Shown here in pieces: positions 1 to 51,979 of a DNA stretch of 51,979 nucleotides (position 1 is the first letter of the stretch; every line of letters starts with the position of its first letter). The DNA comes from Ilumatobacteraceae bacterium. GTDB taxonomy: Bacteria > Actinomycetota > Acidimicrobiia > Acidimicrobiales > Ilumatobacteraceae. A program made the translations under genes and the position numbers. The DNA is taken from the NCBI GenBank assembly GCA_030729045.1, contig JANQYF010000040.1:1-51979 (forward strand), given 5' to 3'. The notes beneath the pieces were generated by a model. The model was not told the origin of the DNA and did not search any database. It was given only the letters and a program-made list of their open reading frames with translations.

Positions 1-375
1 CAATGCGTCATCAAGAAGCGCAGCCACGATTCCCCCATGTACACATGCAGGAGGTCCTTGGTACCCCTCGTGGAAGCGAACTTTGGCCGTAATGCTCTTT
101 TCGCCATATTCAAAAGTCATCGGCGGTGCCATCGGATTCATTGCGCCGTTCAGCGGATTACGCGTATGGCGCTCAAGCGATGGTTGACCAAGACCCATGG
201 TGCCAGCCGCAACTATTTCTTTTTCTAACTGCTCTGCGACAGATGCGATGTCTTCACTGTCATGCTCTGGGTGCACGTGATAAATCGCCTTCATCGTGCG
301 ACGCAGCGCCTCAACAGTTCGTTGCATTGTTGAAGATACGGGCGCAACGTCAGGACCCTGCGTTGACGATGCCAT
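1..375 (-). CDS. PaaI/THEM4-like hotdog thioesterase (C-terminus cut by window edge)
   Basis: Open frame of 125 codons running off the left edge of the window, so the C-terminus is missing. After about 80 less conserved residues it contains GPPACVHGGIVAALLDD, the HGG(I/A)-type motif of the hotdog fold acyl-CoA thioesterases of the PaaI/THEM4 group; members hydrolyse acyl-CoA thioesters in the cytoplasm. The ATG start (373-375) overlaps the TGA stop of the upstream yqeY-like gene as TGATG, so the two are probably translationally coupled. The exact acyl substrate cannot be told. The family call is firm because of the motif; the start is set by the overlap. Confidence 0.8.
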   Translation of the reverse strand, partial: MASSTQGPDVAPVSSTMQRTVEALRRTMKAIYHVHPEHDSEDIASVAEQLEKEIVAAGTMGLGQPSLERHTRNPLNGAMNPMAPPMTFEYGEKSITAKVRFHEGYQGPPACVHGGIVAALLDDAL

Positions 376-836
376 CAGCCGAGCGCGCTCTTCACAAGAG
401 CAGCAATCTTTGCACCATCAGCACTTGAGCCTGCGCGACCACGAACTGCTTTCACAACGAGCCCCATAGCTTTTGCGCCTTCATTGCCTGCGGCGACTGC
501 TGCTGCAACTTCTTCGTTCACAATGGAAAGTAGCTCGTCGTCACTCATTGCGGCAGGAAGGTAACGCGAAAGAATTTCTGCTTCAGCCGATTCTTGGGCA
601 GCAGATTCCGTGCGACCTGCTTGTTGGTAGATCTCTGCAGATTCAAGACGCTTCTTTGTTTCTGCCTGCAAGATTTTCAACACTTGATCATCAGACAGCT
701 CAACTGCTTCAGAACCAGCAACTTCAGCATTCATTACGGCAGCAATGGCCATGCGCAATGTGGACTTCAACATGTTGTCTCCCGCTTTTATAGCGGCAGT
801 GAGATCTGATTTGAGGGCGTCTTTAAGCGATGACAT
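375..836 (-). CDS. GatB/YqeY domain protein
   Basis: 153 residues, the usual length of free-standing YqeY proteins. The N-terminus (MSSLKDALKSDLTAAIKAGD), the central E-A-E-I-L-S-R-Y-L-P segment and the C-terminal G-A-K-A-M-G-L-V-V-K-A-V-R-G-R-A region are typical. The fold equals the tail domain of GatB (tRNA amidotransferase), which binds tRNA; the role of stand-alone YqeY is not settled. It is the first gene of a two-gene unit with the thioesterase below it (TGATG overlap). The start codon lies inside a 10-base palindrome (831-840) which may be chance. Confidence 0.88.
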   Translation of the reverse strand: MSSLKDALKSDLTAAIKAGDNMLKSTLRMAIAAVMNAEVAGSEAVELSDDQVLKILQAETKKRLESAEIYQQAGRTESAAQESAEAEILSRYLPAAMSDDELLSIVNEEVAAAVAAGNEGAKAMGLVVKAVRGRAGSSADGAKIAALVKSALG

Positions 837-926
837 GTCATCAGTCTGCCTGATTCACGCCGGAAAGAGCACCTCTTGCTATGTTCGAGTCGCTCTCTAT
901 GGACCCCTTCTGCCACAGTAGAAGGC

Positions 927-1586
927 GTGTCAACTCGTGATTATTTCCCTGCTGCCCCTGAGGGTGGCGAACTTATCCACACTCGTTTCTACGAAGCGCG
1001 TACGTACAAGATGAGCGATGACCTTTTCCTATTACGCGGAGTTGTATGCGATGAGAAGCCTGCAGGTTTATATTTGTCCGGCGATCCGGACCCGTTGTGG
1101 GTGCACCACATGGTTGTTGATCTTGAAATCAGTTTCCCCATGTTTGTTATTCAAAAAGTTAGCGTCACCTTCCACGAGCGCCCTCACACTCATTGCACAG
1201 ACATAGAACCTGACTATCAAAAGCTTGTTGGCCTTTCTATTGCTCGTGGGTTCAACAAACAAGTGAAAGACCTATTTGGTGGACCGCGCGGCTGTACGCA
1301 CATCGGCGCGTTGCTCGCCGCCATGGCTCCGGTTGCTATTCAAAGTGGTTGGTCAATGCGAGTCGGTAATGCACTTGGTACTCAAGAATCTGATAGCGCG
1401 TCCACTGCAGAACAGCGCAAGCGCTCATACGCGATGAACCTCAATACATGCCACATGTGGGATGAAAATGGTCAGATGGTGGCAGATATCGAAGCGGGTC
1501 TGCCAATGGAGACTCCGTTATGGATATCGAAGCGCGCAAAGGCCTTGGGGCGCGACGATACCGAATGGCTGAAGATGCGCGACTAG
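927..1586 (+). CDS. DUF2889 family protein
   Basis: About 219 residues. The R-G-C-T-H-I-G-A-L-L segment near the middle and the preceding D-L-F-G-G-P motif are the signature of DUF2889, a family of unknown function seen next to acyl-CoA metabolism genes in actinobacteria and proteobacteria. The frame is open upstream to a TTG at 876, but the first 17 residues from there look non-coding; GTG at 927 begins a protein-like N-terminus, although no good ribosome site is visible. It converges on the DoxX-like gene with only three bases between the stop codons. No enzymatic function can be given. Confidence 0.7.
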   Translation: MSTRDYFPAAPEGGELIHTRFYEARTYKMSDDLFLLRGVVCDEKPAGLYLSGDPDPLWVHHMVVDLEISFPMFVIQKVSVTFHERPHTHCTDIEPDYQKLVGLSIARGFNKQVKDLFGGPRGCTHIGALLAAMAPVAIQSGWSMRVGNALGTQESDSASTAEQRKRSYAMNLNTCHMWDENGQMVADIEAGLPMETPLWISKRAKALGRDDTEWLKMRD

Positions 1587-1602
1587 TTGCTATTTAGCAA
1601 CT
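1585..1602. terminator. short hairpin between convergent genes
   Basis: A perfect 7-base inverted repeat (AGTTGCT / AGCAACT, 4-base loop) spans the end of the DUF2889 gene and the end of the convergent DoxX-like gene. No T-run follows on either strand, so termination is only a suggestion from position. Confidence 0.3.
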
Positions 1603-1940
1603 GTTGTCAGCACGTACAGCACTGACATCACAAACAGAATGAACGCAGGCGCTGTGTCTTTTACTGTGTCTTTTATACGTGTATGCGTCACTGTTGCCAC
1701 TGCAAAGTACAAACACAAACCAACACCAGCTAATTCACCAAGTCGCACTTTTTGGAATCCAATAGCAATACCAATCGCACCGAGAATCTTGATGACGCCA
1801 AGAAGCGGCAAACGCTCAACCGGGACTTTTAGTTTCTTCATTTCTTCAACAAGCTTTTCTGGCTTACGAAAATCCATCAACGCCGAGGCAACGCAGACAA
1901 TGATCAGAATGCCTGCAAGAACTGTTGAAATGTTGCTCAT
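1590..1940 (-). CDS. DoxX-like small membrane protein
   Basis: 116 residues with four hydrophobic segments (about 5-22, 44-63, 70-86, 96-114) and a basic loop (K-P-E-K-L-V-E-E-M-K-K-L) after the first helix, the pattern of the DoxX_2 family. These are small integral membrane proteins whose function is mostly unknown; some are linked to redox or sulfur metabolism. It ends three bases from the convergent DUF2889 gene. ATG start at 1938-1940; no strong ribosome site is seen. Confidence 0.7.
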   Translation of the reverse strand: MSNISTVLAGILIIVCVASALMDFRKPEKLVEEMKKLKVPVERLPLLGVIKILGAIGIAIGFQKVRLGELAGVGLCLYFAVATVTHTRIKDTVKDTAPAFILFVMSVLYVLTTVAK

Positions 1941-1949
1941 GCGAACAAT

Positions 1950-2477
1950 CTAGGCGCGATTGCCAGTGGTGTTGTGGAGCATGCTCTGTTCGTGATCAAG
2001 CAGCCACTTCTTCACAGCAATTCCGCCACCAAAACCAGTGAGGGAACCATCTGCACCGACTATGCGATGACATGGCAACACAATCGCGACTGGATTACGA
2101 CCGTTCGCACCACCAATTGCGCGCACAGCCTTCGGCCGCCCAATCGATGCGGCTTGTTGCCCATACGACGCAGTGTGGCCATACGGAATATCAGCCAAAG
2201 CATTCCATGCAGCAACTTGAAATTCAGTGCCTTGTAGATCTAGTGGCAATTCAAAGTCACGTCGAGACCCGTCAAAGTATTCCTCAAGTTGATTCATCGC
2301 ATCATTAACTGACTCGTGAATTTCAGAGTCTGAAACATGAAGTCGCTCAAGCGGCTTCGGATGCGCGTCGTTGTTAAACATCACATACCGAATGCCAAGG
2401 TCTGAACCGACAACAGTGAGAACACCAAACGGTGCCTCACATGTTCGACGTGAAAAAATAAGGACATCGGACTGCAC
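1950..2477 (-). CDS. ogt: methylated-DNA--protein-cysteine methyltransferase
   Basis: 175 residues, the usual Ogt length. It carries the active-site P-C-H-R-I-V-G motif (Cys near residue 136) and the following G-F-G-G-G-I-A-V-K-K-W-L-L segment, plus the helix-turn-helix region A-S-Y-G-Q-Q-A-A-S-I-G-R-P-K-A-V-R. The protein transfers the alkyl group from O6-alkylguanine or O4-alkylthymine onto its own cysteine in a suicide reaction. The start is GTG (2475-2477). It precedes the DoxX-like gene by nine bases on the same strand, so the two may be co-transcribed; a functional link is not evident. Confidence 0.93.
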   Translation of the reverse strand: MQSDVLIFSRRTCEAPFGVLTVVGSDLGIRYVMFNNDAHPKPLERLHVSDSEIHESVNDAMNQLEEYFDGSRRDFELPLDLQGTEFQVAAWNALADIPYGHTASYGQQAASIGRPKAVRAIGGANGRNPVAIVLPCHRIVGADGSLTGFGGGIAVKKWLLDHEQSMLHNTTGNRA

Positions 2478-2591
2478 ATCGGAACATTAGCCACGGTTCG
2501 TGATGCACAATCCCACTAGTTGTAGAATGCAACTATCGAAACACAGGCATTTTCTCTCTCGCAACGTGAAATCAAATTCGTCTACGCGGCA

Positions 2592-4055
2592 ATGATGACA
2601 GCAGCGGGACTGACCGCCCTCAATGGATCAGTCGTCAGTACTGCCCTGCCAGAAATTGTGAGCGAGATTGGTGGTGGAGGCACAAAGACATACACGTGGG
2701 TAATTACTGCCTACTTGCTGACATCAACCGCTTGTACCCCACTCTTTGGAAAGTTAAGTGATTTGTACGGTCGCAAACGACTAACACTTATCTCCATCTG
2801 GATCTTTCTTCTTGGGTTAGTTTTTTGTGCCGCTGCACCGAACATGCCGCTTCTTGTTGCCGCTCGAGCATTCATCGGCATCGGCAGCGGAGGAATCATG
2901 GCAATGACTTTCGTCGTCATCGCCGACATCGTGGCCCCACGTGATCGTGGCAGATACGTCGGAGCATTCACCAGTGTCTTTGCTATTTCTGGAGTGCTTG
3001 GTCCGCTAATTGGTGGCGTCATTGTTGACAATTTCTCCTGGAGATGGATCTTCATCATCAATGTTCCGTTTGCTCTTGTCGCCCTTGGAATGGTGCAGAA
3101 ATATCTGCGCCTTCCGATGACGAGACGCGACACCAGCATCGACGTCATCGGTGCGATTCTTATCGTGAGCGGAACGGGTTCTCTGGTGCTCACAATTTCG
3201 TGGATCTCCGGCGAATATGGATGGACTTCTCAACCGACATTGATCATGGGCTGCATCTCTCTCATGTTGATTTCAGGTCTCTTTCTCTGGGAACCTCATG
3301 CCGAGAACCCGATGCTTCCATTGCATTTGTTCAAGAATCACACGGTGCAGACAATGGTGTCGATGACGACACTCATCAGCGCAGCGATGACTCTCGTCAG
3401 CACTTTTATGCCGTTGTTTCTGCAAGCAGTCACTGGCATCTCTCCCACAAATTCCGGACTATTGATTGTTCCGATGATGCTCGGACTCACATTTTCCAGC
3501 ACTCTTGTCGGTCGTCGAGTAACAGCAACAGGCCACTACCGAAAGTGGCCCATAATCGGAACTGTTTTCGGAGCCCTAGGACTCACGATGGTCAGTTTTA
3601 TTGCTCGATCTGGCTTCAGTATTGGCGTCGGTCTCGTTGGAATGGCATTCATTGGCTTTTGTGCTGGTGCCACATTTCCTACCTCAACAACTGCGATTCA
3701 GAACAGTGTCGATATTCGTGATTTGGGTGTTGCAAGTTCAATGGCGCAATTGTGTCGCTCTCTGGGCGGCGTCTTATCCGTAGCTATTTTTGGATCCATC
3801 TTGAATGCACGTTTGGAATTACGAGTTGATCCAAAGCTTCTTCGGGCTCCACGAAAAATAGATGCACTCCCCGAACCAAGTCGAACTGAAGTCATCAATG
3901 CAATGCTTGATGGCATTACGACAATCTTTCGATACGCGATTCCACTTATGGTCATCGCTTTTCTGATCAGCACACGCGTGAAGGAATTGCCCCTACGCAC
4001 ACATGCCGCGTACCAAGATTCTGATTCGGCATCGAATGATGCCGACGGAAACTAG
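2592..4055 (+). CDS. MFS multidrug exporter, DHA2 (14-TM) type
   Basis: 487 residues from the first ATG, with about 14 hydrophobic segments. Motif A is present as G-K-L-S-D-L-Y-G-R-K-R-L (about residues 53-64) and motif C as G-V-L-G-P-L-I-G-G (about 135-143), as in EmrB/QacA-type drug:proton antiporters. Substrate unknown. The N-terminus is odd: starting at 2592 trims the front of helix 1, and the same frame stays open and protein-like back to about 2526 (ending in Q-R-E-I-K-F-V-Y-A-A), yet holds no ATG, GTG or TTG after the in-frame TAG at 2523. A rare ATC start (2535) or a sequence/frame change is possible. Confidence 0.87.
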   Translation: MMTAAGLTALNGSVVSTALPEIVSEIGGGGTKTYTWVITAYLLTSTACTPLFGKLSDLYGRKRLTLISIWIFLLGLVFCAAAPNMPLLVAARAFIGIGSGGIMAMTFVVIADIVAPRDRGRYVGAFTSVFAISGVLGPLIGGVIVDNFSWRWIFIINVPFALVALGMVQKYLRLPMTRRDTSIDVIGAILIVSGTGSLVLTISWISGEYGWTSQPTLIMGCISLMLISGLFLWEPHAENPMLPLHLFKNHTVQTMVSMTTLISAAMTLVSTFMPLFLQAVTGISPTNSGLLIVPMMLGLTFSSTLVGRRVTATGHYRKWPIIGTVFGALGLTMVSFIARSGFSIGVGLVGMAFIGFCAGATFPTSTTAIQNSVDIRDLGVASSMAQLCRSLGGVLSVAIFGSILNARLELRVDPKLLRAPRKIDALPEPSRTEVINAMLDGITTIFRYAIPLMVIAFLISTRVKELPLRTHAAYQDSDSASNDADGN

Positions 4056-4057
4056 TT

Positions 4058-5293
4058 CTACTTGCTGCTTGGCTCTTTAGGAAGACCAAGTACTCGTTCA
4101 CCGACGATGTTGCGCTGAATCTGACTTGTTCCACCCCAGATGGTTTCTGAACGCGAGAAGAAGAATGACGACATCATGCCGCTGACTGGGTAACCGTCAC
4201 GACGCTTGTCGCGTGAAGTTCCTGGCCAGTTGCCGTCGCCCATTGCGTAATCAACGAGCATTGCATTAGCGCCTGAGATATCAAGAGCTAGTTCCATCGC
4301 ACGTTGGTGCATTTCAGTCCAGAACATCTTGTTGCTGGCACCAAGCGCTGCCATGCTCGGATCTTTCTTTTCCATAAGCGTGGTTGACAGCGAACGAAGT
4401 CCGTTGATCTTCAAGATTTGAATCTTGGTGTAGTACTGCATTAAGCGCTGACGAATTTCTGGGTCATTGATGCGTCCGTTTTCTTTCGCACCACGAACCA
4501 TTGCCTTATATTCCGCTTCGAAGCGACGGTAGCCAGTGGTAGCTGACATTCCGCGCTCAAAAGCCAATGTGGAGTTTGTAACAATCCAGCCGTTATTAAT
4601 TCCGCCAACAACATTGTCCTTAGGGCAACGTGCGTTGTCGAAGAACACTTCACAGAATTCTGCGGTGCCGTCTGGCTGCACAATTCCGCGCACTTCAACA
4701 CCAGGCTGGCGCATTGGCACCAACAAGTATGAAATTCCCTTGTGCTTTGGCGCATCAGGGTCTGTACGAGTGAGAAGGAAGCAATAGTCAGCGTGGTGAC
4801 CTTGTGTGGTCCACACCTTCTGCCCGTTAATAATCCATTCATCGCCGTCAAGAACAGCAGTTGTCTTCAAGCTTGCAAGGTCAGAACCGGAGTTTGGCTC
4901 GGAGAATCCTTGGCACCAGCGCACTTGACCGTTGAGAATTTGTGGAAGGAATTCCTTCTTCTGCTCTTCTGTTCCCCACTGAAGAAGTGTTGGACCAACG
5001 AGAGTGTCACCAAAGAAGTCAGCGCGCATCGGAGCTTTTGCATTTGCAAACTCTTCTGACAACACAACACCTTGCATTGTTGTCAATCCCTTGCCGCCGT
5101 ATTCCTTTGGCCACGTTGCGCAGATCCATCCGCCTTCAAACAATTTGCTCGGCCATTCACTGTTGAACTTGTCGCGAGCATCGTTGCTCATCTCGAAACC
5201 TTTGTCGAACCAGCCCTTCGGCAAGTTCTCTTGGAGCCACGCACGGATCTCGGCGCGGAACAGTTCATCTTCGGGGGCGTAGGTAAGTTCCAT
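4058..5293 (-). CDS. acyl-CoA dehydrogenase (FadE family)
   Basis: 411 residues from the ATG at 5293, where the protein-like M-E-L-T-Y-A-P-E-D-E-L-F begins (an upstream in-frame ATG at 5323 adds ten unlikely residues). It has the FAD/substrate segment F-S-E-P-N-S-G-S-D-L-A-S-L-K-T near residue 130 and the C-terminal I-W-G-G-T-S-Q-I-Q-R-N-I-V-G-E-R-V-L-G-L-P. The enzyme takes the alpha,beta hydrogens of an acyl-CoA and passes electrons to ETF; etfAB lies at 20.7-22.5 kb. The residue that is the catalytic Glu in MCAD-type enzymes is Gly here, as in many actinobacterial paralogues, so substrate and catalytic base are uncertain. Confidence 0.9.
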   Translation of the reverse strand: MELTYAPEDELFRAEIRAWLQENLPKGWFDKGFEMSNDARDKFNSEWPSKLFEGGWICATWPKEYGGKGLTTMQGVVLSEEFANAKAPMRADFFGDTLVGPTLLQWGTEEQKKEFLPQILNGQVRWCQGFSEPNSGSDLASLKTTAVLDGDEWIINGQKVWTTQGHHADYCFLLTRTDPDAPKHKGISYLLVPMRQPGVEVRGIVQPDGTAEFCEVFFDNARCPKDNVVGGINNGWIVTNSTLAFERGMSATTGYRRFEAEYKAMVRGAKENGRINDPEIRQRLMQYYTKIQILKINGLRSLSTTLMEKKDPSMAALGASNKMFWTEMHQRAMELALDISGANAMLVDYAMGDGNWPGTSRDKRRDGYPVSGMMSSFFFSRSETIWGGTSQIQRNIVGERVLGLPKEPSSK

Positions 5294-5409
5294 GGTTGGT
5301 AATTCTGTCGTACAAAGAGCCAATTCCGCACATTGAACGAATGTGTCTGTTTACACACCGTTCACAGGGGGCAGACAGGCAGGAAAAACAAGCTCCGTAC
5401 CATTCGGAC

Positions 5410-5694
5410 ATGGACCAATCTGCCCATCACAATCAGAAGGACGTGGTTCTCTCGGAGACCGATAGGGCGATACTGAAGGTTCTTGCAGATTCTCGTGACC
5501 GTGTCGTGAGCCGCGATTCTCTTCTGAGGCTCGCAGGATTGGACAACGTTTCTGCCAGACGGGCAGATTCCTCATTGGTCGTCTTGAGAAAACTTCTCGG
5601 GTCAGAAAACCTCATTACGGTGCGTCGTAGAGGATGGATGCTGTCCAATGAAGCACACATTGTGGCCGCAAAACTGTTGTCCTCCGACACATAA
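5410..5694 (+). CDS. stand-alone winged-helix DNA-binding protein (OmpR/PhoB effector type)
   Basis: 94 residues from the ATG at 5410; the frame extends up to 5296 but that part lies opposite the start of the acyl-CoA dehydrogenase and looks non-coding. Residues 10-80 match the Trans_reg_C winged helix: a D-R-A-I-L-K-V-L-A-D helix, V-V-S-R-D-S-L, a recognition helix with A-R-R-A-D-S-S-L-V-V-L-R-K-L-L, and the wing L-I-T-V-R-R-R-G-W-M-L. There is no receiver domain and no kinase next to it. It ends 38 bases before the antiporter-GlnD gene on the same strand and could regulate it; that is inference from position only. Confidence 0.7.
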   Translation: MDQSAHHNQKDVVLSETDRAILKVLADSRDRVVSRDSLLRLAGLDNVSARRADSSLVVLRKLLGSENLITVRRRGWMLSNEAHIVAAKLLSSDT

Positions 5695-5732
5695 TTCGCA
5701 GAACTACTGTCACTAGCGATATAACTAATGCC

Positions 5733-8390
5733 GTGAATGCAGCCCTACTAGCCTCCGGGGGCGCAATTGACTACGGCTCAATTTTCACAGATCTTGCAAT
5801 CATTCTCATCATTGCGAAAATTGCGGCCGAACTATTTGAACGCATTCGAGTTCCTGCCGTGTTGGGCGAAATCATTGCAGGCATCGTCATCGGACCATCG
5901 ATGCTCGGACTCATCGACCCTAGCGATGCAATGCGCATCTTGGCTGAAGTAGGCGTCATCATTCTGCTAGCCGAAGTTGGTCTGGAAATGGACCTTACCG
6001 AACTTAGAAAAGTCGGGCGCGCTTCAATACTCGTTGCCATCATCGGCGTCGTGGTCCCCATGTCGTCTGGTGTCTTAGCTGGCACAGTCCTTGGTGAATC
6101 ACTCAATGCATCGCTGTTCCTCGGTGCGGCACTCGCGGCCACCAGCGTGGGTATCACTGCTCGAGTGTTCGGAGACCTAAAGGCTCTCTCGTCTACTGAA
6201 GCACGCATCGTTCTTGGAGCGGCTGTAGCCGATGACGTTTTTGGCCTCATTATTCTCACGGTCGTCACCCGAATTGTGCAACAAGGTTCAATCGACCTAG
6301 TTGGCGTGGCAAGCACCATTGGTATCGCTGTTGGTTTCATTGCCGTTGCCGGCGCCATCGGAATTTTGGTTGTTCCCCGCCTATTCGCGATCATTGGTGA
6401 ACGCACAGTTTCGCCTGCCACTATCGGGGTTCTCGCAGCTGGCTTAACTTTCGGATTCTCCGCAGCTGCCAGTGGTGCACAACTTGCACCAATTATTGGT
6501 GCGTTCATCGCCGGCACTGCGTTGTCTCGCACACCTCAACATGACCGAATTTCGAGAGACTTTAAATCACTTGGTGCCATCTTTATTCCGGTCTTCTTCT
6601 TGCAAATCGGTATTGACACTGACGTCACCAAGTTCTTCGCAGGGCATGTTCTATTCGTCGCTGCGATTCTCACCATCATTGCTATCTTCGGAAAAGTGGT
6701 GGCTGCTCTCGGAGCACGAGGCGCAAATGCCGACAAGTTATTGATCGGCATCGGCATGATTCCGCGTGGCGAAGTTGGGCTGATCTTTGCATCAATCGGA
6801 GTGGCCGTCGGAGTATTTGATGACGAGTTGTATGCAGTTGTGTTGCTAGTTGTTCTACTGACAACTGTTATTACCCCGCCACTACTTCGCTGGCGTATCG
6901 AACACGCTCAAGATTCCGCTACCACAATCGATTCAACCCTCATTACCGAAGAACCGACTGGTGGTTGGCTTGTCATCAATAACGATGAAGTACAACTTCA
7001 AGGTAACCCACCACCATCATTAGTGCTATCGCTTGGCCTACAGACATCATTACTTACATCCCATGCTCAACCAAACGATGTGTTGCTTGATTGGGTGCAC
7101 GCAAACCGTTCGGTTGAGTTGACGTGGGACCTTGCGACTTCGCAGTTGCTGTACGAAGTGTTAGTTCGCGGAAATGCACGCTCGTGGAGATTCTTAGAAG
7201 TGAGCAATATCGTTGAACGTGCATTGCCTGAAATAGATAAAGCGATTCGAGCTCGTCGAGGAGATGCGACTGAACTTGACCCAACACATTCGGTGCAAAT
7301 GCCAACGGTTGAAGCACTGAGAGAACGAGTTGGTCGAAATTCATTTGCGGATTCAGCAATTTTGTTTGCTGCATTTATTCTTGATTTTTCAGATGACAGT
7401 CCAGCTATTGGAATAATGAATCGCTTGGTTTTCCCGGAGAGTGTTTCACAACAAATTCGTGCCCTGGTTGCAGCAAGTGCGCTTTTGCACACAGCGGTTG
7501 CATCTGAGCCAATAGAAAACAACACACGGAACATGGCCCAGTTGGCTGACTTCCTCGGCTCTCCACTGATGGTTGAACAGTGCCGAATGCTGACAGAAGC
7601 TCGTGGCAACCTTGAAGACTGGCAGTATCCGAAATTGCTAGACATTACGACGCGCGTTCAGGAACTTCTCGCACATCCAGAACTCATTGAAGGCATCGAA
7701 GGCTCCATTGAATCTGTGCGCCGAAGCAAAGCAACGTCTCTTGCTTCCGACCCGCAAGTTCTCGACCGCTTGCGAAACGCGGCTCCTGCATACATTCTTG
7801 CCCACGAACCAGAAACCTTGGTACGTCACGCAACACTGGTGGAACCTGCGCCAGGTTCAGGCAAAGTTCGAGTCAGTGTTGAGAGTGCGCAGCAAAATGG
7901 CCAATGGACAATCAACATCGCAACACACGACATGAGAGGACTTCTCGCACGTATGTGTGCAGTGCTCGCCGAATGTGGCCTAGAAATTGTCAGTGCTGAC
8001 CTCGCCACTTGGCCAGACAAAGCTGTCCTCGACTCATTCGTTGTGAATTCTGCACAAGAACCGAATGCCGTGCAGATCGCAACTGAGTTAGAGAATCGCT
8101 TGAGGCACAGGCTCGATGCGCCGAGACTCAGTAAGCCACAATCTCGTCTTACCATCAGTCTTGATAACGACGCTCATCCGTGGCACAGCGTGATTCGAGT
8201 TACCGGAGCCGATCAACCCGGACTAGTGCAAACTGTTGCAACAGCATTTGCAAAAGCCAAAACAAATGTCCACCATGCTCATATCTCAACGCAGGGCGAT
8301 GACGTTTCTGACCGATTTGAAGTCTCGACACGGCACGGGCGCAAGTTAGGCCCACAAGCTCTACAACGCATCACCAAACTCCTGTCCTAG
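5733..8390 (+). CDS. CPA2 cation/proton antiporter fused to GlnD-like regulatory region (degenerate HD plus two ACT domains)
   Basis: 885 residues. Residues about 15-385 form the 12-13 helix Na+(K+)/H+ exchanger domain of the CPA2/Kef group (I-R-V-P-A-V-L-G-E-I-I-A-G near the start; S-V-G-I-T-A-R-V-F; G-M-I-P-R-G-E-V-G-L-I). No TrkA-N domain follows. Instead residues about 410-700 resemble the central part of the PII uridylyltransferase GlnD: S-W-R-F-L-E near 483, A-L-P-E-I-D, D-P-T-H-S-V near 515. The HD motif (normally L-L-H-D-I-G-K) is replaced by F-I-L-D-F-S-D-D near 547, so hydrolase activity is probably lost. Two ACT domains follow (about 725-785 and 815-885), the glutamine-sensing tail of GlnD. 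The nucleotidyltransferase domain is absent, its place taken by the transporter. It precedes the glnK-amt cluster, suggesting ion exchange gated by glutamine or another amino acid. Function is inference. Confidence 0.82.
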   Translation: MNAALLASGGAIDYGSIFTDLAIILIIAKIAAELFERIRVPAVLGEIIAGIVIGPSMLGLIDPSDAMRILAEVGVIILLAEVGLEMDLTELRKVGRASILVAIIGVVVPMSSGVLAGTVLGESLNASLFLGAALAATSVGITARVFGDLKALSSTEARIVLGAAVADDVFGLIILTVVTRIVQQGSIDLVGVASTIGIAVGFIAVAGAIGILVVPRLFAIIGERTVSPATIGVLAAGLTFGFSAAASGAQLAPIIGAFIAGTALSRTPQHDRISRDFKSLGAIFIPVFFLQIGIDTDVTKFFAGHVLFVAAILTIIAIFGKVVAALGARGANADKLLIGIGMIPRGEVGLIFASIGVAVGVFDDELYAVVLLVVLLTTVITPPLLRWRIEHAQDSATTIDSTLITEEPTGGWLVINNDEVQLQGNPPPSLVLSLGLQTSLLTSHAQPNDVLLDWVHANRSVELTWDLATSQLLYEVLVRGNARSWRFLEVSNIVERALPEIDKAIRARRGDATELDPTHSVQMPTVEALRERVGRNSFADSAILFAAFILDFSDDSPAIGIMNRLVFPESVSQQIRALVAASALLHTAVASEPIENNTRNMAQLADFLGSPLMVEQCRMLTEARGNLEDWQYPKLLDITTRVQELLAHPELIEGIEGSIESVRRSKATSLASDPQVLDRLRNAAPAYILAHEPETLVRHATLVEPAPGSGKVRVSVESAQQNGQWTINIATHDMRGLLARMCAVLAECGLEIVSADLATWPDKAVLDSFVVNSAQEPNAVQIATELENRLRHRLDAPRLSKPQSRLTISLDNDAHPWHSVIRVTGADQPGLVQTVATAFAKAKTNVHHAHISTQGDDVSDRFEVSTRHGRKLGPQALQRITKLLS

Positions 8391-8467
8391 TTCTCAGGGC
8401 TGCGTTTACACAGAGTTAACACTCACACCAATTCGCCATGTTCCCGAAACACTTGTGCGACAGATAA

Positions 8468-10154
<1,687 letters not shown>

Positions 10155-10164
10155 GTCCCCTTTG

Positions 10165-10213
10165 GCGAACGGCCCGCGTCACCACAATGGAGTGGTTGGC
10201 GCGGGCCGTTCGC
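10165..10213. terminator. large GC-rich hairpin between the two amt genes
   Basis: Arms 10165-10178 and 10200-10213 are perfect 14-base inverted repeats (GCGAACGGCCCGCG and its complement). A further 5-base stem (ACCAC/GTGGT) lies inside, closing a 6-base loop. No T-run follows, so it may act as a pause, an mRNA 3' stabiliser or a processing site rather than a simple intrinsic terminator. Its place suggests it separates glnK-amt from amt-glnK expression. Confidence 0.6.
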
Positions 10214-10216
10214 ATT

Positions 10217-10252
10217 GTCACGCCTTTCACTAAAGCGAAACATTGCCGAAAC
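10217..10252 (+). promoter_or_regulatory. possible GlnR-like binding repeats upstream of second amt
   Basis: The sequence TTCAC-N6-GAAAC-N6-GAAAC occupies 10226-10252, with a further GTCAC at 10217-10221. The 5-base elements with 6-base spacers resemble the actinobacterial GlnR box (GTnAC-N6-GAAAC repeated). It lies about 50 bases before the amt start at 10302, where a nitrogen regulator would be expected. The match is imperfect (TTCAC rather than GTnAC) and whether this organism has GlnR is unknown. Confidence 0.35.
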
Positions 10253-10301
10253 AAGTGTTTTCTACCATCGGTTTCAATTATTTAACGTCAGAGGGGACGC
10301 A

Positions 10302-11549
10302 ATGTACGCAGCAACTATCGACCAGGGTGCAACAGCGTGGGTTCTTATATCCATTGCTCTCGTAGCATTCATGACACCAGGGCTTGCCTTTTTCTACGGC
10401 GGCATGGTGCGAGCAAAAAACGTTTTGGGAATGCTCATGCAAAATATCTTTGCAATGGGACTCATCAGCGTGATCTGGGCAACTGTCGGATTCAGTTTGG
10501 CGTTCGGCGGTACGGGCAAGTACATCGGCAACTTTGATTTTGCACTGATGAAAGACCTCGCAACCATTGAGAGTCTTCCTGGATACACAGGCGACTTTGC
10601 TCTGGTTATCCCAGTACTCGCCTTCTTCGCATTTCAGATGATGTTCGCGGTGATTACGCCAGCGCTCATTACTGGCGCTACTGCAGATCGTTTGAAGTTT
10701 TCTGCGTATGCAATTCTCATTGCTGTGTGGGCCATTGTTGTCTACCCAACGGTTGCTCGTTGGGTGTTCAGCCCTAACGGCTGGTTGTTCCAACGTGGCG
10801 CACTTGACTTCGCTGGCGGTGCAGTAGTGCACATCAATGCTGGCGCAGCAGCGCTTGCGGTAATTCTTGTGTTGGGTAACCGTAAAGGATGGCCACGCGA
10901 AGCAATGCCGCCGCACAATCTTCCGTTCACTGTTCTCGGAACTGGAATTTTGTGGTTCGGCTGGTTTGGATTCAATGCCGGTTCTGCACTTGCAGCAAAC
11001 GGTCTTTCAGCACAAGCATTGGTGAACACGCACTTGGCCGCAGCCTCTGCCATGTTGGCCTGGCTGCTTGTTGAAAAACTACGTGCCGGTCATGCCACCA
11101 CCCTGGGTGCTGCTTCGGGTGCAGTCGCAGGCCTTGTGGCCATTACTCCATGTGCCGGATTCGTCGGAGGTATGGCCCCTATCTTCATTGGCCTCATTGC
11201 TGGCGTTGTCTGCTACCTCGCACTTACTTTGAAGACTCGATTCAACTTCGACGACAGCCTCGATGTCATTGCAGTGCACCTTGTCGGCGGAATTATCGGA
11301 GCACTACTTCTCGGTTTCTTCTCAGATACGAAAATCAACTCACTCGGCTTTGACGGCGTGCTCTTTGGTGGTGGTTCCAAGCTGTTGGTCAACCAACTCA
11401 TCGCCATTGGTGCCACTTTTGCCTTCTCATTCATCGTCACGTGGGTGGTAGCAAAGATCCTTGATGCCACAATCGGGCTGCGCGTCAGCACAGAAGACGA
11501 ACTCGTTGGTCTTGATCAAAGCCAACATGCCGAATCGGCGTACCAGTAA
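10302..11549 (+). CDS. amt: ammonium transporter Amt (second copy)
   Basis: 415 residues from the ATG at 10302, chosen because GAGGGG (10291-10296) precedes it; the upstream frame to 10215 lacks membrane-protein character. Helix 1 has F-M-T-P-G-L-A-F-F-Y-G-G-M-V-R, the classic AmtB form, and the two pore His are in A-V-V-H-I-N-A-G and I-A-V-H-L-V-G-G. It differs clearly from the first copy (whose helix 1 has Q-A-G-F-A-L-V-E-A-G), so the pair is not a recent duplication. The PII gene glnK2 follows 39 bases later. It imports ammonium under control of PII. Confidence 0.94.
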   Translation: MYAATIDQGATAWVLISIALVAFMTPGLAFFYGGMVRAKNVLGMLMQNIFAMGLISVIWATVGFSLAFGGTGKYIGNFDFALMKDLATIESLPGYTGDFALVIPVLAFFAFQMMFAVITPALITGATADRLKFSAYAILIAVWAIVVYPTVARWVFSPNGWLFQRGALDFAGGAVVHINAGAAALAVILVLGNRKGWPREAMPPHNLPFTVLGTGILWFGWFGFNAGSALAANGLSAQALVNTHLAAASAMLAWLLVEKLRAGHATTLGAASGAVAGLVAITPCAGFVGGMAPIFIGLIAGVVCYLALTLKTRFNFDDSLDVIAVHLVGGIIGALLLGFFSDTKINSLGFDGVLFGGGSKLLVNQLIAIGATFAFSFIVTWVVAKILDATIGLRVSTEDELVGLDQSQHAESAYQ

Positions 11550-11552
11550 TGA

Positions 11553-11927
<375 letters not shown>

Positions 11928-11943
11928 CCCCTAGTCTGCATTC

Positions 11944-13143
11944 ATGACAATGACGGCAGACACCCCCGCAAAAGCACCTCGCTGGACAGCTCAATGGAAA
12001 GAACTCTACGAAGAGGTCATTCAGACTGGACTGTGCACCGGATGCGCCGGATGCGTTGTTACGTGCCCACACGATGTCATTGGATACGAACATGAAGAGG
12101 GCAAATACGTTCCTTTTCATATCGAAGAAGAACTTGGCCTCGATAATTGCATTCACGGTGAAAAAGGTTGCACAACTTGCACCCGTGCATGCCCACGATT
12201 CCGTAAGTGGGAAGAATCTGCAGACATGCATTTGTTTGGCCGCACACGTGAACCAGACGAGATGTCAGGTATCTGGCGCCAACTACTTCTCACTCGTGCG
12301 GTAGACACCGAAGAGCACACAAAAGGGCAAGACGGTGGATTCGTTTCAGCCATGTTGATCTGGCTTCTCAAGAATGACTACATCGATGGTGCACTCGTCA
12401 GCGGTGTCGAAGAAGACGACAAGTGGAAAGCAAAGCCTGCTGTTGTTACTAATCGCGAAGAAGTACTAGCGACCGCTGGTAGCCGTTACACATACTGCGC
12501 AAACCCTCTCGCATTGCCAGAAGCAAAAGAAAAGGGCTTGTCACGTCTCGCGCTTGTGGGTATGGGATGCCAGACATCGTCTCCCCCAGTGATGTGGGAT
12601 CGTAAGGCCGGAAAAGTTTCGAAGCCATTCCTTTTCAATATTGGACTTCTGTGCTCTAAAACTTTTGACGATGCAATCTTTCCTGAACTCTTCGAGGCCA
12701 AGTACGGCCTCAAAAAAGAAGACATGGTGAAGATGAACATCAAAGGCGCGTTCCAAATCTGGATGAAAGATGGTTCATTTCACGAAATTGATTTGAAGGA
12801 ATGCCACGGCTGGACACGTACCGGTTGCAAGAACTGTCCGGACTTTGCTGCAGAGCATTCAGACATCGCTACTGGCGGTATTGGTAAAGACAACGACTGG
12901 ACACTCACCATCGTTCGCACCGCACTTGGTGAAGAAGTCATTAATCGCATGATCGCTGACAATGTCATCATCGCTCGCCCTGCACAAGAAGACGAAGTAG
13001 CGATGAAACTTCTTCGCACATTGTCAATTGTGAGTCGTCGCCGTTGGCCAGACTGGGCAGAAACATCTGTCAAAGTCGGAACACCAGCCGTAAAGAAAAA
13101 AGCTGAGCCTGCTGCTGATGCAGCACCAAAGCCTGCCGAATAA
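11944..13143 (+). CDS. coenzyme F420 hydrogenase/dehydrogenase beta subunit (FrhB) family protein
   Basis: 399 residues. Two ferredoxin-like Cys groups lie near the N-terminus: C-T-G-C-A-G-C-V-V-T-C-P (from about residue 31) and C-T-T-C-T-R-A-C-P (about 76-84), each fit for a 4Fe-4S cluster. The remainder is the FrhB/FdhB fold (Q-D-G-G-F-V-S-A near 120; A-G-S-R-Y-T-Y; G-M-G-C-Q-T; G-C-K-N-C-P-D-F), which binds FAD and in known members passes electrons between F420 or ferredoxin and a partner. The last 25 residues are Lys/Ala/Pro-rich and probably disordered. It sits just after amt-glnK; a role in nitrogen assimilation redox chemistry is conceivable but unproven. Confidence 0.85.
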   Translation: MTMTADTPAKAPRWTAQWKELYEEVIQTGLCTGCAGCVVTCPHDVIGYEHEEGKYVPFHIEEELGLDNCIHGEKGCTTCTRACPRFRKWEESADMHLFGRTREPDEMSGIWRQLLLTRAVDTEEHTKGQDGGFVSAMLIWLLKNDYIDGALVSGVEEDDKWKAKPAVVTNREEVLATAGSRYTYCANPLALPEAKEKGLSRLALVGMGCQTSSPPVMWDRKAGKVSKPFLFNIGLLCSKTFDDAIFPELFEAKYGLKKEDMVKMNIKGAFQIWMKDGSFHEIDLKECHGWTRTGCKNCPDFAAEHSDIATGGIGKDNDWTLTIVRTALGEEVINRMIADNVIIARPAQEDEVAMKLLRTLSIVSRRRWPDWAETSVKVGTPAVKKKAEPAADAAPKPAE

Positions 13144-13146
13144 GTC

Positions 13147-14061
13147 ATGACTCTGCACCCACAAGCAGAACGGCTCATTGCCTTGATGGCATCGCGTGGA
13201 CAAAAAGGTTTCGCAGATCAAACACCTGAAGAGGCCCGTCTGGCACGACCTGACTATGTCTCAGACGAACATGTGTATGAAATTCGCGATGTCAATGCGT
13301 TAGGCGTCCAGTGCCGTTTGTATAAGCCACACGCCGGAAACGACATGGGGTTGCTGGTCTTCTTCCACGGTGGCGGCTGGGTTGTCGGATCACTGAATTC
13401 ACATGACGCTGTGTGCCGGTCACTTGCCAACCAATCTGGTCACGCTGTGTTGTCAGTGGGCTATCGACTTGCACCAGAGGATCCGTTTCCTGCTGGCTTA
13501 GAAGATTGCATTCGTGCCACATTGTGGGCGCACCAAAATGCAGACGAGATTGGTATTGACCCAACGCGCATCGCAGTAGGTGGTGACAGTGCTGGCGGAA
13601 ATCTTGCAGCAGTTGTTGCGCAATTGCAGCCAGTACCTCTTGTGTTTCAAGTCCTCATCTACCCGGTCACCGATTGCCGTATGGGCACAGAGTCGTACGT
13701 TGAAAATGGTGCAGGTCCATTCCTGCGAAATGTCGACATGGCGGCGTTCATTGATTTCTACATTGGCGACATCACATCGCCAGAAGATCCCCGCGTCTCG
13801 CCCATCATGGCGTCGCCCGCAACACTCGCTTCATGCCCACCGGCTGTCATCATCACTGCGGGTCATGACCCGTTACGCGATGAAGGCGAACAATACGGTC
13901 ACGCACTTCTTGCAAACGGTGTTGAAGCAAGCATTGTTCGGTACTTCGGCATGTTCCACGGATTCTTCTCACTGTTCCCGTGGCTTGACGACGGCAAGGC
14001 CGCTGTGTCTCAGGTGTCAAGCGCTATTCGTGCAGCGCTCGCACCACCGAGCACCAAATAG
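13147..14061 (+). CDS. alpha/beta hydrolase, HSL-type esterase/lipase
   Basis: 304 residues. It has the oxyanion-hole motif H-G-G-G-W (about residues 75-79), the nucleophile motif G-D-S-A-G-G-N (Ser about 148), an Asp in T-A-G-H-D-P-L-R-D-E-G (about 242) and a His in F-H-G-F-F (about 271), which make up the full hormone-sensitive-lipase catalytic triad. No signal peptide, so it is cytoplasmic. It hydrolyses short acyl esters in related enzymes; the true substrate is unknown. It begins three bases after the FrhB-like gene and is likely the last gene of that operon. Confidence 0.88.
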   Translation: MTLHPQAERLIALMASRGQKGFADQTPEEARLARPDYVSDEHVYEIRDVNALGVQCRLYKPHAGNDMGLLVFFHGGGWVVGSLNSHDAVCRSLANQSGHAVLSVGYRLAPEDPFPAGLEDCIRATLWAHQNADEIGIDPTRIAVGGDSAGGNLAAVVAQLQPVPLVFQVLIYPVTDCRMGTESYVENGAGPFLRNVDMAAFIDFYIGDITSPEDPRVSPIMASPATLASCPPAVIITAGHDPLRDEGEQYGHALLANGVEASIVRYFGMFHGFFSLFPWLDDGKAAVSQVSSAIRAALAPPSTK

Positions 14062-14072
14062 TGCGCGCGTAA

Positions 14073-14492
14073 CTACTCTTTTTTCCTTAGAGCCCGCTTC
14101 GCAATAATGCGTTGGTGAACTGACGTAAATTCTTGCTGGGTCTCTTCAGGAAGACGTCGCAACCGCTCTGCAGTTAGCAAATAGACGTATGCATCTTCCC
14201 GAGATTCAATTGCAATGACATCAATGATCTCGATCGTGTTCTCATCAAGTTCGCGATACACAATTCGATGCGTTGGCGGACTGCCGTATCCGAAATAAAC
14301 CTTGCGGCAGTCAGATAAATCCCCGAACTTTGCCATCTTTTCTAAAGGCACCCCGACAGTCGAGCCATTTGAGATATCGCGCAGTGCGGTGGCAGCAACC
14401 ACTGCTAGGCGTCGATCAAGCTTCGTAAGTCGTCGTACATCTTCTCGCGCTTCTGGGCGAATTTTAAGGGTGCGTAATTTACGAGATGCCAT
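14073..14492 (-). CDS. RelE/ParE-family toxin
   Basis: 139 residues, basic. The segment R-P-E-A-R-E-D-V-R-R-L near the start, Y-F-G-Y-G-S-P-P-T-H-R-I-V-Y-R in the middle and E-I-I-D-V-I-A-I-E-S-R-E-D-A-Y-V-Y toward the end match RelE/ParE toxins, longer than usual because of a charged C-terminal extension. Members cut mRNA at the ribosome or inhibit gyrase; which applies cannot be told. The ATG overlaps the TAA of the antitoxin gene (TAATG), typical for toxin-antitoxin pairs. It converges with the esterase, 11 bases apart. Confidence 0.72.
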   Translation of the reverse strand: MASRKLRTLKIRPEAREDVRRLTKLDRRLAVVAATALRDISNGSTVGVPLEKMAKFGDLSDCRKVYFGYGSPPTHRIVYRELDENTIEIIDVIAIESREDAYVYLLTAERLRRLPEETQQEFTSVHQRIIAKRALRKKE

Positions 14493-14785
14493 TACGAAGG
14501 TTCTTCAAGACCAAACTCTTCAATGATCTCTTCAAGGGTGTATCGAATGCCGCTGTCGTTTGCATCTCTTTCACGTATTCGAGCTGAGATAACCATGTCT
14601 TCAATAATCGGGTCAAGTAATTCAATTATCTCGAAGGGCACTATTGCAGCTTCGGGAACACGACGATTACCAAACACCACAATTCCGGCCGCCGCACCTT
14701 CTGCACGAAAGATGGCAGTTATTTCCGTAAGGCAGGCCCGTGCTTCGCTTACGGCCATTATTTCGGTGCGTGGGATTGCTGTCAT
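14492..14785 (-). CDS. Phd/YefM-like antitoxin
   Basis: 97 residues from the ATG at 14785 (a GTG at 14791 is also in frame). The N-terminus resembles the Phd DNA-binding region: E-I-M-A-V-S-E-A-R-A-C-L-T-E-I, followed by I-V-V-F-G-N-R-R-V-P-E-A-A-I-V-P in place of the usual R-x-G-x-P-x-A-x-L-V-P strand. The acidic C-terminal half would wrap the toxin. It comes first in the pair and overlaps the toxin gene. A possible -10 (TATGGT, 14792-14797) lies so close to the ATG that the message may be nearly leaderless. Confidence 0.65.
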   Translation of the reverse strand: MTAIPRTEIMAVSEARACLTEITAIFRAEGAAAGIVVFGNRRVPEAAIVPFEIIELLDPIIEDMVISARIRERDANDSGIRYTLEEIIEEFGLEEPS

Positions 14786-14809
14786 GCCCACACCATAAGG
14801 GCATTTGGT

Positions 14810-14835
14810 AACTTGTACAACTACTTGTACAAGTT
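14810..14835 (-). promoter_or_regulatory. tandem palindromic operator of the toxin-antitoxin pair
   Basis: Two copies of ACTTGTACAA begin at 14811 and 14823, 12 bases apart, about one helical turn. Each contains the palindrome TTGTACAA, and the second extends to the perfect 12-base palindrome ACTTGTACAAGT (14823-14834). On the minus strand a candidate promoter is TTGTAC (14815-14820), a 17-base spacer, then TATGGT (14792-14797), so a protein bound here would cover the -35. This is the arrangement expected for autorepression by the antitoxin. The site also touches the stop codon of the upstream udg gene. Confidence 0.6.
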
Positions 14836-15514
14836 ATTTTGAGCCCCCAGCAAGAGAAACGGCCCGCGTGAATACGGCGTCGAGCATTGGCTCTGTCAGT
14901 TTCCCCGTAAACGTGTTCTGCTGACTCGGATGAAACGAACAGATAATCGTTGTGCCATCTGGCGCAGTCGCTTCAACACCATGACCAAACTTCGGACGTG
15001 GGCGAACACCCCATTCTTTACACACCGCTTCGTATGCAAAGTTTCCTAAGCACACGACAACACGGACTTTTGTCAGTAACTCTCGTTCGCGCACCAGGTA
15101 CGTACGACATGCATCACGTTCATCAATTGAAGGTTTGTTATCAGGTGGCGCGCACCGCACAGTAGACGACACCCATGCATCAGTAAGGCGCAAACCATCA
15201 TCCCGCCCGACTGATAATTCTTGAGTCGCGAGACCTGCTCGATGCATCGCGCGATACAACCAATCACCACTTCTATCGCCGGTAAACATTCGTCCTGTTC
15301 GGTTTGCACCATGAGCTGCTGGCGCAAGACCCATCACCCACACGGTTGCTTTCGGATCTCCGAACCCAGGAACTCCCTTGCCCCAGTAGTCCTCGTCACG
15401 AAATGACGCACGCTTTTCTAGTGCTACGTCTTCACGCCATTGCACCAGCCGCGGACAGGTACGGCAGGCCGAAATATCTGCACACACTTTGTCTAGGGAA
15501 TCCACGTGCTCCAC
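14834..15514 (-). CDS. udgB: uracil-DNA glycosylase, family 5 (UdgB type)
   Basis: About 226 residues from GTG 15514 (or GTG 15505); the open frame runs on to 15616 but that part is antisense to the phosphatase gene. Cys residues C-R-T-C-P-R near the start, together with later Cys, can hold the 4Fe-4S cluster of this family. Motif 1 reads G-L-A-P-A-A-H-G-A-N-R-T-G-R with F-T-G-D following, and motif 2 is H-P-S-Q-Q-N-T-F-T-G; both fit family 5, which lacks the polar Asp/Asn of family 4 and removes uracil, hypoxanthine and other deaminated bases from DNA. It is divergent from the phosphatase gene. The toxin-antitoxin pair downstream has its own promoter. Confidence 0.87.
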   Translation of the reverse strand: MEHVDSLDKVCADISACRTCPRLVQWREDVALEKRASFRDEDYWGKGVPGFGDPKATVWVMGLAPAAHGANRTGRMFTGDRSGDWLYRAMHRAGLATQELSVGRDDGLRLTDAWVSSTVRCAPPDNKPSIDERDACRTYLVRERELLTKVRVVVCLGNFAYEAVCKEWGVRPRPKFGHGVEATAPDGTTIICSFHPSQQNTFTGKLTEPMLDAVFTRAVSLAGGSK

Positions 15515-15524
15515 AGTAGGTTGA

Positions 15525-16187
15525 GTGTCAATGGCTTCCAAGAAAACCCCTGCTGCCCATAGTCCGTCAACGCTGATTCTGTTGGTGCGCCACGGCCAAA
15601 CCCCAACCACAGGCAAGATCTTGCCTGGTCGTGCAGCGGGGTTACACCTTGCTGAGGCCGGAGTTCAACAAGCACACATGGTGGCAGAGCGTATTTCTGA
15701 ATTTCCACGAGTTGATGCCATCTATGCATCTCCACTTGAGCGTGCTCGCGAAACTGCAGCACCTATCGCAAAAGCTCTTAAGCAGCGAGTCAAAATCAAC
15801 AAAGGTTTACTGGAATGCGACTTTGGTGATTGGACCGGTGAACAACTCGGCACTCTGATGAAGAAGCCTGAGTGGGCAACCGTTCAACGTTCGCCAAGCA
15901 CATTTCGTTTTCCCAACGGTGAGTCGTTCACTGAAATGCAGACTCGTATGGTTACTGCGCTCGACGGCATTCGTGCTGCACACCCCGGTGGCATCGTGGT
16001 GTGCGTGTCACACGCAGACCCAATTAAGGCCGCCGTCGCCCACGCTATGGGCACCCACATCGACCTCTTCCAGCGCATCGTTATCGGCACCTGCTCGGTC
16101 AGTGCTATCGCCTACTCAGGCCACGGTCCCATTGTCCTTACTGTGAACTCCACAGGCGGTTCTTTGGCCGACCTGCGTCCTTCGTAA
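15525..16187 (+). CDS. histidine phosphatase, MSMEG_4193/Rv2135c type
   Basis: 220 residues from GTG 15525 (ATG 15531 is an equal choice). It has the R-H-G-Q-T phosphohistidine motif after L-I-L-L-V-R, the Y-A-S-P-L-E-R-A-R-E-T motif, the C-D-F-G-D-W-T-G-E motif and the second His in C-V-S-H-A-D-P-I-K. The three genes 15525-17450 keep an order conserved across actinobacteria (phosphatase, DUF3090, SCO1664 family; Rv2135c-Rv2134c-Rv2133c in M. tuberculosis, near mshC). mshC is not within this window. The natural substrate is unknown. Confidence 0.88.
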   Translation: MSMASKKTPAAHSPSTLILLVRHGQTPTTGKILPGRAAGLHLAEAGVQQAHMVAERISEFPRVDAIYASPLERARETAAPIAKALKQRVKINKGLLECDFGDWTGEQLGTLMKKPEWATVQRSPSTFRFPNGESFTEMQTRMVTALDGIRAAHPGGIVVCVSHADPIKAAVAHAMGTHIDLFQRIVIGTCSVSAIAYSGHGPIVLTVNSTGGSLADLRPS

Positions 16188-16210
16188 GTTTTCTGGCACA
16201 CTGATTACAC

Positions 16211-16744
16211 ATGGGTTTTTACTACGACTTCGAAAATGCCGATGCATTTGCAACAGGCGCAATTGGCACACCCGGAGAACGTACTTTTTACATGCAAGTC
16301 CGTGCAGACGGACGCACAGTGTCTGTGAAATGTGAAAAGCAACAAGTAGCAGCCCTCGCGCAATACCTACGCAACATGCTCGCCGACATGCCTGACACGA
16401 CTGGCTCAGTAAATAACTCCACCGCAACGTTACAGAATCCGGTTGAACAAGATTTTGTTCTTGGTTCTGTCGGTCTTGGTGTTGATCGTTCAAATATGCG
16501 CATGGTGGTGCAGCTGGAAGAAATGATCCTCGTCGACGAAGACGATGACGATGTTTTTGATCTATTAGATGACAGCGATGAAGACGAAGACCCAAGCACC
16601 GTTGTTCGCGTGTTGCTAACACCAGCACAAGCTCGTGCATTCTGTGACACTGCTGACTTGTTCATCACTGCAGGTCGTGAAGAATGCAAATGGTGCGGCT
16701 CTCCCATCAATCCTTCTGGCCACGCTTGCCCTCGCTTTAACTGA
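16211..16744 (+). CDS. DUF3090 family protein
   Basis: 177 residues. The N-terminus (F-E-N-A-D-A-F-A-T-G-A-I-G-T-P-G-E-R) and the C-terminal C-x2-C-G-x-P-I-N-P-x-G-H-A-C-P-R-F-N zinc-ribbon-like end (C-K-W-C-G and C-P-R) are the marks of DUF3090, a family found in nearly all actinobacteria. A very acidic stretch (about residues 112-128, D/E-rich) divides the two parts. It is the middle gene of the conserved trio, with one base before the next start. Function unknown. Confidence 0.88.
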   Translation: MGFYYDFENADAFATGAIGTPGERTFYMQVRADGRTVSVKCEKQQVAALAQYLRNMLADMPDTTGSVNNSTATLQNPVEQDFVLGSVGLGVDRSNMRMVVQLEEMILVDEDDDDVFDLLDDSDEDEDPSTVVRVLLTPAQARAFCDTADLFITAGREECKWCGSPINPSGHACPRFN

Positions 16745-16745
16745 C

Positions 16746-17450
16746 ATGTCTTCAGACGCCGAAGCCCTTCAGGCGCTCAGCACTGCCCCCATTGATATCG
16801 AAGGCAGAATGCCGAACAGCTCGAACGCCACGTTTTTGGTGCAGGTGGGCGAACCGGAAGCCGGCATAAAAGGTATTTACAAACCACTACGTGGCGAGCG
16901 CCCACTATGGGACTTCCCTGCTGGTCTGTACAAACGTGAAGTTGCTGCGTATCTGCTGAGTGAATCACTCGGGTACCACTTGGTGCCGCCCACAGTGATG
17001 CGCGACGGACCACTCGGTGAAGGATCACTGCAGTTGTTTATTGATTACGACCCAGAAGAGCACTACTTCATCATTTATGAGCAGCGTCCCGATTTACACG
17101 AACGCCTTAAAGCAATGGCCGTGTTTGATGTGGTGATGAACAACACAGACCGCAAAGGTGGCCACGTGTTGCTAGATAACGACGGTGCAATCTGGGGCAT
17201 TGATCACGGTGTGTGTTTCAGTGATGATTTCAAACTACGCACGGTCATTTGGGACTTTGCCGGACAAACCATTGCTGACTCTTTTTTGTCCCCACTTGAA
17301 TCGCTCATGCACTCAGTTCCAATTGCCGTGGCGGCTCTGCTTTCAGACAATGAGATTGAGGCAATGCTCGAGCGCACAGAATGGTTGCTAGAAAACCGTG
17401 TGTTCCCGACGCCCGAGAGCAGATACCAGTACCCCTGGCCCCTGCTCTAG
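16746..17450 (+). CDS. SCO1664-family protein (kinase-like fold)
   Basis: 234 residues from ATG 16746, one base after the DUF3090 stop; the longer frame to 16635 only overlaps that gene. G-I-Y-K-P-L-R-G-E-R-P-L-W-D-F near residue 45 with the Lys that would bind ATP, V-M-N-N-T-D-R-K-G-G-H (catalytic-loop-like) and W-G-I-D-H-G-V-C-F (metal-binding-like) resemble the PI3/4-kinase/HipA superfamily. It is the last gene of the trio. The substrate is unknown; an enzyme of the mycothiol/cofactor area is only hinted at by conserved neighbours in other genomes. Confidence 0.85.
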   Translation: MSSDAEALQALSTAPIDIEGRMPNSSNATFLVQVGEPEAGIKGIYKPLRGERPLWDFPAGLYKREVAAYLLSESLGYHLVPPTVMRDGPLGEGSLQLFIDYDPEEHYFIIYEQRPDLHERLKAMAVFDVVMNNTDRKGGHVLLDNDGAIWGIDHGVCFSDDFKLRTVIWDFAGQTIADSFLSPLESLMHSVPIAVAALLSDNEIEAMLERTEWLLENRVFPTPESRYQYPWPLL

Positions 17451-17455
17451 TCGGG

Positions 17456-18142
17456 TCAGTTCACTTCGCGAACAACACCATCTTTGATATTCAGTCGTCG
17501 TCCAGCGCGTTTTGCAACTGCTGAGTCGTGAGTAACCACGATGAGCGTAATTTCATTTTCTGCAGCTTGAGCTTCCAGAAGATCCATAATCTCATCGCGA
17601 GTTTGTTCATCTAAGTTCCCGGTCGGCTCATCGGCCAATAACACTGCTGGGTTCTTCACCAAGGCACGAGCAATTGCAACTCGTTGTTGCTGCCCACCTG
17701 ATAGTTCTGCAGGCAAATGCTGCAGTCGATCCGCAAGACCTACTTTGGTAAGAGTCTCAATCGCTCGTGCTCGGCGTTCCGTGGCGTTAACACCTGTAGC
17801 GGCAAGTGCCACTTCCACATTTTCTTGTGCAGTCATGGTGGGAATCAGGTTGTAGTTCTGAAAAATGAAACCAATGAGCGAGCCACGCAATTTTGTCAAC
17901 TCGCTACGCGACATCTTTGAGACTGGGTTGCCGTTGAGTTCCACCTCGCCAGATGTCGGAACATCCAGTGCTCCAAGGATTTGCAGCAATGTTGATTTCC
18001 CGCCGCCAGTAGGGCCTTGCACCGCAATGTGTTCACCTGTGTTAACAGTGAGTTCTACTCCACGTAACGCATGAACTTCTTTTCCGCTTTGACGAAAACT
18101 TTTTGATACTCCGGTCAATTTGTACAAACTTGATGTCGTCAT
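17456..18142 (-). CDS. ABC transporter ATP-binding protein (MacB/LolD type)
   Basis: 228 residues. Walker A is G-P-T-G-G-G-K-S-T, signature L-S-G-G-Q-Q-Q-R, Walker B V-L-L-A-D-E-P-T-G-N-L-D, and the H-loop is V-V-T-H-D. The K-L-R-G-S-L-I-G-F-I-F-Q-N-Y-N-L-I-P Q-loop region is typical of the MacB/FtsE group, which drives mechanotransmission rather than pumping through the membrane. Its ATG overlaps the stop of the permease gene (TAATG). Together they form an exporter of unknown substrate. Confidence 0.92.
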   Translation of the reverse strand: MTTSSLYKLTGVSKSFRQSGKEVHALRGVELTVNTGEHIAVQGPTGGGKSTLLQILGALDVPTSGEVELNGNPVSKMSRSELTKLRGSLIGFIFQNYNLIPTMTAQENVEVALAATGVNATERRARAIETLTKVGLADRLQHLPAELSGGQQQRVAIARALVKNPAVLLADEPTGNLDEQTRDEIMDLLEAQAAENEITLIVVTHDSAVAKRAGRRLNIKDGVVREVN

Positions 18143-19689
18143 TACGCAACACTCCTTAGTGATTCAGCTGGTTGAAGTCGAGCAGCACGCATGCCGCCTG
18201 CAGCACCAGCGAGTACTCCACCCACAACAGCAAGACCAACGGCTAGCGCGAGAATTGATGGCGTAATTGCTGCGTGCAGCACCACATCAAATGTTGATGA
18301 TCCGCGTATTTGTGCAGCTAACGGATTATTGGCACCCCGGCCGCGGCCGCCTAAGCCTCCGCCAAAACCGCCACCGCCTAAGCCTCCGCCTGTGGCCGCC
18401 TGCAACGTGGGAGCAAACGTATTGACTGCTGCAACAGCGCCAAATGCAATTACAGCGCCAATGATTCCTCCAAGAACTCCTTGCACAACACTTTCTGCCA
18501 TTACTTGGCGAACAATCCTGTTGCTCTTCCAACCAAGCGCCTTCAAAGTTCCGAATTCACGTGTTCGACGTGTAACGCCAGACATGGTGAACAGCATCGC
18601 GAGAGCAAAAGCGACGATGACAACAATGATCGACAACCATTTTCCGAATGAAGATAAAAGATCCGATGCCGTTGACAATGAACCTGACACGGTTTTTGCT
18701 AAATCTGCAGACGTACTGATTGTCGCCTCGGGCAATAATGTCGCTAACGAAGAAGACACGTCAGACACGCTGTCGCCACCACTTGCCTTGACATACACAT
18801 TGGTCACTCCGGCATCGACTCCAGCCAACGTGCGAGCGAGATCAATCGGGATATACACATTTGCTGCAGTTTCCGCAGCACCTGCGGATGGCCCGACCAG
18901 ACCAGCAACTAGGAATTTCTTTCCTGCAACCGTTATGGAACTCTTCAGCGTTAATGATTCGGTTATCGCATACGTTTCGTCAAGAACTGCGTTGTACTTG
19001 CCGACATCTTCCATTGCCAACATACGCCCACTCTTCAATGCAACAGAAGCCATGGGCCCAACCTCAACTTGATCAGAAGTAATACCAAGAACGGAAAACT
19101 CAGTAATAGAGAATGCCGAACCACCACGACCATCCGCACCACCTGTGGGTTGCTCAATGGTTGTTGAAGGAGCAACGGTCACAACTGTCGATCGCGTTGT
19201 TGCACCTGGAATTTGCTGACTGTCGCCGCCCTGACCAAACTGGCCACCATCATTTCCTTGTCGACGCTGCATGAATGTAGGGAGTTCGCCTTCGAATGTT
19301 GTGTTCGTCAATTTCAAAGCAGTAGCGACTGCAGCCACGCCTTGAGTTGACGAGATTTTTTCGATTGTTGCATCATCAAAGGTTGATGCGCCGCGTTCAG
19401 TACGAAGCCGGGTGCGACTAATTGTTTGCACTCCCCCAACTTGCTGACCATCACCGCTTCCGATATCAAAACGCGGTGGCCCGTCTCCCGGTGCAGCTCT
19501 CTGAGTAATCGAAATATCAGTGCCTATGCCGTAGAGAGAGTCGAGTACTTGCGCTTGTGAATCTTTCACACCGCCCGAAATGGCGCTCACCGTAGTAACG
19601 AGAGCGATGCCAATGGCAAGCCCAATTGAAACAATGACAGTCTGACGGCGACGATTCAGCAATTCGCGACGTAAATAGGTAAAAAACAC
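18142..19689 (-). CDS. ABC transporter permease (FtsX/MacB family)
   Basis: 515 residues starting at GTG (19687-19689), preceded by a strong AAGGAGG (19694-19700). One N-terminal membrane helix (about 15-38) is followed by a 300-residue extracytoplasmic MacB_PCD-like domain, then three C-terminal helices (about 355-380, 400-430, 475-500), ending A-A-R-L-Q-P-A-E-S-L-R-S-V-A. The external loop between the last two helices has a very Gly-rich stretch (about residues 432-455) and the N-terminal domain another Gly/Gln-rich loop (about 143-160). Substrate unknown. First gene of a two-gene operon with the ATPase. Confidence 0.88.
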   Translation of the reverse strand: MFFTYLRRELLNRRRQTVIVSIGLAIGIALVTTVSAISGGVKDSQAQVLDSLYGIGTDISITQRAAPGDGPPRFDIGSGDGQQVGGVQTISRTRLRTERGASTFDDATIEKISSTQGVAAVATALKLTNTTFEGELPTFMQRRQGNDGGQFGQGGDSQQIPGATTRSTVVTVAPSTTIEQPTGGADGRGGSAFSITEFSVLGITSDQVEVGPMASVALKSGRMLAMEDVGKYNAVLDETYAITESLTLKSSITVAGKKFLVAGLVGPSAGAAETAANVYIPIDLARTLAGVDAGVTNVYVKASGGDSVSDVSSSLATLLPEATISTSADLAKTVSGSLSTASDLLSSFGKWLSIIVVIVAFALAMLFTMSGVTRRTREFGTLKALGWKSNRIVRQVMAESVVQGVLGGIIGAVIAFGAVAAVNTFAPTLQAATGGGLGGGGFGGGLGGRGRGANNPLAAQIRGSSTFDVVLHAAITPSILALAVGLAVVGGVLAGAAGGMRAARLQPAESLRSVA

Positions 19690-19775
19690 ATGGCCTCCTT
19701 AAGGCGTTATGACCATAGGTCAGATATTGCCAAGCAAGATGACTCTGAATCTAAGAAGTAGGTAAGAATGCACGT

Positions 19776-20750
19776 ATGGCAGAAGAACTTGAATCACTGA
19801 TTCGTCGAGCAGATCTCGATGAACTCGTTCGGTTTGTTGATTCCACATGCCATGCACGTGATTGGGAACTATTGGTGCGCATTCGCAACGAAGCACGCAG
19901 TGCAGTGTCAACGGGACGACAGTTGTGGCCTATTGCAACTCTTGCCAATTACCGTCTCGCGTTGTGGGCCCCAGCGCAAGATGCGGTGCATGCACTAGAT
20001 GACACTGCTCGCACGTTTATGCCAGGGCCGGTTAGTGAAATCATTTCTGTTCATCACACATGGGATGAACTAGAAGAACATCTTGCACCAGGACATGACA
20101 GATCACTGATTGCACACGAACGTGCAATGCGCGGCGACAGAATTTCAATCGATGAACTCACTGCGCTAGACGTGCCGATGCAAGTGCAGGATTGGGAACC
20201 GTCATATGTGATGGCGAGCTACACCGACGATGGTGTTGATTTCCCAGCACCAGACCTTCCATCGTGTCGCGACTCGCTTGACACCGCAGAAGCAGATCCG
20301 GTCGATGACCCCGATTCCATCTATGCATTTCGTCGTCTCGTCGAGCCGTGGACAGCACACTCGAACGGCGACGCTGACGCCGGTGTTGTGGAAGGTGGTG
20401 TACCAGAGGCTCTCGGCGCTCTGGGTCTATCCCACGCCCGCACAGCGTCCCTCAGCCCGTATGAAGCATTGTCTTGGCTTGCATGGACCGCAGCGAGTGG
20501 CGGAGCCCACGGACCGCGTCGTGGCGCAGCAACTGGCCGCGGCGAAGCATGGTGGTTTCTCGCAACATTTGTCGGACTGGCAGATGACTGGCCATGTGAC
20601 CCGCAAGAATTCGGTGAAGTTGTGAACTCACTTGAATTCACTTCTTTCACATATGACAAAGCCCCCACTGGTGGGTGGGGGCTTCATCTAGTAATTGAAG
20701 ACCCAGAAGAGGGTCTTGCGATCGCGCTACGCGCAACCGACGTTGAATAA
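19776..20750 (+). CDS. conserved-looking protein of unknown function
   Basis: 324 residues, acidic, with no signal peptide or membrane segment. I do not recognise the family. Landmarks are an N-terminal helical part (about 1-75) rich in L-A/R, an H-x-T-W-D-E-L segment near 93-98, and a small-residue region S-Y-E-A-L-S-W-L-A-W-T-A-A-S-G-G-A-H-G-R-R-R-G-like (about 230-250) that looks like a functional core. Codon use and length are normal. The ATG follows a possible -10 (TAAGAA, about 19763) by seven bases, so it may be leaderless. It ends against etfA, and its last 90 bases carry a strong hairpin. Confidence 0.72.
   Translation: MAEELESLIRRADLDELVRFVDSTCHARDWELLVRIRNEARSAVSTGRQLWPIATLANYRLALWAPAQDAVHALDDTARTFMPGPVSEIISVHHTWDELEEHLAPGHDRSLIAHERAMRGDRISIDELTALDVPMQVQDWEPSYVMASYTDDGVDFPAPDLPSCRDSLDTAEADPVDDPDSIYAFRRLVEPWTAHSNGDADAGVVEGGVPEALGALGLSHARTASLSPYEALSWLAWTAASGGAHGPRRGAATGRGEAWWFLATFVGLADDWPCDPQEFGEVVNSLEFTSFTYDKAPTGGWGLHLVIEDPEEGLAIALRATDVE
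20659..20684. terminator. hairpin terminator inside the 3' end of the 19776-20750 gene
   Basis: AAGCCCCCAC (20659-20668) and GTGGGGGCTT (20675-20684) form a perfect 10-base stem with a 6-base loop. On the minus strand it follows the etfA stop by about 67 bases and ends in CTTTGTC. No gap exists between the two convergent genes, so the etfBA terminator seems to sit within the coding region of the neighbour. Confidence 0.55.
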
Positions 20751-21713
20751 TTAGCCGCGGGCCTTGAGGGCTTCGATGAGCTTTGGAAGAACCTTGTGCA
20801 CATCGCCAACAATTCCGAGGTCAGCAACACCGAAAATTGGTGCTTCTTTATCTTTGTTGATTGCGATGATGTTCTTTGAACCCTTCATACCCACCATGTG
20901 CTGTGTTGCACCAGAGATGCCTGCAGCGAGGTAGATAGTTGGCTTTACAACTTTTCCAGTCTGACCAACTTGGTATGAGTAAGGAACCCAACCAGCGTCG
21001 ACGATTGCGCGTGACGCACCAGGTGCACCCTTCAGCAACTTCGCAAGGTCTTCGACCATTGCATAGCTTGCTGCTTCACCAAGTCCACGACCACCAGAGA
21101 CAACGATGTCTGCTTCGTCAAGTTTTGGACCAGTTGTTTCTTCAACATGAACTGCTGTGACTTGAGCAGCACCTGCTGCACCAAGATCAGGAACAGAAAC
21201 TGCAGTAACTGCAGCTGCCGCGCCACCTGCTGATTCAGCAACGAATGACTTCGGGCGGAATGCTGCAAGGAACGGACCAGCACCAGTGAATGTTGTTGAG
21301 ACCAATGTGTTGCCACCAAAGATTGGCGTAACAACAGTGACACCGTCGCCGCCATCAGTGATGTCGACGTTGTTGGTGATGACTGTCTTGTCAAGCTTGA
21401 CCGACAAACGAGACATAACGTCGCGACCTTCGTAGTTCTGAGGGAACATGATGAGGTCAGGAGTGTCGCCACCGTCGATAACGCTCTTCAAAGCTGCTGC
21501 AATTGCAACGCCAGGAAGTGATGCACCGTGATTGATTGCGTACACCTTTGTTGCACCGTATTCACCAAGTGCTGCAGCTGATGCGCCGTCGCCTCCGATG
21601 ATTGCAGTGACGTTTGATGAAAGCGAACGTGCCTTAGTAAGAAGTTCGAGTGTGGCTGACGTTGGTGCGCCGTTGGCGACCTGTGCGAAAACCCAGATGT
21701 TGTTGAGTGTCAT
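20751..21713 (-). CDS. etfA: electron transfer flavoprotein alpha subunit
   Basis: 320 residues. The C-terminal FAD domain has [10 protein letters not shown] near 210, then [27 protein letters not shown] and [19 protein letters not shown], as in all EtfA proteins. With EtfB it takes electrons from acyl-CoA dehydrogenases (one is at 4058-5293) and hands them to ETF:quinone oxidoreductase. It follows etfB by 26 bases. It is preceded by a ribosome site (GAGGAAAAAATC, complementary strand). Confidence 0.95.
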
Positions 21714-21739
21714 GATTTTTTCCTCTTCGTAACTTCGAC

Positions 21740-22516
21740 TTAGATGACCTTCAGGTTCTCAAGGAACCCGACAATCTTGGTAAATGTTTCGCCATCGTCT
21801 TCGATGATCTCACCGGCTTGACGCGCTTCAGCTTCTGTAACGCTGCTGATCTTTTGACCAGCACCTGCCCAGCCGACCGGCGTGATGCCAAGGTCAGATG
21901 CAGTTACTTCTTCAACTGGCTTTGACTTTGCAGCCATGATGCCTTTGAACGACGGGTAGCGAGGCTCAACAACACCAGCAGTAACGCTGATGAGTGCTGG
22001 CAATGCGCATGTCACTTCGTCGTAACCATTTTCGGTCTGACGATCAACTTTCAACACGCCACCTTCAACAGAAACTTTCTTTGCGAAAGTTACGGAAGGA
22101 AGACCAAGAAGTTCAGCAATTTGTTCTGGCACTGTTCCGGTGTAACCGTCTGATGATTCAGTTGCGCCAATGATGAGGTCTGCTCCACCAAGACGAGTGA
22201 TTGCTGCTGCAAGAATTTTTGCAGTTGTGAGTGCATCTGAACCTTGCAATGCAGGATCAGAAACGAGCACACCTTTTGCTGCTCCCATGGCAAGCGCTGT
22301 GCGCAAACCAGAGGTCTCACCATTTGGTGCCATGGAGACGAGGCTTACTTCTCCACCGCCTGCCTTGTCGACCAACTGAAGAGCCATCTCAACGCCGTAA
22401 GCGTCTGAGTCGTCGAGGATGAGTTTGCCATCTCGCTTCAGGGTGTTAGTTGCCCCATCAAGCGCACCTGGCGCTGCTGGGTCGGGAATCTGCTTGACGC
22501 ATACGATCACATTCAT
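21740..22516 (-). CDS. etfB: electron transfer flavoprotein beta subunit
   Basis: 258 residues from the ATG at 22516 (GGGAG just upstream), giving M-N-V-I-V-C-V-K-Q-I-P-D-P, the family N-terminus; the frame runs up to 22600 but those residues are not EtfB-like. D-S-D-A-Y-G-V-E-M-A-L and the V-D-R-Q-T-E-N-G-Y-D-E-V region fit the AMP-binding fold, and P-A-L-I-S-V-T-A-G-V-V-E-P-R-Y-P-S the docking loop. First gene of etfBA. It is divergent from the lipid kinase gene; the 105-base gap holds both promoters, though none is obvious. Confidence 0.95.
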   Translation of the reverse strand: MNVIVCVKQIPDPAAPGALDGATNTLKRDGKLILDDSDAYGVEMALQLVDKAGGGEVSLVSMAPNGETSGLRTALAMGAAKGVLVSDPALQGSDALTTAKILAAAITRLGGADLIIGATESSDGYTGTVPEQIAELLGLPSVTFAKKVSVEGGVLKVDRQTENGYDEVTCALPALISVTAGVVEPRYPSFKGIMAAKSKPVEEVTASDLGITPVGWAGAGQKISSVTEAEARQAGEIIEDDGETFTKIVGFLENLKVI

Positions 22517-22621
22517 GTCTCCCATTGTTACCGAGAGGTAGCCCCGATACCCAACCCAAGCGCCCTCCAAACCTTCCTTTTGGCGTGACCCTCGTCGCAT
22601 GCGCTGATACCGTAAAAAGCC

Positions 22622-23539
22622 TTGCGCATCCTCCTCATCGTCAATTCCTTTGCGTCATCAGTCACGGCCCGCAATACCGTCACGGTCCACGAACGCCTTT
22701 CACAGCACCACGACGTGCAGGTGGTGGAAACGAACCGCCGTGGGCATGCCACCCGTTTCGCTGAGGATGCAGCCCGCCGCGGCATCGATGTGGTCGTGGC
22801 ATACGGCGGTGACGGCACGTTGAACGAAGTGGCAACCGGCATTGCAACCACCGATACCGCCCTTGCTGTTCTGCCAGGCGGGTCAACCAATGTGTTTGCC
22901 CGCACCCTCGGCATGCCGAATGATGCCCTTGAAGCAATCGATCTCATTATTGAAGCTCTCGGCCGCAACGACATTTCGCCGATTGGTCTTGGTCGTGCAA
23001 ATGGTCGCTTCTTTACCTTTCACACAGGCATCGGATACGACGCTGCAGTAGTGCGTCGGGTTGAACAGCGTGCTGGTCTGAAACGATACGCAGGCAATCC
23101 GCTGTTCATTGCAGCAGCTTTGCGCACGTGGGGTCTTGACTACGACAAGAAGCACCCGCACTTCGCACTTGATTTCGGTGATGGAAACACAGTCGACAAA
23201 GGTTTCTTTTCAATCATCATGAATACAAACCCGTATACGTATCTTGGCAATCGACCATTTGACATTGTTCCATCAACAAGTTTGTCAACCGGATTATCGG
23301 TCGTCACTTTTACTTCGCTCAAAACAACGCAGATGCTTCGCACTCTTGTTTCGGCATTGCAAGGCGGCGGCGTGAAGAACTTCCCATGGCTAGATATTCG
23401 TACCAACGTGCAACATGTCGTAGCTAGCGACTCGCGCGCGTTCCCCTATCAACTTGATGGCGACTATCTAGGCGAGATTCAAAAAGTTGAATTCGAGTTT
23501 GTTCCAAATGCGATTCGCCTCGTGCGGTCGCACCCCTAG
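22622..23539 (+). CDS. diacylglycerol/lipid kinase (DAGK catalytic domain)
   Basis: 305 residues with a TTG start. Y-G-G-D-G-T-L-N-E-V (about 65-74) is the nucleotide-binding motif and L-P-G-G-S-T-N-V-F-A-R the second; H-T-G-I-G-Y-D-A-A-V follows. The family phosphorylates diacylglycerol, sphingosine-like or other lipids with ATP. It is followed by a convergent glycerophosphodiesterase, giving a small lipid group. The exact lipid cannot be told from sequence. Confidence 0.9.
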   Translation: MRILLIVNSFASSVTARNTVTVHERLSQHHDVQVVETNRRGHATRFAEDAARRGIDVVVAYGGDGTLNEVATGIATTDTALAVLPGGSTNVFARTLGMPNDALEAIDLIIEALGRNDISPIGLGRANGRFFTFHTGIGYDAAVVRRVEQRAGLKRYAGNPLFIAAALRTWGLDYDKKHPHFALDFGDGNTVDKGFFSIIMNTNPYTYLGNRPFDIVPSTSLSTGLSVVTFTSLKTTQMLRTLVSALQGGGVKNFPWLDIRTNVQHVVASDSRAFPYQLDGDYLGEIQKVEFEFVPNAIRLVRSHP

Positions 23540-23541
23540 AA

Positions 23542-24240
23542 CTATTGCGCGTCACGCACCTGGATAGCCACGTCTGGCACCTTCGTGCAGATGCCGTCAA
23601 TTCCCCAACCAATCACTTCAGCCATCCGGGCCGGGTCGTCAATTGTCCATGAATTCACCTGCAGACCGTGGGAATGGAACACCTCGATGCACCGCTCGTT
23701 CAGAAACTTCGTATATGGGTGAAGTGCAGTATGACCAAATCCGGCCATGTCTCGCGCAACGCGTTCAAGGTCTTCATCGCGCACACCTTCAGTAAGCCAT
23801 GCAGTGCGCACTTCTGGGCGCAATGTACGCATTGCATCAACTGTCGGTCTATTAAATGCGGAAATCAACCAACGATGGTCTTGCCCGCGTTCAGCCAAAT
23901 GAGTCGCAATAGTTGCAGCCAATGAATCACTTGGGTCGAAGTCAGCATCAATCGGGTGATTCTTGATTTCGATATTTACCCACATACCTTCACACGCATC
24001 AAGTGCGGCAGGGAGTAGTGGCACATGGTCTGGAAGTTGCACCGCTGTTATTTCACAAATCAATCGACCATCTGGCAATACTGCGTCATGATGCACAGCC
24101 ATTGCGCCATCACTAGTGCGACGAACATCTAATTCCACTGCATCGGCGCCCATTGTGCCGGCGCGACGAAAAGCCGCAAGGGTGTTTTCCCGTTCTGCCC
24201 GAGAGGCGCCCCTATGGGCTATTACCTGAATCTGTGTCAT
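23542..24240 (-). CDS. glycerophosphodiester phosphodiesterase
   Basis: 232 residues from the ATG at 24240, where M-T-Q-I-Q-V-I-A-H-R-G-A-S begins; an upstream ATG at 24315 adds 25 unlikely residues. Catalytic H-R-G-A-S, E-N-T, E-L-D-V, H-H-D and E-I-K motifs are all seen, and I-D-G-I-C-T-K-V-P-D ends the barrel. It hydrolyses glycerophosphodiesters to glycerol-3-phosphate and an alcohol. No signal peptide, so it is cytoplasmic like UgpQ. Divergent from whiB1 with a 168-base gap. Confidence 0.9.
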   Translation of the reverse strand: MTQIQVIAHRGASRAERENTLAAFRRAGTMGADAVELDVRRTSDGAMAVHHDAVLPDGRLICEITAVQLPDHVPLLPAALDACEGMWVNIEIKNHPIDADFDPSDSLAATIATHLAERGQDHRWLISAFNRPTVDAMRTLRPEVRTAWLTEGVRDEDLERVARDMAGFGHTALHPYTKFLNERCIEVFHSHGLQVNSWTIDDPARMAEVIGWGIDGICTKVPDVAIQVRDAQ

Positions 24241-24408
24241 ATTGCTCACGCCTTCGGTGGATTTAACTTGCACTCTCAAAATACAACCTGAGAACTTTGC
24301 TTTCTGCATTGTCACTTGGCAACTTGGCTCGTAGTGTTCACTCTCGGTAGTTCGCTACCAGCCCGTTTCGCGCCTAGCGCCCTAGCCCCCAAACAAAGGA
24401 AGTCCGAC

Positions 24409-24708
24409 GTGTCGATCCTCGCGTCATCTCTCGCTCTTGGTAGTGCCGATTACACCTGGCGTGATCAGGCCATGTGTAGAGATACAGATCCCGAATTGTT
24501 TTTTCCAATCGGAACCACCGGACAAGCTTTGTTACAAATTGCAAAAGCAAAATCTGTTTGTTGCCAATGCCCAGTCACAGTTGAGTGTCTCGAGTTTGCA
24601 CTTGAAACAAATCAAGACACAGGCATCTGGGGTGGCAACTCAGAAGATGAGCGCCGACAGATGCGTCGCACTGCCGCTCAACAAGCTCGCAGTCAGCGCG
24701 CTCTGTAA
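24409..24708 (+). CDS. whiB1: WhiB-family iron-sulfur transcription regulator, WhiB1 type
   Basis: 99 residues from the GTG at 24409, preceded by AGGAAG; the frame continues to 24316 but with poor coding character. It contains D-Y-T-W-R-D-Q-A-M-C-R-D-T-D-P-E-L-F-F-P, then C-C-Q-C-P-V-T-V-E-C and G-I-W-G-G, i.e. the four Cys of the 4Fe-4S cluster and the turn motif. The sequence around F-F-P-I-G and Q-D-T-G-I-W-G-G-N-S-E-D-E-R-R resembles mycobacterial WhiB1, and the neighbour is pdtaS as in M. tuberculosis (Rv3219-Rv3220c). WhiB1 binds the primary sigma factor and senses nitric oxide in that species. Confidence 0.9.
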   Translation: MSILASSLALGSADYTWRDQAMCRDTDPELFFPIGTTGQALLQIAKAKSVCCQCPVTVECLEFALETNQDTGIWGGNSEDERRQMRRTAAQQARSQRAL

Positions 24709-24709
24709 A

Positions 24710-26218
24710 TCAATCGCTCTGTAAGGGCACCCGCAACAGAATTACTGTTCCGGTATTTCCGTCACGCGGAACAAACTCAACCTCTGCCAATTCTTCGGCA
24801 TGTGCAGGTCGCATTTCAATTGTTCCGGCAAGCTCCGTAGTGACCAAGGTTCGCACTATCGACAAGCCAAGACCTTTCGCATCGGCCAATTTGAATCCAA
24901 CAGGAATCCCGCGGCCATCATCAATGACAGCAATTTCCAATTCAGACTCTTCCACGTGAAGACGAACAGCCACATTGCCGCCGCCGTCTCCTTCAGGGAA
25001 TCCGTGGTCAACCGCATTCTGCAGCAACTCAGTCAGCACCACCGACAATGGCGTCACCACTGTGGCAGCAAGTCGTCCACCATCGCCAATCACCATGAAC
25101 CGCATCGGACGTTCTGGCGACTGCAAACTTTCTTCAACAAGTCGTAACAGTGGTCGCACAATTTCCACAAAGGCAACATCGTCGCCTGGTTCACGAGACA
25201 ACGTTTCATGCACTAGAGCAATTGTTCGAATACGTCGCACCGACTCTGCAACTGCTGCTTTGGCTTCAGGTGACTCAAGGCGTCGTGCTTGTAAACGGAG
25301 CAATGAAGAAATGGTTTGCAGATTGTTCTTTACTCGGTGGTGAATTTCACGAATCGTTGCATCTTTTGACAACAACAGTCTGTCACGGCGGCGCAATTCA
25401 CTGACATCTCGCAACAACATCACGGCACCTGTAACAACGGGTTCTCCATCCACGTCATCCACGATTGGAATACACCTTGTTAGCAATGTCACTTCAGGTG
25501 TTTGCTCAAATTCTTCAACTACTGGCTCACGACGCTCAAACGCCTGGCGAACTGAGGAATCAATAACGCCAAGTTCTGACAATGTCTGACCAACTGCATT
25601 GGCACTGATACCCACGCGATGCAGTGCAGACGTAGCGTTCGGAGACGCATAGCGAACTCGCGCATCAGCATCAAGAACAATTGCACCGTCACCAACACGA
25701 GGTGCAACGCTTGAGTCGGCAACTCGACCAACAAACGGGAAAGCCCCGCGCACAATCATTTCTGCGAATCTGTCAAAGATCTCTAGATACGTGCGTTCAA
25801 GTTCGCCAGGCTGGCGACCAGTGCGTTGCGACCATTCGCGAGTAAGTACCGCAATCACTTCACCTTCAAACTGCACAGGAATCGCCACCATCCGACAATC
25901 TTCAGCAACACCCTGAATAAAGATTTCGCCTTCACACGGCACGCCACTCTTCATGGCAGCACCTAAGAGAGGCCGTTCAACGCTTGAGGTCTGTGAGCCC
26001 ACCCAGTCAGCCAGATACAGGGTTTGGCCTGTCGCTGCACGCACCTGAGCCAGGACCAGCCAGTTGTCGCCCTCAACGGGCACATACATCAGGAGATCGG
26101 CAAAGCTCACGTCTGCGAGCATTCCCCATTCACTTGCCAGATTGACGAGGTGACCAATCTGTTCTTTCGACAGGTCAGTGTGCTGGCGAGCAAGTTCACC
26201 AATGGTTGTCATAGGCAA
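24710..26218 (-). CDS. pdtaS: sensor histidine kinase PdtaS
   Basis: 502 residues, the same length as Rv3220c. Residues about 1-140 are a GAF-like H_kinase_N domain, about 165-280 a PAS domain, then the HisKA_2 motif E-I-H-H-R-V-K-N-N-L-Q-T (phospho-acceptor His near 292), and a HATPase with N-box E-L-L-Q-N-A-V-D-H-G, D-D-G-R-G-I-P and G-L-G-L-S-I-V-R. It is cytosolic with no membrane segment. In mycobacteria it phosphorylates the ANTAR antiterminator PdtaR and senses copper and nitric oxide. PdtaR is not in this window. Convergent with whiB1, one base between them. Confidence 0.92.
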   Translation of the reverse strand: MPMTTIGELARQHTDLSKEQIGHLVNLASEWGMLADVSFADLLMYVPVEGDNWLVLAQVRAATGQTLYLADWVGSQTSSVERPLLGAAMKSGVPCEGEIFIQGVAEDCRMVAIPVQFEGEVIAVLTREWSQRTGRQPGELERTYLEIFDRFAEMIVRGAFPFVGRVADSSVAPRVGDGAIVLDADARVRYASPNATSALHRVGISANAVGQTLSELGVIDSSVRQAFERREPVVEEFEQTPEVTLLTRCIPIVDDVDGEPVVTGAVMLLRDVSELRRRDRLLLSKDATIREIHHRVKNNLQTISSLLRLQARRLESPEAKAAVAESVRRIRTIALVHETLSREPGDDVAFVEIVRPLLRLVEESLQSPERPMRFMVIGDGGRLAATVVTPLSVVLTELLQNAVDHGFPEGDGGGNVAVRLHVEESELEIAVIDDGRGIPVGFKLADAKGLGLSIVRTLVTTELAGTIEMRPAHAEELAEVEFVPRDGNTGTVILLRVPLQSD

Positions 26219-26269
26219 TCCCTTCCGGGTGCCAGTCTTACCTACCAGCCTGCGCTAGTGGTGTCTCTC

Positions 26270-26506
26270 TTAGTCGCCGAAGCCGATGCGGCGCTCTGCG
26301 TCGGTTGAACCGATTTCTACATACGCAATTTTCGCCGATGGGATCGCAATGTCTTTGCCCTTTTTGTCAGTGATCCACAACGTTGTCGTTTCACCTTTCA
26401 AGGCAGCATCCACAGATTTTTTCAATGCCTCACGAGCCTTTGCATTGTCTTCTACCTCTACGGCGATTTCACGGGGGGCTTGTGTGATTCCGATGCGAAT
26501 GTCCAC
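26270..26506 (-). CDS. DUF3107 family protein
   Basis: 78 residues. M-D-I-R-I-G-I-T-Q-A-P-R-E-I at the start, the W-I-T-D-K-K-G strand and the K-I-A-Y-V-E-I-G-S-T-D-A-E-R-R-I-G-F-G end match DUF3107 (TB9.4, Rv3208A in M. tuberculosis), a small actinobacterial protein of unknown function. It lies between pdtaS and mrp on the same strand, with 74 bases from mrp. GTG/ATG choice is clear (ATG at 26506). Confidence 0.9.
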   Translation of the reverse strand: MDIRIGITQAPREIAVEVEDNAKAREALKKSVDAALKGETTTLWITDKKGKDIAIPSAKIAYVEIGSTDAERRIGFGD

Positions 26507-26580
26507 TGTGATGTCCTGGTTCTACTTTTGGTGATTACTAGTTGTCGTATCGCTGGCGACCGGCGCCTTCACGGTACAGG

Positions 26581-27723
26581 TCAGACCATCTTCAAGCCTG
26601 CGCTGAAAATTTTCTTTGGCTTCATGGCCACAATTTGGGCCGCTAATGCGTGAAAAGCAGCCCCCGCCTCTGACTCAGGAGCGATGGCGGCGATTGGATG
26701 CCCGTCGTCTCCGCCTTCACGCAATTGCGTGACAAGAGGAATTTGGGCCAAAAGTGGCACTTCAAGTTCAGCAGCAAGCTCAGCACCGCCACCAGAACCA
26801 AACAGTTCGTAGCGCTTGCCATCATCGCCGGTGAACCATGACATGTTCTCAATAACTCCGCGAACAGTGAGGTTGACTTTCTTTGCCATTGCTGCAGACA
26901 AGCGTGCAACTTTCTGTGCAGCTTCCTGAGGAGTTGTTACAACAAATACTTCTCCACGCGGCAAGTACTGGCTAAGGCTCAACGCAATGTCGCCTGTGCC
27001 TGGCGGCATATCAATCAACAAGTAATCGGGTTCATCCCAGAACACGTCAGTAAGGAACTGTTCAAGCGCTTTGTGCAACATTGGCCCGCGCCAAATAACT
27101 GCTTCGCCTTCAGGCACAAAATAACCAATAGAAATGCAACGAACTCCGTAGTTCTCTGGTGGCAACAACATGCCATCAATGACAACTGGGTCGCGCTCTG
27201 CACCAAGCATGCGCGGAATGGAATAACCATAAATGTCAGCATCAACGATTCCGACTGTGTGGCCGCTGGCGGCAAGTGCAACTGCAAGGTTTGTGGTGAC
27301 GCTGCTTTTTCCTACGCCGCCCTTGCCTGAAGAAATCAACAACACGCGAGTGGTGGAATCTTTTGCCGCAAACGGCACTGCACGGCCTTCTGCGTGTCCG
27401 TGCGCTTGGCTACTGCCAGCAGTGGCGCCTGGCGTGCCATTCAGCATGGTGCGTACGTTCTGTCGTTGTTCATCGGTCATGACGCCAAAGTTGATGCTGA
27501 CGCCCGCTCCATTCACAAGAGGTGTCAAAGCATTCGTTACGAGATTCGTGATTTCGTTACGCATCGGGCACCCGGCAACGGTCAAAGTGATCGTGAGAGA
27601 CACGCCTTGGCTAGACACCGCAATGTCGTGCACCATGTCGAGATCAACGATTGAGCGGTGCAATTCGGGGTCTTCGACGGGGCGAAGGGCCTCGATAACT
27701 TGGTCAATTGTTGCTGTGGGCAT
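26581..27723 (-). CDS. mrp: Mrp/ApbC iron-sulfur cluster carrier ATPase
   Basis: 380 residues from the ATG at 27723 (GGAG eight bases before it); in-frame starts at 27762 and 27801 would only add Pro/Gly-rich residues. Residues 1-85 are a MIP18/DUF59 domain with V-E-D-P-E-L and A-G-C-P-M-R; then the deviant Walker A S-S-G-K-G-G-V-G-K-S-S near 130, D-A-D-I-Y-G-Y-S and D-M-P-P-G-T-G-D. The usual C-x-x-C of Mrp is absent at E-N-M-S-W-F-T-G-D-D-G, as in actinobacterial members. It binds and transfers 4Fe-4S clusters. Divergent from the SufR-like gene. Confidence 0.92.
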   Translation of the reverse strand: MPTATIDQVIEALRPVEDPELHRSIVDLDMVHDIAVSSQGVSLTITLTVAGCPMRNEITNLVTNALTPLVNGAGVSINFGVMTDEQRQNVRTMLNGTPGATAGSSQAHGHAEGRAVPFAAKDSTTRVLLISSGKGGVGKSSVTTNLAVALAASGHTVGIVDADIYGYSIPRMLGAERDPVVIDGMLLPPENYGVRCISIGYFVPEGEAVIWRGPMLHKALEQFLTDVFWDEPDYLLIDMPPGTGDIALSLSQYLPRGEVFVVTTPQEAAQKVARLSAAMAKKVNLTVRGVIENMSWFTGDDGKRYELFGSGGGAELAAELEVPLLAQIPLVTQLREGGDDGHPIAAIAPESEAGAAFHALAAQIVAMKPKKIFSAGLKMV

Positions 27724-27777
27724 GGGGACTCCGATGGATGGGGGATTTTGCACTACGGCCATAGGTACAATACCTGC

Positions 27778-28509
27778 GTGTCCGACATGACCACCACCCA
27801 CGTCATGACTCCGAAGGCTTTTACTGCCACGGTGTCTGCCATGACCTCAGCCTTTGGCGACCCTACGAGGCGCGCCATCTACCTATTTGCTCGTGAAGAG
27901 GGCGACGGGGTCACAGCCACACAGGTCTCTGACAAATTTGAATTGCACGCAAACGTTGCTCGCCACCATCTCGACAAACTTGCAGCCGGCGGATATTTAG
28001 AAGTCACAATCGAACGTGCGAAGGGCCAAGGCGTTGGTCGCCCTTCAAAGCATTATCGCGTTGCAACAAAAGACAGCGAATTTGAATTCTCGGTTCGCAC
28101 AGATGATCTAGTTCTCACACTTCTCGGTAAAGCACTTGCAGCGCTGCCACCCGACATGGCACACACCATTGCTGAACAAGTTGGTCGCGACTACGGCAAG
28201 GCAATGGCAACAGGTCTTACAGGTCACGACGCAGCAGTTGGTCACCGTTCATTACGTTCGGCAATTCAAGCTGTTGCTGATGCACTCACTGCGCACGGAT
28301 TCGCAGCACACACTGATGACAAGCACGACAAGTTGCGCATTGTTACTAGTCATTGCCCATTCGGTGACGTAGCTATTGAACACCCAGTTATTTGTGCCGT
28401 TGAGCGCGGAATGGTGAAGGGAATGCTCGGCGCCATTTATGGCGACACCGACCCAGAGACCATCGACTCAATTCCTGCAGGCGACACGCTCTGCATCACT
28501 ACCGTTTAG
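27778..28509 (+). CDS. SufR-like iron-sulfur winged-helix regulator
   Basis: 243 residues from GTG 27778 (ATG 27787 also possible); the frame runs back to 27658 across the mrp start, which is not coding. The N-terminal winged helix reads A-F-G-D-P-T-R-R-A-I-Y-L-F and N-V-A-R-H-H-L-D-K-L-A-A-G-G-Y. The C-terminal part has H-C-P-F-G-D-V-A-I-E-H-P-V-I-C-A-V-E-R-G with spaced Cys as in SufR/Rv1460-type iron-sulfur sensors. A TACAAT hexamer at 27766-27771 is seven bases before the GTG, so the message may be leaderless. Being divergent from mrp, it may control cluster assembly. Confidence 0.78.
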   Translation: MSDMTTTHVMTPKAFTATVSAMTSAFGDPTRRAIYLFAREEGDGVTATQVSDKFELHANVARHHLDKLAAGGYLEVTIERAKGQGVGRPSKHYRVATKDSEFEFSVRTDDLVLTLLGKALAALPPDMAHTIAEQVGRDYGKAMATGLTGHDAAVGHRSLRSAIQAVADALTAHGFAAHTDDKHDKLRIVTSHCPFGDVAIEHPVICAVERGMVKGMLGAIYGDTDPETIDSIPAGDTLCITTV

Positions 28510-28516
28510 TAACGGG

Positions 28517-29128
28517 TTAGTCGCCCCAGTGGCGCTGTTCTAAGAACGGGTCACCGTACATGTGGTACCCATTTCGTTCCCAAAAACCTGGCTTATCAGA
28601 GTTCATTACTTCAATGCCACGCAACCACTTCGGTGATTTCCAGAAATACAAATTGGGAACAAGCAAACGAACAGGCCCGCCGTGAATTGGTTCAATCGGT
28701 TCGTTGTCGAATTCCCACACAACTAACGACTCATCGCGAGTTGCATCTTCAAACGGAAGATTTGCTGTGTAACCATGCTCAGCATGACCCATGATGTGGG
28801 TTGCACCAGCTTGCACACCTGCAGCTTCTAATAAATCGCGCACGCGCACTCCACGCCACACCGTGTCGAACTTTGACCACTTCGTCACACAGTGAATATC
28901 GGTTGTTAGGGTCACCGAAGGAAGCGCAGTGAGTTGTTCGAAAGTCAACACGTATGGCGTATCGACTAGCCCACCGATCGTTAAGTTCCAATCACCTGGC
29001 GCATATGTCGGCACATCACCAACATGCAACACAGGAAACCGATCCGTTAGGTATTGCCCTGGTGGAAGCCGCGCGGGGTCGTACCCCTGTGCAATAACTT
29101 CATTTCGATTTCTATCAAAAAATCCCAT
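28517..29128 (-). CDS. molybdopterin-dependent oxidoreductase (sulfite oxidase/MsrP family)
   Basis: 203 residues from ATG 29128. L-T-T-D-I-H-C-V-T-K-W-S-K-F-D-T-V-W-R-G-V contains the Cys that binds molybdenum in the sulfite oxidase fold; G-H-A-E-H-G-Y-T-A-N-L-P and L-L-V-P-N-L-Y-F-W-K-S-P-K-W follow. There is no Tat signal, haem domain or dimerisation domain, so it is a minimal cytoplasmic form. Similar to MsrP/YedY-like proteins, which reduce or oxidise sulfur groups; true substrate unknown. It needs Mo-cofactor made elsewhere in the genome. Confidence 0.88.
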   Translation of the reverse strand: MGFFDRNRNEVIAQGYDPARLPPGQYLTDRFPVLHVGDVPTYAPGDWNLTIGGLVDTPYVLTFEQLTALPSVTLTTDIHCVTKWSKFDTVWRGVRVRDLLEAAGVQAGATHIMGHAEHGYTANLPFEDATRDESLVVWEFDNEPIEPIHGGPVRLLVPNLYFWKSPKWLRGIEVMNSDKPGFWERNGYHMYGDPFLEQRHWGD

Positions 29129-29159
29129 GCATTCATTCTGCCCCCAATAGCGTGTCCAT

Positions 29160-29627
29160 GTGCCCATTTATTTCGTTCGCCACGCAAAAGCCGGCAGTCG
29201 TTCCGCCTGGATTGGCGACGACCGCGTACGTCCACTTGTCGACAACGGCTGGGACCAAGCCCAGCAATTGGCCACTCGCCTCTCAACTCTTAACCCCAGC
29301 GTTCTGTGGTCCAGTCCATACCTGCGGTGTCAACAAACCCTGCAGCCCCTTGGTGAATTGTGTGGCCTTGACGTTGTTGTCGACTCACGGCTTGAAGAGG
29401 AATCGCCGTTGGAGAAATCACTAGCGATTTTGGACGACGCCCCTGACAACGCAGTTCTCTGCAGTCATGGCGATGTCATACCTGATGCTGTAAACGGCCT
29501 CATTCGTCGCGGTATGGATGTTGACAATGTTCCGCGTTCCCTCAAGAAGGGTTCAGTGTTTGTATTGCACCGCGAAAACGGACTGTACATTCGCGCTGAA
29601 TATTGGGAAGCACCCAAAACGAAGTAG
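29160..29627 (+). CDS. SixA-like phosphohistidine phosphatase
   Basis: 155 residues, GTG start. Y-F-V-R-H-A-K-A-G-S-R has the catalytic His; W-S-S-P-Y-L-R-C-Q-Q-T and L-C-S-H-G-D-V-I-P have the second Arg and His of the branch-2 histidine phosphatase fold. The length equals SixA, which dephosphorylates His residues in signalling proteins in E. coli; other substrates are possible. It is divergent from the molybdopterin gene and converges on ccmI with two bases between. Confidence 0.8.
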   Translation: MPIYFVRHAKAGSRSAWIGDDRVRPLVDNGWDQAQQLATRLSTLNPSVLWSSPYLRCQQTLQPLGELCGLDVVVDSRLEEESPLEKSLAILDDAPDNAVLCSHGDVIPDAVNGLIRRGMDVDNVPRSLKKGSVFVLHRENGLYIRAEYWEAPKTK

Positions 29628-29637
29628 CTCTACTTCG
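29620..29637. terminator. palindrome spanning both stop codons of convergent genes
   Basis: CGAAGTAG and CTACTTCG form an 8-base inverted repeat with a 2-base spacer, covering the last codons of the SixA-like gene and of ccmI. The short loop and lack of T-run make it a weak terminator candidate. Confidence 0.3.
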
Positions 29638-30343
29638 CCAGAGCTTTGTCTACCTCTGCAACGATCGAGTCGACAAACGATTGCACTTCTTTCGGAGGGT
29701 TCATTGCCCTACAAGTATCCAATTGTGGCTTTGCAAGAGATGCACTGTTGAGAAATCGGAAATACACAATTCCAAGAAAACAATGAGCATCGGGATACTG
29801 GTTATCCAATTTTTGTGCACGTAGTAAGTCGTTTACTGCAGTAACAAGCGCAAGCTGTTTTACGCTTCCAGTAGCTGCTCTGGCTGTCAATGCAAGAATC
29901 CACGACCGATACGTCAGTGCTTCTGGGTTATCTGGTTCCAGTTTCAAAACCTGTGTGTACAACTCGATTGCTTTTCCAGGGTCAGAGAAATTCAATTGCC
30001 GCGCGGTGGCCAACAACCCAGATGAACTCTGTTCAATTGCGCCGGATGCGCTTTGGCCCGGCAGGCGTTGACCTGATTGACGCGCAACCCAAATGCCCGC
30101 CCCTGCTGCTACTGCGATAACGCACACAATGACAAGAACTCGACGTACCCAACCGCGTTGAACTGCAGGCGTTACAGATTCAATGCCATTCAGTTCGCGC
30201 GTAATTGCGGCCGTGCGCGCAATGTAGCCATCGCGCAACGCCGCATAATCTGCATCATCAATATCGCCAGCCGCGCGTTCGTTGTCGAGGTCGCGCAATG
30301 AGCGCAATAAGAATTGTTGTTCGTGACGAAGGTCGTCAGACAT
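29630..30343 (-). CDS. ccmI: CcmI-like cytochrome c maturation protein with TPR tail
   Basis: 237 residues. The cytoplasmic N-terminus has S-L-R-D-L-D-N-E-R-A-A-G-D-I-D-D-A-D-Y, the CcmI linker motif, then one membrane helix (about 66-88) and a C-terminal part with TPR-like repeats (A-I-E-L-Y-T-Q-V-L-K-L-E-P-D-N-P-E-A). E. coli CcmI has two N-terminal helices; here only one. CcmI presents apocytochrome c to the ligation complex. The ATG overlaps the ccmH stop (TGATG). Last gene of the ccm operon. Confidence 0.8.
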   Translation of the reverse strand: MSDDLRHEQQFLLRSLRDLDNERAAGDIDDADYAALRDGYIARTAAITRELNGIESVTPAVQRGWVRRVLVIVCVIAVAAGAGIWVARQSGQRLPGQSASGAIEQSSSGLLATARQLNFSDPGKAIELYTQVLKLEPDNPEALTYRSWILALTARAATGSVKQLALVTAVNDLLRAQKLDNQYPDAHCFLGIVYFRFLNSASLAKPQLDTCRAMNPPKEVQSFVDSIVAEVDKALAK

Positions 30344-30828
30344 CAGACATTGTCCTCATCAGATGGGTCTTCAGCGAGCAACTCTTCTACAAGTGCCACA
30401 TCATCTGATGATGCTTCGCCGCTGTTGTCGCGCCGCCAACGCCGAAAGGCGGCCCACAAACCAGCAACCGCACAAACCAGTACCGCAATCGGCATGATCC
30501 AGACAAGCGAATCAATTCCTGTAGCACGGGGCACAAGAAGAACTTGTGCCTTAAACGTATTGGCTATTGACCCGATGATCTCATCATCGGTCATCGTGCC
30601 AGCGCGTACCTCACGCGCAACCTGATTACGAATCGCTTCAGCAGCTGATGCACGCGAAACGTACACACTTTCTCCGTCGCAGGTTGGGCACGCAATATGT
30701 TTCGTAATCGAATCAATTCGATCCGACTGAGTAAGAGGGCCGTTGTCGCGGGTGGTTCCTACAGTGAGCAATGCAACCACGATCAGACCCATCAGCATCC
30801 ACACAGGCCAGGACTTCAGGCGTTTCAT
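30343..30828 (-). CDS. ccmH: CcmH thioreductase of cytochrome c maturation
   Basis: 161 residues. One N-terminal helix (about 7-25), then C-P-T-C-D-G-E-S-V (about 48-56), the CcmH Cys pair in a C-P-T-C form, followed by R-N-Q-V-A-R-E-V-R-A-G-T-M-T-D-D-E-I, and a second helix near 108-128. It reduces the haem-binding Cys of apocytochrome c. Start overlaps the end of ccmG; the stop overlaps ccmI. Confidence 0.88.
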   Translation of the reverse strand: MKRLKSWPVWMLMGLIVVALLTVGTTRDNGPLTQSDRIDSITKHIACPTCDGESVYVSRASAAEAIRNQVAREVRAGTMTDDEIIGSIANTFKAQVLLVPRATGIDSLVWIMPIAVLVCAVAGLWAAFRRWRRDNSGEASSDDVALVEELLAEDPSDEDNV

Positions 30829-31382
30829 TGTTCACCTGCAAACTGAGTCTTTAAGTCGTTAAGTCGAGTAGTGAGAAAACCTTTTGTCAATGCACCCATG
30901 ATGCGTAGGCGAACAAAACCGTTCGGATCAATCACCCATGACTCAGGAACCTTTGCCACGCCAAATGCAACGGAAACAGCACCGTCATCATCACGAACAA
31001 CAGGCCAGTCGCCCCCATTGGTATCGAAGAACGCTTGAACAGGCCCATCGGAATCGTCGTTGACAACGGTGTACAACTCAACAGGATTGTCTGATGATTC
31101 TTGTTCGTTTGCAAAATCAACCAAGAACGGATGTTCTTGCCGACACGGAACACACGTCGAGTTAAAGAAGTTCAACACAACCCAACTGCCTTTACGACGT
31201 GCCAAATCAAATGTTCCGCCACCAATTGTTGTGGATTTCACAACAGGGGCTGGCTGCCCCAATAGCGGTGAGGAGGCTGACTCTGAATTCCCCGGCTTTG
31301 CCATTGCAAGGACAATAAGAAACGCAATCAGTAATACACCAGCAGCACCCGCGATGTACGGAACATTCTTTCCACGATTCAC
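30825..31382 (-). CDS. ccmG: CcmG/ResA-type thioredoxin-like protein
   Basis: 185 residues, GTG start overlapping the ccmF stop (GTGA). One N-terminal helix anchors it in the membrane; the thioredoxin-like domain has F-N-S-T-C-V-P-C-R-Q-E-H-P-F-L with the active C-V-P-C. The V-A-K-V-P-E-S-W-V-I cis-Pro segment is present. It passes reducing power to CcmH outside the membrane. Confidence 0.88.
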   Translation of the reverse strand: MNRGKNVPYIAGAAGVLLIAFLIVLAMAKPGNSESASSPLLGQPAPVVKSTTIGGGTFDLARRKGSWVVLNFFNSTCVPCRQEHPFLVDFANEQESSDNPVELYTVVNDDSDGPVQAFFDTNGGDWPVVRDDDGAVSVAFGVAKVPESWVIDPNGFVRLRIMGALTKGFLTTRLNDLKTQFAGEQ

Positions 31383-33346
31383 GCAGACGCCTCACTAGGA
31401 ACAGGAGCAGATGTTGCATCAGTTGGTTTGCGACGACGACCTGGAAACGCGGACAACAAAGTGCCGATACCCATCAGGCCTCCACCAATCCATAGCCACA
31501 TCACCATTGGCTTGATAAACACCTTGATTTTTACGCTGTCGCTTGACACCTTGATGGGCGGTTCAACTGTGAGGTAGATGTCTTTAACGAATGATGACTT
31601 CACAGAAGGCGTACCGATGTTTGTGCCCATTGACTTAAATTTCGTAATGGCTGGCGAATAACTCTTTCCGCCATCTACTCGGACAAGAGCTGCAACCACC
31701 GTGCTGCGACCGTCAGATTCAGTTTTGAATCCGGTGAGTTCAAACGTATGGCCATCAAAAGTTGCAACGACGCCTTTTTTCAATAACAACTCTTGGCTGT
31801 GTGTGTAACTATTTGACGCAGCCAATGCGACTGCAATCAAAATGACTCCGATATGCACAACCATGCCGCCGTTCGCACGACCAACCAAACCGCGCAAGCC
31901 CTGACGTCGTGTCGCCAGAACTAATTGCCGCAATGCAGCACCACCAGCAAATCCGCCAAGTGTGAAAGTGAGAAGTGGGGCAAGCCCCGTAGCGCCTACG
32001 CCAACACTGAATGCGAGCGCAGCTATTCCACCCCACGCTGGCCAGAACAAGCGAGTCGACAACAGTTCTCCGGATGCCTTACGCCATGGCAACACCGGCG
32101 CAATGCACATGAGAAACAACAACGTCAATCCAACAGGTACCGCCAACTTGTCAAAGAATGGCTCACCCACTACCAACTGACGATTCTGCAACGCCTCAAT
32201 GATCAACGGAAATACTGTTCCGAGCAGAACAACGAAAGCGAACACGCTGAAGATCACATTGTTTGCAAGAAATGCGCCTTCGCGTGACAGAGGTGAATCA
32301 ATCGTTCCTGGGGAATGCAGTTTTTCGCCACGCCATCCAATCAAGCCAACAGACACAACCACGATGATTGCAAAGAAACTCAAAAGATATGGTCCGATGT
32401 GAGACTCACTGAATGCATGCACACTGTTCAACACGCCTGAACGAGTGAGGAATGTTCCGAGAATCGTGAGACTGAATGTAGAAACGAGTAACGACAAGTT
32501 CCATACTCGCAACATGCCGCGACGCTCTTGCACCAACACAGAGTGAATGTACGCAGTTCCGGTGAGCCACGGAATGAACGAAGCGTTCTCAACAGGATCC
32601 CATGCCCATACGCCGCTCCAACCCAACACTTCATAACTCCACCACGAACCAAGAATGATGCCGAGCGTCAAGAAACCCCACGAGAACAACGCCCATCGAC
32701 GTGTCTCTACTAGCCAACCTTCACCAACACGACCAGTAATCAATGCACCAATTGCAAAAGCAAATGGCACCGTCATGCCGACATATCCGAGATACAAGAT
32801 CGGCGGATGAAACACCACGAGAATGTGGTTCTGCAACAGTGGGTTTGGTCCTGGCCCGTCAAGCACTCCTGGTGCGCCAGCAGCAAACGGATTCGCTGGA
32901 CCCAATGTCAAGATAAAGAAAAAGATGCCAACAAAAAACATTGTGGCAACAGCCCAGCCCACCATTGGGTCTGTAATGCGGTCACGGTACTTAAAAACAA
33001 TTCCGCTTGTTAAACATGTAAGGACAAGCAGCCACAACAAAATGGAACCTTCAAGCGCGCTCCAGACAGCCGTGAAGTTGTACAACGCCGGAGTACTTTT
33101 CGAACCAACTTTTTGAATGTACGCAAGCGAAAAATCGCGGGTAATCATTGCCCATTCCATTGCAGCAAATGCCGCGATGGCTGAAACGCACGACAAAGTG
33201 GCAAAACGTGGAACCAGTCGCAGTACTTTTTCGTCTTCGTTACGCGTGCCCATAACGGCCGCAATCAATCCGAAGAATGCACCAATCAGCCCAACTAGAA
33301 GAGCCGCGCGTCCGAGTGGGCCTGCTAGCCCTGCAACACCGAGCAT
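31379..33346 (-). CDS. ccmF: CcmF haem lyase subunit
   Basis: 655 residues with about 14-15 membrane helices. The WWD haem-handling domain reads S-W-W-S-Y-E-V-L-G-W-S-G-V-W-A-W-D-P-V-E-N-A (about 232-253), and periplasmic/outer-face His such as in F-H-P-P-I-L-Y-L-G are present. CcmF with CcmH and CcmI joins haem to apocytochrome c. It starts at the ATG 33346, overlapping ccmE by 22 bases. Confidence 0.93.
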   Translation of the reverse strand: MLGVAGLAGPLGRAALLVGLIGAFFGLIAAVMGTRNEDEKVLRLVPRFATLSCVSAIAAFAAMEWAMITRDFSLAYIQKVGSKSTPALYNFTAVWSALEGSILLWLLVLTCLTSGIVFKYRDRITDPMVGWAVATMFFVGIFFFILTLGPANPFAAGAPGVLDGPGPNPLLQNHILVVFHPPILYLGYVGMTVPFAFAIGALITGRVGEGWLVETRRWALFSWGFLTLGIILGSWWSYEVLGWSGVWAWDPVENASFIPWLTGTAYIHSVLVQERRGMLRVWNLSLLVSTFSLTILGTFLTRSGVLNSVHAFSESHIGPYLLSFFAIIVVVSVGLIGWRGEKLHSPGTIDSPLSREGAFLANNVIFSVFAFVVLLGTVFPLIIEALQNRQLVVGEPFFDKLAVPVGLTLLFLMCIAPVLPWRKASGELLSTRLFWPAWGGIAALAFSVGVGATGLAPLLTFTLGGFAGGAALRQLVLATRRQGLRGLVGRANGGMVVHIGVILIAVALAASNSYTHSQELLLKKGVVATFDGHTFELTGFKTESDGRSTVVAALVRVDGGKSYSPAITKFKSMGTNIGTPSVKSSFVKDIYLTVEPPIKVSSDSVKIKVFIKPMVMWLWIGGGLMGIGTLLSAFPGRRRKPTDATSAPVPSEASA

Positions 33347-33813
33347 GCAGCTGCCTCTTTGTTCGACTCATCAATTCTCGTGGCATTCTTTTCAACATAT
33401 TGATTTGAATGCTTTACTTCGATGCGGTCACTCTCGAAAACACCATCCACCATTCGGCCATGCGCAATTATTGGAATGCATTCCTGGAAAACACCACCAG
33501 GATCTCCGGAATATGCAACCTGCAAAGTCTTCTTGTTGAAGTCGAGAATAAATGTGGTGCCACCATCTGCTTGTTTGACAGAATCCTGCTCAACGACTCC
33601 CTGCACACGCATACGCCGTTCACCATCGCAACCACTACGCACACCAATTTCATCAACATTGCAGTAATAGTCAATTGCACTTGTGAGAAATTGAGTAACG
33701 ATGACGCCCCCGCCCAATAAAGCGCCAACAACAATCACAATCGGCAACCAACGACGTTTACGCACTGGTGGCTGAGCACCAGGCTCTGTGGCTGTGCGTG
33801 GCGTTAGGTCCAC
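33325..33813 (-). CDS. ccmE: CcmE haem chaperone
   Basis: 162 residues, GTG start overlapping ccmD by ten bases. A helix at about 22-43 anchors it; the beta-barrel OB fold follows with V-Q-G-V-V-E-Q and P-I-I-A-H-G-R-M. The haem-binding motif is K-H-S-N-Q-Y, the normal H-x3-Y form (not the Cys variant of archaea and some anaerobes). It carries haem from CcmABC to CcmF. C-terminal extension with Glu/Ala and a Cys. Confidence 0.9.
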   Translation of the reverse strand: MDLTPRTATEPGAQPPVRKRRWLPIVIVVGALLGGGVIVTQFLTSAIDYYCNVDEIGVRSGCDGERRMRVQGVVEQDSVKQADGGTTFILDFNKKTLQVAYSGDPGGVFQECIPIIAHGRMVDGVFESDRIEVKHSNQYVEKNATRIDESNKEAAACSVLQG

Positions 33814-33938
33814 GGCATTTCCTCACGGGTTGCATGCTTTGCTAATTCACGTCCACGACGAATCACCCAGATGGCATACACACCTATTGACACTGCAGTA
33901 ATGCCCCAGCTACCAAAAATGAATGAAGCATGTTCCAT
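33804..33938 (-). CDS. ccmD: CcmD-like small membrane protein
   Basis: 44 residues, too short for routine gene calling. M-E-H-A-S-F-I-F-G-S-W-G-I-T-A then a membrane helix (about 10-26, ending Y-A-I-W-V-I) and a basic tail R-R-G-R-E-L-A-K-H-A, exactly the CcmD pattern, lying between ccmC and ccmE. In E. coli CcmD helps release holo-CcmE from CcmABC. It ends M-P-W-T and overlaps the ccmE start. Confidence 0.78.
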   Translation of the reverse strand: MEHASFIFGSWGITAVSIGVYAIWVIRRGRELAKHATREEMPWT

Positions 33939-33943
33939 TGTTA

Positions 33944-34690
33944 CTACGCTCCCGCTTCATTTCGTCGAGCCGTGATGGCGACATCAAGACCACGATCAGA
34001 GAATGCATCTTCCAGCATCATTCCGCGTTGACGATGCAGCACCAGCCATGCAAACAACATCGTGAACGCGACCAGTCCGAGGAACAGCGAGAACAGCATC
34101 AAACCGTCTAACTCAACCTTTGCATTCGGGTTTGCAACCGTCGCTTCCTGATGCAAAGAACGCCACAAGGTGACACTGAAATGCACAAGTGGGATTTCCA
34201 AGATTGCCAAAAGCGCAAGAACTGACGAACGGCGTGCGCGCTGGCGATGTGTGCCGCCTAATTGACGTACGGCCAAATAACCGACATAGGTAATGAACAA
34301 AAACGCAGTGCTGGTAAGACGTGCATCCCACACCCAGTACGTCCCCCACGTGAGGCGACCCCACATACTTCCTGTCACTAATGACACCGCAACAAAGAGA
34401 ACGCCAATTTCGCCTGATGCACCAGCAACACGATCCCATGCAAGCGATCTGTTCTTCCCTGACAAATACACGCCAGAACATAAAGCAGTTAACCCGAATG
34501 CAATGTATGCAGTCCAGATTGACGGAACATGGACGTACATGATGCGAACAGTGCTTCCCTGAACTACATCTTCAGCAGAAAACCACAACCCACACAGAGC
34601 AAGCGTTGCAAGCAAGAAAATGACAAGGATTCCGAGTCGCCGCGTTGCAGAAGTTCCGGTGCCTGACTGTCCGGCCATGTTCACATCCAC
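33944..34690 (-). CDS. ccmC: CcmC haem-handling membrane protein
   Basis: 248 residues from GTG 34690; GTG 34684 and ATG 34678 are alternatives. Six helices and a WWD-like domain W-G-T-Y-W-V-W-D-A-R (about 115-124), with conserved His in Y-V-H-V-P-S-I-W and L-V-H-F-S-V. It moves haem onto CcmE. Five bases before ccmD. Confidence 0.92.
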   Translation of the reverse strand: MDVNMAGQSGTGTSATRRLGILVIFLLATLALCGLWFSAEDVVQGSTVRIMYVHVPSIWTAYIAFGLTALCSGVYLSGKNRSLAWDRVAGASGEIGVLFVAVSLVTGSMWGRLTWGTYWVWDARLTSTAFLFITYVGYLAVRQLGGTHRQRARRSSVLALLAILEIPLVHFSVTLWRSLHQEATVANPNAKVELDGLMLFSLFLGLVAFTMLFAWLVLHRQRGMMLEDAFSDRGLDVAITARRNEAGA

Positions 34691-34734
34691 TTCATTAAGT
34701 CTGACCGCCAGAAGGCGATGGGGGAAATCGGGAC

Positions 34735-35433
34735 CTATTCGTCGACCAGAGGACCAAAGGCAACCGTTCCGACAGCGCTAAACAGAACCGCAAAGACCAA
34801 AAGAAGGCCAATCCATGGCCACCCTTCGGACACTGTGGCGCCGCCGCTACCAAAGGCCGCCTCGGTCGCCCGTGTGGCGCCGATTAGGACAGGTGCTACC
34901 GCCGGCAGCAAAAGAAGCGGAAGAAGCGTCTCCCGACCCCGTGCGCCTGCAGCAAGACCTCCGTACAGAGTACCCACGCTTCCAAGCCCAATAGTGGCCA
35001 CCACAAGGGTGACTATTGCCTCACAGAAACCTGCCAATGTCATCTCCACCCCGTACAGCACAACAGCAGTTGCGACGAGCATGAGTTCCAAAACAAACAA
35101 CTGCACCATCAACGCAACGGCCTTACCCACAAAAATGGCGCCCATGTCAACGCCTGCAACACGCAGTGCATCAAGCGCACCATCGGCAGATTCAACTGTG
35201 AATGATCGCTGTACAACTACAAGCATGCTGAACAAGGTTGCTAACCACACAAGACCAGGAGCAACACGCAGAAGTATTCCGTCATTATCAAGCGCAAATG
35301 CAAACAGCACCATCACAATGGCCGCAAATGGTGCTACTTGATTCACCAAGATACGACTATTCCACTCGATGGTGAGGTCTTTGCGTGCAACTGCAATTGC
35401 AATGCGGCGCTTGTTGATTACTGCACCCGTCAT
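34735..35433 (-). CDS. ccmB: CcmB ABC transporter membrane subunit
   Basis: 232 residues with six predicted helices. K-D-L-T-I-E-W-N-S-R near the start and the S-A-D-G-A-L-D-A-L-R stretch are typical for CcmB. It pairs with CcmA; the complex uses ATP to release holo-CcmE. Its ATG overlaps the ccmA stop (ATGA). Confidence 0.9.
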   Translation of the reverse strand: MTGAVINKRRIAIAVARKDLTIEWNSRILVNQVAPFAAIVMVLFAFALDNDGILLRVAPGLVWLATLFSMLVVVQRSFTVESADGALDALRVAGVDMGAIFVGKAVALMVQLFVLELMLVATAVVLYGVEMTLAGFCEAIVTLVVATIGLGSVGTLYGGLAAGARGRETLLPLLLLPAVAPVLIGATRATEAAFGSGGATVSEGWPWIGLLLVFAVLFSAVGTVAFGPLVDE

Positions 35434-36065
35434 GCTGCCCCACCCCCGTCAATAGTGACAGTGCGGGTTGCTAATCCAAGCGCACGATCACGCTCATGGC
35501 TTGCAAGAACAACTGTTGCTCCGGAAGCAACAGCGGAGCGTAACAATGCGTCTAATTCATCACGACCAGCGGCATCTAACCCTGCGTGTGGTTCGTCAAG
35601 TAACCAAATTTCTGCACGGCGCACAATCAAGCTTGCCAATGCACACCGACGTCGTTGCCCCGCAGACAGTTGCGATGCCTTTACTTCTGCAAGACGGCCA
35701 TCGATTCGCATTGTTGCCATTGCATCCGACACTTCTGACGACGCAGCAGCAACAGTTGACGCCCAGAATTGCAAGTTCTGCATCACAGTGAGGTCGAGAT
35801 ACAAACCGTTCGCATGACCAAGTAAACCCACGCGTGAACGAATGGCTTCTCTGTTCGTCGCAAGATCTATTCCAAGAACCTGCCCTGTTCCGCGTTCTAT
35901 TGGCAATAGCCCTGCACACACCCGTAACAGCGAGGTTTTGCCAGCGCCATTCGGCCCCTGCAACAAAACGATTTCTCCCCGTTGCACTGTTATATCAACA
36001 CCAGCCAGTGCAGGAAATTGACCAAGGACAGCGACAACACCTGAGAGCTCAATAACGGTGTCCAT
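35430..36065 (-). CDS. ccmA: CcmA ABC transporter ATPase
   Basis: 211 residues. Walker A G-P-N-G-A-G-K-T-S, signature L-S-A-G-Q-R-R-R and Walker B I-W-L-L-D-E-P-H-A-G-L-D are intact. First gene of ccmABCDEFGHI; the 58-base gap to the divergent sortase gene must hold both promoters. Every gene of the operon overlaps or nearly touches the next except ccmB-ccmC (44 bases). Confidence 0.92.
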   Translation of the reverse strand: MDTVIELSGVVAVLGQFPALAGVDITVQRGEIVLLQGPNGAGKTSLLRVCAGLLPIERGTGQVLGIDLATNREAIRSRVGLLGHANGLYLDLTVMQNLQFWASTVAAASSEVSDAMATMRIDGRLAEVKASQLSAGQRRRCALASLIVRRAEIWLLDEPHAGLDAAGRDELDALLRSAVASGATVVLASHERDRALGLATRTVTIDGGGAA

Positions 36066-36123
36066 GCTGTAGCCACGCTAGTGACCTGTTGCCATCACTA
36101 CCAACGCCACTACAGTCGCCCAC

Positions 36124-36984
36124 ATGGCAAAAGACACGAAGGCATCACCTGGGCGCATCTCTCGCCTTCTTGATGCAGTGGGTCGCACCATGATTGCGGC
36201 TGGACTTTTGCTCTTGACCTTTGTTGCTTACCAATTATGGGGAACCGGAATCGCAGAGGACCGTGCCCAAAATGACATGGCCACACAATTCGTACAGCCT
36301 CAGCCAGTTCAGCCTCAATTCGGTGGTCTGGTTGGTCGAATCAGTATTCCGTCTATTGGAGTTTCTAAATATGTGGTGGCTGGTGTGCGCCTCAAAGATT
36401 TAGAGCGAGGACCCGGGCTATTTCCTGGCTCGCCTCTTCCCGGGCAAAAAGGCAACGTCGCCATTGCAGGACATCGCACCACATTTGGTGCCCCCTTCAG
36501 TCGTATTGACGAAATTCAAAACAACGAAAAAATCATCCTTGAATCTCGCGATGGCACTTTCACATACCGAGTGAACGGTGAACCAAAAATCGTTTCAGCA
36601 ACCGATGTTGCGGTTGTCAAAACTACAAATCCTGACATCGCAACAATCACTTTGGTGTCGTGCTATCCGAAATGGACATCAACACAACGAATCATTGTGG
36701 TGGCCACTCTTGATTCAACCGAGACACCTTTGCCACCCACTCCGTTCGCAATCAACGAGGCAACCACACAGGAACCAATCGCTGGTTGGTTTCATGACCC
36801 GACCGCATGGCCTACCGTTCTCTTCTTTGGACTTGCATTAATCCTGATCCGCGTTGTGGCTGGCGTCATGACGCGTCGCGGCCGCCGTAAAATCTTTGTT
36901 TATCCCATCGCGGCAGGCATCTTCGTCCCCACTCTCTTCTTGTTTTTTGGCGGGCTATCACGACTCCTGCCAGCAAATCTGTAA
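36124..36984 (+). CDS. sortase (class E-like) with C-terminal membrane helices
   Basis: 286 residues. An N-terminal helix (about 20-41), a short linker of Q/P repeats, then the sortase domain: A-G-H-R-T-T-F-G-A-P-F with catalytic His (about 116), T-L-V-S-C-Y-P with Cys (about 180) and S-T-Q-R with Arg (about 189). Two more helices follow near 228-250 and 260-280, which is unusual for ordinary sortases and seen in actinobacterial class E forms. It joins surface proteins to the wall or pili; no L-P/A-x-T-G substrate is visible in this window. Confidence 0.82.
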   Translation: MAKDTKASPGRISRLLDAVGRTMIAAGLLLLTFVAYQLWGTGIAEDRAQNDMATQFVQPQPVQPQFGGLVGRISIPSIGVSKYVVAGVRLKDLERGPGLFPGSPLPGQKGNVAIAGHRTTFGAPFSRIDEIQNNEKIILESRDGTFTYRVNGEPKIVSATDVAVVKTTNPDIATITLVSCYPKWTSTQRIIVVATLDSTETPLPPTPFAINEATTQEPIAGWFHDPTAWPTVLFFGLALILIRVVAGVMTRRGRRKIFVYPIAAGIFVPTLFLFFGGLSRLLPANL

Positions 36985-37025
36985 CCGCAGGGGCATAGCG
37001 ACCTAAATCCCCTACCATCAGTGGC

Positions 37026-37295
37026 ATGTCAAATACCGAACCAAGCAACGATCCTGTTCGTTCACGTCGGCAAACAATCTCGCGCATCAACAATGCCGCT
37101 AATCGGCTTGGCTATTTGTTGTGGGCAATTGCAATGGCGTGTTTTGTTACTGCATTCATTATCGGTTTCAAGGGCCCTCTAGTCAACGTGGTTACAGCGT
37201 GCATCATTGCTGGTTCCATTTTGCTTGCTCCGTCAATCATCATCGGTTATGCAGTCAAGGCTGCCGAGCGTGATGATCTTGAACACGGTCGTTAG
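37026..37295 (+). CDS. small two-helix membrane protein
   Basis: 89 residues. A polar, Arg-rich N-terminus (1-27) precedes two helices (about 29-48 and 53-76) with a short loop, and an acidic tail E-R-D-D-L-E-H-G-R. I do not recognise the family. It precedes the TetR gene by nine bases and may be co-transcribed with it. ATG start with GTGGC upstream, no clear ribosome site. Confidence 0.65.
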   Translation: MSNTEPSNDPVRSRRQTISRINNAANRLGYLLWAIAMACFVTAFIIGFKGPLVNVVTACIIAGSILLAPSIIIGYAVKAAERDDLEHGR

Positions 37296-37304
37296 AACTT
37301 ACTC

Positions 37305-37892
37305 ATGACTTCTGTATCAAGTGATCGTCGCAGACAAATTCTTGATACTGCACTCACTTCATTTTCAAACGCCGGTTACCACAACACCTCAATGAACGAC
37401 ATTGCGGAAGCATTGTCAATGACAAAACCAGTCGTGTACCAATACTTCGATTCGAAACGCGCGCTGTATCTCGAACTATTGCGATTTGTGGGTGATGATC
37501 TTGTCAACACCGTCACTTCATCGGTTGCCGGTTCAAGTAATCCCCATGATCAAGCTGAACAAGGAATGATTGCTTACTTCACGTGGGTTGCAAACAACAA
37601 AGAAGCGTTCGCGCTCTTGTTTGAAAGTTCGGCCCGTGTCGATGCTGAATTCACTGACATAGTCAGCGAATTCGAAGACGCAGCAGCGCGAGCGATCGCT
37701 CCGTTCATTAACGCCAACATCTCTGCAGAAGACCAAGTCACCTTTGCAATTGGATTAGTAGGAATGGCTGAAACTGTCAGCCGACAAGTTCTTCGACACG
37801 GTCGCGACTTTGACCCTGAGGCACTTGGTCGAGCAGTTGCTGCACTCGCCTGGGGTGGACTTCGTTTGATAGGGCAACCAAACAATCACTAA
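37305..37892 (+). CDS. TetR-family transcription regulator
   Basis: 195 residues. The N-terminal HTH has R-R-Q-I-L-D-T-A-L-T-S-F, Y-H-N-T-S-M-N-D-I-A and V-Y-Q-Y-F-D-S-K-R-A-L-Y, the classic TetR motif. The C-terminal half is helical with W-V-A-N-N-K-E-A-F-A-L-L, as in regulators of lipid metabolism in actinobacteria, but the ligand is unknown. Next to a DtxR-family gene, 47 bases away. Confidence 0.88.
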   Translation: MTSVSSDRRRQILDTALTSFSNAGYHNTSMNDIAEALSMTKPVVYQYFDSKRALYLELLRFVGDDLVNTVTSSVAGSSNPHDQAEQGMIAYFTWVANNKEAFALLFESSARVDAEFTDIVSEFEDAAARAIAPFINANISAEDQVTFAIGLVGMAETVSRQVLRHGRDFDPEALGRAVAALAWGGLRLIGQPNNH

Positions 37893-37939
37893 AGACCAAC
37901 AGGAAGGCACACCTCTCTCAGCGTGGGTACAATGAAGTC

Positions 37940-38602
37940 ATGGCCGTACCAGGTGAACATCATCCAGCTTTCGAAGAATATTGCGAAACTATTTTCGAAT
38001 TGCGTGAAGACGATCTCGACGTCATTCAAGCGCGCATAGCTGATCGTTTACGAGTATCTCGACCATCAGTCTCTGAAATGATCAAACGCATGTCAGATGA
38101 ATCGCTCGTCGAAGTTGCAGGCGGAAAAATCACATTGACTGTTTCTGGTGAAGAACTTGCAGTTCGAGTTGTACGTCGTCACCGCATTGCTGAGCGATTC
38201 ATCACAGACATTCTTGGTTTGTCGTGGTCACTTGCACATCGCGAAGCTGGCCGTTGGGAACATGTCATGTCACATGAAGTGGAAACTGCAATGAGTCGTT
38301 TGCTCGGCGAACCCACCACCTGCCCACACGGAAATCCAATTCCTGGCAGCGGGTATGAACCCCCAGCAGCCAAGAAATTGTCAGAGGTCAGTTCAGGTCA
38401 AGAATTCACCGTTTCACGTATCCCAGAGGAACTTGAGTTCACTCCCGGAATGTTGGAGTTCCTCGAGCTGTCACATTTGGTTCCCGGATCTCACGGAACC
38501 GTGCAGATCGGCGCAGAAGCTGGTGACATGACTGTCTTGATTGATGGCACTTCTGTCACGGTGGATTCTTTTGCCACCGCGCGCATACTTGTGACGATCT
38601 AA
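37940..38602 (+). CDS. DtxR/IdeR-family metal-dependent regulator
   Basis: 220 residues: winged helix (about 1-70), dimerisation/metal domain (71-140) and a C-terminal FeoA/SH3-like domain (about 150-220). Conserved ligands seen are His and Glu in R-R-H-R-I-A-E-R and W-E-H-V-M; but the Cys that in DtxR/IdeR lies in E-A-C-R-W-E-H is Gly here (E-A-G-R-W-E-H), and Met10 is Glu. Cys residues in E-E-Y-C-E-T and P-T-T-C-P-H-G-N-P could help instead. It may sense a different metal such as manganese. Targets are unknown. Confidence 0.85.
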   Translation: MAVPGEHHPAFEEYCETIFELREDDLDVIQARIADRLRVSRPSVSEMIKRMSDESLVEVAGGKITLTVSGEELAVRVVRRHRIAERFITDILGLSWSLAHREAGRWEHVMSHEVETAMSRLLGEPTTCPHGNPIPGSGYEPPAAKKLSEVSSGQEFTVSRIPEELEFTPGMLEFLELSHLVPGSHGTVQIGAEAGDMTVLIDGTSVTVDSFATARILVTI

Positions 38603-38626
38603 TCCTCTCACCATCGGAGCGCCTCG

Positions 38627-39055
38627 ATGACGAATTCAAAACGCTTACTGAGCATTGCTCTGTGCGCTGTTTCTCTTACATCGTGTGCTACCGAAATTAC
38701 CGGTAGCACCGAATCAACAGTGGCGCTAGCCACAACAACAACTATCCCCGTCGCCCCAACCGGCTCCATCATCTCCCTATTGGAACAATTGCTTCCAGTC
38801 GCAGACGGCCTCGGTCAAGCAGTCGTAGATGGGGACTCAAAGGTATTCAAAGCAATAGTTGCTCAGGCTGATGCAATCTTGGTGGCAATAGAGCCACTGA
38901 TCCTTGAATCGAAGATTGATGTTCTTGAAAGCGTGCAACGAGTTGTGGGGCTTATGCGCACTGCGGCTGAAAGAAAACGCCCAGCGGATGCAGACAAAGC
39001 ACTTCGATTTATCCCGCTCATCATTGAAGCGGTAACGCCTCTATTGAACTTGTAG
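38627..39055 (+). CDS. small lipoprotein of unknown function
   Basis: 142 residues. The signal peptide ends in a lipobox L-T-S-C (Cys20), followed by a Thr/Ala linker (T-T-T-T-I-P) and a helical domain with several hydrophobic stretches (I-I-S-L-L-E-Q-L-L-P; A-I-L-V-A-I-E-P-L-I). I do not recognise the family. It follows the DtxR gene by 24 bases on the same strand and converges on helD with three bases between. Confidence 0.65.
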   Translation: MTNSKRLLSIALCAVSLTSCATEITGSTESTVALATTTTIPVAPTGSIISLLEQLLPVADGLGQAVVDGDSKVFKAIVAQADAILVAIEPLILESKIDVLESVQRVVGLMRTAAERKRPADADKALRFIPLIIEAVTPLLNL

Positions 39056-39058
39056 CGA

Positions 39059-41176
39059 TTACAGCATTGCGTCTGGTAGAGCCAGACGATGAACGACTGT
39101 CAAGCTTCGCGTAGAACGCGTCAGTGTTACGTACAGCAGTCGCAAGCCTTGTGCATCGTCGGCAACTATCGCAGACGGTTCAACCACAATTACGTCGTCA
39201 AGTTCCAATCCCTTTGCTAATGAAGCAGGGACAATCGACAGGTTTTCATCAAGGCCGGCCGCTTGTGCACGCCCGTGAGGAACTGACGCGGAAGTCAAAG
39301 CAGTCGACATCTGATCAACCATGTCATCAGGACAAATGATTGCAGTTCTGCCTCCGCCTGCTTGTTGCAACAAAACCCGAGCTCGCGCAATAACCGCTTC
39401 AAATAACGCGGGGTCAGATTCGACAGAAGTAATCACGGGCACTTCGTCACCATCGCGCACGCTTCGTGGTGCGCGAAGTCCCGGAGTCGCGACGTGCATT
39501 ACCTTGTCCGCTAGTTCCATGATTTGTGCCGGAATTCGGTAACCGACCGACAACCCAACGATGCGCGGAGTTTTGCGCGAAGGAAGGTGCTCGAGCACAT
39601 CTTTCCAATCATTTGGTGCAAGCGGCCCGGTTGCTTGGGCGATGTCACCAACAACCGTCATTGAACCGCTGAGTGAACGACGCGTAACCATGCGCAACTG
39701 CATTGGCGTGAGATCTTGCACTTCGTCAACCACAATGTGTCCGAAGGTACGAATCTCATCAGTTTCATCAACCTTGCCGCTCTTACGCGGACGAGGGCCT
39801 AGCAAGAATCGAGCCTCATCTAGAAGTGCTGCATCTGCATTGCTCCAACGCACGTCATTCAATGAATCAGATCGTTCGCGATACAAAGCCAAGTAATCAG
39901 CTTCTGGCAGAATGCCATTTGCAGCCAACTTCAGCAACGCCTTTGAACCAAACAGATCATGCAACAACTGCGCAGGCGTCAGCACTGGCCACATGCGTTC
40001 AAAGACAGCGCGAATTTCTGGAGTGCCTGTGAGCGCATCGCGAATATCTTCTGCATCGGCACCACTACGGAAACTTGCAGCCAATGCTGCCCACACTTCG
40101 TTTTCTACATAACGACGTGCTTGGTTGTGGCGGTGATACCGACGCCGTGCAGCCTTAATGATTTGCACTGACTCTTCAGCACGTAAGCGAACAAAACCAA
40201 CCCCATATGGCAATTGCACATCTTCGCGAAGTGGACGTTCACGATCCGTGATTGCCTTATCAATAACTTTTGCAATGCGTTTGTTGCCCTTTACTCGCGC
40301 AACATTCGAAGATTCACGTAATCCAAACTGCACCTCAGGAATAAGGTCTGCCAATATGACTTGCTGCACACCCGCTTCACCGAGTGATGGCAATACGCGC
40401 TCGATATAACGCAAGAACACCCTGTTTGGCCCAATAACCAATACACCTTGGTCTTCCAACGGGAAACGATGCGTGTACAACAAGTAGGCAGCACGGTGAA
40501 GCGCAACAACGGTCTTGCCTGTTCCGGGGCCACCTTGCACAACAAGTACACCCGCCTGTGGCGAGCGAATAATCTCGTCTTGCTCGGCTTGAATGGTTGC
40601 AACAATGTCGCCCAGTTGTCCGGTGCGGCTGCGACCAAGCGCAGTGAGCAATGTGCTGTACCCGCGAAGTCCTTGACGCGGGTCATCGCCGGTGAGTCCA
40701 TCATCTTGCCCAACACCAAGATGTCCTTCACCAAACAACTCATCTTCAAGAGCCAATAGTTGCGGGCCTTCAACCACAAAATGGCGTCGACGCAACAAAC
40801 CCATTTGCTCACGACCTGTGGCCCGGTAAAACGGTTCAGCAACCGGTGCGCGCCAGTCAACAACAACTGGTTCACGGTTGGCGTCGGCTACAGCAAGACG
40901 CCCGATATGAAAACTCTCTACCTCGTCACCAGAATCCGCGGCACGGTCAATGCGACCGAACACCAATGCAGCATTTCCTAGTTCCAATTGCTCTAAACGA
41001 TGCACAAGATTTTCGTCAAACACATTGCGTTCAAGGCGTGCCTGAAAAGTTCCACCAGGGCCAGAAGATGTCAATTCACGAATCTTGAGCGCGCCCACAC
41101 GGCTTGCTTCGAGACACTCATAGGCATGCAGGATGTATGCCTGCTCTTGCTCTAATTCTGGGTGCTGCTGGGTCAT
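39059..41176 (-). CDS. helD: HelD-like RNA polymerase recycling helicase
   Basis: 705 residues from ATG 41176, where M-T-Q-Q-H-P-E-L-E-Q-E-Q starts; an upstream start at 41284 is unlikely. The N-terminal part has a helical arm and D-W-R-A-P-V-A-E-P-F-Y as in HelD; Walker A is G-G-P-G-T-G-K-T-V-V-A-L-H-R, Walker B V-V-D-E-V-Q-D-L-T-P. Family motif G-L-S-V-G-Y-R-I-P also present. It belongs to the class II HelD type of actinobacteria, which pulls RNA polymerase off nucleic acid; it is UvrD-related in fold. Near-edge gene pairs: divergent from a secreted protein. Confidence 0.87.
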   Translation of the reverse strand: MTQQHPELEQEQAYILHAYECLEASRVGALKIRELTSSGPGGTFQARLERNVFDENLVHRLEQLELGNAALVFGRIDRAADSGDEVESFHIGRLAVADANREPVVVDWRAPVAEPFYRATGREQMGLLRRRHFVVEGPQLLALEDELFGEGHLGVGQDDGLTGDDPRQGLRGYSTLLTALGRSRTGQLGDIVATIQAEQDEIIRSPQAGVLVVQGGPGTGKTVVALHRAAYLLYTHRFPLEDQGVLVIGPNRVFLRYIERVLPSLGEAGVQQVILADLIPEVQFGLRESSNVARVKGNKRIAKVIDKAITDRERPLREDVQLPYGVGFVRLRAEESVQIIKAARRRYHRHNQARRYVENEVWAALAASFRSGADAEDIRDALTGTPEIRAVFERMWPVLTPAQLLHDLFGSKALLKLAANGILPEADYLALYRERSDSLNDVRWSNADAALLDEARFLLGPRPRKSGKVDETDEIRTFGHIVVDEVQDLTPMQLRMVTRRSLSGSMTVVGDIAQATGPLAPNDWKDVLEHLPSRKTPRIVGLSVGYRIPAQIMELADKVMHVATPGLRAPRSVRDGDEVPVITSVESDPALFEAVIARARVLLQQAGGGRTAIICPDDMVDQMSTALTSASVPHGRAQAAGLDENLSIVPASLAKGLELDDVIVVEPSAIVADDAQGLRLLYVTLTRSTRSLTVVHRLALPDAML

Positions 41177-41342
41177 AGACACCAATCTGCTTTCCACGTG
41201 TGACCTGTTTTCAGGGTCTTTACAGGTTATCCCCCCACAACTGACCAACAACACCCAGGCGCCGCACACATCCTGACTGCACAACGGGCTTGGGTTTCGT
41301 CACAATCCCTTCCCGACAATCGGTTTTCCTAGGAGGTTCATC

Positions 41343-42170
41343 GTGCAGTCACGTTCAATTCACCATCCAATGGCCTGGCTAGCAATCAGCGCCCTCGTCA
41401 TCACCATTTTCATTGATATGTCTCGAAAGCCGTTGGTGGTTCTGGCGGAGGCAAATGGGTCTGGTTCGCTTATTGGCGACAACATAGAAGCGCAAGTCAG
41501 CTTCGACGCCCCCGCCACTAAAGATCCGTGTTCATGGCATGTTGTTACAAGCATCACGCCCACTCCTGGTCCGTCGTCTGGCCCCATCACTATTCGGTCC
41601 CGCGACGGTATTGATGACGTGTTGTACGTTCGCCGTTGTCCAACCAGTCAGTCATTGCATTGGATACCGCAAACAACCTCGTCTCGCGTTGCGCAACATT
41701 CAGAAAGCAAAGTGTCACGACTCGTCAATATGTTGTTGATCAAGACTGCACCACCATCAAACAAAATGGTTGTCAATGTCGGCACATGGTTTTGGGTGCC
41801 GCGATCAGTGTGGAAGCCGATCAGTGTCACTGCATACATCCCAACTTCCGCAGGTCCAATCACAGTGACAACGACTGCTAGGCCCACATCGCTCATCTAT
41901 TCACCAGGAGACGGCAACAAGGAAGTCACCTGTAAAGGCCCAGGCACCCCGTGGTCTCAATCCCGTGGCGACAATGACACAAGTAATTGCATGTACACCT
42001 ACAGGTCGGCATCACACACCAGGACCGCTAGCACCTACGCCGCAAACACCGCCATTAAGTGGACTGTGACCTGGCGTTCTAATTTGGGAATCGGAGGGCT
42101 ATTGCCCAGTATTCGTACGGGTCTTACTACCCGGGTTCGGGTACTAGAAATGCAAGCATTGTCTCGATGA
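41343..42170 (+). CDS. secreted protein of unknown function
   Basis: 275 residues, GTG start six bases after a strong AGGAGG (41331-41336). An N-terminal hydrophobic segment (about 8-25) is a probable signal sequence. The rest is beta-rich with many Ser/Thr; Cys in D-P-C-S-W-H, R-R-C-P-T, T-C-K-G-P-G and N-C-M-Y-T-Y could form disulfides. I do not recognise a family, though similar secreted proteins are common in actinobacteria. Divergent from helD with a gap of 166 bases. Confidence 0.65.
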   Translation: MQSRSIHHPMAWLAISALVITIFIDMSRKPLVVLAEANGSGSLIGDNIEAQVSFDAPATKDPCSWHVVTSITPTPGPSSGPITIRSRDGIDDVLYVRRCPTSQSLHWIPQTTSSRVAQHSESKVSRLVNMLLIKTAPPSNKMVVNVGTWFWVPRSVWKPISVTAYIPTSAGPITVTTTARPTSLIYSPGDGNKEVTCKGPGTPWSQSRGDNDTSNCMYTYRSASHTRTASTYAANTAIKWTVTWRSNLGIGGLLPSIRTGLTTRVRVLEMQALSR

Positions 42171-42216
42171 GGCATTGTGCCAATAGCCTCGTGCGGTACC
42201 CCTGAAAGGCCCAACG

Positions 42217-42780
42217 ATGAACGAAGACAAAGATCGCTTTCTCCTTGACCGCCGCTACACCGCGGCGTTTGAGAATCTTGAAGACTCAACAATTGCCACA
42301 TTGACAATGGCGCTTGAAGGCGACCTTCGCGACGGATTCGCTCGCATCGTCGGTTTGCCTGCAACAGCATTTGATGACGAAGCATCACTTGGTGCACTTG
42401 TTCGCGACGGCATAGCAAAACGCCGCGCCGCACACGATGCAGGTGTTGTTCTTGCAGAACCATGCACCCAGTGGACAATTGAAAAGCTTGGCGATTCATC
42501 AGAAGATCCATCACTTGAAGAACTTCACGCGGTTTTGCCAGAAGCTCTCGAGAAGTTTGGTCTTGACGCAGTGCGCCTCATGGTCATTCAGTACTCGCGT
42601 TCACTCAAAGGTTTCCGTTTGCTTGTTGCGTCTGATGAGCGTTTCGCACCATCTGGCCCTGCGCCAGCTACCGCTGTGCGCGAAATTGACGAAGCTGCCC
42701 AGGCTGCAAAGCGTGAAGCCCGCAAGGCGCGCAAGGCTGAAGAAAAAGCTGCAAAAGCTAAGCAGCAGGGCCGTCGCTAA
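42217..42780 (+). CDS. cytoplasmic protein of unknown function with Lys/Ala tail
   Basis: 187 residues. A helical acidic body (1-150) ends in a 35-residue coiled-coil-like Ala/Lys/Arg/Glu tail (E-A-A-Q-A-A-K-R-E-A-R-K-A-R-K). No known family. The tail resembles that of nucleic-acid-binding proteins, but this may be mere composition. ATG at 42217 preceded by GAAAGG. Monocistronic position between a secreted protein and the convergent MOSC gene. Confidence 0.6.
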   Translation: MNEDKDRFLLDRRYTAAFENLEDSTIATLTMALEGDLRDGFARIVGLPATAFDDEASLGALVRDGIAKRRAAHDAGVVLAEPCTQWTIEKLGDSSEDPSLEELHAVLPEALEKFGLDAVRLMVIQYSRSLKGFRLLVASDERFAPSGPAPATAVREIDEAAQAAKREARKARKAEEKAAKAKQQGRR

Positions 42781-42792
42781 ACACTCTTTGTT

Positions 42793-43632
42793 CTAGAGAA
42801 ATGTCAGCGTGTCGCCGATGGAAACTTTTCCAGGCGTAACAATGCGGGCATACACACCCACTGCTTGATTCAAATCACGCACAACGTGGCGCAAAATTGC
42901 GCGATCTTCAGGAATTGAATCGTTGATGCGTCGCGTAATCATGATGCAACGCGGGCATGGGTCAAGGAACTCAACAACAACAGATCCCAATTGTGCAGTG
43001 CGGCCCTTCCATGAGAATTCTGGATGTCCATTTTCATCAGGCGTTTCAATCACGATGCTCGGGCGGAATCTCAAAATATCAACAACTGAATCCGGCAACG
43101 CTTTTTGCATTGCTTCAAGTGCAGAAGAGCTCATCACCAGCAATGGCCAACAATCATGATGAGTTCCCGGAGGTGATTCGAATTCGGAAACTTCTGGAGG
43201 AAACGCTGAAAAATCTGGAAGTGGTTCATCTTCTGTGCGGCCAAAAATGCCTCGTAACTCCGCCATCACATCTGTTGAATCAGACGACCCACGCCGGAAA
43301 TGTTCAAGGTCGCCGTCACTTGGTAGAGACTCAAGCGACACAGACCTGCCGAGTGTCTCAGACAACACTGAATCAACTTGCGCATCATCACTGCGCACTT
43401 CTTCACCGTTCGGCAAGGTGATGACTACATGAGCAGAACCATCTTCTGCGGGGCGTGCAGAAAACTGCATTAACTCGCCTATCTTTTTCGCACCACGTAT
43501 CCCGCCACGTTCATTGTCTCGTATTGCCCAATGGCGGTCGCCGACAATGCCGAGCGGAGAGATAGACACCGAATCTGCGACAACGCCGATCATTGATTTC
43601 ACTGGGTATGTCCATAACTGCGACACCCTCAT
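42793..43632 (-). CDS. MOSC domain protein
   Basis: 279 residues: an N-terminal MOSC-N beta domain (L-W-T-Y-P-V-K-S-M-I-G, G-I-V-G-D-R-H-W-A) and a C-terminal MOSC domain with the conserved Cys in F-L-D-P-C-P-R-C-I-M-I-T-R-R. MOSC proteins bind molybdenum cofactor and act in amidoxime reduction or sulfur transfer. The Mo enzyme at 28517-29128 shows Mo-cofactor is used here. It lies ten bases after nfuA. Confidence 0.87.
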   Translation of the reverse strand: MRVSQLWTYPVKSMIGVVADSVSISPLGIVGDRHWAIRDNERGGIRGAKKIGELMQFSARPAEDGSAHVVITLPNGEEVRSDDAQVDSVLSETLGRSVSLESLPSDGDLEHFRRGSSDSTDVMAELRGIFGRTEDEPLPDFSAFPPEVSEFESPPGTHHDCWPLLVMSSSALEAMQKALPDSVVDILRFRPSIVIETPDENGHPEFSWKGRTAQLGSVVVEFLDPCPRCIMITRRINDSIPEDRAILRHVVRDLNQAVGVYARIVTPGKVSIGDTLTFL

Positions 43633-43642
43633 GTGAAAAGCC

Positions 43643-44263
43643 TTACTTGTAATACGGGTTTGAACCCGCTGCGTGGTCTGTGATGTCGCGCACTTTCAGT
43701 ACGCCAGGTACTTGTTCAACCAAAGTGGTTTGCACACCATCAAGCATTGTCATCTTGCTCATTGAGCAACCATGGCAACCGCCACCCATAGTTAAGTAGG
43801 CAACACCTTCAGTGTCGTGGCCGACGAAAGTGACAAAGCCACCATGTGCAGCAAGTGACGGGTTTACGTCAACAGAAATAACAGCTTCAATTGCTGCCGA
43901 GAATTCATCATCATTGACAAGGCCTTCAATCATTGCTGCAGGTGGCTTATTCGGATTGCGAATGATAAGACCTTGACGCTCTGAGTAGTCAAGGGTTGCA
44001 CCATTGATGAATTCAAAACTTGCAAGAGGGATGATGACCTTCAAGCCATTAATTGTGCGCACTTCATCTGAGAATGCAGCTTGCGTAACAATTTCAAATG
44101 ACAAGTCGTACTTGAACTCTTCACCAGGTGCTGCCATGACTTCAAGACGAAGACCGAGACGCTCTTTCTCCGGTTCTTCATCACGAAGAATCTTGAGTTG
44201 AACAAGTGCCTCGTCCGTGATCTCAATAATGGTGTCAGTGTTTTGGGGGGCAAGTGGGCTCAC
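43643..44263 (-). CDS. nfuA: NfuA-type iron-sulfur scaffold
   Basis: About 206 residues from GTG 44263; TTG 44296 or GTG 44293 are alternatives. The N-terminal domain resembles HesB/IscA (I-I-E-I-T-D-E-A-L, L-R-L-E-V) but without the cluster Cys, and the C-terminal NifU domain has G-G-G-C-H-G-C-S-M-S with the C-x-x-C. NfuA passes 4Fe-4S clusters to targets. Goes with the mrp and SufR-like genes in function but not in position. MOSC follows on the same strand. Confidence 0.9.
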   Translation of the reverse strand: MSPLAPQNTDTIIEITDEALVQLKILRDEEPEKERLGLRLEVMAAPGEEFKYDLSFEIVTQAAFSDEVRTINGLKVIIPLASFEFINGATLDYSERQGLIIRNPNKPPAAMIEGLVNDDEFSAAIEAVISVDVNPSLAAHGGFVTFVGHDTEGVAYLTMGGGCHGCSMSKMTMLDGVQTTLVEQVPGVLKVRDITDHAAGSNPYYK

Positions 44264-44311
44264 GATGTGAAGGCTATCTACTAGTAGGGGCACCAAACAC
44301 GACGAACGCCG

Positions 44312-45100
44312 TTATTGGCCTACCCGCAGGTTAGAACCGCCACCATCGACCTGTATCCGTTGGCCAGTGATGTAACTGGCAGCAGGAGAACAGAACCACA
44401 GCACTGCATTAGCGATGTCTTCTGGTTGGCAGACCCGACCAAACGGAGCTGCCTCATCCATCGAGCGAAGGTCATCCATCTCGCGACGTCCTGTCATTGC
44501 ACGCGCAAGACGTACACCCATGTCGGTCTCTACGAGGCCCGGCGCAACGATGTTGACACGAATGTTGTTCGGCCGTTCTTCTTTTGCCAATGTCAGAGCA
44601 AGTGCTTCCATTGCAGCTTTACCCATGTTGTACGGCGCACCATTTGCAGACATGCCTGATGTTGCAACTGACGAGATGAACACAATGTCGCCACGACCAC
44701 GTGTACGCATTGACGGAATCAACGCACGACACAACTGATGTGGCCCGAGCGCATGTGTTGCAACCAACTGCCACAGTTCTTCTGGTTCGGTATCAGCAAT
44801 GCTGCGACCCTTTGATGCGATTCCACCATTAAGAATTGCAATGTCAATTCCACTATGAACAGATAAAACATCATTCACTAGTGCGACGTTCTCCGCAGGA
44901 ATATCGTTTGAACCTTGGTGGATAGTTGCCAATCCGCCTGCATCAAGAATTGCTCGTTGTGTTTCTTCTGCGGCTTCCTTATCCCGTCGATAGTTAATGG
45001 CAACAGTTGCCCCCTCAGAAGCAAGCAACTCAGAGATAGCCCTGCCTATCCCACGCCCTCCACCAGTTACTAATGCAATGCGTCCATCTAATACACCCAT
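44312..45100 (-). CDS. short-chain dehydrogenase/reductase (FabG-like)
   Basis: 262 residues. T-G-G-G-R-G-I-G-R binds the nicotinamide cofactor; I-L-N-G-G-I replaces the usual N-A-G (one position changed: N-G-G); the catalytic S-S-V-A-T-S and Y-N-M-G-K are present; the C-terminal V-D-G-G-G-S is typical. Arg in N-Y-R-R-D suggests NADPH. The substrate is unknown. It is divergent from the TPP-riboswitch leader, 187 bases from the thiN start. Confidence 0.9.
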   Translation of the reverse strand: MGVLDGRIALVTGGGRGIGRAISELLASEGATVAINYRRDKEAAEETQRAILDAGGLATIHQGSNDIPAENVALVNDVLSVHSGIDIAILNGGIASKGRSIADTEPEELWQLVATHALGPHQLCRALIPSMRTRGRGDIVFISSVATSGMSANGAPYNMGKAAMEALALTLAKEERPNNIRVNIVAPGLVETDMGVRLARAMTGRREMDDLRSMDEAAPFGRVCQPEDIANAVLWFCSPAASYITGQRIQVDGGGSNLRVGQ

Positions 45101-45146
45101 GATTCCCCCATGTTTTCCCAGCGAGCCGTGCCGCTGACTTCTCTCT

Positions 45147-45175
45147 ACGACAACTTAGACCGATGTAGGTATAAC
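45147..45175 (+). promoter_or_regulatory. promoter of the thiamine operon
   Basis: ACGACA (45147-45152), a 17-base spacer and TATAAC (45170-45175) form a plausible sigma-A promoter. Transcription would start near 45182, just before the TPP riboswitch. Confidence 0.5.
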
Positions 45176-45191
45176 CTCGTAGACACAACAC

Positions 45192-45280
45192 ATCACGGGG
45201 AGCTCGCACGAACAGCGGGCTGAGAGGGTTACTGCGGTAACCGACCCGAAAACCTGATCTGGGTAATGCCAGCGGAGGAA
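45192..45280 (+). promoter_or_regulatory. TPP riboswitch (THI element)
   Basis: The conserved parts are present in order: GGGGAGCTC near 45197, GGGCTGAGA (45217-45225), the variable hairpin GGTTACTGCGGTAACC, GACCC (45243-45247), ACCTGATCTGGGTAATGCC (45252-45270) and AGCGGAGGAA (45271-45280). The GGAGG of the last part is also the ribosome site of thiN (ATG 45288), so binding of thiamine pyrophosphate should hide it and stop translation. No terminator hairpin is seen between it and the gene. Confidence 0.95.
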
Positions 45281-45287
45281 TCGACAT

Positions 45288-45950
45288 ATGGCTAGCAGCC
45301 ACTCACTCATCTTTATTGGCGGGGATCTACCGCACCCGAATGTTCGCCACCACCTTCCACTCGACGCCTTTGTCATCGCTGCAGATTCCGGATACGCGCA
45401 TGCAATTGCAATGGGCTTTGTTCCGAACGAATTAGTTGGCGACATGGATTCGATTACAGCGCTTGATTTAACCGATGCCCGTGATTCGAACATCAACATC
45501 ACACAGTTCTCCACCGACAAAGATCTCACAGATACCGAAATTGCAATCGCATCAGCAACAGCGCGCCAATCAACTCACATCACTGTCGTGTCCGGCGGTG
45601 GTGACCGGTTTGATCATGTTCTCGGAATGGTGCACTCTCTTGCATCGTGTGCACTCACTGTTGATACAACCTTGTTAATAGGCACAGCCCGCATTTCCTA
45701 TGCGGCCTACACCAAAGAATTCCAAATCACTACTCAGCCTGGAAACACCATTTCACTTATTCCAATTGGCGGCGCCGCAACTGTCACCACGACCGGATTG
45801 CAATGGGAACTTAATAACGACACCTTGCAATCATTTGCTTCTCGTGGTGTCAGCAACATCGCAACCGGCGATTCAGTCTCAATCAGCGTCACTGATGGCT
45901 CACTTGCTGTTGTCGAACCATTCTTTCTTAATCCAGGAGACATCTCATGA
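45288..45950 (+). CDS. thiN: thiamine pyrophosphokinase
   Basis: 220 residues. It has the A-A-D-S-G-Y-A-H-A, V-G-D-M-D-S-I-T and D-T-E-I-A-I-A motifs, then S-G-G-G-D-R-F-D-H-V-L-G of the TPK catalytic domain, with the binding domain to the C-terminus (L-I-P-I-G-G-A-A). It turns thiamine plus ATP into TPP, the ligand of the riboswitch upstream. ATG 45288 eight bases after GGAGG. The stop overlaps the thiB start (ATGA). Confidence 0.9.
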   Translation: MASSHSLIFIGGDLPHPNVRHHLPLDAFVIAADSGYAHAIAMGFVPNELVGDMDSITALDLTDARDSNINITQFSTDKDLTDTEIAIASATARQSTHITVVSGGGDRFDHVLGMVHSLASCALTVDTTLLIGTARISYAAYTKEFQITTQPGNTISLIPIGGAATVTTTGLQWELNNDTLQSFASRGVSNIATGDSVSISVTDGSLAVVEPFFLNPGDIS

Positions 45951-46939
45951 AATCTGCACGCGCATTTCTCATCACACTTTTTGTCGTAAGCGTTACTGCA
46001 TGCTCGTCATCATCAAACACTTCAACAGATGCAACTCCGAATGAAGTCACACTGCTTGCTTATGATGCATTCACTCCGCAAGAGGGAATCTTTGATGCAT
46101 TTACCGCAGCCACTGGTGCAAAAGTAAAGGTCGTCACCGGTGGCGACTCCGGAGTTCTGATTTCTAAGGCAATACTTACCGCTGGTACACCTGAAGGCGA
46201 TGTGTTGTGGGGCCTCGACAACACTCTCTTGTCTCGTGCACAAAAAGCTGAACTGCTCACAAGTTATGAACCAGTCGACACAGGTGACATCTGTGTCAAC
46301 TACGACAAACAATGGTTTGCATCTCGCGATATTGCACCCCCAACATCTTTTGAGGATTTAGCGCTCCCCACTTACAAGAATCTTCTTGTAGTGCAAGACC
46401 CTGTTGCGTCATCGCCAGGTCTTGGTTTTCTCCTCGGCACCATTGCGCACTTCGGTGTTGATAAGTGGCAGAACTATTGGAAGTCCCTTAAGGAAAACGG
46501 TGTTCGCGTTTCTCCGGACTGGACATCTGCATACACCATTGACTTTTCCGGCTCGTCTGGCAAGGGCAAATACCCACTCGTAGTTAGTTACGGTTCAAGT
46601 CCTCCTGCTGAAGTGTTGTACGCGGAAAAACCAATCGACACACCACCAACTGCAGTCATCGAATCCACATGCTTTCGCCAAACCGAATATGTCGGCGCAC
46701 TACGCGGCACTCGCAACCCGAATGTGGCGGCCAAACTGATCTCATATCTCTTAGACGTTCCATTTCAAGAGTCAATGCCGTTGTCACTTTTTGTTTTCCC
46801 TGTCAACAAAAAGGCGACCCTGCCTGATTTGTTCACCAAGTTTGCCGTTGCACCAAAGAATCCGCTGATTCTTGAACCAGCTGATATTGAAAAGAACCGC
46901 GACGCATGGCTGAACTCTTGGCGAGACATCATCTTGTGA
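45947..46939 (+). CDS. thiB: thiamine ABC transporter substrate-binding lipoprotein
   Basis: 330 residues. Lipobox V-T-A-C (Cys19) and a Ser/Thr linker; then V-T-L-L-A-Y-D-A-F as in ThiB, D-V-L-W-G-L-D-N-T, D-P-V-A-S-S-P-G-L-G-F-L and the W-T-S-A-Y-T-I-D-F loop. It binds thiamine outside the membrane. Start overlaps thiN; its end overlaps thiP. Confidence 0.9.
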   Translation: MKSARAFLITLFVVSVTACSSSSNTSTDATPNEVTLLAYDAFTPQEGIFDAFTAATGAKVKVVTGGDSGVLISKAILTAGTPEGDVLWGLDNTLLSRAQKAELLTSYEPVDTGDICVNYDKQWFASRDIAPPTSFEDLALPTYKNLLVVQDPVASSPGLGFLLGTIAHFGVDKWQNYWKSLKENGVRVSPDWTSAYTIDFSGSSGKGKYPLVVSYGSSPPAEVLYAEKPIDTPPTAVIESTCFRQTEYVGALRGTRNPNVAAKLISYLLDVPFQESMPLSLFVFPVNKKATLPDLFTKFAVAPKNPLILEPADIEKNRDAWLNSWRDIIL

Positions 46940-48438
46940 GGACAACAAAACCACTTCTTATTGCCCCCGTGGCATTTCTGAGTGTCTTTTTTGTCGTTCC
47001 GGTCGTCAATACGTTTCTTCGCTTCTTCAGCTTTTCCGAATTACGTGACGTTCTTTCGTCCCAATCATTTCGCGGTGTTGCATGGTTCTCTTTGTGGCAA
47101 GCCCTATTCAGCACGATTGCAACTCTTGCTATTGGCCTTCCAGCTACGTGGGCACTCTCGCGATTCACATTCCGTGGGGCACGACTAGCGCGCGGCATTC
47201 TCACTGCTCCGTTCGTGTTGCCAGCAGTAGTTGTGGCCGCTGGCGTTCTGGCTATCACCGATTCACGTGGCGTAGGCCCAATCATCTGGGCGCATGTTGT
47301 TTTCAACGTGTCTGTTGTACTGCGCATTGTCGGGCCGCGATGGTCAATGGTGAACAATCGGCTGGAACATGCTGCAGGCACTCTTGGGGCACGACCATCA
47401 CGCACATTCGCGTTAGTTGTGTGGCCACAAATCTCTGAGGCCGTCATTAATGCAGCGACTCTTGTGTTCATTTATTGCTTCACATCATTTGGCGTCGTTG
47501 CAATTCTTGGCGGTGTTTCCCGCCGAACATTAGAGAGTGAAATCTTCATCCAGGCGGTGCGACTAGGAAACACATCTACCGCTACTGCACTGGCAGTCCT
47601 TCAGGCAGTCATTGTTGGTGCAGTCCTTTTCAGCACTCGTCAACGTTCTCATGCCGCATCATCTTCCGAACGCCTCAGTGATCCACAGGAACTGCGGACA
47701 AAACCCACGCATCGCCTCATCCCACTAATAATCACTGCAACTGTCATCCTCATCGTTGCGGCTCCCCTTGCAGCAACCATCTACAGATCACTAGTTGTGA
47801 ATAATCAATTCTCAGTCAGTGCGTGGCGCACGATTCTTTCCGGATCACTACCAGCGCTGTCCGTCTCTCCACAATCGGTCATCACCACTTCTCTTGTGTT
47901 CGCCGTTGCCGCCGCATGCATCTGTGTGCCTCTTTCTTTGTTAGTGGCAAGCACTTCTGCGCCTAGTGCGCTGTTCTCTCTGCCGCTCGTCATCTCCGCA
48001 GCCACCCTCGGTATTGGTCTCATAATCACATTCAATACCGCTCCATTCGCATGGCGGTCCGAGCGCTGGTTGATTCCTGTCATTCATGCGGTCATCGCTC
48101 TTCCGCTTGTTATCCGCGCAATAGACCCGGCTGTTCACGCAATACCAAGATCGCTTCGAAACGCATCAGCCACCCTTGGTGCATCGCCATTCATCACCTG
48201 GGCCCGAGTCGACATGCCGATTCTCAAACCAGCAATTCTTCGAGCTACAGGTCTTTCCATGGCTATTTCTCTCGGCGAATTCGGCGCTACGTCGTTCTTG
48301 TCGCGGTCGGGTTCCACCACACTGCCCATTGCAATAGCGCAACTACTTGGCAGACCTGGTGTTGCAACACAACAAGCGGGCTTTGCACTTGCAGCGCTTA
48401 TGGTGCTCGTCACAGTAGGAGTCATGAGTCGTGCTTAA
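46936..48438 (+). CDS. thiP: thiamine ABC transporter permease
   Basis: 500 residues from GTG 46936, which overlaps the thiB stop as GTGA; an ATG at 46906 also in frame is less likely. About 12 helices in two halves, each with an EAA-like loop (E-H-A-A-G-T-L-G-A-R-P; N-A-S-A-T-L-G-A-S-P), the fused binding-protein-dependent permease form of ThiP. It overlaps thiQ by eight bases. Confidence 0.9.
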   Translation: MRTTKPLLIAPVAFLSVFFVVPVVNTFLRFFSFSELRDVLSSQSFRGVAWFSLWQALFSTIATLAIGLPATWALSRFTFRGARLARGILTAPFVLPAVVVAAGVLAITDSRGVGPIIWAHVVFNVSVVLRIVGPRWSMVNNRLEHAAGTLGARPSRTFALVVWPQISEAVINAATLVFIYCFTSFGVVAILGGVSRRTLESEIFIQAVRLGNTSTATALAVLQAVIVGAVLFSTRQRSHAASSSERLSDPQELRTKPTHRLIPLIITATVILIVAAPLAATIYRSLVVNNQFSVSAWRTILSGSLPALSVSPQSVITTSLVFAVAAACICVPLSLLVASTSAPSALFSLPLVISAATLGIGLIITFNTAPFAWRSERWLIPVIHAVIALPLVIRAIDPAVHAIPRSLRNASATLGASPFITWARVDMPILKPAILRATGLSMAISLGEFGATSFLSRSGSTTLPIAIAQLLGRPGVATQQAGFALAALMVLVTVGVMSRA

Positions 48439-49057
48439 AGTTTCAAATCTCTCTGTTGCATTCGACAGCACAATCATTGTTGACAATGTTTCGTTCACTG
48501 TTGGCACCGGTGAAACGCTCGCAATCACCGGCCCTTCTGGCATCGGCAAAACCACTCTGCTTCACGCCATCTGCGGCATCATTCGCACCACTCACGGAAC
48601 TGTGCACATTGACAATGTCGACGTCACATCGCTTCCCACCCACAAACGCGGCATCGGCCTTGTCTCGCAAATGGGCGACCTGTTCCCCACCATGACCGTC
48701 AGTCAAAACATCGAATTCGGTTTACGCATTGCCAAGATGCCCAAAACAGACCGGATCGCGCGCACAAACGAGCTTCTTGAGATGGTCAATCTTGTCCACC
48801 TTGCCCATCGAAACGTGGCTGAATTGTCTGGCGGAGAATCCCGCCGAATCGCTCTTGCGCGAGCACTTGCCCCCTACCCTCGGGTTCTTTTGCTTGATGA
48901 ACCGCTCTCAGGCCTGGACCAAGAGACCCATGACGCACTCATCAATGACCTAGCCAGAGTTCTCAAACAGACGGCCACCACTGCGCTTTTGGTCACCCAT
49001 GACCACTCTGAAGCAGAACTTCTTGCCGAAACAATCTTTACGTTCCCGCACAAATAG
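48431..49057 (+). CDS. thiQ: thiamine ABC transporter ATPase
   Basis: 208 residues, GTG start. Walker A G-P-S-G-I-G-K-T-T, signature L-S-G-G-E-S-R-R, Walker B V-L-L-L-D-E-P-L-S-G-L-D, H-loop V-T-H-D-H-S-E. Last gene of the thiN-thiB-thiP-thiQ operon under the TPP riboswitch. A weak 6-base AAAACC/GGTTTT hairpin (49064-49087) follows. Confidence 0.92.
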   Translation: MLKVSNLSVAFDSTIIVDNVSFTVGTGETLAITGPSGIGKTTLLHAICGIIRTTHGTVHIDNVDVTSLPTHKRGIGLVSQMGDLFPTMTVSQNIEFGLRIAKMPKTDRIARTNELLEMVNLVHLAHRNVAELSGGESRRIALARALAPYPRVLLLDEPLSGLDQETHDALINDLARVLKQTATTALLVTHDHSEAELLAETIFTFPHK

Positions 49058-49096
49058 TTCCCTAAAACCTAATAAAACAAGGGTTTTCTGGCCACG

Positions 49097-49120
49097 AATT
49101 AGCCAATTAGCCAATTAGCA
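49097..49120. repeat. three tandem copies of AATTAGCC upstream of hupB
   Basis: AATTAGCC, AATTAGCC and AATTAGCA follow head to tail (8-base unit) in the 222-base gap between thiQ and the HU gene. Together with a TGACTTT/AAAGTCA inverted repeat (49205-49233) and ATAAG/CTTAT around the HU start, it may be part of the hup control region. No clear promoter is seen. Confidence 0.6.
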
Positions 49121-49279
49121 CATTGTTTTCTCGTTGGCATGAAGCCTTCTATCCCCCACAGGCACATTTCACCAAACCGACGGACACCCGACGAAGCGAA
49201 AAAGTGACTTTCGCCCGAGTGACAAAAAAGTCAATGGATATCCACGATTTGAGTAGGCCGATGGAATAAGTTTTCGCTT

Positions 49280-49747
49280 ATGAAGAAACGTGAACTCATC
49301 CAAGCAGTAGCCATTCACACCGATGTCGATAACAAGACAGCGGCCAAAATGGTTGAAGGAACAATCGACGTCATCCTTGCGAACGTCGCGAAAGGCGAGA
49401 TTGTAAATATCTCAGGCTTTGCGAAATTTGCAAAGATTAAGCGTCCAGCCCGTATGGGTCGTAACCCAGCCACAGGCGAAACAATCAAGATCAAGGCAAA
49501 AACAGTTGCCAAGATCACCGCACTCAAGGGCTTCAAGGACATCGCACTCGGTGTCACTGCAGCACCAAAGGTGAACACAGTCAAGCGCGCAGTTGCACCA
49601 GCACCTGCGAAGAAGGTTGTGAAGAAGGCAGCTCCTGCAAAGAAGAAGCCAGCGGCAAAGAAAGTAGCCAAGAAGGCTGTTAAGAAGAAGCCAGTTGCTA
49701 AGAAAGCTGTCAAGAAGACAGTGAAGAAGGCAGCAAAGCGCCGTTAA
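49280..49747 (+). CDS. hupB: HU-type nucleoid protein with Lys/Ala-rich tail
   Basis: 155 residues. Residues 1-90 are the HU fold with the G-R-N-P-A-T-G-E-T-I-K-I DNA arm; residues 100-155 are a histone H1-like tail of A-K-K, A-P-A-K and V-K-K units, as in actinobacterial HupB. It binds and bends DNA and organises the nucleoid. The tail is Ala/Lys-rich and of low complexity. ATG 49280 has no obvious ribosome site. A strong bidirectional terminator follows. Confidence 0.93.
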   Translation: MKKRELIQAVAIHTDVDNKTAAKMVEGTIDVILANVAKGEIVNISGFAKFAKIKRPARMGRNPATGETIKIKAKTVAKITALKGFKDIALGVTAAPKVNTVKRAVAPAPAKKVVKKAAPAKKKPAAKKVAKKAVKKKPVAKKAVKKTVKKAAKRR

Positions 49748-49789
49748 CTCTTACGCAGGTCTTGTACCTGTGAATTGAAAACATCGAAC

Positions 49790-49831
49790 AAAAGGTTCGG
49801 TTTGTTACGAAAGTGACAGACCGGACCTTTT
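49790..49831. terminator. bidirectional intrinsic terminator after hupB
   Basis: Arms 49790-49804 and 49817-49831 form a 15-base stem with two G-U pairs, a 12-base loop, an A-tract on the left and a T-tract on the right, so it can work for hupB and for the convergent gene whose stop codon begins at 49833. Confidence 0.8.
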
Positions 49832-49832
49832 G

Positions 49833-50177
49833 TCATTGTTGGGAAAAGGTTTGCCACTCTTCTTCTGTCCAGTGTTGACGTAATTCCGTAGTCACAAAAT
49901 CAGTCACCCACCGCACCATGTCAATCCATGGCAGATCAGCCGACATCACTTCGGTAAACGCCATGCCTTGCAGCAGCAAAGATGCATCGTCAATGCCCAT
50001 TTCGACTGATTCACCTTCTGCAGGTGCAACAAGTCGCGCTTCCAATTCAATGATGTGTTCCGTATTCCACATTGTGCTCGTTTCGGCATCAAACATCTGG
50101 TCGAGCATGATGCCCAAGATCTGTGACATTGCCATCACTGCTTCGGGTTCAAGGTGGATTGTTCGTGCTTCGATCAC
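49833..50177 (-). CDS. acidic protein of unknown function
   Basis: 114 residues, strongly acidic and helical, rich in Met near the start (E-A-V-M-A-M-S-Q-I-L-G-I-M-L-D-Q-M-F), with W-T-E-E-E-W at the end. I do not recognise a family. It is 30 bases below the flippase-like gene on the same strand, so the two may share a transcript; a terminator lies at its end. Confidence 0.6.
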   Translation of the reverse strand: MIEARTIHLEPEAVMAMSQILGIMLDQMFDAETSTMWNTEHIIELEARLVAPAEGESVEMGIDDASLLLQGMAFTEVMSADLPWIDMVRWVTDFVTTELRQHWTEEEWQTFSQQ

Positions 50178-50207
50178 AGTGGGCTCTATCTGTTAGTCGT
50201 GATTTGC

Positions 50208-51218
50208 CTAGTTTACGGAACGAGTGTGGTTGTAACGCCACCACGTTGCAGAACCAACAACGATGGGAAGAAACCAGGTGAGGGATCTGTACAGAAGTGT
50301 TGTTCCAGTCGCATCGACAGTGCTCACACCGGCTCTTTCCAGCAAGACAATTAGCCCAACTTCGGCTAGTCCGGTACCGCCAGGAATTGGTGACAGTGCG
50401 ATGACAACGCGTACTAACGAAAAAGCAACGAGGGCTTCTCGAAATGTAAGTCCCTCTACGTTGAAGACAACTGACGAAGTCCACAAACACGTAAAGCCAG
50501 CCGTCAGTGTGCTTGCCGATGCTGTAAAGATCATCAACCAACGGTCTCGCAACAACTTGACTAAATCATCACGCATTTCAATAGAAAAAGCCAACGGTTG
50601 CGTGCGCTCTACTGCCCCTCGAACTTTTGGAAAACGCGCAGGAACTTTGCGTAATAGAAACGAACGCACCGAGCCTGTGAAGCGTCCGACAGCTGAGAAC
50701 ATCGTCGAAGACCGCAGAGCCAGCCACCAAAACACGATTGACACAATGATGAGAGGAATGCCAACAGCAACAGCCAATGTTTGCTCTCGCGCCGCCGTTC
50801 CACCAAGTACTGGCCCAATCAATAACAGGCTAGGAAGACCCCATGTTGTGAAGGAGGGAACAACAGCTGTCGCAATGATTGAAGACGCAATAGCGAGGTG
50901 GGCCATTCCCCACGTTGTGAACATATGAATCCGCATTCCTGTTCCCACTGCTCCGCCACCGAGAACAATTCCGTAGCCCGCAGCAAGCGCAGCCTGATCG
51001 GTCATGATTGCTTGGCGTAACGAAATTCCGGGCGAACAGGCCAATAGAAAGAATCCGCGTGCGCACACCATTGCAAATGCTGCGATGGCCAAAGGCACAA
51101 GACTGAGTCGCGGAAGGTCTAACAGGCGCGCACAAATATCACCCAGTACTTCGCGTTGAAAAATGCCGAGCGTGCCGAGAATCGCAAGTATCAAAATAGG
51201 AGCAAGCGCTTTACGCAT
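50208..51218 (-). CDS. flippase-like integral membrane protein (UPF0104/LPG_synthase_TM)
   Basis: 336 residues with about eight helices. A-L-S-P-I-P-G-G-T-G-L-A-E-V-G-L and L-L-Y-R-S-L-T-W-F-L-P near the end are marks of the LPG_synthase_TM/UPF0104 family, which includes the membrane part of MprF and glycolipid flippases. No synthase domain is attached. Likely moves or helps a lipid-linked compound across the membrane. ATG start; followed by the acidic 114-residue protein. Confidence 0.85.
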   Translation of the reverse strand: MRKALAPILILAILGTLGIFQREVLGDICARLLDLPRLSLVPLAIAAFAMVCARGFFLLACSPGISLRQAIMTDQAALAAGYGIVLGGGAVGTGMRIHMFTTWGMAHLAIASSIIATAVVPSFTTWGLPSLLLIGPVLGGTAAREQTLAVAVGIPLIIVSIVFWWLALRSSTMFSAVGRFTGSVRSFLLRKVPARFPKVRGAVERTQPLAFSIEMRDDLVKLLRDRWLMIFTASASTLTAGFTCLWTSSVVFNVEGLTFREALVAFSLVRVVIALSPIPGGTGLAEVGLIVLLERAGVSTVDATGTTLLYRSLTWFLPIVVGSATWWRYNHTRSVN

Positions 51219-51319
51219 TACTCGCAGACGGTATCTGCAATACCGAAATTCTCACTGTCGACAAGCCTTCTGCACTCAGTGACATGCGGCATGAGGCCCA
51301 TAACTGACGGAAACTGGCT

Positions 51320-51907
51320 CTAGCCAATGACTAATTTTCCTCGCATGGACGTGTGAATAGTGCAGTAAAAGTTGTAAGTGCCAACATCAAGAGGTGGCAG
51401 TTTCGCTGTTGAATTACCAGGCACTGACACATCAAACAGTGGTGCTACTGCTGCGCCAGTATCTGTCGATTTCTTTACTGAGTATTCAATAACAACAGAA
51501 GAGTCATTTCCATTTGGATTAAAAGTAACTGTGTGAGGAACGGTGTCTAGATTAGCAATGGTTAACTCGTCAGTTTTCTTAATGCTGTTTGCAACTACAA
51601 AGGAATAACTCTTAATAACGATTTTAGAAGTAGCAGACAAACTGGGAATAGTTGTAGTTGTCACTGATACTTTTGGCTTGGTTGATCGTGTAACGACTCG
51701 TTTCCACTTCAACACCATTGTTTTTGTTCCGTACTTTGTGCACACAAAACTCACGGTTTTGCTTGCCTTGACCTTCAATCCAACTTTGGAACACTTAGCC
51801 CCCTCTTTGACCGAAGATGCTGCTGAAGCGTGCCCAGGGGCAACACCACAAAGCACAATCACTGCTACTACAACTTGCAGTGTTTTTTTCTTAAGAACAA
51901 GATTCAT
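51320..51907 (-). CDS. secreted cupredoxin-like copper protein
   Basis: 195 residues. A signal peptide ends near A-S-A-A-S; a small domain with two Cys (A-K-C-S-K-V-G; F-V-C-T-K-Y-G) and a Lys-rich segment follow, then a Ser/Thr linker and a C-terminal cupredoxin fold. The copper ligands are His in V-P-H-T-V, then Cys, His and Met in F-Y-C-T-I-H-T-S-M. It is a small electron-transfer or copper-binding protein on the outer side of the membrane. The start is 24 bases below the tRNA. Confidence 0.85.
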   Translation of the reverse strand: MNLVLKKKTLQVVVAVIVLCGVAPGHASAASSVKEGAKCSKVGLKVKASKTVSFVCTKYGTKTMVLKWKRVVTRSTKPKVSVTTTTIPSLSATSKIVIKSYSFVVANSIKKTDELTIANLDTVPHTVTFNPNGNDSSVVIEYSVKKSTDTGAAVAPLFDVSVPGNSTAKLPPLDVGTYNFYCTIHTSMRGKLVIG

Positions 51908-51931
51908 ACACCTTTTTCTATCGCTCTATTT

Positions 51932-51979
51932 TGGCGCCCTCGGCAGGAATCGGACCTGCGACCTGCGGTTTAGGAAACC
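51932..51979 (-). tRNA. tRNA-Arg(CCT), 3' part only
   Basis: The window edge cuts the gene within the anticodon stem. Visible: anticodon loop TTCCTAA (anticodon CCT, Arg), stem ACCGC, T-stem GCAGG/CCTGC, the 3' acceptor strand CGAGGGC, discriminator G and an encoded CCA (51932-51934). The T-loop reads TCCGATT instead of the near-universal TTCGA. Confidence 0.85.

Follow-up and report, generated by a model that had tools for sequence, protein, structure and literature searches.

The window analyzed here, a stretch of 51,979 nucleotides from an Ilumatobacteraceae bacterium, carries beside its ammonium transport genes an open reading frame in which a cation/proton antiporter is joined to a part of GlnD, which raises the question of what such a protein is and what it might do. 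The frame is uninterrupted, starts with GTG and encodes 885 amino acids on the forward strand (5733-8390). Its parts are as follows:

5733..8390, + strand: fusion gene, NapA-type antiporter plus GlnD-like sensor lacking the nucleotidyltransferase, 885 aa
5772..6893, + strand: NapA-like transmembrane domain, residues 14-387 (PF00999 and NapA fold match)
6231..6236, + strand: codons of Asp167-Asp168, the DD pair of electrogenic CPA2 antiporters (alignment to the NapA DD pair)
6693..6695, + strand: codon of Lys321, motif position 8, the TM10 lysine (alignment to the NapA lysine)
6894..6965, + strand: linker, residues 388-411 (pLDDT below 50 at residues 394-405; ends of truncated relatives)
6966..7685, + strand: GlnD-like helical body and HD-like region, residues 412-651 (hhalign with GlnD; model against 3wfq)
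7368..7397, + strand: site of the lost HD motif, residues 546-555, A-A-F-I-L-D-F-S-D-D (no H-D pair in 23/23 fusions)
7866..8102, + strand: ACT domain 1, about residues 712-790 (domain search; C-half model against 9hv0)
8151..8387, + strand: ACT domain 2, about residues 807-885 (PF01842 at 820-883; ACT folds of aspartokinase and PGDH)

Chance or misassembly was ruled out, because full-length orthologues are present in many genomes. The architecture, a NapA-type CPA2 antiporter followed by the C-terminal part of GlnD, is confirmed, and sequence, profile and fold agree on it, on the loss of both GlnD active sites and on the transport residues.

The first-pass annotation had read the N-terminal part as a CPA2-type exchanger, and this reading held. 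PF00999 matched residues 24-385 (E = 2.4e-62, 211 bits against a gathering score of 26.2) and was likewise found by Pfam in all 18 members examined. The NCBIfam CPA2 model, TIGR00932, was the best NCBIfam match, yet its 167.7 bits lie below the cut-off of 238.3, so that CPA2 membership rests on PF00999, the similarity to NapA and the fold. The nearest solved structure was Thermus NapA (E = 2.6e-64; KefC, 5.4e-11), and the membrane part of the full-length model was superposed on NapA 5bz2 with a Z of 50.0 and an rmsd of 2.5 (381 aligned). That model was built from 24 alignment rows (mean pLDDT 76.9), and because its pTM is 0.44, the mutual placing of sensor and membrane domain in it is not reliable.

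The likeness to Thermus thermophilus NapA (4bwz, 5bz2; CPA2, NapA-I clade) extends over the whole membrane domain at 36% identity and includes the DD pair, the lysine at motif position 8 and the TM4 stretch, whereas the matched NapA chains stop at the membrane domain and the fusion continues with some 470 residues derived from GlnD. Asp167-Asp168 and Lys321 align with the NapA residues, Asp-Asp-Lys is kept in 75 of 75 aligned antiporter domains, and the NapA-like TM4 stretch reads ATSVG in 70 of these rows, ATSIG in four and ATSVA in one. Acidic residues at motif positions 6 and 7 with a lysine at position 8 mark the electrogenic CPA2 type, according to the accessible part of one source (PMC6181914). 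The NH4+ or K+ substrate that had been proposed for this protein is weakened, since NapA is the closest relative and residues of the electrogenic type are present in all 75 domains. Membership of the Kef-type K+ efflux antiporters was not supported, as no KTN/RCK domain was found by Pfam in the window protein and the NCBIfam Kef models scored far below their cut-offs (KefB, 60.8 of 804 bits; KefC, 54.3 of 752; YbaL, 86.5 of 700). Because Asp-Asp-Lys and the TM4 stretch are NapA-like, the alignments favour Na+/H+ exchange over a Kef-like K+ transporter.

KefC, KefB and YbaL are CPA2 antiporters with a C-terminal KTN/RCK ligand-binding domain. They resemble the fusion in principle, in that a CPA2 antiporter bears a ligand-binding module at its cytosolic C-terminus, but the module differs, the sensor of the fusion being of other descent. 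The principle is thus not new, and this sensor, as far as found, apparently is. In the open-access literature, to the extent of its accessible text, no description of a GlnD/ACT-antiporter fusion was found, in agreement with the first-pass annotation, which knew of none.

For the C-terminal half, the proposal had been the middle of GlnD with its HD motif lost, followed by two terminal ACT domains. Both parts were borne out, at different levels of detection. PF01842 matched two stretches of the window protein, best at 820-883, and a plant ACT-like model matched 714-786 just below its cut-off (25.7 of 27.6 bits). USP or RCK folds, raised as the alternative for the C-terminal domains, were rejected for the window protein, as Pfam gave no such match. 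The NCBIfam GlnD models matched residues 680-882 only, and TIGR01693 (E = 3.3e-24) scored 85.2 bits, under its cut-off of 519.4. Neither in the window protein nor among the 19 families over 18 members did Pfam find the GlnD middle or an HD domain, so that domain models recover the antiporter and the ACT domains and the middle part is detectable only by profile comparison. When 23 fusion C-halves (the window protein and 22 relatives) were compared by hhalign with ten GlnDs of the same order, they aligned with probability 100 and E = 1.9e-42 over 444 columns, covering GlnD model columns 320-810. The remoter fusions G037, G039, G044, G047 and G053 matched TIGR01693 from position 336-370 onward (HMMER), and a C-half profile of 20 rows (19 fused, one stand-alone) found long GlnD-like frames in the phylum sample.

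For the AF2 model of the C-half (14 rows, mean pLDDT 80.3, pTM 0.53), domain-wise VIA-align rows were used because plain Foldseek ranked whole-length aspartokinase rows first, with a TM of about 0.1. Model residues 9-254 resemble the post-catalytic part of tRNA nucleotidyltransferase 3wfq (rmsd 3.9, 231 aligned) with a Z of 15.3 that is barely above the usual best Z of 14 for mostly helical models, so that the GlnD claim for the HD region is carried by the sequence profile. Residues 266-392 resemble the large glutamate dehydrogenase 9hv0 (Z 12.5, rmsd 2.3, 126 aligned), and 406-488 resemble the ACT domains of aspartokinase and PGDH. Post-catalytic nucleotidyltransferase and ACT folds were recovered in this way; no solved GlnD was among the VIA-align rows for this model, and we take the 3wfq-like fold to be that of GlnD from what is known of the family. 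A PDB profile search with the C-half returned just six weak ACT matches.

Both catalytic sites of GlnD are missing. The nucleotidyltransferase domain is absent, homology beginning at GlnD model column 320 and the N-terminus being the NapA domain. The HD pair is lost in 23 of 23 aligned fusions, where the column reads x-D in 22 and x-E in G053. HDxGK is present in 23 of 24 GlnD rows not selected by that motif (L283 is without it), and only these later rows bear on the comparison, because the ten order-level GlnDs (L112-L121) were chosen by an HDxGK-type pattern. The stand-alone G039:C54 has no HDxGK in its frame. An active GlnD was accordingly rejected. Residues invariant in the sensor half of 18 fusions include R483-S484-W485, W760, D762, P816 and W817, and these RSW, W-x-D and PW motifs were not seen in the GlnD row aligned. 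The sensor thus has the helical body, the HD-like region and the two ACT domains in common with GlnD (TIGR01693), aligned over the 444 columns, but it is without the nucleotidyltransferase and the HD motif, is attached to a transporter and forms a separate clade. Plant ACR proteins, which also consist of ACT repeats similar to GlnD, are to our knowledge not attached to a transporter.

The separate clade was seen in a 55-row tree (quick search, no bootstrap), where 21 fusion-type sensor halves, 19 fused and two stand-alone (G102:C20, G039:C54), group against 34 GlnDs with an SH-aLRT of 100. A genome search for a separate full GlnD, which the first-pass annotation had called for, gave matches above the curated cut-off in 45 of 61 genomes, several carrying the fusion. 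The window's own genome, among the 61 and 80% complete, has, besides the fusion, a TIGR01693 match limited to an ACT-region fragment; given that completeness and the GlnDs of the other genomes, the fusion as a replacement of the host's GlnD is unsupported. In the accessible part of PMC4285133, actinobacterial glnD belongs to an amtB-glnK-glnD operon, which offers a possible source of the fused half and a non-functional reason for its proximity to amt. In G732, G757 and G531, the GlnD nucleotidyltransferase and the C-half both give matches no more than about 6 kb from the fusion.

The surroundings of the gene in the window are the following:

5296..5694, + strand: orphan OmpR-type winged-helix gene, upstream of the fusion (PF00486, 6.4e-6, 26.6 bits of 26.2)
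8537..8893, + strand: PII gene glnK1 (PF00543, 2.6e-32)
8883..10154, + strand: ammonium transporter gene amt1 (PF00909, 2.4e-123)
10215..11549, + strand: second ammonium transporter gene amt2 (PF00909, 1.6e-121)
11589..11927, + strand: second PII gene glnK2 (PF00543, 6.7e-33)

The link to amt and glnK recurs elsewhere: amt lies within 1 kb of the gene in 34 of 52 sensor-bearing loci. These 52 include a second copy (G018:C72), the ACT-less G508, G522 and G585 and contig-edge loci, and leave out the sensor halves without an antiporter match (L149, L236, L158, L187). Ten other loci belong to a leucine/branched-chain biosynthesis (leu/ilv) cluster, eight of them with leuC within 1.4 kb, one with the cluster farther out (G466) and one at a contig edge with leuB and ilvE (G546). 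In example loci, leuA, leuC, leuB, ilvE, cimA, leuD and serA were confirmed by NCBIfam. The ten sit in one 12-row clade of the antiporter tree that also holds G531 (amt) and G519. The eight loci with neither context comprise contig edges (G013, G060, G519b), G007 and G033, where glnK is present and there is no full amt match, and G036, G047 and G585, with neither in the fetched flanks. Among 29 rows without a sensor match, amt is within about 1 kb in 12 and leuC within 110 bp in three (G482, G464, G476); the 14 rows outside the fusion clade divide into ten with neither context, three with leuC and one with amt (G070). In many loci of both the amt and the leu context, an OmpR-type winged-helix gene stands ahead of the antiporter.

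The tie to ammonium that the first-pass annotation had drawn was therefore kept as regards proximity to amt, and its specificity is weakened because ten loci lie in the leucine/branched-chain cluster. This bears on a reading by analogy with AmhT, in which the protein would be an NH4+ (or K+)/H+ antiporter exporting excess ammonium from Amt uptake. The 34 loci near amt would fit such export, and the ion selectivity of antiporters is hard to predict from sequence, but the transport residues are of the electrogenic NapA kind, not Kef-like, and ten relatives stand away from amt in the leucine cluster; we regard this reading as improbable.

Fusions were found in Acidimicrobiia and in one other actinobacterial class. 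Of the 396 genomes in the phylum sample, 24 gave a match at 1e-60; full-length fusions were seen in G000, G036 and G246, which belong to the window's family, and in G085 and G100, which belong to the other class. That class has five genomes here, two with full fusions. In the class sample, 80 of 395 genomes matched and 24 had full-coverage fusions; the fusion is present as two pieces in one frame in G592 and G461 and is split over contigs in G033 and G519, and the remaining matches are mostly antiporter-only. The profile searches cover the actinobacterial samples, and the wide genome scan detects close relatives only. A plasmid collection searched with the C-half gave four records, all of them covering less than 80% of the query; two carry an annotation as uridylyltransferase, and for the other two no gene is listed.

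The antiporter tree has 75 rows, 45 labelled full, 25 antiporter-only and five HD-like only. All 45 full rows fall in one 61-row clade (SH-aLRT 98) of this tree, in which several long branches are unsure and the outgroup does not form a monophyletic side, two rows lying on the wrong side. Three rows counted as full have one stop in the matched region (G466, G598, G528), and in G528 the antiporter frame breaks ahead of the sensor half. The match by which G519b was counted as full and sensor-bearing lies upstream of the antiporter and probably belongs to another gene; the sensor half of this locus seemingly sits on a different contig (L236), about 0.3 kb from amt. The tree requires at least 12 changes among the three states, and the starred branches force eight for full against the rest. 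One gain followed by many losses is the simplest reading of this pattern; the tree alone does not distinguish gain from loss.

Losses of the whole sensor and of the ACT domains alone were both seen. Antiporter-only relatives in the window's genus end at the linker, and forms ending there include G020, G005/G023/G026, G012, G021/G022 and G010, G020 being 95% identical to the window protein over the antiporter. After loss of the whole sensor the antiporters retain their transport residues, as expected if the sensor is a regulatory module. The ACT domains alone are lost in G508, G522 and G585, whose tails match the sensor profile at 1e-48 or better with no ACT found. G684 and G678, labelled HD-only by eye ahead of the tail-match check, are also ACT-less and have a modest tail match (E = 1.8e-7 and 1.2e-6, in a small set); PF00999 is the sole Pfam match in G684.

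Such repeated loss of the whole half or its ACT domains could be read as a relic fusion, the GlnD half being a passenger on its way out without a regulatory role. We consider this very unlikely. The dN/dS of the antiporter, HD-like and ACT parts was 0.04-0.09 between the window and four close relatives; over pairs of seven genomes it was 0.03-0.12 across the three parts where estimable (HD-like, 0.04-0.11; ACT, 0.03-0.12), many dS values being near or past saturation. These values indicate that the sensor half is under purifying selection, and it persists, with invariant residues, in two classes at 25-40% identity.

A further reading, the main rival, is that the dead HD body still docks GlnK, once its substrate, and so ties antiport to the state of PII, the ACT domains being secondary. 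PII is the sole known substrate of GlnD in the accessible part of PMC4285133, within the window's family most of the fusion loci fetched have glnK adjoining the gene, and the HD-like part is retained without ACT domains in G684, G678, G585, G508 and G522, lineages that a pure ACT-sensor model leaves unexplained. But glnK is absent from the fetched flanks in 10 of 10 leu-cluster loci, and conservation is higher in the ACT part than in the HD-like region for 20 of 21 genome pairs, with a tie in the remaining pair, so we judge docking of GlnK unlikely as the main function.

We consider it probable that the protein exchanges cations for H+ electrogenically and is gated by a dead amino-acid-sensing GlnD module, without PII modification; the ion, the direction, the ligand and the gating itself are what we infer. 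The membrane domain would act as a NapA-type monovalent-cation/H+ antiporter, most likely exchanging Na+ for 2 H+. The sensor would be a GlnD that has lost its nucleotidyltransferase and HD active site and kept the helical body and both ACT domains. The ACT pair would bind an amino acid reporting nitrogen supply, either glutamine as in GlnD or another, and the ligand-induced change would be relayed to the membrane domain by way of the dead HD body and the short linker, raising or lowering exchange. In this way the cell could match its Na+ and internal pH to the uptake of ammonium and the synthesis of amino acids, with PII not covalently modified. Gating by an amino acid, as the first-pass annotation had supposed, appears the most natural reading; it cannot be essential, because the sensor is dispensable in several lineages. 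GlnD senses glutamine, according to the accessible part of PMC4285133, and by descent glutamine would be the default ligand; another amino acid is possible because of the loci in the leucine cluster.

More tentatively, there may be an undescribed class of amino-acid-gated electrogenic antiporters, in which a dead GlnD-derived sensor, fused or stand-alone (G102:C20, G039:C54), would sense glutamine or a branched-chain amino acid and couple Na+/pH homeostasis to nitrogen supply, wired to ammonium uptake or leucine synthesis by lineage. The architecture suggests that amino-acid supply may directly adjust ion and pH balance; if true, nitrogen status would be linked directly, at the molecular level, to ion/pH homeostasis, and the GlnD sensor would have been put to a use other than PII modification. 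Close relatives offer natural deletion mutants in their antiporter-only, ACT-less and full forms, with which GlnD-type ACT sensing and the drive of a partner domain could be tested by a transport readout.

The fusion gene was enclosed by a leucine/branched-chain amino-acid cluster at ten loci of relatives (L217, L219, L220, L221, L224, L225, L226, L228, L229 and L231), all of which fall in one clade of Acidimicrobiia. The gene set of this cluster comprised leuA, leuD-leuC, a winged-helix gene, the fusion gene, leuB, ilvE, cimA and serA, and some of the fetched stretches held part of the set. Antiporter-only relatives, which are without the GlnD half, were located about 100 bp from leuC-leuD at L247, L248 and L249; these loci come from three f111 genomes, each roughly 1 Mb in size. 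An orphan OmpR-type winged-helix gene (window 5296-5694) was observed upstream of the fusion gene in both the amt and the leucine contexts, and is a possible candidate for a local regulator.

In the ammonium-transport neighbourhood, two distant kinds of Amt were found to occupy the amt1 position (window 8883-10154) across relatives. The Amt of genome G009 is 43% identical to the window amt1 product, with neighbours that are 85-98% identical. In many relatives the gene after the amt/glnK cluster is FrhB-type F420 hydrogenase beta-subunit-like (window 11944-13143). Two stand-alone proteins shared a clade with the fused half:

L187:8530-9942, minus strand, stand-alone GlnD-like protein without the NTase
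L158:6844-8256, minus strand, stand-alone GlnD-like protein without the NTase

At L158, amt and PII genes are located about 3 kb from the gene for this protein.

A second fusion copy in genome G018 (L159) was divergent and interrupted, and the left flank of its contig was similar to that of the first G018 copy; it may represent a strain variant or a decaying duplicate. Antiporters 89-90% identical were also found on L044 and L045, public contigs titled as Bifidobacterium breve MAGs. These titles look wrong, because contigs of equal length in genomes G005 and G023 share the gene order of the window.
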